A model generated the notes under the pieces. The model made no database searches and had not been told where the DNA came from. It was given only the letters and a program-made list of their open reading frames with translations. Source: Tubiluchus corallicola (taxonomy: Eukaryota; Priapulida; Priapulimorpha; Priapulimorphida; Tubiluchidae). Taken from it: a DNA stretch of 64,000 nt. Every line of letters begins with the position of its first letter. Positions within the stretch are counted from its first letter, which is position 1. A program made the position numbers and the translations under genes. The stretch is from the NCBI GenBank assembly GCA_030141605.1, contig JAQGDQ010000093.1, positions 124,001-188,000 of the forward strand, given 5' to 3'. Positions 1 through 64,000 of the stretch are shown piece by piece.

Positions 1-209
1 AAAAGAGTGTGTCAGCTCGCGCTTAATGTTACTGAGTAACTCACAGCAGTTCTTGTTGAGTTACTTGGCGAGAAAACGTGCTAGTGTGAACATGCCATTA
101 GAAGCAGCATGCCAGTACAAACTTACCGAACAGCACAAATTATTAAGCTGAATATAACAAAGCTGCTCCACATGGGAAGGCGGGGGCTGGAGGTTTAAGC
201 ATTACATAC

Positions 210-308
210 CTCCACAGTCCTGTTCAAGCATCCACACTCCACTATATTAGCCAGCTCGTCCATGAACAAAGCAAAAATTTCTGGAAAGCTTTCACATCCT
301 TGCCGTGC
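210..308 (-). CDS. FANCD2: FANCD2 exon 17 (last in window)
   Basis: 99 bp, residues 615-647, with FPEIFALFMDELANIVE matching ASALYYDEFANLIQ. Acceptor TTTTAG, donor GGAG|GTATGT. The gene continues beyond base 1 with the rest of the C-terminal half. Confidence 0.85.
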
Positions 309-3300
309 CTAAAACGTAAAATACACACATCCCTTACTAGGCGAAATTGTTGATGTGGTCATGAGAAATGAGCCTAAATGAGCCTAAAGCGTATGATGCA
401 TCAAAGTATTCAATATCTGGCTTCCAGCATTCAGTTCCTGGCATTCAGTAAGTTAACAACAAAACATCTGGCGTCAAACCTCCATTTTTGCAATACTTTC
501 TTTTTTTATTGATTTGTATAATAATTTGCAGGCCTGCCCATCATTGGCTAGTTGAAGAACAGACGCTGAACGCTAGACCATCAAAAACAGGGAGAGTTTC
601 CAGAGTGTGGCTGTGAACATCTGCAGCAAAAGTATTTGGTTTCATCACCCATTGACAATATATAATATTAATAAAAATAATGTTTAATACCTTCTAATTT
701 AAAGTTGGCATTTGCATTAACAATTAACATAAGCTCCAAAGAGCTTTTTGCCGGCTGTAAATAACAATTGTTCACCTACATAAGAAAGCCTATTATTACC
801 TCACTTTTACCCTAAATATCACGCGCCAGGCAGGGCAACGGCAGGTACCATTTTTAAAATCTTTGGTATAACCCAGTTGCTGAACTGAACTCACGATCTC
901 ACAGATGGAAAGCGGATGTGTTACCACTAGACTAAGCCGTCTGGTCATTCTTTTTTCCTTTCACACACTGGACATAGACGCCAGACACTTTGGTGTATCA
1001 TATACTTCACAAGTTAACAAGAGAGACTACAAGAAATTCCTCGTGAAATTCAAATCACAAATGTAGACAATAATATTAATGTGATGTGGGCTTGCATAGG
1101 AAAATCGTCCGTAAGTCTGCAATTAAGCAGTCTGCAATAGCCACCCAAGTGACCTAGCTACCAGGGGTAGTAATTTACGAGGTCAAAATGCGATTTTGTA
1201 GAACATCAAATTAAATTAAAAATGCAAAAGACAAGTGAATTTTAACTCTTCATCATCAGCCTAGTTTATGAATGTAAACAAATAATGTGCACGGCTGTTA
1301 GGCTAGTGATTCCCCACATTACCATATTGGACCATCACAGATACAATCTACACGAGTTCAGGGAGTCATGACTGAAAAGACTGAGAATCATTAGGAATAA
1401 GTGAAAGATGTACACAGCGGTCTGCTGCAAGGTGTGAAAATGTTAATAAGTTCAAGTTCTAAACATGTGCATACTTGATCAAGCAATGAAGATACAGTTT
1501 TCAACTGCTGAGCGGACATCTGCGATGTGTTGTTACTTCCAGACTTGGCTTTGCCTCTGAAACAAAGACATGTACAAATATAAAGTTCAAAATGATTATT
1601 AGTTACTAAACAAAATAAGTGGCCTATTACATGCAAATCGTTGCAAACCAGGCAAATAAGCCAACTAGATATAGATCCACTCGAGCAGATGGATCAATTT
1701 GTGCTGTCTGGTAAAAATAATTCTTATACTAACCCTTTCACTACGTGGTTGCTTTTTAACTGTGCCACATTGACTTTTGCACATTTGACAATAATTTCTT
1801 GTGGTGTGTTACCAAAACAGAATCTTGTAAATAAACAAATAATTGTTCGTTATTAAGTAGTAATATTAACTATTAGTTTTATTTTTACACATGCACACAC
1901 ACATACGAGCACACATACATGAATTCACGCACACGCACACACGTGCACACAATCATTAATAAGCATGTACTTATATTTAGTTTTCACAACAGACACAATA
2001 TTAATCCATAATATGCAATCTTTTTATAAGAATGCAGAACAGTCAACTAAACATAAGTTTCATCAACGATCTACAAGTGATTTTGAATGGGAATATACCA
2101 TACAGTACCATATCATACAATACAGATGCTGACTGGCTGCTTAGTGATACCTGTTGCAAGGCAACCACTATCCCACGGCTGTTGAACTTTTCTACAATGT
2201 TTTGCATGTCTGTAGCAGTGAAATAAACAGACCTGGGTAACTGCGCTTAGTGCTGAGCTTGAGCGGCAGTCTACCACCTTCTGTCCCTTGCATGAAAAAA
2301 ATAGGCGGCAGTGTGTCGCCTTTCGTAGTGAAAGGGTTAAATGCAGCAAAAATGAAACATGTCTTGTAGCAGAATAGCCACACACTAACTGTCTTACTTT
2401 GGCTTTAATGGAATTTTTAATTTATACACGAAACAAATTCCATCCTCAACCTTAGCTTTTTTTCAGAAAATGTACCTACAGAATACTCTTTCAAATCAAG
2501 ATAATCTGTAAACATCGTACCTGTCATAAGCCAGACTTTTGATGACCATGATCGCACCTATCACCCCCATTCTTTTGTACCTGTAATGCAAAACATGAAA
2601 ATAAACATTTAGAAATCCGAAATTTGTGCAATCACATGACACCTAGAGACAACCTCTGGAGTAGAAGGACCTTACTTGAGGTGAAACACTCAAGTTGACA
2701 AAAATGATCCATAATTTTTTATGTATTTCTGTTTCCGTCTAATCGCCCAGCTCATTTTTTTTTATCGCGCACCCGGCCGGGAATTTTATTTTATTTTTTT
2801 TGTAAAAATTTGAAGCATTACTGCTAACCAGTAGAAAATGAAGAAAAACTTTGATTTCAACTAATTTTAAACATTTCACAATTCAGCTTTAAACAAGAAT
2901 TTAAAAAAAATTCCTCCTTCCCTACTGACACAATTTGAGCTCATGAGGTAAGACAGAAACAAATTTCTTTGTGGCCGGCCTCAACTGTCACACTCTTAAC
3001 TCAAAAGCGTTACAATAATGTGAATCTTAAGGACTAGATGGCGCCACGAAGCAATGTCCTGAAGAAGCCACAATATTTGTGTGACTATTAGCAGAAATGG
3101 GAAGATTTTGTTGCCGGCAATGCAGAAACAACGACTGTTTTTCCAGAAACATTTGCATCGCCAAACTTGCACGCCGAAGAACAAGAAAAATGAACTAGGT
3201 AAGGTTCTATAACTAGCATTCGTTCCTGTTAATCAATGAGTTTAATCAAAGAATCAGATAATGAAGATGAGCAACATTTTTAATGAAATTAGATAAATAT

Positions 3301-6300
3301 GAAATTGACAGAAGGATAGCTTTCACTAAAATCTCAAGCATATGTCCCGATTTTACTAATATGAATAATGTTGACAAATATTTGTTTTTGGCAAGGAGCA
3401 AAGATCTAGAAATACTAACATTGTTTGTAACCTAATAAATAAATGTTTTGTAAATAGAAAGTAGCTATAGAATTTTGTATTTTCTGGATTGTTAACTTTG
3501 TTATCAATTTTAGTGTGTTGAATGTGTATGTGAAGCTGATGACGTACATCAGTGTTTGATGTTTTTTTTTGTTTGGTGATGGTCTACGTACCAGCTTGTT
3601 CATACGTTTATTTTGTCTGGTATTTTGTAATTAACGACTGTATAATTTTGTTAATGTACTTTCACCCAATAAAATATAAATGATTACAGCATTATTCAAC
3701 CGGTGTATTTTTAGGCAAGTAATCGCATTTTATGCACAAAATATGGATAAGAATGTCCTCACTAATGGATTACATGACACACAAACCCTAAACAAAATCT
3801 TGCATACTTGAGTTCGTTATTGAACAGCTGCTTCCGCAAGATGATATGAAGATCATTCTCCACTTGACCGCCATTCTCTGGGTTACGAAAAGCGAGAATG
3901 CTGAGCACCGTGTAGAGTTTCTTTATCTGAACGATGGTCAAGTTGTCCACGTAGTCCAGCAAACTCTGTAATGTCGAAAATGGAATGTGTTTAATTAATA
4001 ATATCTGATATTCTCTTTATTTTAGATAATGTTTAAATAGCTGAGTAGTCACCGGGTGGCTGAGCAAATAAGGTTAAACAATGCAAAGTCTGCTAGGTGG
4101 ATGGATAGATGAAGATGGAGAAAATACCTTCTAGAGAGTTTCACCTGCCATCCATAACACCCTAAGCTAATTAACCTGTTGAGGGATGATGTAAATGCTG
4201 AATATGGCCAAGACACTCCTGCTAGTTCAGTGCCTCTGCTACATTCAAATTGCACCACAGACATTTACATAAGTTGCAGTCCTACCGTCAAGTATTGCAC
4301 ACTAGATTGTGCAGATTTTGTAAAAAAACTAACATGTGTGCTTGGATAGCAAAAATGTCCATAAGTACGCAATTAAGTTTTTTTAGTTATTCACATATCC
4401 TGAATCTTCATTTCATGAGGATCATTTCGATACCAACTCATTGCTCTAAGCTGAGATAATCTGCATTGAAGTTGAGGTGCACTGAAAAACATAACCTTGA
4501 GAAAATTACTGTTAAAGTTTGCCATTGTTTTTTATATAAAAACGCTTAGCAACCATACAAATGTTGATTGCTACGGACTTTACAAGTGTTCTTTGAAATT
4601 ATGTTTAAATCCAGTAGACGGCTCTTATTGACGAAGATCTGGACTTTGCAACAGAAAAAACCGCAAGCAAAATGACTGCTTCTACGAGATAGTATCAGAG
4701 TTTCACGATTGCGTTACAAGTTGTTGGCCACAGAAGCAGGTACAGGGGTTATAAAGTTTAGTATTTCTTAAACATTTTCTTGACGATTTGATGCTAGAAT
4801 ATAATTGTCCATATATTTCGCGCTTGTTTCCAAAAAAGTGACATTTGACCAAATTTTTGGTGCATTCTACTCTGAAACATTCTATTTTAGCAAAATGTTT
4901 AATGAGGGTTTTAGAATTTTGCCTTTAAGCTAATGAAACTTGTCTGGCACCATCAACTAAACATGTAGACGTAATTTTTTTGGCTGCAGCATTACCGCTA
5001 TAAAAACTGGAAACCGGTTTGTCTTTTCAAAATGGTTTTCACTCAGGTCACACAGTAAATCAAGAGACGAATCGATTTCAGTGAAAGAGCCGCTTCCTAT
5101 ATGGGTTACCAGAGATCCGATGATTTCCTGAAAATAAAAGAGCATTGAAGGCAACTTCGTAGAGAGGAGAACCATCATAGCAACTGTCACTGGCATGAAG
5201 GTTAGATACCTAGGTACAATAAGTCCTCACTTAATGACGCTAATGTGTTCCAACAAAATGCGACGTTAAGCGAAACGTCGTTAAACGAAGAGTTTCATAG
5301 AAAGTAATGTAAAAATGTCCAAAGGCAAAAGTCAATGCTGCTTAAATCATATGAGTTTTACTCATATTTCTACTGATTAATGTGTTTCTTTTTGCCTGAA
5401 ACCAACTATATATTTTACTTACTAATACTTAGCTACAGCAGTTTCTCTTTTGTTAATGTTCAAGTCTAGTCAGCCTTGAACAATAAACACTGCCGAGTGA
5501 AACCCTGCAGCAAACTTTGGGAATTTTACCTACATACTTAATCTGGTTGCTGCAGCAACAGGTTGCAGGCAAAATTTCTCGCTGGTCACTTGATACACAA
5601 ACCGCTAGTAATACAGTGATAGAGTCAGCAGTCAGTCGGGAAGCAAAAACATGTATAAGAATTACGCTGTTTACATTACTAGTGCGTTTTTAGAACAGAA
5701 TAACGCAATAGATGCTGTTTTAATGCATCAAATTTGCTAAATATTTTGTCAATCAAATAAAAATTTGCTTTGAGCAAAGTAAAAAAATCGTCGTTAAAGT
5801 GAAACGTGCGTCTTTAAGTGAAAAAAGGTTTCAAATGATCCGAGTTGTTAAAACAAAACGTCGTTAAATGGGGAATCGTTTAGTGAGGCTTACTGTATTT
5901 CCTTGGTCTAATGAATGCAAAATAGTAGCCCTAAACTGAGTGCAAGTGGCTTGTAAATAACAAGTGATTATTCATTTTTGCTTATTTTGATGCACAAATT
6001 TGCCAGATTACATTCAAAATCAATTGAGTGCAGCAAGCCTGCATTACCAAAAAATACAAAAGTGGATAAAGAAATTTGCAAAGAATCTGTATTTTTTAAC
6101 ACACAGCATCTAAGATTTTTCGTATACTACCTCATTTTCAACTTTGATAAAAAGTACACATTTTAACACAATTAATACTGCAAAAGTGTTTCTGTTAATT
6201 AAATAATAGATTAAAAACTTAATTAACGGCGGGCGAGCCCAACTGTTGATGACATCACAAACGAACATAATTTTCAACAGCACAAATATTGCACGAGCGC

Positions 6301-9300
6301 GTAGCACGTGTTTGCGAAAACGAAAATTGAAGTACAGTGCTACTGTAAGATACTCAGTGTGTTGTAGTAAAACTAGGCAAGTTTAAAGATAAAAATTCAA
6401 ATTTCAAATTTACCGCTGTGCTCACGCATGAGCTTTAAAACGTGTGTAGTTCGTCATAAACTAACACATCTGAATTGAGAAGTACAATACCTGTTTTTGT
6501 GTAATGCGTTTCCGAAATGCAGGCACTAATGCCAGTCTAACTGGCAAATGGCAAAATGTATGTAACAGCAAGGAACTAGTGGAGCGAATGTGAAATTGTT
6601 TGTGTGTTAAGAATTGTTTCACGTAAGTCATTTTTGAAAAAAATAGTATGTTTCTTTTCAACATTTTAAAAAGTAGATTGTTTTGACTTACAGTTTAAGA
6701 TTGGGTCCGGTTTTGCTTTAATCTTCTTGAATTAAGGGGGCTATAGTTTTCAAGGAGACAATTTCTCGGCAGAAAAATTCCACAGATAAAAGCCCCGGGA
6801 AAAACGGGATTTATAAGCAGTTGATATGCTTTAAACACTCTTGCATCTTACCTGCTGACAATAGGTATCGAAACACAGAAAAGCTTGTTTGTACATGCTG
6901 TATGCAAAATGGCTGACCATCGGCTCCGTGGAGCGAAAGAGTGCCACTGCTAGAGTAAGAATAGAGGAAAAATATTCCCGCGCGACCTGCAATTAAAGCA
7001 TTAATTAGTGTGTAACAGCGCAGGTAGAGTTTTAACTCAGGAACCAGTTTGCCTGTGTTAACCAACACCAGCTCTGACTAAACTATAGCGTTCAGTGGTT
7101 AAACTATATGAAATTATATACTAGAACATATAGTGGAGGGGAGTCCTGTCAAAGTTTCTGGTTTCTTGTCAAAAATTGGATGCAGCTAACCTGAGCATGA
7201 TCATTGTTTTCTTATTTTATGTTTTCTTTTGACTTATTCTTTCCTTCTGGTTTTATTCTACTAACTGCACCATAGCGTTTCTTTATTCTCCTCCTATCTC
7301 ATCATCTTCATTCTTCATTCTTTATTTCACATTTCATGGTGGCTTAACAAGGTCCCCTTCACAGCTACCGTGCAGCAAATTCAACGCTTTAATAAAATAT
7401 GTTTAAGAAGTCAAAATTTATTTTTTTGTTGTTTTTTTCAAATAAACAAAAAAAGTTGTACAAGCATAAGTTATACTATTGTATTTTGTTTGCTGGTGAA
7501 ATAAACTGAATTTATATTTGAATTTGAGTTTGAAAGAACTTTTCATACAAAGTTATATGAGATACCATATAATATCATTTAATATATAATATAGTATATT
7601 ATACCATATAATATAGTTTCCTACTATCAAGTATTGCACACTAGATTGAGCAAATTGCATAAAAAACTAATATATGTGCTTGCATAGCAAAAATGTCCAT
7701 AAGCCGGTAATTAAGGTTTACTAGTTATTCATATCCCGAATCTCCATTTCAAGAGGATCATTTTACACCAAGTTCATCACTCTATGTTATTTCTAAGCTG
7801 AGATAATCCACATTGAAGTTGAGGTACAGGCTACGCACTGAAAAACAATCTTGAGAAAATCGCCGTTAAAGTTAGTCATTGTTTTTGTCGTGTTTCTACA
7901 AAACACTTAGCAACCGCACAAATGTTGATTGCTATGGACTTTGCAAGAGATTGAAGTTATATTTAAATCCAATAGATGGCTCTTCCTGACGAAAATTTGG
8001 GCTTGGCAACAGAAAAAACCTGAAGCAAAATGATTGCCTCCACGAGTTACTATCAGAGTTCGAAAATGCGAGTTTTTTTGCAATTGCAGTGCTAGTTTCT
8101 AGCCAAAAAATTGGTAACATAAAATTGACATTTGACCAATTTTTTGGTGCATTCTTCTTTGAAGCAACATAATGTAGTTTTAACTATGCTAACTTATGGT
8201 CGGTTTCTGTTTACAAGCACACATATTACTTACTATTATGCTTACCTCTTTTAAAGACTTATGTAATTCGAAAAAGAAAATTCTCAATAATTTAAAGTGT
8301 TCATACCATCTGGCAAAATGTCATTTTTTCACTATCCCAGTGTGCACCACTGGCTCACCAAAAACACGTTATTAGTCTTACTGACAATATAAAGCAATTT
8401 AAACTTTTGCTTAGTTAGTGATGTGTGTGCTACACGAATGCTCAGAATTTTTTCCAAACTTTATGCAATGTTATCTAGACTTGTTTTAGATGACTTAATG
8501 TTAAAATGGCTGCACCTAACGGTCATCGTGGGTGTTCAAATTTTCTAGTTTCATACTGCATTAGTGTTAATACAAGTTTTGTATAAAATAAGACAGCATG
8601 TAAGTGATACAAGATTTACTGACGAATTTTCAAGCTTTATTTATTAAGAGTGTTTTCTTGTGCTTTAAGACTATATTTTTCTTTCTAAACATTTAAATGA
8701 TCAGAATTTTTTCAATTGCATATTTCAAACAGGTAAGCGTAGCAGTAAGTAATATAACTTTGTATGAAAAGTTCATTGGGATATACTTTAAAAATTCCCT
8801 TTTCAGCTTTGTGCCTAATCACGGTAGAAGTACTAAATATGGGACGAAATTATAGGCATCGTTATTGCATTAAAAATGTATGAAAAGTAATAAACATGAG
8901 AAAATAAATATTTACACCAACGTTACTGTAAAAATCACTTTTGAAGTTGTTATTGAGTTACTTTGAAATGCTTGAGTTTAGACACACACAGAAAATCATG
9001 GATAAGAACCAAACAGTTACAATAAATCTTTGCATTTTACACGATGGAAAAGTGTTTATCTTACTACAGAAACATGAGTAGAAAAACTGCTGCATTGAAC
9101 ATTTAGCAAAACTAGAATCAAAACCAGTCAGTAAAACCTGTTTCACAGCCTGAATTCAGGTATTGAACTTATATTATGCAACTTGCACAGGCTTCACAAT
9201 AACCATTAGTTTAAAATAGGGAGAGGACCAGTATGTATGCAGTCACTGGACCATACAATTATACTGAAGGTAAGTCAGTTAGTAGAATGTAACAAGATTA

Positions 9301-12300
9301 GCATCTAGATGGCAGCACCTTGCTACACTATACAACTATCAACTTCCACTGTTACATTAGACTATATACATAAAAGGTGATGAACGTGGAAATTCACTAT
9401 TTGCATGAACATTACATTAAAAATCTTTGCCCAAATCTTTCACATATTAAACAAGCTACAACGTCGATGTAACACAAAGCAAGTCAACATTGTAAAAGCT
9501 GAAAATTAGACTATGTATTGATTTGTGCTGTCCTCTAGTTTGCATAAGCAGCAGTCAGTGAAAAATACGTCAGTTTCCAATTAACCTTATGTAGGCATAC
9601 AGCAGTACAATAGCTGCTCGCTCAAGCGGAAAGGTTGCGCGAACGAAAGGCATGGCGATTCTGTGCTCCATCACTCTCTTTTACAAAGTCAATAATTTGT
9701 TTTTTGTGCTTCTCTGAGTTGAATGAATAGAGTGTAACAGAAACAACTGCACTAACTGGCACCTGCGATTGGGATGCCAGACTGTTTGTTGTTTACCTTG
9801 TTGCTGCATGGTGAAAGTCAAAGAAATAATCGAATGTTCTTTTGCGACTATCATTTAAGCTCAGCAAGAAAAGCAAACATCACAAGTTTTTCGTCTATGG
9901 CCGACTGAGGAAGGTTAAACAGATTGATTTAAACTAATTATGCTAGCCTTTTGCGGTGAGTTCAGACTAGAAAGTTTTTCACTCAAGTGTGAACGACTTG
10001 GCAAGTTCTTACTCAAGTTCTCTCTGAGAGTAAACTCGCAGGTGTGAATGACTTGACAAGATCTTACTCAAATTATCTCTGAGAGTAAACTTGCAGATGT
10101 GAACGACTTGGCAAGTTCTCTCGCGTGTGAATGACTTGGCAAGTTCTTTCTGAGAATAAACCGCAAACGTGAACGACTTGGCAAGTTCTCTCGCATGTGA
10201 ACAACTTGGCAAGTTCTTACTCAAGTACTTTCTGAGAGTAAACTTGCAGGTGTGAACGACTCGGCAAGTTCTCTTGCGTGTGAACGACTTGGCAAGTTCT
10301 CTCGCAAGTTATTGCACACTCTCAGAGAGTTGCTGATACTTAAGTTGCGCAAGAACTTGTGAGAGAACTCTCTAGGCTAAACGCGCCGTTACTTTGGGAT
10401 TACAGTTACAATGACGACATGCTAGCTTTGTATTTCGATTATACTTGCTAGCCACCACCCAAAGCAAAATGTCTCAAAGGAAAACCGGATGATTGTGTAA
10501 ACATACGTTCAGAGAATGCTCTAAAATATTGAAAACTGCAATAGCTCATTTTAAATTAAATCTTAGATTAAATAATAATTACCTCGGATACTCAAATTTC
10601 GTTAATTTTTCAAAGCTACGCACGGTACCGCCTTCTATTTGTAGGCCACTCGAATGTGACAAAAAGGCGCCGCTAGCCCATTTTTCGTGACATCATGCGT
10701 TTAAGCAGTACTGCAGCACCTATGCAAATGTGCTTGACGCGCAAGGGATGCCTACCATCACACAAACTGTGGTTAGCTTCTGGCATAAGCAATAGCTGCA
10801 TTCGGTTGCCGTTAATTAACATTCTAAGCTAATTATTCAAATGTAAGGAACAATTGTTAACTTTTATAGGCAAGAAAATGTATATTTTGGACAGTAAATT
10901 AAAACAAGATTGAGTCTAAATAATTGTCCCGTTTTCCTTTAATTTTCCAAGCAGGCTGTGAAGGAGCTTCTAAATCCAATATTTTTCCAGTTAAATACAA
11001 GAATGCAGCTTTGATAATGATGATGACAGGAGAACTTCAAAAAACTCGTTAAGTTTGCGTGCCGCAACTTGTGAGCACTGTGGCAGAAATCACTTTTTTG
11101 ACACTCATACCACTTTAATGCCATTTCGAAAAACATTTGTATCATTTGCTAGGCAACAGATGGTACAGAGAGTCGAAAATCGTTAAAGAAAACCGAAATC
11201 AAAGTCGCGTTTGTGAAAAAATGACAGGAGAAAACGGGACAGAAAATGTTGACGTTAATTCGTCCAAGGAAAATATGGATTTAAATTCATCCATCTTTCA
11301 ACCACTAGAGTACCCCAAGACAATATCCACCGTGATGACAATCATTGGTGTAGCGCTGTGCACTGCAGCAATTGTTTCAAACCTTGCCATCATTGTTGCC
11401 ATGGTGAAGTACGGTCGCCGCAAAGATGTCGGAAACAACATTGCAACGTTGCTGGCGGTGACCAATTTGTTAGTCGGTATCAACGAGATCATCTGGGAGG
11501 CAACTCATCACACGAAGGTGTGGTTGGGGGTATGCGTCGGACGGATCATATACCAGACATTGACAATGATGAGTTTCGTCGTAATGTGTGGACTTGCGGC
11601 GGAGCGATACGTAGCAGTGGTGCACCCGATTTGGCACAGAAATTCGCTAAATATGCAGAAAGTGCTGGCATCTGCTGTCATAATGGGAATTTACTCGACG
11701 TGCGCTTGCGTTCCGACTGTGGTCGAGCTATCACTCGGTCAAAAGTGTGTATACCCCTATCACAAAGTATATGGCAAAGTTATGTACTTGGGCATGATAT
11801 TTTTGCCATTTGCTTTAGTAACACTAGCTTACGTAAGGATAGCGAAACGGCTGTCCAAACGGCTAAACCGACACGATGCGGGCACCGGCGAAAGCGCGAA
11901 AGTTACGCGGGCCGTAGGAAAAATCCTGGTGGTGTTTTTCTGCATGTGGGTGGTGGCGTTAGTGTTCTATTACGTCAGCTGGAATTGTCGTCATTGTGTT
12001 GGAGACTGGCTGATATGGCTAGCAGCTAACATCCTATACATAAACACGCTGCTCAATCCGATAATGTATGTGAACAGTTCAGAAGCGAACAAGAAAGCGA
12101 TGAAAAGACTAATGCGGAAGGTCAAACGAACTAATCAGGTCACAAGCAGAGATGCCGGACAGAGTTACTCTGTGTCGGTGTTTAAAATCTAGCTGCTGAT
12201 TCACTGACACTTTAGCCGTTTCAACAACACCTCTGGCTTTGTTTGTTGTAAGTAAAGAAAAATATAAATGGTTATAATCTGTGTCCGTAGTATGGAAACT

Positions 12301-15300
12301 TTTTAACAGTCGAGATTTTGTCCCATTCTTCCGATACCTGTAAAAGTGATGTCCAGCAAACTGAGATTATGAGTGTATTTCCTTACACAATAAACACCCT
12401 CCACTTTCATAAAGCTAAAAAATTCGTCTTGAAATTTTGTATCACCTACATATTGCCTTATTGCGCACAGAGCTTGTATTAGCAGTAACTGTGTATAAAA
12501 CTTGAAACTTAACTCCCATTCTCACCATTAGGTGCAGCCATTTTAACGATAGATCGTTTGAAAAAATAATCAGAGCATTTGAAGCGCACATATCGCTAAC
12601 CAAGCAAAAATATAGATTACGGGGTCTCGTCAATAAGATTAGAAATACATTTTTTAGTGAATCAGTGGTGCACACTGGGAAGGCAAGTCAGTAATATTTT
12701 ACCGCAAACATTTTAAACTACTAAGAATTTTCTTTTCTAGTTACACAAGTCTTTCGAGCAAGTAAACGTAATGCCAAGTCATACAGATTTGTATGGATTG
12801 TTTTTATGACATTGTTTAACATTGTCATTTCTTCCCCTTTAATGTTTCATTCACAACTTCAAACAAACAGTTCCAGGAAAATGCGACGTTAAGTGAAACA
12901 TCATTAATGGAAGTCAAGACTTCCACAGAAAGAAACGTAAAAGAACTGAGATACATTCCAGAGGTAAAAATCAATGCTGCTTAAATCATATAGATTAAGG
13001 GTTTTTAGAGTTTTAGTCAAGTTTCTACTGATTACCTAAATGTGAAGATTGTCTGAAAGCTGCATAACTGTAGCTACACTTGATTTTAGATAGATTTAGA
13101 TTAGATTTATTTATTCATCCATTTAGCACAGTACAAAAATAAAAGTTATAAAATTACTAATTAACAGTGCATTAAAATGCTATGAGCGCAGCAGAAGAAA
13201 TCAACACGGATAAAACTTAATAAATTATATTAACAACAACTAAAAAAAAATAGGTTAAAGGAAGCGAAGAAAACAGATGCGAGAAAATGATAATGACGAT
13301 GTTGATGATAATGATGACAACGATGGTGATATTAATGCTGATGACAATGGTAATCGTGATTACAATGATAATAAATAGATGCTAATCGAGATAATGCGCC
13401 AGGTTTGATGATATAAACCAAGTTAGCCTTTTTTTGCAGTGCTACGAAAATTGTGTTAAAATATTGAACTATATAAAAAATATAAATATGTGTTATTTTC
13501 AATTACATGTGTTAATTTCAATTACAATTGAAAGGTTTTTCACCAGTGTGAGTTCTCACATGTGCTCTTAGAGTCGCCGGGGGCTTAAAACTCATATCAC
13601 ACAAGCAGCACTTTAATGGTTTCTCATTTGTGTGTGTTTTTAAGTGATTTCTTAATTTTTTAAGTGATTCCACATTCAGTGCGCTTAAATGGCTTTTCTC
13701 AGGTGTGAGTTCTTACGTGAGATTTTAAGATGGAAGACGATGTGAATAGTAAGTGACAATAACCGCATTCATGCCGTCTTGTGGTGGCAGCAAACATACG
13801 CATTCTGGGAGACATCATTTCATATGGTGCTTCTGCTAAACTAGACATTTCAATATTGTCTGCTTTACCGTAGTCGACTTTAAACCCAGAAGATTCTGAA
13901 ACTACCTATATATCTACCAAATATAGCATGGAAAAATGTCCATTGAAAAAATGTTAAACATTACTGCTAATCACTGGGAAAAAACAAACTTTGATTTTAA
14001 CTAATATTAAATATTCCACTATTCAGTTTTACACATTCACAAAGTCTTATCCTCCCTTCCTACTGGCATCTTTTGAGCTCATTAGGCAAGGCAGAAATAT
14101 TTTTTGTGGCCAGCTTTAAGTAAATTAGTTACACGAATACAACAATAGTTTTTTTTACCAACTACATTTTGATAATAAATGGCCTATCTACATTTCATGA
14201 AGATAAAGTTAGCACATGAAATGGCAGACATATTTACTCAAAACTACATCATAAATTAAATGTTTACAAGATTACATGATATAACAAATAATAATAATGG
14301 GCTATACCTAGTTACGTGGACCTTAGTGTATGTATACCTATATATCTATATACCTAGCTAGCAGTTGCTCTTTGCTTAACTTTTAAGTGTAGGCAGTGGT
14401 TAAACAATAAACACTGCAGCAGAGTCAAAACCAAGCGCTGGGTGACCTTGGGAATTTTATCTAGTCTACTTGCTATGCAGATTCCTGGTGACCTTCGGTC
14501 TTTTCACCACCCCGTCTCTTTTCCATCTTTATTTTAGTTTTTGCTTTTGTTTAATTCTCGAACATGTCAGAATCAACACACTTTTACACAACACGTAAAA
14601 ATCAGCATACTATTACACATAGGACGTAAAGAATATTCCTTATTTCTGAACGGCTGGTGCGTTCAATAAAAGTAAACGAAAACAATAAGCTGAAAAAACA
14701 ACAAAAGCAAATAAGGCACACCCTGGACAACGCAGAATTTCCTGCTAGCCAATAAGAGATCCATTTGTAGTGAAAAACTAGCCACTGCCCATGGAATACA
14801 GACACCATACAAACAGAAAAACTCTTTGTCAGCATCAAAGAAATTACTTTATTGATTGCATGCAAAAAAAACGAAACTTGCCTGACTCTTCAGGTGCACC
14901 AGAAATGAGTATTGATTAACCAAATTGAACGTAAATGCATGAACACAATAGACAGTAATCAAATCACGATGGAGAAGGAAATTTCTACGACTAAAAGCTA
15001 AAATCGTGCATGCTCGGCTACAGAAAATCGGAAAATCAACCGAAAGTGAAGAGAATAATTTTCGCGCACGAAACATCAAACTCTTGTTTGACAAGCTTAA
15101 AGAAATTGTGCATTACTTCTGGGAAGCCGCAAGCAGATGGAATTAGAGATTTTAAAATTTTCGTTACACCTCGTAACTAAGGCTGTTACGTTTACATGTG
15201 TAAACAAATGCGTTTCACTTAGTCCTTTTAAACGTTCACTGATTTCTGTAAATGATAAATGGTTTCCCTTCAGTTTACTTCTGAAATGATATCACAATAG

Positions 15301-18300
15301 TAACAATGATAATGTTATGACAGCATGCAGTGCACTTGCCAACATTAATGCCCACCAGTGCCTAAAAATCATTTTATCTATATTCTGTAAAGAATAGCAG
15401 ACTAGGTGACTTTATAGTCTTTTCGCTATCGTTTCTCTAAATCCAGATCTATCTAATCATTTTAACCATTCTTCAAAACTTATCAGCGATTCTTTTATTA
15501 ATCATGTTTTATTGTAGTATTATAAAGAGATAAATAAATTAATATTGAATTGAACTTGCTGCTGCGGACCAATGCTTGTTGCTTCAAATTGCTCATAAGT
15601 TATACTGATAAGATAAGCCATGCCCAGGCTGTTACTATTGTCCCATAGTTCATCAGTCAAGCCATCGTGGTGATTGCTATAGCTGCATAAGTGGCCATGA
15701 GGAAACAAATGACAGTTTTTGTCTTTTAATTATATTATAGCTACATACGTGGCTATGAGCGTTGAAAAACGTGGTAAGGAGCGCGTCCGTAAATAATCCG
15801 TGCCTGATCTTGTTCCTGAACAGTCGTTCCACCGGCTTCTGGCGCATCATTGTGTCATGCAATACCAGTAGCACAAATATATCTATGACCTGAAGCAGAA
15901 ACCAAATTACAGAAATTCACTGGACACATGCGTTTACATGAAAATAAACAATTCTCTGATGATGGAATACAACTTTAAATATGAAATAATTATAATAATT
16001 ATAAAATTATTATAATTACTATATTTATTAAAAATACTTATAATAATTTGCAAACCAAGATATGAGTGTATAATCAATATTAATCACAAATGCCAGGAAT
16101 CTCACAGCTAATATTAGGCTTGAATTCCCAAAGTCCTTGGTTCAAATACAATTTCATTCCCATTCTTTTAACTTAAGCGAATACTGTACAATCTTCAGGT
16201 TTCATATTGATAAAAAAATTCTAATAATCATGGATTCCATGATTCCATCACTGGATTTCTAAAACAGCATGTTTAGTTACCGCACAAAAGCCAATGTATA
16301 ATCGTTGCATGGCACGGTGTAGAGCAAGTGAATTACAGATTTCTGATAACGAAGTCTAACATGCATATAAAAAACAACAATGCAATGTCAACTCGTACCT
16401 TGTGTTCTTTAGCAGATTTGACATTTTCAATAACTTTAAACCAGGTGGCGGCCACGCCTTTCAGAAAATGAGCAGCCGACTTTATGGCGTCCATGATCAG
16501 GAACTCCGCACCGCGAGATTCCGAGTTGTCAGCAGGCGAAGCGGGTAGGGAGGAGGTGGAAAATGTGGTTTCGAACTCGAGTTGATGTCGCAGTTCTGTG
16601 ACAACCTGAAAAATGAGTGTTAGGTGAGAAGAAAGAAGAAGTAAACCATTATTTTCAAATCTTCATCACTCAATGTGACATGTTATTCTTGGTGTGAAAA
16701 CTGAGTAGAGTAAGTCCTCGCTAAACGACGCTAATGCGTTCCAGCAAAAGTTAGCCTCGTTAAGTGAAACGTGGCTAAATGGAAAAGCTTTCCACAAAAA
16801 ATAATGTAAGAGTATTCAACTGCATTCCAGGAGAAAAATGAGTAGTACATTGCCTGTGTAACATTGCTGTTCAATTGTTTGCAGGAGAAAAATCAATAAC
16901 AAGTGGCTCATAAATTAAACATTATCTAGGGTTTATAGTTAAAAACAACATAACTTCATTAAAACTTTTACATTAAAAAGTTGAAATTAAGCCAAGCGTT
17001 GATTGTCTCATCATCAGTGGTAATTTTACAAACATACAACCAGTTTATTAGTACCATAATAGGCTCTGGCTATATAAACTGGTTGTATGTTTGTAAATTT
17101 ACCACTGATGATGACAGCAGCAGCCTGTCGAAATGCTTGGCTTGATTTTAACTTTTTAATGTAAAAGTTCTAATAATGTTTTGTTGTTTTTCAGAAATGT
17201 TTTGCTGCGAGCAACACAGAACACCACAAGAAATGGGTTCTTATTAGCTTGGCACAAACAATGAGGTTTGTTATTAGCTCGGCAATTTGGCACAAACAGT
17301 TCTGCACACAAAATCGAAAAATCTGTTGCTATTAACACATTGCATGCAACGCTAATCATCACATCATGATTCCTGCTATATTCGTTGCTTGAGTGCAACA
17401 TTAAATACAAACGCCAAGTGTACTGTTGCCAGTTTCTCATGTGCAATATTAGTCATGATATTGTCACTACACATTTGCATCATTAAACATGACAACGTGA
17501 AAATAAAAACTTGTTAATTTACCAAGTTGGTTATTACCGAGACATCAACTTTTCCATCCTAAATAAGCTAACAGCAATGCGTATTGCTCAGTTTAAAATA
17601 TTTTCAACGGTTTTATACCTTTAAAGCCACATTATTACGGCTGTTCACTTCGACAGACTCTTAACTTCAACAGCACTGCTAAAATACCATCATACCATAG
17701 CCACACTTTTGCTTGACTAGGGTGGCATAGCTTAGTTGTATCACCTAGGAGATAGCGTGTTCAACTCCCGACGAAGTCAAACCAAAGACTAAGAAATGGT
17801 ATCACTGGTTCTTAAATGGGTTTATCGAAGTAACATGTGGGTAATAATAATCAGGACCACCTTGGACATAAGTAATGAGCAGTGGCAGCTCATAGCTAAA
17901 ATTAGTGGGGGTGCTGCTTCAGAAATTTTTTAGCCATTGTTTTAATAATGCATGAAATGAAACAAACATGTGTAATTTTAAAGCTGTAACTTGTAATTGT
18001 AATTTTAAACAAACAAACATAAAAAATTTTATACAAAAACTTGATAAAATCCTAAACAAAATTTTTTTTATTTACGAATCGCCTAAATTGCAGCAGTTCA
18101 AGAATATACCAGTACACGGTTTTTAAGCACATGACAACTGACAACAAACTGTGTGCGCAACAGCACTTTCTCTACCTAGCAGCAGATGCTAGCTGTGCAG
18201 TGTACAGCGTGTTATCTCAGATATGTGCGCATGACCGCATGTGCTCAACAGCCAAACACACCACTGTGTTGGGGTGTGAAGCAAACAGTGCTACCTTCAA

Positions 18301-21300
18301 GTGCTCTGGTTCCGTACAAGTATAAAGAACAAAAAAAAACACTAGTTATATTGAATATTATCGATAATATTGTGTGAAAATAGGGGATGCTGAAGTTCCA
18401 GAGAATCTACACACGAGCCGCCATTGGAATTCAGTTATTTAAGGTGTTATTCCCTGGACTAAGTCCTAAACGAAATTATTATTATTATTGCCCCTCACAG
18501 AATCACTGAGTTATTGTGGAAGCAATAACAACACTAGCTCAGTGCAGCTACATTTTCTCGGTTTATGCTAATCCACAGTGGACTGTGGACTGAATTTATA
18601 TATGAGCCTATCGTTCTTGAATGTACAGAAAAATTTAATAACTAATTAACACTGATGCTACCAGCCCAAATTTCGAAGCAAATGTACCTATTTGTAAGAT
18701 GTGAAATAGTTAACAGTGTTTGGTAACCAATATCCTCTGACTGGATGGCAGGTGATTTTCTAATTCAATTCAATTCAATTCAATTATTTATTATCTCCGT
18801 TAGAACGATAAAAATACAGTATAAAGAATACATGGAATATTTTGAAGCAAAGGAGAAGGGCAGCGAAGAACCCGTAGGTTATACAAAAACAACAGCGTTT
18901 TTATCTTCTGTGCGAAATGTACCGAATAAGAAGATAAAATATGAACAAATATATATCAAGTAGGTTAGATGTAATATTAATTACAACTGTTATTGTACTA
19001 GTAAAAATTTAGTAGAGATAGTGTAGATATGTATTTTCTGTTTTCATTCAGTAAGTGTTTCTTTGTCTTATTACAGTTGCATCTTTGGTGACATTTAACA
19101 CTTAGAAGCCACGCGTTAAAAATATGGATTTCTCTGTGCAAAATGCCAACTTTTTCAAGTGTTCTTAGATTTTTTTGGAAATGTGCAAAGTAAGTGAACT
19201 GTATACCATTTTGTAAATCTTTTCAAGCCCTACAAATCCCACCTTAGTTTCGTTTACAGTGACGGTTGCTATGTAGTAGTCTAAACTGTAGACAACTGTA
19301 GCCATTTTTAATGGCTAATCAAAATTACTTACAGCTACAGCTGTGTCCGGTTTTGTAGAACCCGTAGGTTATACAAAAACAACAACGTTTTTATCTTCTG
19401 TGCGAAATGTACCGAATAAGAAGATAAAATATGTACAAATATATATCAAGTAGGTTAGATGTAATATTAATTACAACTGTTATTGTACTAGTAAAAATTT
19501 AGTAGAGATAGTGTAGATATTTTCTGTTTTCATTCAGTATGTGCTTCTTTGTCTTATTACAGTTGCATCTTTGGTGACATTTAACACTTAGAAGCCACGC
19601 CTTAAAAATATGGATTTCTCCGTGCAAAATGCCAACTTTTTCAAGTGTTCTTAGATTTTTTTGGAAATGTGCAAAGTAAGTGAACTGTATACCATTTTGT
19701 AAATCTTTTCAAGCCCTACAAATCCCACCTTAGTTTCGTTTACAGTGACGGTTGCTATGTAGTAGTCTAAACTGTAGACAACTGTAGCCATTTTTAATGG
19801 CTAATCAAAATTACTTACAGCTACAGCTGTGTCCGGTTTTTCTTGAGCAACACTTTGCAGTACAAACTTTGTAACGACAGCCAAGTTACTTTGACTAACA
19901 TACACCATGGCAGCCATCACCTGAAATAAACATGGTAGTTCAATACAAAAAACTCCCGGAGGTGGAATTACCTTTGAACTAAAAACTCCCGGAGGTTGAT
20001 TTACCTTTAAACTAAAACTCCCGGAGGTTGATTTACCTTTAAAATAAAAACTCCCGGAGACTGAATTACCTTTAAACTAAAAACTCCCGGAGGCTGAATT
20101 ACCTTTAAACTAAAAACTCCCAGAGGTTGAATTACCTTTAAACTAAAAACTCCCAGAGGTTGAATTACCTTTAAACTAAAAACTTCTGGAGGCTGAATTA
20201 CCTTTAAACTAAAAACTCCCGGAGGCCGAATTACCTTTAAATTAAAAACTCCCGGAGGCTAAATTACCTTTAAACTAAAAACTCCCGGAGGCTGAATTAC
20301 CTCTAAATTAAAAACTCCCGGAGGTTGAATTACCTTTAAACTAAAAACTCCCGGAGGTTGAATTACCTTTTAAATGTTGTTAATCCGTCTTTTAATTTTA
20401 TACTTAAGGGTGCTGAATTCCATAAGTTGTTCGCTGTTCGTGATTTGACGAAGACCTATACAACAAACCTTAATCTTGAATAAAAGTCAAGACTAACCTT
20501 ATTTCTAACTTCATTCAGCATTTCAGGACTGAGTTGTAGATTTGATAGTGAATCCAAGATGGCTACCGTCAATTCATTATCCCACTGCAGTAAGTCACTG
20601 TGGAGAAAATAAAACACAGCGTTGAGAGAAACACAGTGATAATATTTAGGCAATTCTTTTATTTTTTTACAATTCGACAAGCTGCAAGCCAACACGGGAA
20701 CCTGGTGCATTATCAAGGCTAATCGTTTATCATGAGCTACTAAGCCAGTGGGGGTATCATGAACAAGTAGGCCATCATGAACAAGTCACAGACCAGCCTT
20801 AGCGTTGCTTAACTTTGATCGCAAAGAAATTTGGTTATTCGGCTAAGAGCACTTGGCCATTCACACCTGCTCCAATTTATCTATTTCCAAATCTTATTTT
20901 TAGTTTATATCTACTCTACATAAGTAATACCAAACATTTTGATTTCTGTGTTTAAAATGAGACATGATTCGTTCAGGAGTTACAAAAAGAATTCCCCAGA
21001 AGAACAAAAATTTACATATGTGTGCTTGCAAATCAAAATCGTTCATAAGACGCCAATTAAGCTATTCTAGTTATTCACATATCCTGAATCTCCATTTCGT
21101 GAGGATCATTTTGATACCAAGCTCATCACTCTATGTTATTTCTAACCGGAGATAATTCACGTTGAAGTTGAGCTGCATCATAACGCAGTTTAAACTATGC
21201 CGACTTATGGACGGTTTTGGTTTGCAAGCACACACATTAGTAATCACATCTGCCAAAGAAGTCCATGGTTTGTTTGTTTGTCTGTTCGCAAGATTATGTA

Positions 21301-24300
21301 AAAGTCTTAAAGCACAAGAAAATTCTCCACTTACATGAAGATGAAAAAGTTCGTCTTGAAATTTTATACCACTGACATACTGCCTTTTTGCATGCAGAGC
21401 TTGCATCGGCAGTAACGCTATATAAAACTTATAAATTTAAACTCCCGCGTTGACAGTTAGATGCAGCCATTTTAATTTTAGGTTGCTTGATACAAGTTTA
21501 GATGACATTGCATAAAGTTTGAAAAAATAATCAGAGCATTTGTAGTGCACTCTTCACTAACGAGTAAAATTTTAAATTACTGTATCTTGTAAATAAGATT
21601 AAAAATATGTTTTTAGTTATTGAGTGGTGCACCCTGGAGGGTGAACCAGCGACGTTCTACCAATTGGCACAAACATTTAAAAGTATTATTTTTACTTAAA
21701 TTAGTCTTTCTAACAGGTAAGCGAAAAGCTAAGTAATATAGAATTGAACGGAAAGTTTTTTGGGACATAATTTATATTTGCGTAGGTGACGTCATGTAAT
21801 GGTGACTGCAGAAAAGTATAGAGGGAGATTTAAAATGAAAACAAACATGAGTATGATATACGCATAAAATTGCTGTAAAGTGATATAATTTTTAAAAGCG
21901 ATTTTTTTGAAACCTACTTCAAGTACACCTTTTCTCGTCTTTCAACTAATTTTCCCAAAACTTACCCATGTGGCGGTGGCGGCAAGGGACAAGGAACAAT
22001 GCTTTCCACTTCGACAATGATTGATTAAGAATTGCAAAAGAAGATCAATTTTAGTTGACTACCTCTCACCTTTGTACAAAATTCCATGTAACGTCATGAT
22101 ACAGCTCTGCAGAAGCATTGTTAAAATGAAAGGGAGTACTAAAGGGGCAACAAGGGGGTTTGTCGTTTAGTAAATAGTCACATTCTGCAGGCCTAGGCGG
22201 AGCTCTGCGCTCTATACTGGATGCCATTCTAGCTTACGATTGTAACTCCACCAATATATTTAACATACACCAATTTTTGGGCGACATCAGCGTGCTGACT
22301 ATCGTCAATGATCTCTGGTAAACAACTGACGATTTCCTGTTTTGCCTCGACGCCACTCAAGCAGCCAAACATCTCTAACATAGAACTGCACAAATCCTGA
22401 AAGAACAAAACACATTTGTAATTGCAGCAAACAAACAAACCATATACACATCTTTTTCCTGTAGGTTTAAAAAGTATTTTATCAAGACATAATTTTGCTT
22501 ACATACTGATCTATTTCAATCTACTCTATTTTAATACTAATCTTTTCTTAACAACCATGATGCGCCTTAAATAGTTTTGTAAAATAAATTATCATTACTA
22601 CTGGTTTAAACTGTATATATTAGCACACAGAAAATTTAAACGATACATACATGAACAGCTGAAAGCTTTTTAACGGTACTAGGTGACTGGCTAACAGGTC
22701 TATAAAAAGAACCTATATAAAATTCTCTTACATGAAGACAGTCACAGTATTAGAAATCATTAAGAAATACATTAACTTCATACATTGGTGGTAAAACGGG
22801 AAGTAAAACGTGCAAGGAAGAAAATTCCAAAAATTAGTTGGGGGCGGATGATACAGGGATATGATAGATGAAAAATGGAAGTGGATGATTAATGGTACTC
22901 AGATATCATTGCCCTTGTTGCTGTTGGATGCATGATAAGATAAAGCAAATAGAAATGGTAGTTCTAATGCACTGTTAAATGCCTCCCATGCTGGAAAGGC
23001 CTAAGAAACATTGTTTTTGAGTCGCATTCAGAGTACCCAGTCTTCTGTTGCGAGTTTTTCCTCTGAGAGCAAGCTAGCAAGTGTGAACTGCAGTGTGAGT
23101 TACTATCGGCAAGTTAATGCAAACTCTCTGATAGTAATTTTTGTGGCTTTTCCAAAAAAAACTGTACCGTCCATCTCTATTGTGAATTTATAGTTGCTTA
23201 TGTAATGAGGAAATCAAACAGTTACTTGTGGTGTATTAGAAACACTATTAGCCTAGTTTCTACGTGGCCATTATTAATTACATATATTTGCATAGAGCTT
23301 ATATTCTAGCAGGCTGCACAACTACTTGTTGTGTAATCCATTGCACCTGTTCACTAGGAGGCACTTATATAAAAACAGCGCTCAGTAACTGCCTGTGGTG
23401 CATTATAAAAGGTGCCCTTTACTTGAATATGAAAGTATACACATTTTCCGAGGAGTATACTAAGATGCGACGCCCCTCAAACTTTGGATGCCCAGGCTAT
23501 AGCCTAGTTAGTCTATTGAATAATACGTCCCTGTTAATCGGTCCCATTCATTGATGAATGTCCACTCACCTTGGTATCAACGATGTAGTCCAGCCAACGA
23601 AACTGGCTCAAGATCAGCCGAGGCATGTCGACGACGGTCTCGCTTCTGACCAGATTCCTGAAGATGAAAAAACATTCATAAAATAATGAATAATAATATT
23701 ATTTATAGAATAATTTATTACATCAAAGTATTGCTGAAATAACTACGATTTAGTGCGGAAGCTTTGAGCAAAAATAGAATAATTTATACTCATACCTCGT
23801 TTTGCAGATATTGGAAGAATCAGACAAAATCTGGACCGTTAAAAGTCCCGCATACTAGGGACAAAGTCTGTTGTTTCGCGAGCTGATCACTAGGTGGCAG
23901 GCCGTCACTTTGTTTACATTATTACATTAACGTAACATGATTGTTTCTATGTATATTGTAGTGCACAAAAACAAAGTAAAAATAGTAAAAGCCAGTTGGG
24001 CTCACAAAAGTATCTTATTTAAGCATGTGCAAAAAAATATAGTTTACAATTATGCAGAGTTATTTGAGTCAATTATCGACAGCTTACATATACTATTGCA
24101 TAGGAGGTATACTATTTATGTAAACAACTATTCACAGGTACCATATTTACAACAATCACAACAGCAATTGCACACACAAGTTACGATATATAAAGTACTT
24201 ACTCTGCGCCACTATCAAACAAAACCAACTTTGCCAGCAGAATTTTTGAAAGCTTAACCTGAAACGAAACAAATGTGGCCGGTTAATAGAAATTGTTCAA

Positions 24301-27300
24301 ATGATAAACACAAACTAGTATTTGAAAGCTAGAATGCCGCCTCTTCAACAAACGAAACTCAAGGAGGAGGTACTGGTACTTCACTAAGCTGATTACTGAT
24401 ATGCAACATTATTATGTACATCAGGCATTAGTGACATACGCGTGATAACTTTGTAATGAGAAAAGCAGTAAAAACTTCTTTACCTGTAGCAGTTCCACAC
24501 CGAGCAGCAACCTGACAACACTGTCCTGATCTCCACTTCTTGCGGCCGTAGTACAGTCTGGCGCTGTTGCCGTCGGCATCAGACACTTGTAAAATCTGGC
24601 AAAAACAGACGGTTAACTTCATTTAGATTGAAAACAAGAACAACGATAAACAATTGTTTTTGTTTGTGCACAATAAACGTTTCATAGTTTCGTTGTTCGC
24701 ACGAGCAGCTACTGTAGGTCAATGTTTAAGTGTACCAGAGCAATCCGTCTTAGCTACAACCATCACGTGACACGTGGGTACAGCAAAGCCCAGTATAGCA
24801 ACGTCAGTTGTTTTACGTGGACTTTATTTAATTATGCATTAATCTGTCTGGGATCTTGCTAGGGAACAAAAAAGGTAAGGTTCTAGCTAGCTGTTAAAAC
24901 AGTTACTATTACAATAGCATGGGCTTCAAGGTATTGTCAAATCTACACAAATGCGCTGTCTGGTACATTTAACCTTTGACCTTCTCACGATCATCGTCAA
25001 TCACTGGAACTATGAAAAGGCTTATTGGCAGTACTTGTAGTTTCATCTATATGATACTGAATGACAGCAGGTCTACCATAATTACAAAATACCCAACCAC
25101 GTCTAAAGGACGTTTTATAAACTTTGAACAGGACCTAGAAATATGTTCAGAAAGTTGATACATAATTCAAACCAATTTTGTTTTACATTTGGCACACACG
25201 TAAAATATGTTTTATGAAATTTGAAAATAAACAATCTAACCATGTCATCAGGTCGACAGTAAAGAATACATCTGTTTTCGTCTAATCGCCTGGGTAATAT
25301 TTTTTTATCGTGCACCCAACCGGGACTTTATAATTTTTTTGTACGTACTTATTTGACGCAGTAATATAAGTGTATTTTTTTAATTTAAAATGCAAAACGC
25401 AATAATTATTGTAATATCGTTCTTTCGGGGAACACAGGAGGCCATGTTTTTCCACGGCTAACTCTCTGGAAGGGTTGCCGTTTTCTATAATGATCAATGT
25501 ATTAGAGGCTAAAAAGTGACAAATTTTCTGCCAAATCGGTGTATTAACGGCCGAGTAGCGTTGCCGCTTATACCATAATTATTAGAACACATACACGTTC
25601 ATGATACAAAAAAGAAGCTATACAATAATCGATAACTATACAATAATTTAGTAATGCGAAACTAAAAACGAAGCGTGAAAAAATGTGCTTTGACAAAATT
25701 CAAAACATAACTGCTACTAATGGGAAATAAACAAACTTTGATTTCAAATATTCCACGATTCAGCTTTAAACATTCACGCGAGATAAGACAGAAACAAATT
25801 TTTTGTGGCCGGTCTTTGCTACAAACCTGTTCGAATCTTCAAAATAGTTTTCCAGTCCCGCCATGAATTCAGTCACAGCAGCAGCACAGTCGGCCTCTTT
25901 CTGCAAAGCTGAAGCCAAACTGCGCTGAAATAGGACCTGGTCTACATCTGAAAGAACTTACATGTTAGTCAGTACTACCAAGACGAGCAATTGGTCGCAA
26001 TGGTAATTAAAAATAAGTCCGGGAAAACATTAGTAATGCAAGCATTGGAGTAAGAAGTGCGTTGAACAAGAGCAGAATAAGAACTGAAAACAAAGTGATA
26101 CATCCTGGTAATACGATTTTCAAGAGACCGAAATATTTTTTCGTATTAAGTGTGTTACGTACTATCTGTTGTTTTTTAAGGTTTTCAAGGTTGTCTACTA
26201 ATTAGTTAATAATTTTGCCGCTGGAGGGCGATACGGAGAGAGAAAAGAAAACCTGTTTTTGGAACAGGAGTTGGGTTTGGTCAGTTTTTTGTGTTGGGCA
26301 GTGGAATGAAGTATGTCTTTTACTAATCTCATTTTATGTAGTAGTTTTTCGGTGTGTTGATTCTAATTCACGTGAGTATTATTAACCTATTAAGTATATT
26401 TAAATCAGCTAAATTTATAAATTAGTTTTACACGTTCTATTAAATTTTTTATATTGTAGGTTGAACCATATCGTATAACAACTTTAAACTTCACATGATG
26501 ACAATGGCTGCAAAAAGAGAAAATAAAATAAAACTGCTAGCAACTAATGACTTGTTCATGATGTTGTTGTTCTGATTGTTCATGTTTAATGTGCAAACTT
26601 TAAATTTCGATACTATCCATCACATGCATCTTTGCTAAGTCACGATAATGTTATTTCTTTCAGATTCCTAGGTTTCATAAGTTTCGGTGGTCATCGGTAA
26701 CATCCCTGGATTTGATTGCAAATAACAAAAGAACTTGCAGAAGTTTAGAAGTTTTTTGCAATCCGCAAATGCATATTCACATATTTTACATCTAAGACAT
26801 ACACCTGTTTCTCAATAAATGTATAAATGAGATTTGTTGAGAAAATCTTGTTAGTTTTTTTACACCATCCTCTCCATCCTGATCACATTGAGTGAATACT
26901 GGGTCCACACACAAAACATCACGAAAAAACTGCTCATTTTCACCAATCTACACAGAAAACTTATTGGGACATTTTTTTAATGAAAAGCCGGACTGTGGTC
27001 TAAATTCCAAAAATAATAATTATATAAATAATATTTACTTAAAAATATTGTTAAGCCTTTTTTTTCAAAATAAATTCCTTCACTTTAAAATCATTTTGTT
27101 CAACATAAGTCCCAGTTTAGAGTATTTTCAAAGATTGGAGACGGAAAATTAAACGAGATAAATACGGGACACTCACGTAAAACATTAGGTTTATCATCCT
27201 CAGACAGTGACAATGACGAATCGTTCAGCAGATGGAAAAACTTTGAACCGTATTCCAAGTACAAGAAATCCCCTTTGTCCTGGTTGTTGTTGTCAGCGGT

Positions 27301-28732
27301 CTGCTTTCGAGCTAAAAGGTCAAATACAGCATACTTGACGAAGTTTCGATTTTACACAAAAACAGCAAGAAATTGCACTAAGTAAGATTTTCTGACAGTT
27401 TTAACTTTTTCTGGGTGATTTATATAAGAGGAAATCGGATGTAAAGGTGCCATTTTCGAAGAATCTGGAATTTCATTTCACATATTTTACTCGCTAGATA
27501 ACACCAGCAAAATACACCGTGTTCCAGTTATATGGCATTTGGATTTTGCTTTGTGGAAAAATGCAACTTTGAGGGCCAATTTCAATAACCATGAAATTTA
27601 ATAAAATTAGTGTGAAATTTTAATTTAAGGTTAGCTCTTTTAGTTAAAGAAAACTTGTCTTTACGTTAAATTTTATCTTAAAATAAATGAAGTTTTAAAA
27701 GAATTTGTTGCGAGCAATGTACAAAAGAAGTGACAGGAAACTAACGCTTCCCCCTATAGAGAAGAAAAGAATACACAAAAGCCAACAGCACCATGAAACT
27801 GAGCATTTAATTTGGAGCAAAGACATTCAGACTAGTATGTTTTCTTGCCAAGTAAGCTCGCTAGGTAACTCGCAAGTGTGTTCAGACTAGAGAGTAAAAC
27901 TTGCTCTGACTTACTCTCCACGAAGTGTAGAGAGTAACTTGGCAATACTTCCAATATGGTAACTAGCATCACACAAAACAGTAATCCTGCATCTAGGTTT
28001 GAGTGTTTGTGTGATGGTAACATTGTACGCATGCGCATGCCAAAACTGCTAACCAAAATCTAAGATTTGTTGTTCAATTGTAACATATTGACATGCAGTT
28101 TACGCTGGCCAACTTTTTTAAAATGTTTGCACCATTGCCAAAAGCATATGGAAAATTTTAACAGTACAGTGTTCCCTCACTTATCGCGGGTGTTCCATTC
28201 CAGGCCCACCCGCGATAAGTGAATTTCCGCGAAGTAGAGACGCGATACTTCGCGGAGCATCTCAAGCGGGCGGAAGTACTACATTTCGTTTTTGGTGTGT
28301 ATTCATCCGCTGAATAAATACACTATTTACTGTAAATGGTAATTTTTTATGATTCATAGTATTCTTTTAATGTTAGAATTAACATTTTTAATATATTTTT
28401 ATACATTTTGTGATTTTTTATGCAAAATTCATCAAATCTACACATTACTGTACAATACGTACTACGCATGTACAAAATACTTTAGACGGAGTACCGAAAA
28501 AACCGTGAAACAGCGAAAATACCGCGATAAATATTTTACATTAATATTTTTGAAAACGAAACGTTCGATATACGAACCGCGGAGTAGCGAAGGAACAACG
28601 TAAATGGAAAATGTTTCATTTTCTAACAGCTCGTAGTGTGTGCGTACCTTTTTTATTTTTCACCGAGCGGAAAAATGGTTCTGCACCATCACCTCTGGCA
28701 TCCTCTAAGATTCTCTTCTTCAGGTTTGACAT
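210..28732 (-). CDS. FANCD2: FANCD2, Fanconi anemia group D2 protein, 5' part (17 exons, continues past left edge)
   Basis: FANCD2 is the chromatin-bound partner of FANCI that is monoubiquitinated during interstrand-crosslink repair. Seventeen exons on the minus strand join in frame to 647 codons with no stop, and they follow the vertebrate protein in order from the N-terminal helical repeats to the region after the ubiquitination site. Diagnostic stretches are VDQVLFQ, LPEIIDDSQHADV, FDTYCQQ, LLDYVDN and ILRKQL. The Lys in ILRKQL is codon 559 (bases 3831-3833), close to human Lys561, which is strong support for the exon model. The ATG at 28730-28732 has A at -3. A CAG just upstream could be an acceptor, so a non-coding 5' exon is possible. 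The gene is head to head with GTF3C1. Intron 11 (8.8 kb) contains a GPCR on the other strand. The C-terminal half lies outside the window. Identity is by recalled family sequence, not a database search. Confidence 0.95.
880..960 (-). repeat. tRNA-like SINE head
   Basis: The minus strand reads GGCTTAGTCTAGTGGTAACA then GTGAGTTCAGTTC, spaced like A and B boxes. There is no cloverleaf with a proper acceptor stem, so it is a SINE head and not a tRNA gene. Confidence 0.5.
1085..1127 (+). repeat. Family A MITE, solo terminal repeat
   Basis: GGGCTTGCATAGGAAAATCG then TCCGTAAGTCTGCAATTAAG matches the 40-bp terminus of family A. Confidence 0.6.
1475..1556 (-). CDS. FANCD2: FANCD2 exon 16
   Basis: 82 bp, residues 587-614, a Ser/Asn-rich linker followed by MSAQQLKTVSSLLDQ, which matches LSDEQCTQVTSLLQL. 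Acceptor TTTCAG, donor TCAA|GTATGC. Confidence 0.85.
2521..2580 (-). CDS. FANCD2: FANCD2 exon 15
   Basis: 60 bp, residues 567-586, YKRMGVIGAIMVIKSLAYD, matching the vertebrate YKLIGIIGAVTMAGIMA. Acceptor TTACAG, donor ACAG|GTACGA. Too short to stand out as an ORF. Confidence 0.9.
2732..2995. repeat. Family J dispersed repeat
   Basis: GTCTAATCGCCCAGC and AACTTTGATTTCAACTAATT, ending TTTGTGGCCGG; related pieces at 13.93-14.12 kb and 25.26-25.82 kb. Confidence 0.5.
3808..3965 (-). CDS. FANCD2: FANCD2 exon 14, carries the monoubiquitination lysine
   Basis: 158 bp, residues 515-566, SLLDYVDNLTIVQIKKLY and then NDLHIILRKQL. The Lys of RKQL (codon 559, bases 3831-3833) aligns with human Lys561, the FANCL/UBE2T target. 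The preceding QIKKLYT aligns with the region reported as a PCNA-box in human but has Thr in place of the second aromatic residue. Donor TCAA|GTATGC. Confidence 0.93.
4336..4882 (+). mobile_element. Family A MITE, right end missing
   Basis: Left terminus GTGTGCTTGGATAGC and the internal body (TCCTGAATCTTCATTTC, TCCAGTAGACGGCTC) match other copies; it stops before the right terminus. The 60 bp to the left are shared with the 7.67 kb copy. Confidence 0.75.
4996..5127 (-). CDS. FANCD2: FANCD2 exon 13
   Basis: 132 bp, residues 471-514, EIIGSLVTHIGSGSFTEIDS, matching the vertebrate EVVGALVTHICSG block. Acceptor TTTCAG, donor AGCG|GTAATG. Confidence 0.92.
5217..5895. mobile_element. pogo/Tigger-like MITE
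   Basis: Ends CAATAAGTCCTCACTTAATG and (reverse) CAGTAAGCCTCACTAAACGA, with TA on both sides. 679 bp, no transposase. In FANCD2 intron 12. Confidence 0.75.
6112..6722 (-). repeat. Family C dispersed repeat
   Basis: Runs from ATTGGGTCCGGTTTTGC (right, plus strand) to the AATTAACGG..GGGCGAGCC block; the same order occurs at 36.6 and 41.5 kb in reverse. No inverted ends seen. Confidence 0.65.
6852..6986 (-). CDS. FANCD2: FANCD2 exon 12
   Basis: 135 bp, residues 426-470, with SSILTLAVALFRS and the near-invariant FDTYCQQ at its end. Acceptor TTGCAG, donor GCAG|GTAAGA. A longer reading frame on this strand is in a different phase and is a shadow. Confidence 0.92.
7674..8222 (+). mobile_element. 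Family A MITE, both ends
   Basis: Runs from ATGTGCTTGCATAGC to TTACAAGCACAC, with inverted termini and ATAT on both sides. Internal deletion near 8110. Confidence 0.8.
8270..8780 (-). repeat. Family D dispersed repeat
   Basis: Minus strand of CAGTGTGCACCACTGGCTCA and AAAATGGCTGCACCTAACGG, shared with 12.4, 21.3, 37.4 and 50.3 kb. Confidence 0.6.
9965..10375. repeat. MITE-like element with an internal minisatellite
   Basis: Eight copies of a GACTTGGCAAGTTCT core at spacings of about 28-60 bp lie inside a stretch that starts GTTCAGACTAGAAAG and ends ACTCTCTAGGCTAAACGC. Related single sequences occur at 1-110, 23.03-23.12, 27.84-27.95 and 48.87-49.02 kb. Confidence 0.6.
11221..12192 (+). CDS. 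Orphan class A (rhodopsin-like) G-protein-coupled receptor, intronless
   Basis: 323 residues with seven hydrophobic helices at about 38-63, 72-95, 105-133, 148-167, 186-208, 228-254 and 262-284. Family marks: Asn54 (N1.50), Cys105 and Cys176 for the extracellular disulfide, ERY at 128-130 (DRY variant), Pro196 in TM5, Trp243 in TM6 and NPIMY at 279-283. Three N-glycosylation sequons (5, 13, 22) lie in the short N-tail. Divergences: the sodium-site Asp2.50 is Asn82, TM4 lacks its usual Trp and TM6 has CMWVVA instead of CWxP. The first ATG is 11221 (A at -3); the open frame extends upstream to 11137 but has no ATG there. It lies inside FANCD2 intron 11 on the opposite strand. Ligand unknown. 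Confidence 0.9.
   Translation: MTGENGTENVDVNSSKENMDLNSSIFQPLEYPKTISTVMTIIGVALCTAAIVSNLAIIVAMVKYGRRKDVGNNIATLLAVTNLLVGINEIIWEATHHTKVWLGVCVGRIIYQTLTMMSFVVMCGLAAERYVAVVHPIWHRNSLNMQKVLASAVIMGIYSTCACVPTVVELSLGQKCVYPYHKVYGKVMYLGMIFLPFALVTLAYVRIAKRLSKRLNRHDAGTGESAKVTRAVGKILVVFFCMWVVALVFYYVSWNCRHCVGDWLIWLAANILYINTLLNPIMYVNSSEANKKAMKRLMRKVKRTNQVTSRDAGQSYSVSVFKI
12278..12380 (+). repeat. Family B partial copy
   Basis: GTCCGTAGTATGGAAACTTT and CCGATACCTGTAAAAGTGAT match the right half of family B; it forms part of the GPCR 3' flank. Confidence 0.55.
12389..12394 (+). promoter_or_regulatory. Candidate polyadenylation signal of the GPCR gene
   Basis: The first AATAAA after the GPCR stop codon, about 200 bp downstream. 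It lies between a partial family B repeat and a family D repeat, so it may be repeat-derived. Confidence 0.4.
12413..12800 (+). repeat. Family D dispersed repeat
   Basis: AGGTGCAGCCATTTTAACGA and AATCAGAGCATTTGAAGCGC define the family. It starts just after the GPCR poly(A) candidate. Confidence 0.6.
12870..13040 (+). repeat. pogo-like MITE, internal piece
   Basis: ATGCGACGTTAAGTGAAAC and AATCAATGCTGCTTAAATCA match the 5.2 kb element. Confidence 0.55.
13080..13260 (-). repeat. Possible LINE 3' tail
   Basis: A TTAGAT/TTTATTTATT motif run at 13085-13110 resembles the tail of an antisense LINE. No coding part is seen. Confidence 0.3.
13515..13870 (-). pseudogene. Degenerate C2H2 zinc-finger gene fragment
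   Basis: Read on the minus strand, one complete C2H2 finger is visible (KCCLCDMSFKPPATLRAHVR then THTGEKP linker). Another upstream (HECGYCHLLFTSSSILKSHV) is followed by a TGA in place of the linker Gly codon, and a third has lost its pattern. Stops and shifts between fingers show it is not a working gene. It lies in FANCD2 intron 11. Confidence 0.7.
13925..14115. repeat. Family J dispersed repeat
   Basis: ATTACTGCTAATCACTGGG and ACTTTGATTTTAACTAATAT, ending TTTTGTGGCC. Confidence 0.5.
14116..15748 (-). other. Left part of FANCD2 intron 11 before exon 11
   Basis: I see no gene. Open frames at 14602-15094 lack any motif or coding bias that I can recognise. Confidence 0.4.
15749..15889 (-). 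CDS. FANCD2: FANCD2 exon 11
   Basis: 141 bp, residues 379-425, with RLFRNKIRHG matching the vertebrate RVLRNKIRSG. Acceptor CTTCAG, donor CCAC|GTATGT. The next intron is 8762 bp and contains the antisense GPCR gene. Confidence 0.9.
16399..16605 (-). CDS. FANCD2: FANCD2 exon 10
   Basis: 207 bp, residues 310-378. A Ser/Pro-rich linker is followed by MDAIKSAAHFLKG and WFKVIENV, matching FDVIKSAIRYEK and WIKAIENT of vertebrates. Acceptor TTTCAG, donor CAAG|GTACGA. Confidence 0.9.
16706..16860 (+). repeat. pogo-like MITE, truncated
   Basis: GTAAGTCCTCGCTAAACGAC matches the left end of the 5.2 kb element; no right end. Confidence 0.6.
16963..17169. repeat. Long imperfect inverted repeat (foldback)
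   Basis: Left arm 16963-17047 and right arm 17075-17169 pair over about 85 bp, including TTTACAAACATACAACCAG and AAGCCAAGC, with a 27-bp loop. In FANCD2 intron 9. Confidence 0.85.
17715..17880 (+). repeat. tRNA-derived SINE, family 2
   Basis: Head TGGCATAGCTTAGTTG with B box GTGTTCAACTCCC, then the same body as the 28.9 kb copy (AACATGTGGGTAATAATA). It directly abuts a hAT-like MITE. Confidence 0.6.
17880..18426. mobile_element. hAT-like MITE, family H
   Basis: Ends CAGTGGCAGCTCATAG and (reverse) CAATGGCGGCTCGTGT are inverted repeats; 547 bp. Shares its body with the 57.8 kb copy. Open frames inside are spurious. Confidence 0.7.
18760..18960 (-). repeat. Possible LINE 3' end with AATTC tail
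   Basis: Five AATTC-type repeats at 18763-18783 followed by ATTTATTATC look like the pentanucleotide tail of an antisense LINE. The next stretch is part of the 490-bp tandem duplication. Confidence 0.35.
18868..19840. repeat. 490-bp direct tandem duplication, two copies
   Basis: Copy 1 18868-19354 and copy 2 19358-19840 are almost identical (a 4-bp deletion and few substitutions). The right edge of each lies inside FANCD2 exon 9 sequence, so copy 1 carries 22 bp of exon and a donor. Confidence 0.92.
19819..19920 (-). CDS. FANCD2: FANCD2 exon 9 (3' end tandemly duplicated)
   Basis: 102 bp, residues 276-309, with LAVVTKFVLQSVA matching the human LPVIIKFILHSV. Acceptor TTTCAG, donor AGCT|GTAAGT. 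A direct duplication of about 487 bp in the following intron re-copies the last 22 bp of this exon and its donor at about 19327-19354. Confidence 0.9.
19948..20371. repeat. 33-bp minisatellite, 13 copies
   Basis: Unit TAAAAACTCCCGGAGG then CTGAATTACCTTTAAAC. On the FANCD2 sense strand each copy contains AAAGGTAATT, a donor-like motif. It fills most of intron 8. Confidence 0.95.
20498..20597 (-). CDS. FANCD2: FANCD2 exon 8
   Basis: 100 bp, residues 242-275, DLLQWDNELTVAILDSLSNL, matching the human DLL..SLTVPILDVLSSL segment. Acceptor CCACAG, donor TAAG|GTTAGT. A 33-bp minisatellite fills most of the following intron. Confidence 0.9.
21020..21233 (+). mobile_element. Family A MITE, short internally deleted form
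   Basis: Both termini are intact (GTGTGCTTGCAAATC; right GGTTTGCAAGCACAC) with only about 215 bp between; the centre is deleted. Confidence 0.8.
21335..21960 (+). repeat. Family D dispersed repeat, long copy
   Basis: TCGTCTTGAAATTTTATACC, GATGCAGCCATTTTAATTTT and GTGACGTCATGTAATGGTGA; the last part is shared with 38.9-39.2 kb. Confidence 0.6.
22269..22396 (-). CDS. FANCD2: FANCD2 exon 7
   Basis: 128 bp, residues 200-241, with the family signature SCLPEIIDDSQHADVA. Two donors overlap (TTG|GTGTAT and TTGGT|GTATGT); only the second keeps the frame into exon 8, so I chose it. Confidence 0.9.
23570..23657 (-). CDS. FANCD2: FANCD2 exon 6
   Basis: 88 bp, residues 170-199, with the conserved PRLILSQFRWLDYIVD motif. 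Acceptor CTTCAG, donor CAAG|GTGAGT. Confidence 0.9.
23785..24125 (-). repeat. Family B partial plus a second dispersed piece
   Basis: The minus strand matches family B through 23935 (AGTCCCGCATAC, GACAAAATCTGGACCG). 23935-24110 resembles the interior of the nested element at 33.92-34.12 kb. Confidence 0.5.
24203..24258 (-). CDS. FANCD2: FANCD2 exon 5
   Basis: 56 bp, residues 152-169, a short amphipathic exon (VKLSKILLAKLVLF) matching the human IIKTLFEKLPEYFF helix. Acceptor TTTCAG, donor CAGA|GTAAGT. The phase fits both neighbours. Confidence 0.82.
24484..24595 (-). CDS. FANCD2: FANCD2 exon 4
   Basis: 112 bp, residues 114-151, ending VVRLLLGVELLQ, which matches the conserved IKLLLGIDILQ of vertebrates. 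Acceptor TTGCCAG, donor ACAG|GTAAAG. Confidence 0.88.
24660..25030 (-). repeat. Family E dispersed repeat
   Basis: TTTGACCTTCTCACG..AACTATGAAAAGGCTTATTG and AAGGTTCTAGCTAGCTGTTA match 48.2-48.5 kb. Confidence 0.5.
25265..25818. repeat. Family J pieces next to FANCD2 exon 3
   Basis: CGTCTAATCGCCTGGGTAAT on the left and AACTTTGATTTCAAATATTC..TTTTGTGGCCGG on the right, with unrelated sequence between. Confidence 0.45.
25827..25947 (-). CDS. FANCD2: FANCD2 exon 3
   Basis: 121 bp, residues 74-113, carrying VDQVLFQRSL and LENYFED, which match the human N-terminal helices. Acceptor TTTCAG, donor ACAG|GTTTGT. Repeat family J ends just past the donor. Confidence 0.88.
25948..27176 (-). other. FANCD2 intron 2
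   Basis: AT-rich intron with no recognised repeat family, RNA or exon. Short open frames here show no family features. Confidence 0.5.
27177..27311 (-). CDS. FANCD2: FANCD2 exon 2
   Basis: 135 bp, residues 29-73, begins in phase 1 and ends in phase 1. It encodes the acidic linker and a hydrophobic GDFLYLEYG segment that aligns with the start of the human helical region. Acceptor TTTTAG, donor TTAC|GTGAGT. Confidence 0.8.
28167..28600. mobile_element. pogo/Tigger-like MITE in FANCD2 intron 1
   Basis: Ends CAGTGTTCCCTCACTTATCG and (reverse) CGTTGTTCCTTCGCTACTCC, with TA on both sides; 434 bp, with the CGCGGAG..ACCGCGGA motifs typical of Tigger-like ends. Confidence 0.8.
28648..28732 (-). CDS. 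FANCD2: FANCD2 exon 1 (start codon)
   Basis: Codons 1-28 plus one base, starting MSNLKKRILEDARG. The donor is AAAG|GTACGC. The ATG at 28730-28732 is the only good start upstream of the conserved part. This N-terminus is lysine-rich and poorly conserved in the family. A pogo-like MITE ends 47 bp beyond the donor. Confidence 0.75.
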
Positions 28733-28944
28733 TTTGTCAGCTGCTTATGGAAAATTAGTAGAGCTCAGTCATAGCATTTCCTTCAAAGCTAAAAAAACAC
28801 GAGAAATCAACATCAAAATAGTGTCGACTATGATTTTTATGGGTTACACAAAATCGACTAAATTATGTTTTGTAATTCCTAAAATTCATACATGTTAATG
28901 TTTGTTGTTGCTATGCCAAATCAGGAAAATCTTGCTGTTGGGTT

Positions 28945-29115
28945 GGCCAGTGCATAGCTCAATGGCAGCATGTGTGCTTTCCACTTTTGAAATTGTGTGT
29001 TCAGTTCCTAACCAAGTCATACCACAGACTTAGAAAATGATGCTGCTAATTCTCCGACCAAGCACGTAAGTTCATCGAGGTAACATGTGGGTACTAATAT
29101 AAACGGGACCAACCA
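28945..29115 (+). repeat. tRNA-derived SINE, family 2
   Basis: ATAGCTCAATGGCAGC (A-box-like) and GTGTTCAGTTCC (B-box-like) form a tRNA head. The body (ACCAAGTCATACCACAGACT, then GGTAACATGTGGGTA) is shared with the copy at 17.7 kb. Confidence 0.6.
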
Positions 29116-29449
29116 CTTTAGATATAAGTATTGTATCGATTCTGACAGTGACGACAGGGCCATGATGCTGGATGGGTCATGCCACCAAGGAGTGAGATTG
29201 GTTGCTCTCTTATTCATTTCTTTCTGTTGTAGAAAGCTGAACAAGTGGCTTCATGCTCAAAACTGAGTATTCCAATCGCAACCAAGTAAGCAAGTTGTAT
29301 TTTCAGTGTTATCGGATTTATATCCATAATCCATATGTCTGGACCACAAGACTTAAACAAAATCTTACAAAATCGTTATTAAGATTGTAGGCCTGATTTA
29401 CATTATTACTGTATAGCTAAAATTGCCTGATATTTTATGACTATTGTGG

Positions 29450-30110
29450 TATTATAATGTACAACGGTATTTGATTATATACATGTTTTCAATGATACTA
29501 TTTTCAATGTTGTTCAGAACTCGCTCGAAACTGTCAGTTATGATGTGTTAATCATGAGTAATCATTTGGGGATGCACTGATGTTTTGCTAATGACGTTAA
29601 ATGATGAGTATTTATCTATGGATGAATTAATGATTAATGACTTTTGATAATGACTGTATGATACTCAGCCTATGATACCTTAAGTATAATATTTCGATGG
29701 ACATGATATGTCTGGAATGTCATTTTGATTAATAATAGCTTCTGAAGAATGTATTTAAGCCAAACATATTTATCTGTGTGAGTAACCATTTAGGCTTGGC
29801 CACGTAAAAGCCGACTTCATTTCTATAAATATCCAGCATCTCTTGCATGGACGCAAGCTAGAATACAGATGCTTATAGTAATTCGGTGGTGCCACCTATG
29901 TTCTCTAATAGTAATTAAATTGTTAGTAGTTGCTATTAGCGCCACCTATGAATCAAGCAAACAGTTAAGGAAATTCTTTTAAGGTACTACCACCGTCAGT
30001 GACACAGATCAATTAAAGTTAACAGTGATGATAGTACTTCCTTTCATAAGAATGAAGGAGTGTAAGAGCACTCCCCTCTGTCACATTGGTTACATCCTAC
30101 TTGTGACGTA
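29450..30110 (+). mobile_element. Possible LTR piece
   Basis: TATAAATA at about 29825 and an end TGTCACATTGGTTACATCC followed by tracts like a primer-binding region suggest an LTR. No second LTR or gag/pol is seen, so this is weak. Confidence 0.25.
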
Positions 30111-30507
30111 GGCATTACTACTTAAACAGTTAGCCTCCGCCCAATCTGGGCTTCCCTGTTGTAAGCCAGCTGTAATATTACCACCTTTAGCTGATGAGTC
30201 TGTTGCTAAATACTTTATTTTGCCTAAATCAGTGCAGTTTTGATGTTTTCTGTTAGTGACTTTACCTGAAGGTTTATGCTTTGCCAAAACAATCTAAGGT
30301 AAGTAAGGTATTATTAGCCTGCTGTTATTTAAATCAAATGGAAAGTTAAAATATTATTATTGAGCGTCACGTATTTGAATTTTTACCTATTATTAACAAA
30401 TAAAGTCAGCATTTATTAACACAGACTTTAAAACAAATTCAATTCGTACGAAATTCCACTTCTAGTCAAAACACGTGTGCGCCTGTGCGGTGCGCTGGTG
30501 ACGCAAA

Positions 30508-30518
30508 TCTCCCGCCAA
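30508..30518. promoter_or_regulatory. E2F-like site in the FANCD2/GTF3C1 head-to-head interval
   Basis: TCTCCCGCCAA reads TTGGCGGGAGA on the minus strand, close to the E2F consensus, and overlaps a CCAAT motif. It sits in a locally CpG-containing stretch (30470-30540) upstream of GTF3C1. FANCD2 is E2F-regulated in vertebrates; a role here is inference. Confidence 0.3.
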
Positions 30519-31006
30519 TCGTTTATTTACCCTGCCGAAAAACAATAAAAAAATTATTATCAAAGTAGCTCTAGTTGGTTAGTCCTCAAAGTCTTAGAGA
30601 AACAATATTATTTGTTGATCAAATCTGCGACCGCGTCTTTAAACAGCTAAAAAAGAAAATTTAAAATATTTTTTGCTTGGTAACTAGCTGAGCCCGACTC
30701 ACTATTTTCTCGCCATGTCTGCAGGAATACGTTAGGAGAAAAGTAAGTTTTTCTCCTCTTGCGTCTTATTTGGAAACTGAACTAACTAGCAGTATTAGTA
30801 CTTTCTTCGGTTTGCCAAAAATTAAATGAGTAAATGCTCAACGCAAGACATTAAAGCAAACAGACGAGTGAATGTGTTTCGAACGTACGCACGTAGGCAT
30901 TGAAATTTTGTGTGTTCAAATCCCTGTTGTTACTATTTTTAAATCTCCTATTGTGTGACGACTTTTCTATATTTTTTTCATTGTCAGGCATCAAACGAGG
31001 ATCATA

Positions 31007-31061
31007 ATGGCTGATTTTCTGGAAATGTGCATCGACGAGATCGCACTGGAAGGCCTTGATG
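31007..31061 (+). CDS. GTF3C1: GTF3C1 exon 1 (start codon)
   Basis: Residues 1-18 plus one base, ending ALEGLDG across the junction as in vertebrates. Donor GATG|GTAAGA. The exon probably begins at 30988 after a CAG acceptor, with 19 bp of 5' UTR. Confidence 0.9.
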
Positions 31062-32556
31062 GTAAGACAAAAATGCGATCAATCAATCATGTTATTCTAT
31101 AAATTAAATGTTCGATACATCTAGTTTAGTTAAAAATGACTAGGATTGCACCCACTTCTGACAGTGACGCCAGTGACACGATGCTGTGTGGGTCGTGCCG
31201 CCCATGGAGTCAGGTTGGTCGCTCTCTTATTCAGTTCTTTCCGTTGTGGAAAGCGGGCAAGTGGCTTCAAGCTCAATACAGAGTGTTCCAATGGTGGTGT
31301 TAAACCCCAAACTGGCATCAAGTCCAAAATGAAAAAAGTAGAAGGGAGAAATAATGTGGAAACTTGTCAACACATATCGTCATCATATCATATCCATTCG
31401 GTCCTAGTTGTTAGACATCTCTGCCTGTTGACCGATCATAACTGTCAGCACATTTCTAGGTGGCACAGTCTCAGAGTTGTATCGGCAGTTCAGCCATAAT
31501 GTTGTCTAGTTTGTTTTTAATGAGGTTACGGAGCTTGCGTAGACTACATTCTCAGGGAGGTTGTTCCAATGATCTACTACCCTCAAGCTGAAGAAGTTCT
31601 GTCGTGTAGCAGTGCAACTATACCTTTAATTTGTATTAATGTCTCCTAGTTCTTATCTGATAATATCTTTGCAGGATCTCCGTGTGCATACTATACTTTC
31701 CGTGTGTAAACTTGTATACTTCTATCATATCACAGATCTGTCCGTACCACATACTAAACAACTGTAAAGCCTTTAGACGCTCCTCATAAGGCAGTTCCTT
31801 CATCTGCGGGACCATCCTAGTTGCTCTAAGATGAACTCCTCCACAAGCATTCATGAGGGCCGGTTTTGTAAAGGGCGGACTATTACAATGCAAGGGGGTG
31901 GTAAAAATGAACGGTATTTCGCTTACAGTATATTATTTTTGGGTTACTCACTTGCGAATAACTCTGTAAATCTGTTAATTTCGCCATGTTGTCGTTCCCA
32001 TTCTCATTCATGTGATACAAAAGTTTACCATTTGTTTTGTATAATCAGTGTGTACTAAATTTTCGTCAAAATATGGATTTGTGCCAATTGTAAATGCATA
32101 TCTATAATTTGTTAACGGCTAGCTTTTTGCCATCAATTCAGCCAAGTTTTATGTTTTCATCACCGTGCCCTGGAGCGTGGCCACTAGGCATTCGTTTTTT
32201 GAAAAGTTTATTTCTGTTTGAGATATTACCGATTCTTTCAGTGTTATTTCAGTAAGAAAAATTCTTTACAGAAAAATATTGAATTAAGCAGTTTGCTGTT
32301 TTGTTTACAATTCTGTATATACAAATAAACATATTTATACAAAAAAAATTCTTTCAGCCGATGACATCGAAATACTGCGTTCTAATTACCCACAGATGTT
32401 TTTAATAGTTTAGTAATGATTGACAATGACTAGACCGAGAGAGGGCAAGAGAAGAGAGCAAAGAGAAAGAGAGAGAGAGGTAAGAGAAGACAGAATGATA
32501 GAGAGAGGGAGGGAGGGAGGAAAGAATAGAGAGGGGGAAGAAAGAAACAGAGAAAG

Positions 32557-32620
<64 letters not shown>

Positions 32621-35600
32621 AGAGAGGGGGGAGGAGAGAGAATTACAGGAATAGAGAAGAAAAGTTGTATCTTAACTAAAATGAGACTTCAAGTGTAGCT
32701 ACTGGCAATTTGAGTCAAAGCAATCAAACCTCACCAAGTTTTGCTGGTCATTTTAAAAGGCTGTAAAAAACAAATAAGTGAGTAATCCGATGTTTTACAT
32801 TCCTGACTAGTTATCTATGAAATTAAATTGTTGTAGGGATAACGATCGACACACTTTGGCAGCGTTTAGAGAATCGTCAAGACTTTCCTCTGCCATTAGA
32901 TGCAGATTCCAAGCCGTTTATCTGGAGGTGGATCAGTTTGAGCACTGATTTGGAGTTTTTCACGCTTCCAGAGCCAAGGCCACCGCTAGTCATTTTTAAT
33001 AGATTCGAAAGCATGTGTCATGAAACAGGAATAATATACGACACGGTTTGTTTTCACAGTAGACTTAGTCATCAAATTTTTCCTGTAGAAGTCATCCCAT
33101 AGATGTCACTGTAGTGCATATAATTACAAATGTGGTATTTGTGTGCTTGCAAACCAAAACCGTTCATAAGTTGGCATAGCCATGTTACGATGCCTCAAAG
33201 TGGAATTCACCAAATATTTGGCCAAATGTCAATTTTTTGTTGTTTTTTTTTGTATAAAAAAACAAATGCTAAAGGAACTGGACTTTTGTATTCTAGCATC
33301 AAATTATCAAAAAAAATGTTCAAAAAATACGGTAGGCGCCGCTAATAGACTCACTTTGGGACCGTAGTGTTTTGACCCAATTAACCAACTGAACCTATTA
33401 ATTGATGGGTGTAGTATTACTGGTACAGAAGTATGTGTCACCAGCTTAGTATGCACTGCAAAGCTTTTTAATAAATTTTAGAAACGAAGCCTAAATTCCT
33501 TTGTGCAGTTAAAAAGTTTTAAAAAAAGTACTTTGGGATATTTTCAACTGCGCAGCTGGACACCTGCCCCATCTTTGGAAGTTTATCGTACTGCACTGAA
33601 ATTTTCAGTTTCTCCTTAACCGTTAGATCTTTACACTTATGCTCCATTTTTCAAACTTTTTAACTCTGTGCTATTGTTTGCTGTGTGATATTTACTCTTG
33701 TAAGTCACAAAGAATACCGGCTGATTACTGTGCCTGCATCACTGACTGCTAACTGATTAAGCCTAGAGGCGTGATTTGCAAAGAGAGCTTCAAATGGAAA
33801 TGGCTAGGCAAGTGATCAAACGTTTAACTTCCAGAAATTCTTGGGTAACGTTCAAAGCAAAACTGCTACGCTAGCTATTAGCACATGATAAACGTACCTG
33901 CTTACAAACAAAACGGTACTTAACATGATTGTTTATTGTTTCTACATATATTATAGTGCACAAAAGCCAAGCAAAGATGACGTAAAAGCCGGAAAGGCTC
34001 TTTGGGTACATACAAATGTCTTATTTTAAGTACACGAAGGAAAAATATCGAGTTAATTATGTGGAGTTATTTGAGTCAATTACCGACAGTTTTTATGTAC
34101 ATTTGAATAGAAGTGGCCCGTACCATGAGTTTTTGAGTCAATTAAATGACTGAGTCTATTAACTGTGAATCTATTTAGTGGCGCCTGCTGTAGTAAAAAC
34201 CAAATTTATAACCCTGTACCCACTTTTCTGGCTAGAAGCTAGTACTGCAATTGTAAAACTCTAACAGTAACTCATGGAAGCTGTCATTTTGCTTGCGGTC
34301 TTTTCTGTTGCCAAGCCCAGATCTTCATCAGGAAGAGCCATCTACTGGATTTAAACATTTGCACAGTCTGTAGCAACCAACATTTGTGCGGTTGCTAAGT
34401 ATTTTGTAGAAAAGTGACAAAAACAATGGATAACTTTAATAACAATTTTCTTAAGATTATGTTTTTCAGTATGTAGCCTGCACCTCAAATTCAACGTGGA
34501 TTATCTTAGCTTAGAAATAACATAGAGCGATGGACTTGGTATCAAAATGATCCTCCTGAAATGGAGATTTCGGATATGTGAATAACAAGAAAAGCTTAAT
34601 TGCTGACTTAGGGACGATTTTGTTATGCAAGCACACATTTATGCTTTTCATTTGCTATTTCACATTATTTGTCAATAGGAGATGATTTACAACGAAAATA
34701 TATCCAGCACTTACATTTATCGTGCTTTTCCTGACTGATTGATATTCGGCATTATTGAAGTATTTTTTCAGTAATTTGTTTGCTTGTCTAATAATGCTGT
34801 TTATTATTTACTCAATTGTACTCTTTAATATATATATAATATCGAAATATAATATCGAGAATATCGAAACATAAGCAAGTATATATATATATATACTTGC
34901 TTATGTTTCGATATTCTCGTTCATTAAGCATTTGTCTTTTTGTTTAAACATTTAGCTTCCTTATTTGTTTGTTAGTTTTTGTTGTTGTTTTTGTTGTTGT
35001 TGTTGTGGTGGTGGTGGTCGTTGTTGTTGTTGCTGCTGTTGTTATTGTTGCTGCTGTTGTTGTTGGTCTTGTTGTTGTTGTTGTTGTTGTTGTTATTTTT
35101 GTTGCTGTTTTTGTCGTTGTTGCTGTTGCTGCTGCTGGTTTTGTTGTTGTCGTTGTTGTCTTTGTTGTGTTGTTGTTACTTGTTGCTTGTGCCTTTCTCT
35201 TTTTCTTAAATGGAATAATTATGACTGAGCAAGGGTTAAAATTATTGGCATTTTCTTTTCCCAATTCTAGGCTGACCCACCTGAAGATGTTTATCCCATA
35301 AAACTGATCAATGACAAAATGTACGGGATCAAGGGATCCTGTGCAAGTTACTTTGACCGAAGCGACGTGACGGAGAAAATTCGAGACCGCAAAAGGATGT
35401 TAATGAATCTGGACCAAACATGTGAGATGTAAGTAGGTATTTACTGTTACTGGACAGAGAAACAAACAGGAAATGTCGTCAATCTGTTGCTATGCCCTAT
35501 GAGATGTAAGTATGTATTTACAGCTACTGGACAGAGAAACAAAGAGGAAATGTCTTCAAGCTGCTACAGACTCGTGCGCTTTCAAACAATAGGCGGTCAT

Positions 35601-38600
35601 GTGACCATTCTGACTGATTGCATCAGCTCATGGGCTTCTCGAAGCCATAGAGTTAATTAATAGTAATTATTTGATTAGTGACTGCTGTATAACGTAATAG
35701 AAATTGAAGCAGTTAATAATTTTTAACCAATAGTCATGCATGAAGAAAATCAGGGCCGTATTGTTCTATAGGCTAGTATAGACTGCAGTCTAGGGCCCTC
35801 AAGCCGTGGTAACATTTGGTTAAAATATCTGATTTTTAATTCCGGTCGTGTTAAAATATGCCCTAATTTGGTTTGTAATAAATCTTAAAATAGTGGTATT
35901 TCACGAGGAATTTTTTTATTGACAAGCAAAACATAGCTATTCTAGTTTATTTAAATAATTGGCAATATGTTTATTTCAATTGGTGTAAATGTCATTAAAA
36001 TATATCATGAGTAAAAAATATTCAAGACGGGTGCAGTCTGGTTAGAGGGTGGCTCTGTCTGAGGCTGCTGTAGAATCTAATTAGCCTAGGGGTCCCAAAA
36101 GGTCATAATCCGACCCTGGTCATTATTATGATATTTATAGCAAAATTTTGTTCTGATTTGATTTGATTTAGTTTGATTTTACTCAAGTATAAAATGCTCT
36201 GACTTGAGTTCGATACTGACCCTGGGTGATTTTATCCTCCATTCTTAGTGTGCACTTGTTTGCCTCGTAGTTTTCTAGAAAGGATGTATATCTTATACAC
36301 ATCCAAATGTGGTTAAGACACTTCTGCTGGTTCACCGTCTCATCTTAGATGATTTCTTAGATAGGGAGCCAGGTTTCGTTCACCCTATGTACTGTAACAT
36401 TAAGTGAAGCCTTGTCAATGAATGTTGGCTTTTGGCTTCCATTTTACTGAAGTGTGTAAATAAAGTTTCTTTTGTCATTTCTTCTATGAATAACTCATAT
36501 CATTTGAAAACTTAGATGATCGTTTTAATGAAAAAGTTTAAAACTAAATATTCACACTAATATGTAATTAATATTAGTGATGATAACATTTTGATGCTTA
36601 AAACAAAAACGGACCCAATCTTAAACTGTAGGTCAAAACTATCTACTCTTTAAAATATTAAAAGGAAACACACTGTTTTCTCAAAGGTGAATTACGTGAA
36701 AAAATTATTATCACACAAACACAATTTCATGTTCGCATCACTAGTTCTTCACTGTTACATGCATTTCGCCATTCGCTAGTTAGACAGGCACTAGCACCTG
36801 TCGAATTGCACTAAAACAGGTGCTGTACCTCCCAGTTCGAATGTGTTAGTTTGTGACGAACTGCACACATTCGACAGCTGATGCGCGACCACAGCGGTAA
36901 GTTTGAAATTTGAATTTTTATCTTAAAACTTGCTTAATTTTCGTGCAACACACAGAATCTCTTACACTAGCACTGTACTTCAATTTTCGCTTTCGCAAAC
37001 ACGTGAAACATGCCCATGGAATATTTTTGCTGTTGAAAATTATGTCAGTTTATGATGTCATCAATAATTGGGCTCGCCCTCCGTTAATTAAGTTTCTAAT
37101 TTATTATTTAATTATCAGAAATGCTTTTGTAGTATTAGTTGTATTAAAATGTATACTTTTTATCATGCTATGAAGTAGGATATGAAAAATCATCTTGTCT
37201 TCCTTTAATTAATGGTCTAATTGCATATCTGTGGAACTGATTACCGTACTTACTAATTGTGCAGAAAAAATTTTTACTGCTTATTTCCTATTCAAACAAC
37301 AACACAATTAACCGCCTCGCAATAAAAAAATGCAGTTTGATTTGGATAATATTGCCTAAATTTTTCTAAGCCCTAAATCCAGGAAATTGTTAAAACAGAA
37401 AAAACATTCTTTATAAATAAAGCTTAGAAAATTTACCTGGAAAATTCATTTCACTTACGTGTTGCCTTATTGCTTACAGAGCTTGCATTAGCAGTGACAG
37501 TGTATTTTACTTGTAAAATTGTGCTGACGCGATGATTGTTAGGCGCAGCCATTTTGATGGTAGGTCGTTTGAAGCAAGTTTAGATAACATTGCTTAAATT
37601 TTGAAAAAATAATCAGAGCATTTGTAGCACATCCTTCACTAACTAAGCAAAAGTTTAAATTTCTTTATCTTGTCAATAAGATTGAAACACGCATTTTTGG
37701 TGAGCCAGTGGTGCATGCTGGGAAGACGATGCAGCTCATGAGCAGAAATTGAGTTTGTAATTTATCAGACAATTTTTTACAATAATTCTCATGGTTATTA
37801 TTAATCTAATATAGGTTTGGCGAAAAGCTAGTGATTGTGGCCCGTCAGGAAGTTCGGGAAGTTGCACTTTTCGGACCCGAGGTTCGACCGGGATTAGACA
37901 TCGGCGACCTTTCTTATGCCATCATAGAGCGAATTGGCAGGCTAGTGGTCTATTTTTTGTTTACTAACTTTACATTCTAAAATAGTAAAAATAATTTAGG
38001 TTATATAACTTGTTTTACTACAGCTAGTGTACAGTTGGGACTGTTCAATGCTGTAGAGGATAATTTGTTCACCTCAAATAATACCACTTATTACCCTAAC
38101 GGATTACATAATTTTATTGCAGGCAATTTTTGTATCTTTTATTGCTTTTTGGCTTAAATTAAGAAATGTAAGGCAATAAATTTATGATTAAAAATGATAT
38201 ATGTGTGCTTGCGTATCAAAATCGTCCATAAGTCGTTTATTTATCAGGTTTCTTTATCTTTATCTACTAGTGATTGTGAACAATGCAATTTGAATTCCTT
38301 ACTGTTAAATTAGATTAAATTTTTGGCACCTCGTTTTTGTCCTTGTTGACATAGTCGGCATTGCTGAGTTATTTTTGTAAAACTGTTAACTAGCATAGTT
38401 TTATGGTAATAACCGTGGACAAGCATCGTCGCCTTTGCTTTTGCTCATTTTTGTATTTGTAAAATGAGTTTAATGAACGCCAAAAATGTTTGTATGCTTG
38501 CAATTGTTCATAAGTCAACATTAAGCTTTGCTAGTTATTCACACATCCCGAATCTCCATTTCATGAGGATTATTTTCATACCAACTTCATCACTCTATGT

Positions 38601-41600
38601 TACTTCAAAGCTGAGATAATCCACATTGAAGATGATGTGCAGGCTGCACACTGAAAAACATAACTTTGAGAAAATCACTGTTAAAGTTAGCCATTGTTTT
38701 TTGTCGTGTTTCTACAAAACACTTAGCAACCTCAGAAATGTTGGTTGCTACGGACTTTGCAAGAACACATTGAAGTTATGTTTAAATCCAGTATATGGCT
38801 CTTTCTGACAAAGATCTGGGCTTGGCAGCTGAAAAAACTGCAAGCAAAATGACTGCTTCCACAAGCTACTATCGGAGTTTGAAAATACAAGTTTTTAGTT
38901 TCTAGTTACCTAAGGCTTTCAAGCAGGTAAGCGAAATGCTAAGTAACATAATTTTGTATGGAAAGTTTTTTGGGACCTAATTTTAACATTTCCTTTTCCA
39001 TCCCTGATTTATGTTGTGCGTAGTGACGTCATGTAATGGCGCCCTTAGAACAATGTCGCGGGAAATTTAAAATGAAAACAAACAAATATTCCTTTTTAAC
39101 ATCAGTGCGCATAAAATTGCTATAAAGTAATATAATTTTTTGGGGCGATTTTTTGTTAAACCTACTTCAGGTATCCCTTTTCTTGTCCATTAAGAACTTG
39201 AAGAGTTTCTTTCTTTGACAATTAGCATTTATATTGTAACATATTCCTTTTTTCATTCTAGGTCTCGTTCACTTGGTGAAGTCTCCGTTGGTAACGTCAG
39301 TTTACAGGTGTTTGGCGAAGCTCCAAAAAGTATGTTTTATTACCTGAAGGTGGCACTGCGTCAGGGCATCGTAACTAAGCAGGTACATTTTTCAGAAATG
39401 ATAGGAAGAGTATCGGTGACAGTAACGATCGTGTTCATGATTTAGTTTATAATTCAGTTAAATTCAATTTTTATTGATTATTTTTTCTTCTCTACTCTGC
39501 TAATGTAGAAACAGATCTCATCAAAGCTGCTAGCAATTATTACAAGCTTGTGGTTAGTCGTGGAATGACATATTGTGCAAACTAACGCAAACTTGGAACT
39601 TTAGCTTATTTTGTCGCTTTTGAAACCTCTGGCGCGACAAGTTATTTGAAATTTTATGTAAAAAAGGTCAGCGTTTAAAGGGGAGTGCTTTGCATTATAT
39701 GTATGTAAACTTTGTTTATCTTAAGTCAATTGACATACAGTAATATTACTGATCGGAGTTTTTCCACTGTGCAACAAATACATTTTAGTTGAGAGCAGAT
39801 ATATACAACTGGTTATCAAGAATATAGTTACATATATAGTTAGTTCAAAACACAAGTAATTCATCAGTTAACACTTAAAATTGAAATATACTGAGGTCAC
39901 AGAGTACAGAAGCAATGTCAGAAACAATTATCAATATACAATGTATTAGTTATACAAAAGTATGATAGCTCAATAGCTGGTGTGTAATTCAAAAGTCCAA
40001 AATTCAAAATTATCCAGATTACATTTCAAAATACAATTACAAGTACAATCAATTAGCAAAACGTTTAGTAGACTTTGTGTAGTTCTTCAAGAGATTTGAA
40101 GAGAATGCCACTGGATGGGTGACCTAATCTGAGTTTAAGTATGTTTCTGAGTTTAAAACTGAGAAATGTTTTTGTAGATAATAGCAAGTCTAAGGTTGGC
40201 GTGTAATTCTTGAGTTATGTGTCGATAATAACAGAGCTGATCCAATAATAGTGTTCTGTGTATGTCATAGTTTGAATACTCAAAAGGCGTATAAAATGCT
40301 GTCGTGTTTTGTGCTTTGCAGAATTATCACCACAGGAGTCCGGCAGGTGTGGTACAACATGGACGACTGTTCCATTTGAAGCGGTTCTACGTCGAGCGCA
40401 AGAGTCGGTCGGAAATATTGCTGCAGAGACTGTGCGAGATCTTGTGCAGTTCACCGAATCTGCGTGAGGAAATCAGCACAGTGCGAGAAAAAATGGTCGG
40501 TTTACAACTCAATTCAGTCTTTTTTTGTTGCACAGTACGAGAAAAAATGGTCGGTTTACAGCTCAATTCAATCTTTTTTGTTGCACAGTGCAAGAAAAAA
40601 TGGTCGGTTTTCAACTCAATTCAAACTTTTTTCGCATAGTATCTGCTCAATTACACAGTTTGTACACTTTGGTAAAGCGCAAGTTGGAATGCGAGTTCAT
40701 TAGCAGTTGTTACTCAATTTTACTCGTGGCAAGACTGAAACCTAGCTCATTATTGAGGCTGTCCCTTTAAGATGAGCCACTGAACTAACAGAAGTGTCTC
40801 AGCCATGTTCAGACGTGTACAACACTGTACATCCTCCCTCTAGAAGGTAAACAGTCAAAATTGTCATGGCAAATAAAACCACCCAGAACAAGCGTTGAAG
40901 TGGTTCACCTGTTAATTGACATTGTTCAATTCCATTCTCAATTTCGGTCCCTCAAGCACTACACTGTGACCACTCGGCCATCCATCTCATATATCTTCAT
41001 GTTAAAAATTCGTGTTTTGGGATCATAAAATTGGCAAAGCGAAATGAAATTTTTCATCCTTTGTTATTGTTTATCACGGTTTATTGTAAATCAATTTGGA
41101 AGCCACTTGAAAGTGTTTTCAGCCGCACATTCCACACATTCTGAAACTCGCCTGTAAGTTAGCGAAGTTGTTATTACATTCATTAAACAACTAATAACGA
41201 CGTTGTTGATGGTTTTGGGAAACTTTGCCCAGTTTTGCTGCAGCCGTAATTTCTGCATGCATGTGAATGCACCATAACGGTGTGGTACATTTCCTTTATG
41301 TATTTCTTATGTTCATCTTAACATGTTTCGTGTTTTTTAGGGTCTAGATGTGAACAGTTTGAAGCGCATTTACCAGGGGAACCCACAAGTTGTGCGTCTC
41401 ATTTCTTACCCTTATAGAACTATTTACCCCAATGCTGATGAGTCGGAGGTGAGTCAGTCAGTGCATCTGTATGACATAAAGCAAAACCGGACCCAATGTT
41501 AAACTGTAGGTCAAAGCAATCTACTCTTTAAAATATTGAAAGGAAACATACTATTTTTTCAAAAGTGACTCACGTGAAAGAATTATTACCACACAAACAC

Positions 41601-44600
41601 AATTTCATGTTTGTGCCACTAGTTCTTCGCTGTTACATGCATCGTATTTCAGAAAAGCATTGCACAAAAGACAGGTGGTGTACCTTTCAGTTCAGATGTG
41701 TTAGTTTCTGACGAACTGCACACGTTCGATAGCTCATGCGTGAGCACAGCGGTGAATTTGAAATTTGAATTTTTGTCTTAAAACTTGCCTAGTTTTAGTA
41801 CAACACACTCAATATCTTACAGTAGCACTCTGCTTCAATTTTGCTTTTGCTATCACGTGCAACACACTCGTGGCATATTTTTGCTGTTAAAAATTATGTT
41901 AGTTTGTGATGTCATCATAGTTGGGTTCACCATTTTAATCTATAACTTAATTATCAGAAATGCTTTTACAGTATTAATTGTGTTAAAATGTTGTGTTGAT
42001 AATGAGCTAGTATATGAAAATTCGTCCTGTCTTTTTTTACATTAGAAATCTTGGAGATTGGTGTTCGAAAAAGTTACGATAATAAAAATGCGGAGTACAT
42101 TGGTTAACTGTTCAATGGCTGTCACACTTACAGCACATAAAGAAAATTTACGGTGTCATACACAGATGGAAAGCCAAGAAAATTTTGTCTTTGTAACCCC
42201 ATGAATTTTGGATAAATGGAATATAACGATGTTGCAAAAGCATAGGATAATAAGTGAAAATTTTTGCTAACCGTAAGATGCAAATTGTGAACATAACCGA
42301 ATTTTAAATAGTTGTACAGCCACGTAATCATAGTGCAAAGAAACCTGCCATACCCAAAGTATTTTTGACGAAAAAAAATCTGCATTTTATTGGTGTCGTT
42401 GACAGTGACGGCTCGCTAGAAGTTTGTCAAAACATTGATGTCCGGTGTGCTGATTGTTGCCGTGTTTTTATATTCTAGTGGAAGCTGACAAACGGTAAAG
42501 AGAAGCAGCTCCGGATGCTGGTACTGATGCAGCGATATGCAAACATCGGCGAAGTGGAAGAAGAAGACGAGGACGAAACGAGAAACAGCAGTAAGTTAAG
42601 TGATTGTTCTTGCAAGCGTTCTGTTGCCTAGGAGACGGAAAACAGCAGTAACTTATGTGATTGTTCTTGCAAGCACTCTGTTGCCTAGGAGACAGACTCT
42701 AAACAAGCAGTTCTTAATCTGTGGGCGTGCCGGCATCCCCAAGAGCTGCGAGTTAAGTAATTGTTCTTGCTAGCGCTCTGTTGCCTAGGATACGGGCTTG
42801 TAGACAAGTGGTTCTTAATCTGGGGGGTGCCGGCATCCACAAGAGCAGCGAGTTTTCAGTTCAGCGGGGTGAGAAGAGGGTCCAGAAAAATATATTTCCT
42901 ATTCAAAGTTCAGCAAAAGTTGCTGAATATTCAATGTTTTCTTCATGACTTCAGTGCTGGGGGTGTGAGATGACAAAATCTTGAGGGCACTGGCCAGTGG
43001 CATTGCTATTAGAGGTGCAATAGGGAACAACCGCTCTCCACAAGCGTATTTTTCAAATTTGGTACCTGTTCTATTACTCTATTTGACCGACCAGCCTTCA
43101 TGTTTTTGAAATGAGCGTGTATTTACGCAACTCATTTGTCAAGATTGACTGACTGAATCAAGGATCAAATTGCCCTAAACCTAATCATTATAATACGTCT
43201 TGCAACATGCTGATACTGTCTGCTGTGGCGTAGACAAACGTATAATTGCTTCACATGTCACGGCTCCTTTTTTATGTGCTTGTTCCCCCTAACTTTGAAC
43301 TTGGCTACGCCCCTTTCACCAGCACAGAAAAAGGTTATGAACCACTGCTCTAGGCTGCAATCAGCTCATCTTTATAATGTGTTAAGAAGCTTTCAGATTT
43401 TCTAGTTCAATAATTTTCCGCTAGGGGGAGAAGGTGGATCATGGAACATGTGCACAATTTTAGAACCAGTGATATGTTCTGTTAAAGGCACAGTCTTCCT
43501 GATGCAGTCGGTTACCATGGCAATAGCCCCGTCGCTCAATATTTACTTAAAACTATTGTGAATGACATTAATACAAACTTTTGCTGTTTTTCTTGTGAAT
43601 GTTGTGCAAACACAAATTTCCACATCACAAGTCGACACTATTCAAATCACTATGGGAAATCTTTGCAAAAAGTTCGTTTCTCTTACTATAGTGACGTGCG
43701 ATCGTAACAGCCTAACCATAGAAGATTCGTTGGCTTCGCAAGCGTACCAGCGTGTCAGTATGGCCGGTCCAGGGGGCGTGTCTCTGGTCGATCTTGCGGT
43801 ACTGTGTGGGGTAAAAAAGCTGGACTCTCGGGCTTTGGCTCGCTACCTTGAACGAACAGGAACAGTGATGTATTTAATGCACGAAGAGGGTCGACAGAGG
43901 ATTGGACGGTAAGAAGAGTTAGTTTCTTTTACATCAAAACATTATTCAAGTTTATAATGTAGTTGTAGATTTATGAAGTATGCTGTTGTTTTGAATGACA
44001 TACTATCTATGGCAGATACACTTGTAGACAGTGTAGATAAGTATAATGGTTGACAATAGATGTCGCCACCATGCAGTGGTAATGTGGTCAATAGAGGTGA
44101 GCATCGAATGTTCGAATCGAACCTAAAATTGTGTGCTTGCAAACCAAAATTGTCCGTAAGTTGGCATAGTTAAAACTTCGTTATGGCGCTTCAAAGTAGA
44201 ATGCACCAAAAATTTGGTCAAATGTCAGTTTCTTGTATTTTATGAAAACAAATGCTAAATATATTTTACTTTTATATTCTAACATCAAATTATCAAGAAA
44301 ATGTTCAAAAAATACTAAAAATCTAATTTCATAATCCCGTATCCACTTCTTTGAAAAAAAATAAAAGCACAATTGTAAAAAACTTGTATTTTCAAACTCC
44401 GATATTAGCTCATAGAAGCAGTCATTTTGCTTCGGTTTTTTTTCTTTTGCCAAGCCCAGACCTTCGTTAGGAAGAGCCATCTACTGGATTTCAACATAAC
44501 TTGCAAAGTCCATAGCAGCCCCACTTTCGTACAGTTGCTAAGTGTTTTGTAGAAACCCAACAAAAAACAATGGCTAACTTTAACAGCGATTTTCTCAAGA

Positions 44601-47600
44601 TTATGTTTTTCAGTGCGTAACCCGCACCTCAACTTCAACGTGGTTTATCTGAGCTTAGAAATAACATAGAGTGATGAACTTGGTGTCAAAATGATCCTCA
44701 TGAAATGGAGATTCAGGATATGTGAATAACCAGAAAAGCTTAATTGCCAACTTGTGGACGATTTGCTATGCAAGAACACAATTATGGATTAGAATAATTC
44801 GGCCCTTCAACTTCATGTATTCTTTATCTTTCAAATGTTTGAAGCTTCATACAATCAGGTGCAATTTGGCTGCAATTTCTGTGCCAAATTTTTAAACAAA
44901 TTATTAGAGTTTTTACTGTAGAACAAAGTCAAGTAGTATACGCATAATCTTTATGAGACCGCTTCTTAGTGATTCGAAAATCTTTAAAACTGAATTCAAA
45001 TTCGATTCGGATTTCGAAAACGCTGATTTTTGGTTTCATTCAAGTTTGAAAGTCACAAATTTGATTCCATTCTTATTCGTTTTCTGGTAGAGAATGACAA
45101 CTAACCCCTCCTAGTCAAGTGTAAAGAAAACAGAAAATTGTCAGGCTTATTACTTATCACAGTGCTACTATATGGTGGCGACATCTATTGTTGAAATGTG
45201 CACTTACCTATGGAAATACTTATCATTATGGGCTGCATGCGGCGATGCGAATTTTGATTATTTTTCGTTGTTTTCCGCCTCTTTGCTTTTAAGTACCTGT
45301 TCGTGTTTTTGTTTTAAGTGATTCCGAGAATGATTAGGTACAGGTGGAGCTTTGCTGCATTTTACCAAAAGCAGAAACCTTGGCCTAGCTTGGGTTTTGC
45401 TTAAAACGAAAGTGTTTCTTTGGATTTTAGGGAAAGTGGAAATGTTTTTCATTCCATTTTTTTTGTACTTTGACACTCTGCTTTCTGGAGGTCAGGTTTC
45501 AATGGTAAGGTCTACGCAGTGTTTGTGGCATGGTTGGAACCTAGCTCATTATCAAAGTTAAGCTCCTAACTACGATGAGTTACTGAACCAACCGAGGTAA
45601 CTTACCAAATTCTGAAGTGCAAACTTTCTCTCTGTACAAGGTAAATAGCTAGAATCCATAAGGCGAATGAAACGTCCCAAGTTGAGTATTGAACCGAGGC
45701 AGTTGTAAAGCATTCATGCAAAGCTTGTGCATATTATCCAGTTTGTTATCCTGCTTTTGCTTTCAGTGTTATAGGGTTATTGATTTCTCTGTTTTTTTCT
45801 TGCTTCTTGTTTTGTACAAACTATTGCCACTAAGACTTTGACTTAATAATTGCTTGTACCAAGCAGTACCTCATGAAAGCCACCTAGTTAAACTAGCTTC
45901 CTGATTCAGTGAAGCGTTTTGCTATTAAAAAAAGGTAACGAAAAAGCTGACACAGAGACAGTAAGTTTCGGGCAGTCACTCTGTAAACACTCTGTCTTTC
46001 ATGCATTCTGTCTCTGGTGAAGCAGATTTTAAACTGCTTCAAAGCTTGGCTAAGTGGTAAAGGTTATCTTTTTCATTCATATCTCTTATCAAAGTGTTAT
46101 TGTTGGATGATTCAAAACAGAAAAGTGGTTTATCTTAAAATAAACAAACTTGAACTCTAGGCCTGCAGTTCAGTTTATGTACTACAAAACAATCGTGGGA
46201 GAGAACCGATAAAAAAGACCCCAATAACATCAAATTAATTGTAATTTATCAGTAAGACTTTTACTTGAAGAGTGACAGGTTTTCTTAGCACAAATGGAAA
46301 AGTGTAGTATTGTATGCATTTTTTGGGTCACCAGGTATATCTCGAAAAAGTTTCAGAACAGCAGCGGTCCCATGGAAGAGTTTGAGCAGGAGCGTCAGCG
46401 TGGTATTCAGCTCAAAATGGAACAAGGGTCGTCCCCTTCAACTAATGAACAACCAACTGCAGCTTCAGGTAATATGAAGTCTTTTATAGGCAGGAAATAT
46501 TTTAGACTGAATAAAATATTGTATGTTAGTGTATGGCTCGTGTATAGGTACTGTGCAACTGCAGCACCCCCTATTTTCACTCAGTATTATCCATAATATT
46601 TAATATAATAAGTCTTTTTTTATGTAGTTCTTTCTTTATACTTGTACGGAACCAGAGCACGTGAGGATAGTACTGTTTGCTTCACAGCCCAGTAATGTGG
46701 CATTTGGCTGTTGTGCGCATGTGCACATCGCTCACGCAGTGTGTGTTGTTAGTTGTCACGTGTTTACAGTGAATGGATCGAGCTTACTTTCTTCAAGCTG
46801 CTAGGTTAATAATTTTTGAAAAATAGATCACGATTGTTTATTAAATCCTGGCATTTACGGTGGTAAAGAAAACATCTGTTGTTATTCCATCTTTTTTATT
46901 ACTGTTCATGGGATAAACAAAATTATTAATTTTTCAGCTCTGCAAGGCACATCACAGACTACCGAGCATCTTAGTACCAATACTGTTGATGAGGCAGAAA
47001 CAATTAGAGAAGCCATCCATCCCATGCAAAAAGGCAAAGAAAATCCAGCACTCACCTATAGGTAAACCTAGTTACTTTTTATAAACACGTATTTTTTTAT
47101 TTGTTATATGCATGCTTGCAAACCAAAACCATTCATATGTCGGCCTAGTTTAAACTATGTTACGGTGCTTCAAAGTAGAAAGCACCAAAAATTTTGTCAA
47201 ATGTCGATTTTTTATTTTTTATGAAAACAAATGCTAAATATATTGGACTTTTATATTCTAGCATCAAATTATCAAGAAAATGTCCAAAAAAATACTAAAA
47301 ATCTAATTTTATAACTCCTTATCCACTTTTCTGTCTGGAGACTAGTACTGCAATTGTAAAAAGACTTGTACTTTCTAACTCCAATAGTAAGTAGCTCGTG
47401 GAAGCAGCCATTTTGCTTCGGGTTTTTTTCTGTTGACAAGACCAGATCTTCGTCAGGAAGAGCCATCTACTGGATTTAAATATAACTTCAATTTGCTGTT
47501 GTAAAATCCATAGCAACCACACTTTCATACGGTTGCTAAATGTTTTGTAGAAATGCAACAAAAAACAATGGCTGACTTTAATAGAGGCTTTCTCAAGATA

Positions 47601-50600
47601 ATGTTTTTTAGTGTGTAGCCTGCACCTCAACTTCAACATGGATTATCTCAGTTTAGATATAACATAGAGCAATGAGCTTGGTATCAAAATGATCCTCATG
47701 AAATAGAGATTCAGGATATGTGAATAACTAGAAAAGCTTAATTGACGACTTACGGACGATTTTGCTATGCAAGCACACATATTGTAAAGCCTTATGTGAA
47801 AAGTTTAACAAACTTATTTATACTCCAGGCTTGTATGTACATTTGAGATTAGAAAGTATTTACATAATTTACAATATATCATCGGAAAATTTTACATTGG
47901 TAAAAATGCATTATACTCTGTAAGATAACTAGTTTAAAGTATTAAAGTGCTGAGTATTGACTAATTTCTATGCAGGTCTTCTTAATATATCTCTGCAATA
48001 GCTGAAACAAGGAATGTTTTGATTGTAAATTAGTTGAGGATTATCAGATAAGATGGTTAATGTTTTATCCTGTGAATTGAGATTGTTGAAATTAACAGAT
48101 ATTGTATTATAAGTAAATAAATGTATGTTTGCATAGCAAAATCATCCGAAAGTCAGCACATAGCATGATGATCTCTGAAAAGGCCAAAGGTTAAGTGACA
48201 CTTGACAACGCCTCACAGCCCATACTGTTGTGATACTAACAATTTTAACAGCTAGCTAGAACCTTACCTAGTTCATTTTTTCTTATTTCCAAGCAAGATC
48301 CTGCTAGTAAATCATACTACGCACAGACTAATGCATGACTAACTAACGTAAACCAAACTGAAGTTACTGAACTGATGCGGCAGACCCACTTTGCTTTACC
48401 CACGTCACGTGGCGCTTCTAGCTAAGACGCGTTGTTGTGGTACACTTAAATTTTGACCTACAGCAACTGGCGTGCACACAACGAAACTGTGAAAAGGCTT
48501 ATTGAGTGGTTTTGTTGCTGCTACTAGTGTTACTGCTCGTTTCTGATCATTGATTTTTGTTACGTTACTCAGGTCTCTGAAACGAGCAAATATGGTCATG
48601 GAAGCAGTCAGACAAGCAAAGCTTATTGAGAATATAGTCACCTTGAAAAAGGTAAGTTGAACTTTTCTCTATAGGAATGGGTAATATGGGTGAGCTTTCT
48701 GTATCAGAAAGTAAATTCGAATCTAATAAAATTTTTGATTTTCAAACTCGAATTTAATCAATTTTAAGATTTCGAATCCAAATCAAAATCAGTTTCAGTT
48801 TTAACGTTTTTTGTATAAATTTTTGAAGCATAAATAAAAAACATTTTCAAAGAACTGTATAGTGTGAACGCCTGTGCGAGTTACTCTCGACACTTCTTGC
48901 AGTGAATAGAGAAGAGAGTGCTAGCTCACACTTACTTTCGGGAGTAATTCGCAGCAAGTTTTGCTTTCTAGTCTGAACACGCTTTCGCATTACTTTGCGA
49001 GTTACCCTTACCTGAACGTGCCATGCCGTAAGGTGTTTTCTTTTTTATTTGGTTTATGATGAACACAGCTAATTTGAAAGTTATCTGATTAAATATGTAA
49101 TTACACTCATATCTCAGTTTCCAGAACGAAAGCGGGGAGATGTTGGTCCGAATTTGCTGATTGTCCGTATTTACCGATACTAAAGTAATACAGTAGGTGC
49201 TGTGTATCAGACTCATAGTAATGTAGAATTAATCAGCTAATTCTCTAAAAAACGTCTAGCATGGGCCACGCCTATGCAAAAGTGTATAAAAACTGTCTGC
49301 AATTGCCTGAAATATCTCTGCGTAATTGACTCTACACCATACGCTGATGTTTAAGTTACACACGTGTCGTTACACGCTGTTTGGATGTAAACATAGTGAC
49401 CGGCCACCAACTAGTGGTCAGCTCGCGAAATAACAGACTGTGTCCATAGTATGCGGGACTTTTTACCGTCCAGATTTTGTCCGAATTTTCTGATATCTGT
49501 AAGAGCAAGGTCCAGCGGCCGAGATATGAGTGTATGTAATACTTTCATTCCTGATTTTTTCTTCCTTCCCAGATGATCATAGAGGAGGAGGAAAGGGAAG
49601 GATATCCCTGTCTCATGGACAGGAAGTCATTAATGAGAATCATTAGTAAGCTGGTCGCTGATGGTTCCATTAAACTTTTTAAAACCAAAATACAAATTGG
49701 CGATGAAGAGAAAATGGTGAGTACGATGACAGCCAAGTTAGTGAAAAAATATATTAAAGTCAAGAATGGCTGACATGAAGATCCTGTGTGGTCTCTGTTT
49801 ACTTTGACAGTGATAGTAAACTGATAATGTTGCATGTAGTGTGTTCACATACTGAAGGCAGCTTATTTAAAGGACAAGACAACACTATTCTTAATAAACT
49901 GATACACCTAGTGTGTTCACATACTGAAGGCAGCTTATTTAAAGGACAAGACAACACTATCCTTAATAAACGGATACACCTAGTGTGTTCACATACTGAA
50001 GGCAACTTATTTAAAGGACAAGACAACGCTATCCTTAATAAACTGATACACCTAGTGTGTTCACATACTGAAGGCAACTTATTTAAAGGACAAGACAACG
50101 CTATCCTTAATAAACTGATACACCTAGTGTGTTCACATATTGAAGGCAGCTTATTTAAAGGACAAAACAACACTATTCTTAATAAACTGATACATATAGT
50201 GTGTTCACATACTGAAGGCAACTTATTTAAAGGACAAGACAACATTATTCCTAATAAACTGATGCATATACTGTGTTTATATATGGAAGGCAGCTTATTT
50301 AAAGGACAAAACAATGCTATCCTTCTATAAAGCTAAAAAATTCATCTTAAGCTTTTGCATCACTTACTTGCTGTGCTGTCTTATTGCACACAGAGCTTGT
50401 ATTAGCTATAACACTGTATAGAGCTTGAAATTTTAATTCCCTCAATGACCATTAGGCACAGCCATTTTGACGATAAGTCGTTTCGAAACAAGTTTGGATG
50501 ACATTGCTCAAAGTTTGAAAAAATAATCTGAGCATTCGTAATGCACTCTTCATTATTAATGCAAAAGTATAAATTATTTTATATTGCCTGTCAGATCAAT

Positions 50601-52039
50601 AAGGTGTTTTTTGGTGAACCAATCGTGTACATTGGGATAGTAATACAGTGACTTTTTACCAATCGGTGAGAACATTTTAAATTATTAAGAAGTTTCTTTT
50701 CCAATGACGTAAGTCATTTCAGATTCAGTTCATCTGTGATGCCTCGCTGAATTCAAATGATACGATTGTTCGGAGCGCCATTGAACAAGCTAAACTCCGA
50801 TATTCTACGCTCGGCGGTTTAAAAATGGTAAGCGTTGAGTTTCATTTAATATTGTAAAACTAAAACTAGGTATTTTATTTAATGCAAAGCAAAGTACATC
50901 CGCTACTGTCACGAACAAACCTGTTGAAATAGCCTAGCAGTATACGACAGTTCAAAATCAGGTCAAGAATTAGAATAAATTATTTATCATCATTAATTTA
51001 CTTTTATCATCCGTCGTTATTACCGTTCACGATCTGTTAATTTATTTTACGAGTGTTTAGGTAAAAGTGGAACAAAATCAGTCTGCTGCTACGGCAACGG
51101 AAAGCGAACAACTGCTCCGAGGCGACTTGACGAAGGAAGAGGAGCGAGACTTGGCATCAAGGCTGAAGCTGAATTCTGTAAGTTTATGAAAAAGTGGATG
51201 AACAGTTTTGAAAAAAAATTAATCGAAAGACGACCAGAATGGTCTGTAATACAGTTAGAGGGGTTTTTCTTTCGTTGCTTATTGGTTGTCAAATGATACA
51301 CGAATACGAATAGAAATACAAATGTAAATACTAATACAAGTACTAATACTAATACAAATACTAATACTAATACAAGTACTAATACAAATACTAATACAAA
51401 TACAAATGTCAATACTAATATAAGTACAAATACTAGTACAAATGCAACTACTAATACAAGTACAAATATAAATACTAATACAAATACAAATAATAATACA
51501 AGTACTAATACAAATACTAATACAAATACGATGCACTAGTTTGTTACCACATGCTCTCAAATTTCGCTACTATCCTGATATTAAAAAATGGCTTCTACAA
51601 TCAAACCTTGCTATAAACACCCCCCTTTATAGTGCCAACCTCGCTTAAATGCCCAAACCTTTAACAAAGAATACCTATATTTGCATAGACATGATGGCAA
51701 ACTCGCTATAGCCCCAGAAATAAGCCGTGTAAATAGATTTGACTATACTTTAATGATTTGCTGTCTCTTGACTTGTGGTACGTTATTCTTGAAATATTAA
51801 AACTTATCATACGTGCAAGGTGTAAATGTGCTAATTTTGCATATTCAGTTTGAAACTAGGAGACTGTTTTCAGTAACTCTCCCTCTTGGATAGTAATATA
51901 GTCATTAATTCCCATCTGTACATGTCTGTACACTACACACCTCTATATAGTCTGATAAAGTACTGCCTCTTCCACACACATCTGTACATTGCACACTTCT
52001 ATGTAAATGTGTTAAAACATCATTTCTTTGTATTGTTTG

Positions 52040-52086
<47 letters not shown>

Positions 52087-55000
52087 ACACCCGTTATAAC
52101 TTTTCCTACTGTCAGTCAAATATTATTAGTTAATATTTTTACTACTAATTCTGGTGGCTCCATAGGTCCCCAGCGCCAAATGTAATTTCGTTATTATGAT
52201 ATAAAAGCATTAATTCTCTTTAACTTGATGCAGTGATGTAATAAAAGTATTCGTTTATTTTGCGGAATAAATTAATTTAATCAAAAAATCGAATAGAAAA
52301 ATTAAGTCTGATTTTTTAAAAAACACCATACATTCAATTGAATGTCATTAACTATGTTTAAGATAGATCTATTTTGACTTTTTTCCTAGACCATCACCAT
52401 GCATTACGGTCTCCTGCCTAAGATGATGCAGGCGCAAGTGCTTCATCATCTGTTGTTTTACCTTATTTATGGATACGAGGGCGTGATTGATGAAAATGGG
52501 GGTCCAGGTGCGTTTTGTGAAGTTCCGGTTGAAGAGCAGGAAGTCAATCACGATCCAGGTACCACATTTCACAAATTTTCAAAAATAATGTTTAATGAAG
52601 AAATAGTTTTTAACCATTGTTCCTATTGTTGTTATCTTAGTTTTTAACTATTGTTCCTATTGTTGTTATCTTAGTTTTTAACTATTGTTCCCATTGTTGT
52701 TATCTTAGTTTTTAACTATTGTTCCCATTGTTGTTATCTTAGTTTTTAACCATTGTTCCTATTGTTGTTATCTTAGTTTTTAACCAGTTCCCATTGTTGT
52801 TATTTTAGTTTTTAGCCATTGTTCCTATTGTTGTTATCTTAGTTTTTAACCATTGTTCCTATTGTTGTTATCTTAGTTTTTAATCATTGTTCCCATTGTT
52901 GTTATTTTAGTTTTTAACTATTGTTCCCATTGTTATCTTAGTTTTTAACTATTGTTCCCATTGTTGTTATCTTAGTTTTTAACCATTGATCCCATTGTTG
53001 TTATTTTAGTTTTTCATTATTATTCCCATTGTTATCGTAGTTTTCACTTTTGTTCCCATTGGCGTTTCTAGCTAAGATGCATTGCTGTAGTACACTTAAC
53101 CTTTGACCTACACCAACTGTCCGTGCACACAATGAAACTGTGAAAAGGCTTATTGCTACCGTATATTTTTATGCTTTCAGCTGATCCTTTACAGGCCACT
53201 GTGGTCAAAGCTTATTGTCCACGCATTTGCGAGGAAATGTTCGTTCCTCCGCTGCCTCTTCACGGTGGTAAGTTGCTTAATTCAATTCGCTTCTTTACAT
53301 TTGCTGCATCACTGACAGCCACCTGCACTCACCATGACCGAGTGGGCATATTATAAAGTTAGTGTGCAAAGTTAAGCAGCGTGAGGCCTAGTTAACAAGT
53401 AGATTGGTGACCACCAAGCATCATCCTGTAAAATTGGCTTTGGCATGTCACACATTTCATTTGCGATTCTTAATTAAAAATACTACAATAATAATTTAAT
53501 ATGTGCTGCCACCTACATTTAAAATTATTTATTATTTGAGTGAGTCAAGTTTCTCCAGGTTGTGGCCTTGCTCAATGCTGCTCAGTCACCTGTACCTGCT
53601 GGGCTTCCCATGTATGGCAGTGCTGATTGCTAGTGTTTTACTAGCCAATCAGGTGAGCTCAGTGTGTGCATGTGACTTTGGTAGCTCTGCCTGTTTTTTC
53701 TTCTTGAGCACTGCTGTTGAATGTTTTCACCATTTTCTTCTTTCCTGTAAATAATAGTGTAATACATAAATAGAAAGAAAGTCTTTCACAGTTCAACACA
53801 ATTTCATAGTTTTGTTTCAACCACCAGAGTGAACCAGTCTACAGCAGTCCACACTAACTTCAGTCTATCATAGTTCAACACAATTTCATATTCGTTGTTT
53901 CAACCACTAGAGTGAACCAGTCTACAACAGTCTACAGTCTACACTAACTTCAGTCTTTCACAGTTCAACACAATTTCATAGTTTTGTTTCAACCACCAGA
54001 GTGAACCAGTCTACAACAGTCCACACTAACTTCAGTTTAATATACTTCAAGCTTTCTACAAATTCAATACTTCTAAGCTGTCAGCTAAAAGCTTCTACAA
54101 TTGGTTCCTTCTATGCAGTCAGTTACAAAGGTTTCTACACGATTAAATTCATACTTTGTGTGAATTGAACGAGTGAATTCAACTAATCATTTTCAACCAC
54201 TCACTTTCTATTTTAAACACAAAAGTCCCCAAAAGTGCCAAGCATCGTTATATAGCTCTCTACGAATTCAGTCTCTATGCTGTTAGCAGAATGTTTTCTA
54301 CATAACATGTGATATTCATTAATAAATTAGTAAAAATCATTTGCTTATAATTAGAATGCAGTATCATGCAATTGTCATCATCATCTGCTCAAAGAATTTT
54401 TCCTATTGATACAAAACTTAATTAAAGAATCGATCAGATCTCTCTAGCTTGATTAACTTCTCTGATTCATTTGCCCGAACATTATTAACATTATACATCA
54501 TCTCACTACTTACTTACATTTCCTGAATAAGTTAGTTGTTAACAGATTACGGGATTCGCGTTTTCTGTTGCCATAGAATGCTGATTTTTGTGAAAATTTA
54601 GTTCTTGTTTATTTCACATTGAGTAAAATAATGTGCAAATTTTGTACTATTTAGTTTTTTGTTTCAAAGTTTTTTCCAAAGTTGTTACAGTTTTTTGGGA
54701 TAATTTCATGTTCAACGTCAATTTCATTTAATAATGCATTGAACACCCCTTTTGCATTAAAGATGTTAATTTCTCTTGAAGCCAAGTTATGCATCTGACC
54801 AGCATGGAAGCAATCTTCGCTGCTCTTTCACTAGTCTGGTTAGTTTCATCCATGACAGTGTAAACTCTGTTTTCTCGTTGTTTTAAAAACTATTTCATGT
54901 AATTTGCAACTAAAAGTATAGTTTTTCTTATGCGCCACTGCATTGTTTCGTGAATGGATGTCAAAAGAGTTATAGACTCTTTGGCCTCTGCATCTGCTGG

Positions 55001-58000
55001 CACCGATCCAACCTAGGTAGTCTTAGTCCTTGTCGGTGAGGTACCGCCTACAGTTCATTGGTGTCAGAAGTGGGATGATGCAATGAGCTCAGCCTGCAGT
55101 TCAGTATATTTAATTTCTATTCAGCCGTCTTGGCGCATATAAAATTAAAATTTGTATTTCTGTTTTAATATTTTCAGATTATGGGGAAGGCTGGTGTCTC
55201 ATCACCGATTTGCTGCTGTCGTTGCCACTTTCAGTATTTCTCCAACTTGTTCGAACACCTTATGTGGTGAGTTACTGATATGGCTAAATTTTTGGCTTGT
55301 AGTCTTTCTCCACTAATCTACTTCTATTATGCATGTAGCTTATACTTGTTTATCTGTGCTAACAGTAACCACACAGATTGTTGAAAATGCGGTTGATCCA
55401 AAATGCATATGTGTGCTTGCACAGTAAAATCGTCAGCAATTAGGCCTTTCTAGTTATTCACACAAACTGAATCTGCATTTCTTGAGGACAATTTTTTATA
55501 CCCAAGTTCGCTCTATGTTATTTCTAAGCTGAGATAATCTACATTGAAGTTGACATGCAGGCTACACACTGAAAAACGTAACCTTGAGAAAATCACTATT
55601 AAAGTCAGTCATTGTTTTTTGTCTCGTTTCTACAAAACACTTAGCAACCGCACAAATGTTGGTTGCTATGGATTTTACAAAAGCACATTGAAGTTATGTT
55701 TAAATCCAGTAGATGGCTTTTCCAGACAAAGATCTGGGCTTGGCAACAGAAAAAAACCAAAGCAAAATGACTGCTTCCGTGAGCTACTATTGGAGTTTGA
55801 AAAAAGGAGTTTTTTGCAATTGCAGTACTAGTTTCTAGTCAGAAAAGTGGATAAGGAGTTTCTGCTTTTCAGATAGATGGGCTCGACGCTTACTTGAAGC
55901 ACCCGGTTCAACGCTATCAACTCGTGCGGGATCTCCCAAGATCAATCAGGGCACAGCTTCTGTATAAGAGAAAGTATGTCTTCTCTATTTATAACACGCT
56001 GTCCCGTATTGCTCTAATGGGTTTGTTGACATTTGGACCTCAACAGCTAAAATCCAAAGAACAGGTAAATGTTTTCCCAATATAGGAAATCTTTTTTTAC
56101 TTGTGTCACTGTCATTGCTACTGCTGTTTTCATTACCTTTGCTAAGGAAATTATGCTTTCATTACCATTTGTCTCTCTTTTAACAGAATTATGGAGAAAC
56201 TACTTACCCAAAACGTTGTGGAGTAATGGAGCCGCAAAACTTGGTGGAGTGATGTGGCATTATTGTTTTTATTTTGGCAATAATGCAAAAAAAACAATTT
56301 TTGTTTATTAATTATAGCTTTGTGTGTCTAAATTCTAAGACGTCATAAACTAACAGATGGGCAGTGCAGAAAGATTGCAAAAAGCAAAAGTAATGAGATG
56401 ATGTCAAAACATTTGATGACATTGTAACTTAACTGATTGTGTAAATTGCATTCCAGGTGGCCTTGGATGACACTGAGTACCCTTCTAAGTTATCAGTTTG
56501 ATCTAGATTTGATATTTACTTTCTAAAGACTTAGTTTACTTTTTAAGTTTTTCTTATTCATCCGGAGCTTAACGAGCTTTCGTTTACCTTTCAGTGTTTT
56601 ATTTACTTGCATCGGAGAGCGTCGATGATCGACACAACAATCTCGCAGGTCCATTATTACCTCACTACAGAAGGGTTACCGTATGAGCGGCACGAGTACA
56701 CGTTCGACAGCATGTCAGATGTGGAAAACTACTGGACTGACCTCTGTTGGTGCTGTCACAACACTCCATTAGGTATTCTTTGTTCATGTCTGTCTATTTA
56801 TACACTTGTACAGTCTCTGCAATCGGCAAGAGTTGAACAGTTCAGAGCCTAGTTAATAAATGGATGAGTGACTGGCAGGGAAATTGCCCTTGCTTGCACA
56901 AGTTCTACAAATGTTGAACACTACAGAGCCTTGTTAGTAACTGGACGAGTGACTGCCAGTAAAACTGTCTTTGCTTATCAATTTCTGTGGTCTTCTGGTG
57001 TCTGTCCTTGCATATAATAGTTGAACATTACGGAGTCTAGTTAGTAAATGAGATGGGTGACTAGCAGTAAAATTCCTTCTGAGTGATTTTTTTTGCCAAA
57101 CTACCTCTGGCTATTACTGGAATGAGCATCCCAATGTGGCTAGGATATCTCTGTTAATTTAGTGAGTGATCTTACAGAATTAGAGTCCAGTCCTACCTCA
57201 ACTGTTTAACACTGATAGTAGACCTTGCTGTTGTGTGATGGCTTTCAACTCAGTGCATCGTACTATATATGAAACAGCACAAGTTTCAGTTCGATGATGA
57301 CATGCAACACCATCAGATCATGCCAACGGAAGTCTCTTTCATAATGTATGAAGATGTGCTTTTTATGCACACCCTATATATAAAATAGTTTGGTATGATG
57401 AGGGTGTTTTAGGAAATGCAAGACTACGCAATTGTGCTTGTCTGGATGCAGTTTATTTTCACGGCAGTCTCATAAACCTTTCGTCCCTGATATCCTATTG
57501 TTAGTAATCTCCATACAAACTGAAAATGATAATGATACTAGGACACTGTCATTGTGCAAGTTTGTGTCATACGAACATTGTGTCAGTGGGGTGCAATGAA
57601 AAAGCTCTTCCCTTACGCTGAAGATGAGGATTCTGACAACAGCTGCTTCTGTTCTTGGACAGTGGTTTACTATGCCAATATTAGAAGACCTTCGATTTAA
57701 TCTCAACGAATATTTCACCTAAACATAAGTTTCTAATGTCACTTACATCACAAAGCTTGAAGGGCAGTTGGAGATGTTTCAGTCTATGTTGAAATTTACA
57801 CATGACTAGCAGTGGCGGCTTGTGTATAGGTATTGTGGAAATGCAGCACCCAATATTTTGACTCAATATTTTTGATAATATTCAATGCAATGAGTCCTTT
57901 TTCTTTGTTCTTTTTCTATACTTGTACAGAATACGGAACCAGAGCACTCGGGGGTAGTACTGTTTGCTTCACAGCCCAGCACAGTGAGCTTCAGCAACGT

Positions 58001-58820
58001 CGTCTTTGGCTGTTGCGCACATGTCTCAACCCAGGTAGAGGATGTACTGTCGCTCACCCAGTTTGTTGTCAGTTGTCACATGCTTGCCATGAATGGACCA
58101 AGCTTGAATTGTGACAATTAGTCCATTAGTAAGCAAAAAATTTTTTGACCAGGATTTTATCAAGTTTATGTATAAACTTTCGTATGTTTGTTTTGTTTTA
58201 CACAGTATTTCAACAATGGCTAAAAATTTTCTGAAGCAGCACACCCAGTAATTTTGGCTTAGAGCTGCCACTGATTATTAGTTACCAGTTTTCAATATGA
58301 TGAGGTCAGATGCATCAACAGAATGCTTCAACTAATGTGTGAGGTTCTCTGTCAGGATGATTATGAGGCTAACTAGATGCCACATTGCTGACCATAAAAA
58401 CTTCGATGCAGTGTGCCTTATCGACAGCTACAAAAACTTGCCCCTACTTCTTGTCTACAGTCACTTATCCAGTTACTACTATTGAATCAAAGATAAGGCT
58501 TGATTAACTTTGTAAAATAGTTTGATAGCATGATTTGTTTTAACTATTTTAAAGCAGCTACATAATTAACTAACAAAAATGTGTTTGTTTTTGCTTTAAT
58601 TACTCGCGTTTTTCTCAAAAGAGTTTTTTACTTGTAACTCAGGATTGAACAGACATAGTCGTGGTGATCTGGACAACACGGCTAGCGGTTTCCGTGCTCC
58701 GCAGAAACAAGCCATTCTTCTAGAATCACTCAAGAACAAGTATAAGGGCACCATTGAAGACATTGGAGTCATACCCGGAGACAACCGTGGAGCGGCCGGA
58801 CTTGACTCTTCCATGTTTGC
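31007..58820 (+). CDS. GTF3C1: GTF3C1, TFIIIC B-box-binding subunit, 5' half (21 exons, continues past right edge)
   Basis: This is the largest TFIIIC subunit, which binds the B box of tRNA-type promoters and recruits TFIIIB and RNA polymerase III. Twenty-one exons join in frame to about 958 codons and follow vertebrate GTF3C1 in order. The N-terminus MADFLEMCIDEIALEGLDG matches the family start. The B-block domain spans about residues 170-245 (IERIGRSRSLGE, HLKRFYVERKS). Winged-helix blocks follow (RNSLTIED...MHEEGRQR; SLKRANMVMEAV; MIIEEEEREG), then FYLIYGYEG, DYGEGWCLITDLLLSLPLSVF, LLYKRKYVFS, SMSDVENYW, NTPLG and IPGDNRGAAGLDSS. ATG 31007 has A at -3 and G at +4. Intron 4 must use a GC donor. 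Exons 3, 6 and 8 have their donors tandemly copied. I found no exon between 58821 and the window end, so the remaining half lies to the right. Identity is by recalled family sequence. Confidence 0.95.
31130..31895 (-). mobile_element. 5'-truncated non-LTR retrotransposon (LINE), C-terminal RT region and 3' UTR
   Basis: The minus-strand reading gives ATRMVPQMKELPYEERLKAL then a frame break, and FFSLRVVDHWNNLPENVVYA near 31510-31600. This is the standard C-terminal tail of CR1/L2/Jockey-type reverse transcriptases. The rest is 3' UTR. It lies in GTF3C1 intron 1. Confidence 0.75.
32420..32655. repeat. GA-rich and TA microsatellite
   Basis: AGAGAG-rich purine tract flanking a (TA)n block at 32559-32590; the reading frame through it is spurious. 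Confidence 0.9.
32837..33045 (+). CDS. GTF3C1: GTF3C1 exon 2
   Basis: 209 bp, residues 19-88, with TLWQRLENR, FPLPLD and ETGIIYD, matching the vertebrate LWSRLETR, FPLPLE and ETGIL. Acceptor TTGTAG, donor CACG|GTTTGT. Confidence 0.92.
33141..34636 (-). mobile_element. Family A MITE split by a nested element
   Basis: Termini at 33141 and 34636 are flanked by ATTT on both sides. The body is interrupted at 33330-34191 by a separate TIR element. It lies in GTF3C1 intron 2. Confidence 0.82.
33330..34191. mobile_element. TIR element nested in a family A MITE (TA target site)
   Basis: Left CGGTAGGCGCCGCTAATAGA and right (reverse) CAGCAGGCGCCACTAAATAG are inverted repeats. TA flanks both ends, and the host MITE reads continuously when it is removed. 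Tc1/mariner-like size and target, no transposase. Its 33920-34120 part resembles 23935-24110. Confidence 0.78.
34856..34919. repeat. Perfect 64-bp palindrome
   Basis: Starts CGAGAATATCGAAACATAAG and ends with its exact reverse complement, with a TATATA centre and no spacer. In GTF3C1 intron 2. Confidence 0.95.
34976..35190. repeat. GTT/GCT trinucleotide microsatellite
   Basis: About 215 bp of interrupted (GTT)n, with GCT and GGT variants, ending 80 bp before GTF3C1 exon 3. Open frames on both strands are low-complexity artefacts. Confidence 0.95.
35271..35428 (+). CDS. GTF3C1: GTF3C1 exon 3 (donor duplicated)
   Basis: 158 bp, residues 89-140, with EDVYPIKLI and YGIKGSCASYFDR, matching VYPIHMI and DGIQGSCRYFKER. 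Acceptor TTCTAG, donor AGAT|GTAAGT. The last 6 bp, the donor and about 70 bp of intron recur at 35501 with a 78-bp period. Using the second donor would add an immediate stop. Confidence 0.92.
35423..35578. repeat. 78-bp tandem duplication spanning the exon 3 donor
   Basis: TGAGATGTAAGTAGGTATTT at 35423 and TGAGATGTAAGTATGTATTT at 35501; both continue ACTGGACAGAGAAACAAA. Confidence 0.9.
36185..36400 (+). repeat. SINE family 1 copy
   Basis: Shares AAGACACTTCTG, TTCACCGTCTCATC and AGCCAGGTTTCG with the minus-strand copies near 40.9 and 45.6 kb. Confidence 0.55.
36601..37203 (+). repeat. Family C dispersed repeat
   Basis: Shares CGGACCCAATCTTAAACTGT, TTTGAAATTTGAATTTTTAT and GGGCTCGCCCTCCGTTAATT with the 6.1 kb copy. 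Confidence 0.65.
37440..37765 (+). repeat. Family D dispersed repeat
   Basis: GGCGCAGCCATTTTGATGGT and GTGAGCCAGTGGTGCATGCT. It ends 50 bp before GTF3C1 exon 4. Confidence 0.6.
37815..37940 (+). CDS. GTF3C1: GTF3C1 exon 4, followed by a GC donor
   Basis: 126 bp, residues 141-182, FGEKLVIVARQEV and SYAIIERIG, the first part of the B-block domain. The frame requires the exon to end at GGCAG before GCTAGT, a GC-AG intron. The nearby GT (CTA|GTGGTC) would put a stop codon into exon 5. Confidence 0.88.
38213..38247 (+). repeat. Family A solo terminus
   Basis: GTGTGCTTGCGTATCAAAAT then CGTCCATAAGTCG only. Confidence 0.6.
38490..38897 (+). mobile_element. Family A MITE, truncated
   Basis: Left end TGTATGCTTGC and body to TTTGAAAATACAAGTTTTTA; the right half is replaced by a family D repeat. 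Confidence 0.7.
38895..39195 (+). repeat. Family D right-hand part
   Basis: AGTGACGTCATGTAATGGCG and TAAAATTGCTATAAAGTAAT match 21.7-21.95 kb. It lies directly before exon 5. Confidence 0.55.
39262..39382 (+). CDS. GTF3C1: GTF3C1 exon 5
   Basis: 121 bp, residues 183-223, SRSLGEVS then FYYLKVALRQGIVTKQ, the middle of the B-block winged helix (vertebrate SRWQGEL, HYHRKILNKNGLITMQ). Acceptor TTCTAG, donor GCAG|GTACAT. Confidence 0.92.
40322..40495 (+). CDS. GTF3C1: GTF3C1 exon 6 (3' end in triplicate)
   Basis: 174 bp, residues 224-281, HHRSPAGVVQHGRLFHLKRF then VERKSRSEILLQRL, matching the vertebrate [21 protein letters not shown]. Acceptor TTGCAG, donor AATG|GTCGGT, which is weak. The exon end, donor and a T-rich tract with CACAG are repeated at 54 and 53 bp spacing. 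Confidence 0.9.
40477..40640. repeat. 54-bp triplicate spanning the exon 6 donor
   Basis: AAAAAATGGTCGGTTT at 40488, 40542 and 40595, each followed by a C/T-rich tract; copies 2 and 3 are preceded by TTGTTGCACAG. Confidence 0.93.
40735..40990 (-). repeat. SINE family 1, tRNA-headed
   Basis: The minus strand begins GGATGGCCGAGTGGTCACAG, a tRNA-Leu/Ser-like A box, and GGACCGAAATTGAG, and runs through GAGACACTTCTG to the AGCTAGGTTTCAG end. Confidence 0.6.
41341..41448 (+). CDS. GTF3C1: GTF3C1 exon 7
   Basis: 108 bp, residues 282-317, GLDVNSLKRIYQ and RTIYPNADESE, matching GLCERTFKRLYQ. Acceptor TTTTAG, donor GGAG|GTGAGT. Confidence 0.92.
41481..42036 (+). repeat. Family C dispersed repeat
   Basis: CCGGACCCAATGTTAAACTG and TTTGAAATTTGAATTTTTGT are shared with the other two copies. 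Confidence 0.65.
42479..42590 (+). CDS. GTF3C1: GTF3C1 exon 8 (donor duplicated)
   Basis: 112 bp, residues 318-354, a basic start and then an acidic EVEEEDEDE run, equivalent to the DHDDDEDEE run of vertebrates. Acceptor TTCTAG, donor AGCA|GTAAGT. A 57-bp direct repeat (42578, 42635) copies the exon end and donor. Confidence 0.88.
42578..42855. repeat. 57-bp donor-spanning duplication and adjoining 100-bp duplication
   Basis: ACGAGAAACAGCAGTAAGTT (42578) and ACGGAAAACAGCAGTAACTT (42635) start two 57-bp copies. From 42657 a roughly 100-bp unit (ATTGTTCTTGC to GCGAGTT) also occurs twice. Confidence 0.88.
42803..43355. mobile_element. hAT-like MITE (AGTGGTTC ends)
   Basis: Left AGTGGTTCTTAATCTGGGG and right (reverse) AGTGGTTCATAACC are inverted, like the CAGTGGTTCTCAACC ends of known hAT elements. 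The left end overlaps a roughly 100-bp tandem duplication. Confidence 0.55.
43692..43908 (+). CDS. GTF3C1: GTF3C1 exon 9
   Basis: 217 bp, residues 355-426, with GGVSLVDLAVLCGVKKLDSRAL and then MHEEGRQR, matching the vertebrate winged helix ending EDEGRQR. Acceptor CTATAG, donor GACG|GTAAGA. Confidence 0.93.
44092..45113. mobile_element. hAT-type MITE hosting a family A MITE
   Basis: Same family as 60.2 kb (left TAGAGGTGAGCATCGAATGT; right GAGAATGAC..CTAACCCCTC). It is split by family A at 44131-44779. Flanking 43.99-44.08 and 45.17-45.24 kb carry an outer inverted repeat with CAATAGATGTCGCCACCAT in both arms. Confidence 0.7.
44131..44779 (-). mobile_element. Family A MITE inserted in a hAT-like MITE
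   Basis: Both termini present and flanked by AATT (44127-44130 and 44780-44783). The host element around it matches the uninterrupted copy at 60.2 kb, which confirms the insertion point. Confidence 0.88.
45530..45700 (-). repeat. SINE family 1, partial
   Basis: Minus-strand body and AGCTAGGTTCC end shared with the 40.7 kb copy; the tRNA head is degraded. Confidence 0.45.
46335..46468 (+). CDS. GTF3C1: GTF3C1 exon 10
   Basis: 134 bp, residues 427-471. RYISKKF completes the winged helix; the rest is a Glu/Gln/Ser-rich linker. Acceptor CACCAG, donor TCAG|GTAATA. Confidence 0.88.
46530..46800 (+). repeat. Family H partial copy
   Basis: GGCTCGTGTATAGGTACTGT and CCAGAGCACGTGAGGATAGT match the 57.8 kb element; the right end is missing. 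Confidence 0.55.
46938..47061 (+). CDS. GTF3C1: GTF3C1 exon 11
   Basis: 124 bp, residues 472-512, a low-conservation linker ending PALTYR, which leads into the next conserved block (vertebrate ETYRLLKRR). Acceptor TTTCAG, donor ATAG|GTAAAC. Confidence 0.85.
47110..47778 (-). mobile_element. Family A MITE, complete
   Basis: Termini GCATGCTTGC and GCAAGCACAC, flanked by ATAT on both sides, in GTF3C1 intron 11. Confidence 0.85.
48123..48160 (+). repeat. Family A solo terminus
   Basis: GTATGTTTGCATAGCAAAAT then CATCCGAAAGTCAGC only. Confidence 0.55.
48185..48520 (+). repeat. Family E dispersed repeat
   Basis: Shares TAACAGCTAGCTAGAACCTT and GAAACTGTGAAAAGGCTTAT with 24.7-25.0 kb; a further piece is at 53060-53150. 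Confidence 0.5.
48573..48651 (+). CDS. GTF3C1: GTF3C1 exon 12
   Basis: 79 bp, residues 513-539, SLKRANMVMEAV and LIENIVTLKK, matching LLKRRNLIIEAV and LIESLFTIQK. Acceptor CTCAG, donor AAAG|GTAAGT. Confidence 0.92.
49102..49534. mobile_element. Family B MITE
   Basis: Ends TACACTCATATCTCAGTTTC and (reverse) TACACTCATATCTCGGCCGC, flanked by TGTAAT on both sides; 433 bp. In GTF3C1 intron 12. Confidence 0.75.
49573..49716 (+). CDS. GTF3C1: GTF3C1 exon 13
   Basis: 144 bp, residues 540-587, MIIEEEEREG, DRKSLMRIISKLVADGSIKL and GDEEKM, matching the vertebrate MIMDQEKQEG...KKSIVRLVRNLSEEG block. Acceptor CCCAG, donor AATG|GTGAGT. Confidence 0.93.
49839..50331. repeat. 72-bp minisatellite, 7 copies
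   Basis: Unit starts GTGTGTTCACATACTGAAGG. As 72 is a multiple of three, a 24-residue peptide repeat stays open on both strands, but it lies in GTF3C1 intron 13 and is not taken as coding. Confidence 0.95.
50325..50720 (+). repeat. Family D dispersed repeat
   Basis: AGGCACAGCCATTTTGACGA and GGTGAACCAATCGTGTACAT. Its last bases lead into the exon 14 acceptor. Confidence 0.6.
50723..50827 (+). CDS. GTF3C1: GTF3C1 exon 14
   Basis: 105 bp, residues 588-622, with NDTIVRSAIEQAKLRYS matching NDPLVRSAIEQVRFRIS. Acceptor TTTCAG, donor AATG|GTAAGC. Confidence 0.93.
51061..51177 (+). CDS. GTF3C1: GTF3C1 exon 15
   Basis: 117 bp, residues 623-661, a charged linker rich in Glu, Lys and Leu with no strong counterpart. 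Frame and splice sites fit (acceptor TTTAG, donor TTCT|GTAAGT). Confidence 0.82.
51290..51540. repeat. AATACA/AATACT hexanucleotide microsatellite
   Basis: Interrupted (AATACW)n over about 240 bp in GTF3C1 intron 15. Confidence 0.95.
52034..52084. repeat. (TA)n microsatellite
   Basis: About 25 TA units in GTF3C1 intron 15. Confidence 0.95.
52390..52558 (+). CDS. GTF3C1: GTF3C1 exon 16
   Basis: 169 bp, residues 662-717, YGLLPKMMQAQVLHHLLFY then LIYGYEG, matching [22 protein letters not shown]. Acceptor TCCTAG, donor CCAG|GTACCA. A 34-bp minisatellite starts 45 bp downstream. Confidence 0.92.
52604..53060. repeat. 34-bp minisatellite, about 13 copies
   Basis: Unit TAGTTTTTAACTATTGTTCC then CATTGTTGTTATCT. 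Each copy ends TTATCTTAG, a run of acceptor-like sites on the GTF3C1 sense strand in intron 16. Confidence 0.93.
53181..53267 (+). CDS. GTF3C1: GTF3C1 exon 17
   Basis: 87 bp, residues 718-746, ending FVPPLPLHG, matching RYIPPIPVH. Acceptor TTTCAG, donor GGTG|GTAAGT. Confidence 0.9.
53305..53430 (+). repeat. 5S rRNA-derived SINE or 5S pseudogene
   Basis: AAAGTTAAGCAGCGTGAGGC, CTAGTTAAC and GATTGGTGACCACCAAG follow the 3' two-thirds of animal 5S rRNA (internal control region). The 5' third is degraded, so this is not a working 5S gene. Confidence 0.65.
53781..54034. repeat. 82-90-bp tandem repeat, three copies
   Basis: Units start at 53781, 53863 and 53953 with GTCTTTCACAGTTCAACAC; the middle copy has an 8-bp insertion. 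In GTF3C1 intron 17. Confidence 0.92.
54035..55177 (+). other. Right part of GTF3C1 intron 17
   Basis: No exon, RNA or named repeat recognised. Some TTCTACAA/AAGCTTCTAC-type short direct repeats continue from the tandem array to about 54130. Confidence 0.4.
55178..55266 (+). CDS. GTF3C1: GTF3C1 exon 18
   Basis: 89 bp, residues 747-776, DYGEGWCLITDLLLSLPLSV, matching [20 protein letters not shown]. Acceptor TTTCAG, donor TGTG|GTGAGT. Confidence 0.94.
55411..55858 (+). mobile_element. Family A MITE ending next to GTF3C1 exon 19
   Basis: Left terminus GTGTGCTTGCACAG is intact. The body runs to CAGAAAAGTGGATAAGGAG and is cut off about 14 bp before the exon 19 start. Confidence 0.75.
55873..56064 (+). 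CDS. GTF3C1: GTF3C1 exon 19
   Basis: 192 bp, residues 777-840, VRDLPRSIRAQLLYKRKYVF and ALMGLLTFGPQ, near-identical to the vertebrate LPRPIRQQLLYKRRYIF and CYMGLLQFGP. Acceptor TTTCAG, donor ACAG|GTAAAT. A family A MITE ends within about 15 bp of the acceptor. Confidence 0.95.
56595..56772 (+). CDS. GTF3C1: GTF3C1 exon 20
   Basis: 178 bp, residues 841-899, MIDTTISQVHYYL, then SMSDVENYWTDLCWCCHNTP, matching IVDTTICDPHYNL and [20 protein letters not shown]. Acceptor TTTCAG, donor TTAG|GTATTC. Confidence 0.95.
56820..57095 (+). repeat. Three tandem 5S-derived SINE segments
   Basis: Three spaced blocks (about 56832, 56914, 57020) share GTTGAACA..ACAGAGCC, TTAGTAA.TGGA and GAGTGACTG.CAG, the 5S-like GCCTGGTTAGTA..TGGATGGGTGACC segment. 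They lie just downstream of GTF3C1 exon 20. Confidence 0.55.
57810..58273. mobile_element. hAT-like MITE, family H
   Basis: Ends CAGTGGCGGCTTGTGT and (reverse) CAGTGGCAGCTCTAAG; 464 bp. Flanks ATGACTAG and ATTATTAG agree at 6 of 8 positions. Confidence 0.72.
58643..58820 (+). CDS. GTF3C1: GTF3C1 exon 21 (last in window)
   Basis: 178 bp, residues 900-958, ending IPGDNRGAAGLDSSMF, matching IPGDGLGAAGLDSSF. Acceptor CTCAG, donor TTGC|GTGAGT in phase 2. The next vertebrate exon (HLKRNW...) is not seen before 64000. Confidence 0.94.
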
Positions 58821-59139
58821 GTGAGTAGTAAACATTTGTTTATCTGACACCTTTAAAATGGTTTTAAACTAGCCGTATGTGAATTTTAGCTATTGCTATT
58901 GTTTCACAGTGGATCCACTAATATAAAAACAAGCATAACACTGATGAAGTACCGGAGACTTAAGGCAGTCTGACGTAGGTAGGATCTTCTGAAACTCCTA
59001 GGCACCATGGTAATCTTACAGCCTTGCTCAAGAATATTGTATTGCAAGTTAATGTCAACAAAATGAATGTTTCCTGTTATCACGGTCATATTACTTAAAG
59101 ACACCCACAGGTTTGTATAAAAACATCAGCAGTGCTATT

Positions 59140-59230
59140 ATTTTGAGTCTTAGGTGTGGCTAGACAGTAGAATTGAACCCTTAATCTCTCAAGTGGGTGA
59201 GCCACTCTACCTCTGATTCCCCCATTCTCT
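59140..59230 (-). repeat. tRNA-like SINE head
   Basis: The minus strand reads ATCAGAGGTAGAGTGGCTCA and GGGTTCAATTC, strong A/B boxes. No acceptor stem closes, so it is scored as SINE. Confidence 0.5.
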
Positions 59231-59315
59231 GCCTTTAGAGTGTCAAGTGGTTTTTGAGACAAACCAATTGTAAAACAAAGCAAGAATGCAGGGATTTGAT
59301 TTTCATAAATGAAAT

Positions 59316-59955
59316 GTGTGCTTGCATAGCAAACTTGTCCATAAGTCGGCAATTAAGCTTTTCTAGTTATTCACATATCCTGAATCTCCATTTCATGAGG
59401 ATCATTTTGATACCAAGCTCATCACTCTATATTATTTCTAAGTGAGATAATCCACATTGAAGTTGAGGTGCAGGCTGTGCACTGAAAAACAATCTTGAGA
59501 AAATCGCTGTTAAAGTTAGCCATTGTTTTTTTTTTCGTGTTTCTGTGAGAACCGTACGAAAATGTGGTTGCTATGGACTTTACAAGAGCACATTGTAGTT
59601 ATGTTTAAATCCAGTAGATGGCTCTTTCTGAACAAGATCAGGGTTTGACAACAACAAAAAATCAGAAGCAAAATAATTGTTTCCATGAGCTACTATCAAA
59701 AGTTTAAAAATAGAAATTTTTCTTAATTGTATTAATAGTTTCTAGACAGAAAAGTGAGTACACGATTATAAAATTATATTTTTAGTGTTTTTCAAACATT
59801 TTGTTGAACATTAAAGTCCAATATATTTAGCGTTTGTTTTCATAAAAAACGAAAAAATCAACATTTGACCAAATTTTTGGTGCATTCTACTTTAAAGCAT
59901 CATAACGTAGTTTTGACTATGCCGACTTATGGACGGTTTTGGTTTGCAAGCACAC
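59316..59955 (+). mobile_element. Family A MITE, complete
   Basis: Left GTGTGCTTGCATAGC, right GGTTTGCAAGCACAC, flanked by AAAT on both sides (59312-59315 and 59956-59959). Confidence 0.88.
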
Positions 59956-60236
59956 AAATTATTTTGTATCTTCTAACCTTTAAGCAGCTGAGCAACTTAT
60001 AATAATTTGCAAATGTTAACTTTTACCCATTTCACCCACTTTGACACAAACCCTAAATAATTAATCACTGGTTTTAATTATTATTCCTCATTGCATAGTT
60101 TGTAATTTTTATTTTTCTAATGTTTATTATAGCCCATTATAAAATCCATGCTGCTATGCATATTGCAACTACCTTTATGTGTAATATTGTTTGAGCAGGT
60201 GGTGGACTTTCGGCCAGTAGTGAGATTAGTAGACAG

Positions 60237-60592
60237 TAGGGGTGAGCATCGAACGTTCGAATTCGATTCAAACGAGTTTTTTTAGTTCGAATTCGATTTG
60301 AACCTAAAATTATAGATTCGAATAATTCAGCGCTTCAATCACATGTGTTTTTTATCATTAAACGATTGAAACATTAATTCATTGTAATTTAGCTGTGATT
60401 GCTGTGCACAATTCTAAACAAATTAATAGTGGTTTTACTACAGGACAAAATTGAGTAACATGATCTTTGTAAGACAATTTTTACTGGTGGTTTGAAAACT
60501 TGTTCGAAAATCTTTCAATCTCAATTCGAATTCGAAAGTCACAAATTTGAATTGATTCGAATTCGCTTTCTGGTGGAGAATGCTCACCCCTA
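60237..60592. mobile_element. hAT-type MITE
   Basis: Inverted ends TAGGGGTGAGCAT, 356 bp long, flanked by GTAGACAG and GTGGACAG, an 8-bp target duplication with one mismatch. Repeated TTCGAATTCGA-type segments lie inside. No transposase. Confidence 0.85.
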
Positions 60593-61323
60593 GTGGACAG
60601 CACTGAATTAGAAAATTCAGAAATAATTATTTCAATAAGTACATTATACTTATATGACTTACAGTTAGTAAATAAGCAGCCAAGCTGAGCCAGCAAACAG
60701 TGAATTGGTTGTGTGATCCCCGCGCTAACTGTTCTGTGTTGCTTATTAAATATAACTGATAAGTGTACGTCTAAATAACTAATAACACAAAACCAATACA
60801 ATCAAATTTCCTGTAATAATAGAAATGTCACGTCCAAATAAACATTCATATTAGCACTAAAAAACTATTAACATATTAGTTATTTATAGTCTATTTAAAA
60901 TTATCCCCTAAAGTTTTTCAATTTGTTTTCTTCTTAATCTGCCTTCGCAATTTATCCTTACTTTAAAATAAATCAGTTGAAATGAATACAATCAATTTAA
61001 CGCATCACTCTAAAAAGATTTCCAGCGGCCACTGGTGCGTGCACTGTGCAGCCATCTGTCGCGTAAAAAACAAAGTATGTTTCCTTTGTGTACTGTACCG
61101 TACTCATCGTAAACTGGTTTCCAGTTAAACCATAAAATCATTAGCCAGAGAAATTGTCGAGAATTTGGTATTTTCGCTGAAATTGCGCAGAAATACAAGG
61201 GTACGCCGTATATTATTCTTTTGAGCGTTAATCGGCGGTATGACAGACCGGATTTAGCTTTTCTAGTAAATTTGTATCACTCTGTCACTTGAAATTTTGC
61301 GTACGTACTAGAACGCGAATAAA

Positions 61324-62046
61324 ATGACAGAAGACGCAGCTAGCATTCTGTGCAAGTTGGAAAGTGTAAAGGAGATTCGCGCAAAGACAATACAGTTAGA
61401 GAAACTGAAAGCGAGACTAAAATCAGAAATGGAACTTATAGAAAGGGAGGAGTCCTATTTGAAAGAATACAAGGCTGAGATGGACTTGCTTTTGCAAGAA
61501 AAGATGGCGCACGTGGAGGAGTTGAGACTCATACATGCAGATATTAACCTGATGGAAACTAATATCAAGAGTTCTGAAGAAGATAGAAACCGTTGGTTAG
61601 AGAATGCGAAGTTCTTGTATGATGAGTACCGCCCTCTGAAGGAACAAGTGGACATGATGAGATCAACAATTGGACTGTCAAAGCTGCCAGAATTTTCCAG
61701 CGATGACGGCAAGGTTGTGCCCGAATTCTTTGACAAGCACAGAACGACAGAATCATGGCAGCAGGAAATGCACGAAACACCGGTGATACAACCTCAGATC
61801 GTTGCCGCTTCCGTGGCCATGCCGCAACAAGTGCCGGACGTACGACACAAGAACATACAGGAACGCTCGGCGCCACCTGTTGCACCGTCAGCGCCATCAT
61901 TTCGCCAGCAACCGCCCCCGATGAAAGCCTGTCTCTCCTGTCATCAACAGATTCATCGCAATGCGCCTATCTGTCCGCTATGTAAAGCAAAAAGTCGCTC
62001 TCGTAATCCGAAGAAGCCCAAGCGTAAACCAGACGAACAAAATTAA
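61324..62046 (+). CDS. ZC4H2: ZC4H2, C4H2-type zinc finger protein, intronless
   Basis: 240 residues (vertebrate form about 224). Residues 1-120 form a coiled coil with [15 protein letters not shown], and [20 protein letters not shown] is almost invariant with human. A variable Pro/Gln-rich linker follows (about 130-198). The C-terminal C4H2 finger, [20 protein letters not shown], with its basic tail [11 protein letters not shown], is essentially identical to vertebrates and includes the nuclear localisation signal. In vertebrates ZC4H2 is a nuclear and postsynaptic protein that stabilises RNF220 and Smads and supports neuron development. ATG 61324 has AAA before it. The vertebrate gene has several introns; this copy has none. 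It lies downstream of the last visible GTF3C1 exon on the same strand. A family A MITE begins about 100 bp after the stop. Confidence 0.96.
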
Positions 62047-62148
62047 TAATCCTGTTAAATTTATGAACTTGTAATCATTATAATTTTAATGTGTGTTTAC
62101 AGATTACATTAAGTGTTTGTCGTAGCTAATACGCTAACAGTAACGCAT

Positions 62149-62771
62149 GTGTACTTGCAAAAAAAACGTTCGTAAGTCGGCATAGTTAAAACTACGTTAT
62201 GATGTTTCAAAGTAGAATACTCCAAAAATTTGGTCAAATGTTAACTTTTTGTTTTCTATAAAAACAAACACTAAATATATTGGACTTTGTGTTCAAGAAA
62301 ATGTTTAAAAAATACTAAAAATCTAATTTTATAACCCTGTACTCACTTTTCTGTCTAGAAACTATTACTACAATTAAGAAAAGCTTGTATTTTCAAATTT
62401 TGATAGTAGCTCATGGAAACAATGATTTTTCTTCGGCTTTTTCTGTTTGCCAAGCCCACACCTTACTGGATTTAAGCATAGCAACAATGTGTTCTTGCGA
62501 AGTCCGTAGCAATCAACATTTGTGCGGTTGCTAAGTGTTTTGTAAAGACGTGACAAAAACATTGGCTAACTGTAACAGCGATTTTCTCAAGATCATGTTT
62601 TTCAGTGTGTACCCTGCACCTCAACTTCAACGTGGATTATCTCAGCATTGAAATAACATAGAGTGATGAGCTTGATATTAAAATGGTCCTTGTGAAATGG
62701 AGATTCGGGATATGTGAATAACTAGAAAAGCTTAATTGCCGACTTATGGGCGATTATCTATACAAGCACAC
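62149..62771 (-). mobile_element. Family A MITE downstream of ZC4H2
   Basis: Both termini present (GTGTACTTGC and ACAAGCACAC); the flanks CAT/ATAT are not a clean duplication. Confidence 0.78.
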
Positions 62772-63189
62772 ATATTTTCTTCGTAAAAAATTAGAATACA
62801 CTGTAGCTCATGAAATGTTTTTGTTATTTAACTAGTACTAGAGTAAAATTGCTTACTGTATTTAATTAATAAGTTCTTAATAAATTCATGGTTGTCTGCT
62901 GCCCTGATGAAAAGAATGCAAGGTTCCAAAACAGGTGTTAATATGTAAGCATATGTAAATGAATTTAATATTGAGCTTTGAAAAACTTTGCTTTCCTGCA
63001 TCAGCTGAAACTTAAATCTTCTAAATCATTTATAATATTCATTTTAATCGTTGATTGTTTACCATTAACTATACGTCAACTACAGTCATTACAACCTTTT
63101 AAAAACACACCTTTTAGGCAAGATTATGGAATATAGTTTTATTTATTGAGCATTTTATTTCTCAGGCCAATAGACGCATTTGAATGATA

Positions 63190-63880
63190 AAACGTTGCAT
63201 TTCGTCACCTAGTGCAAAAATTATTGTACATCTTTATAAAGCGATCGGTAGGCCAATACTTGAATATGCGTGCGTTGTCTGGTCACCAAATTACCCTTGA
63301 AAATGCTTTAGAAAAATGGAGGTGTATTAGTCTGGCCTCTGATATTCAACCTGATTCTTTATCTTCTCTTGAACAACACTGTGATACTATAGATCTTATT
63401 AATTGTTACAAAGTCATTAGTGGTAGTTCTATTTTGCGTAGTGACAAAGTTTTTTCTAGTGCACTGCATGATTTGCATGGACACAATTCTAAATCATTTG
63501 TACAATGCTCTCGACTAATATCAGAGCTCATTTCTTCTCGTGTTGTGGGCCCTTGGAATTCGCTTAATAGTAAAACAGTTGACGCATCAAATCTGCCGCA
63601 ATTTTGCAAATTGTCGAGGAGAGACCGTCAATAACCGTGTGATGGTTAGGTCTCTTAGACTTCACAAGTAAGCATTTGTACAATATTTAATTTTATGATG
63701 ACTTTTAAATCTTATAAGCTTAACACTATTTACAATTAATATAATTTTGTGATTTTAAGAATGATTAATTTATAATTATTTTGTATGTAATTGTGAATTG
63801 TAACTTTTTAGCTATACCACACATCAAGATCTCCGAATTGATGCGCTCTACAAATAATAAATTATTATTATTATTTTATA
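63190..63880 (+). mobile_element. 5'-truncated LINE with ATT-rich tail
   Basis: The plus reading gives LYKAIGRPILEYACVVWSPN, a frame break, then SSLEQHCDTIDLINCYKVI and RVVGPWNSLNSKTVDA, the RT C-terminal tail of CR1/Jockey-type LINEs. It ends near an AATAATAAATTATTATTATT tail at 63855-63875. The 140-codon open frame inside it is a relic, not a host gene. Confidence 0.75.
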
Positions 63881-64000
63881 AAATCTTTTTTCTGTGTAGT
63901 ACGATTATCCAAAATTTTGATGTCTGTCTTACAAGTGGCATGCCCCCCCCCCCATATTTTTTTCGAGATTGATCTTAATTGAACTACGCACAAACCTGAA

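Follow-up and report, generated by a model that had tools for sequence, protein, structure and literature searches.

The end of one GTF3C1 coding exon occurs three times in succession in the window (the whole 64-kb stretch of DNA analyzed here), and each copy carries a splice donor. Does the gene use the additional donors, either to lengthen the exon or to splice in micro-exons, or are they passive by-products of tandem duplication?

A tandem unit across a GTF3C1 exon-intron border

The features on which the argument turns are as follows.

40322..40495, + strand: GTF3C1 coding exon in its ancestral form, ending ...TVREKM, with donor 1 at 40496 (gapless junction against human GTF3C1, 8cli_A 230-316)
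40477..40530, + strand: copy 1 of the tandem unit (54 bp), with exon tail, donor 1, and T-rich intron start
40496..40549, + strand: in-frame extension if donor 2 were used (VGLQLNSVFFCCTVREKM; 54 nt, from translation), without a human GTF3C1 counterpart
40531..40583, + strand: copy 2 (53 bp), with acceptor-like CACAG (next base 40536), 14-nt segment 40536-40549, and donor 2 at 40550
40584..40632, + strand: copy 3 (partial, to the T-run), with acceptor-like CACAG (next base 40589), 14-nt segment 40589-40602, and donor 3 at 40603
40633..40640, + strand: CGCATAGT, which partly matches the GCACAGT that opens the unit; possible microhomology in the first duplication
41341..41448, + strand: next GTF3C1 exon (GLDVNSLKR...), placed by homology, with an acceptor at 41341 (score 6.6)

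The triplication described in an earlier note on this DNA was recovered at the same place by both TRF (40476-40632; period 53, 2.9 copies, 90% matches, score 265) and a direct-repeat finder, with steps of 54 and 53. The layout proposed there for copies 2 and 3, i.e., a T-run, GTTGCACAG, 14 nt ending AAAAAATG, and GTCGGT, also holds. The unit comprises about 19 nt of exonic and about 34 nt of intronic origin; in copy 1, the first 19 nt (40477-40495) are coding and the remainder is intron. Over the first 48 positions, 45 are identical between copies 1 and 2, 44 between copies 1 and 3, and 43 between copies 2 and 3, the differences being six scattered variable columns, plus one difference in T-run length. 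A divergence of 6-10% suggests that the array is not very recent, unless mutation is fast at this locus, and also makes an assembly artifact from identical reads unlikely. A dispersed repeat is ruled out by the single match of the triplicated stretch in the whole assembly (343.5 Mb, 2344 contigs), in which a search found no second gene copy, paralogue, or processed copy of the two exons. Full-length single-exon Cpn60/TCP1 genes lie on contigs C1923, C1917, C1761, C846, C1597, C1531, and C2335; these contigs are possibly contaminants, or the genes intron poor.

The assignment of the gene to GTF3C1 (TFIIIC220) is well grounded. Translated together with the next exon, 40322-40495 matches human GTF3C1 (8cli_A) with an E value of 3.5e-9, and the donor-1 join REKM|GLDV aligns without a gap to human REEL|GLCE. 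This gapless match of the 40495-41341 join identifies donor 1 as the ancestral site and its splicing to 41341 as giving the ancestral product. When the query included neighboring exons and the 18-residue insertion, the E value for 8cli_A was 4.4e-17 and the first aligned stretch ended exactly at REKM, the human protein having no counterpart of the 18 residues. A Pfam search of the 94-aa piece gave no match, and a literature search on GTF3C1 alternative splicing returned nothing relevant.

The window is rich in minisatellites, with 10 arrays (unit of at least 25 bp) in 64 kb, while myosin gene regions totaling 110 kb have 5. The array at 49837-50324, just after the GTF3C1 exon-like ORF 49555-49770, has a 72-bp unit (a multiple of 3) in 6.8 copies and is stop free, with 183 codons open on the + strand (49779-50327) and 177 on the - strand; it is probably intronic. 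At 19948-20370, a 33-bp unit is present in 12.8 copies, and the minus strand is open as PPGVFSLKVIQ-like repeats. A direct duplication of 486 bp, 97% identical, occupies 18867-19840.

Splice signals, intron lengths, and reading frame

Splice sites were scored with a species-specific matrix derived from 28 introns of myosin genes, which were placed with the help of homology anchors and reading frame. This is a small set with a few uncertain junctions, and its selection by a generic consensus favors consensus-like sites. On this scale, the donor ATG|GTCGGT scores 3.5, which places it at the 14th percentile among true donors and at the 84th among all GT dinucleotides in the window. Donors 1, 2, and 3 share all 9 scored positions and are thus equally weak for this genome. 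Since the 9-mers do not differ, strength alone cannot favor donor 1, and the choice depends on context. RNA accessibility was dropped as a guide to that choice because the differences at the donors (0.32-0.50) are small and context dependent. Among the acceptor-like sites, that of copy 2 scores 7.0, at the 50th percentile (the median) of true acceptors, and that of copy 3 scores 3.9, at the 32nd percentile. Taken singly, the predicted acceptor-like and donor sites therefore look usable. In the myosin matches, contig C917 showed a pair at about 20400-21788 (-) and 92822-94210 (+) with identical scores and opposite orientations, which would represent either a large inverted duplication or an assembly palindrome.

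Copies 2 and 3 had been read as back-to-back acceptor/micro-exon/donor sets. The duplicate donors and the acceptor-like CACAG motifs beside T-rich tracts are indeed there, with scores within the true range, but serial use is implausible because the introns would then measure 40 nt (40496-40535) and 39 nt (40550-40588), compared to 100 to 1736 nt among the 28 sampled introns. Furthermore, translation revealed that early stops appear once one or two of the 14-nt exons (14 or 28 nt) are inserted, i.e., the micro-exon does not keep the frame.

The one micro-exon path that seems conceivable joins donor 1 to acceptor 3 and donor 3 to 41341, which would include the 14 nt at 40589-40602 and might lower GTF3C1 output in some cells by means of a stop-containing form. 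The TGC just upstream of CACAG resembles the acceptors of vertebrate neuronal micro-exons, a likeness that adds to the acceptor score in its favor. Nevertheless, we regard this path as very improbable: the putative exon is only 14 nt long, has a weak donor, and shifts the frame into an immediate stop, and the first intron would span 93 nt, a borderline value, yet shorter than any of those sampled. A search for the micro-exon activator domain PF15230 retrieved no match, but the control was equally silent, which makes the result uninformative.

Among the added sites, donor 2 alone keeps the full protein. As the earlier note had claimed, the 54-nt step keeps an open frame (VGLQLNSVFFCCTVREKM) and adds 18 residues. 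Use of donor 2 also restores the exact REKM|GLDV junction. The next step loses the frame, also as anticipated, donor 3 (+107 nt) giving a frameshift and an early stop. It is possible, although on balance we doubt it, that donor 2 is the regular or even the main site, in which case the exon would carry a lineage-specific extension composed of VGLQLNSVFFCC and a repeated TVREKM. Besides the intact frame and a strength equal to that of donor 1, this reading could invoke the sole change in the copy-2 TVREKM segment, a GTG to GTA substitution that would be silent in that frame; one synonymous change, however, carries no weight. The lack of a counterpart in human GTF3C1 argues against it, and so do the chance expectations, since one in three steps is in frame and 34% of random 54-mers in the window are open in a given frame. 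The tandem unit is free of TAA, TAG, and TGA in every + frame (3.4% per unit by chance), and this stop-free stretch was simply copied along. The open +54 frame is thus weak evidence for use.

Origin of the array and probable use of its donors

The explanation that we favor, with slightly better than even confidence, is a passive triplication in which donor 1 remains the main site and donor 2 possibly provides a minor isoform. A 53-54-bp segment across the GTF3C1 exon-intron border, i.e., exon tail, donor, and T-rich intron start, would have been copied in a first duplication, probably primed by GCACAGT/GCATAGT microhomology; the exonic unit start GCACAGT and CGCATAGT after the last copy match at 6 of 7 positions. 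A second round or slippage would then have expanded the array to three copies, leaving the ancestral donor followed, farther downstream within the intron, by two additional donors identical to it. The 174 kb examined contain 15 arrays with a unit of at least 25 bp, of which 10 lie in the 64-kb window, so that the landing of one on an exon border is by itself no surprise.

Under passive triplication, most functional mRNA would still join donor 1 (40495) to 41341. Donor 2 would probably be an occasional alternative, adding 18 tolerated residues in frame at a point that has no insertion in the human alignment. Products of donor 3 or of a micro-exon would bear early stops and be removed, and the acceptor-like sites would be by-products of the exonic CACAG being placed after intronic T-runs. 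Purifying selection would hold the exon part of copy 1, and private changes in the exon-derived segment number zero in copy 1 and one each in copies 2 and 3, although these numbers are tiny. Against passive triplication, copies 2 and 3 keep their donors intact while the unit has diverged; few sites are involved, and the observation is not significant.

Among duplicated strong donors, the intron-proximal one, here donor 3, is often favored, which likewise speaks against donor 1 as the main site. Given that the three donors are identical, such a preference could make donor 3 dominant, much GTF3C1 mRNA nonproductive, and the allele a weak hypomorph. We consider this scenario highly unlikely, since TFIIIC220 is an essential Pol III factor and the 6-10% divergence indicates that the arrangement has persisted, unlike a strongly harmful allele. 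We give equally little credence to a bolder scenario, in which duplication of the donor-side boundary would have created both the in-frame 18-residue extension and a nascent micro-exon, with its acceptor recruited from coding sequence, before the splice pattern became fixed in the gene of this essential factor.

If RNA shows use of donor 2, the locus would be a natural experiment on how splicing selects one of three identical donors in near-identical local contexts, and it would mirror, on the donor side, the boundary duplication known from potato. If donor 2 is unused, a splice donor just happens to lie within an ordinary short tandem array.

Relation to known duplication and intron-gain cases

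The earlier note likened the locus to intron birth by tandem duplication of an AGGT-containing exon segment. As outlined in PMC4974935 and PMC3443670, that model (Rogers 1989), of which ATP2A1 (Hellsten 2011) is a case, shares with GTF3C1 the creation of new potential splice sites by tandem duplication. The likeness does not extend further with respect to the model in this outline: the GTF3C1 unit has ATGGTCGGT instead of AGGT, it spans the border rather than being purely exonic, and the duplicate sits in an existing intron, with no new intron arising within coding sequence. Each use of the copies alters the protein or adds a stop, and none leaves it unchanged via a new intron. Also related is the imprecise gain that follows internal duplication by way of latent splice sites (review in PMC3443670), in that latent sites in the duplicated stretch may add coding nucleotides, such as the +54 option. 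GTF3C1 would gain coding sequence by an alternative donor and not an intron.

A literature search for duplicated-donor cases found nothing closer than the potato RdRp gene PGSC0003DMG402000361, a boundary-spanning tandem duplication with a new intron proven by RNA reads (Ma, Lan and Niu 2016, PMC4974935). In both genes, the tandem duplication crosses an exon-intron border, the copies have diverged, and they inherit the splice signals of the parent border together with one signal recruited from the exon. In potato, it is the 3' (acceptor) border that was duplicated and a donor that was recruited, whereas GTF3C1 has three copies of the 5' (donor) border and an acceptor-like CACAG as the recruited signal. 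The potato intron is RNA proven; the GTF3C1 case is known from genomic sequence. By analogy, the GTF3C1 triplication can be viewed as the donor-side counterpart of the potato RdRp case, its nearest published parallel.
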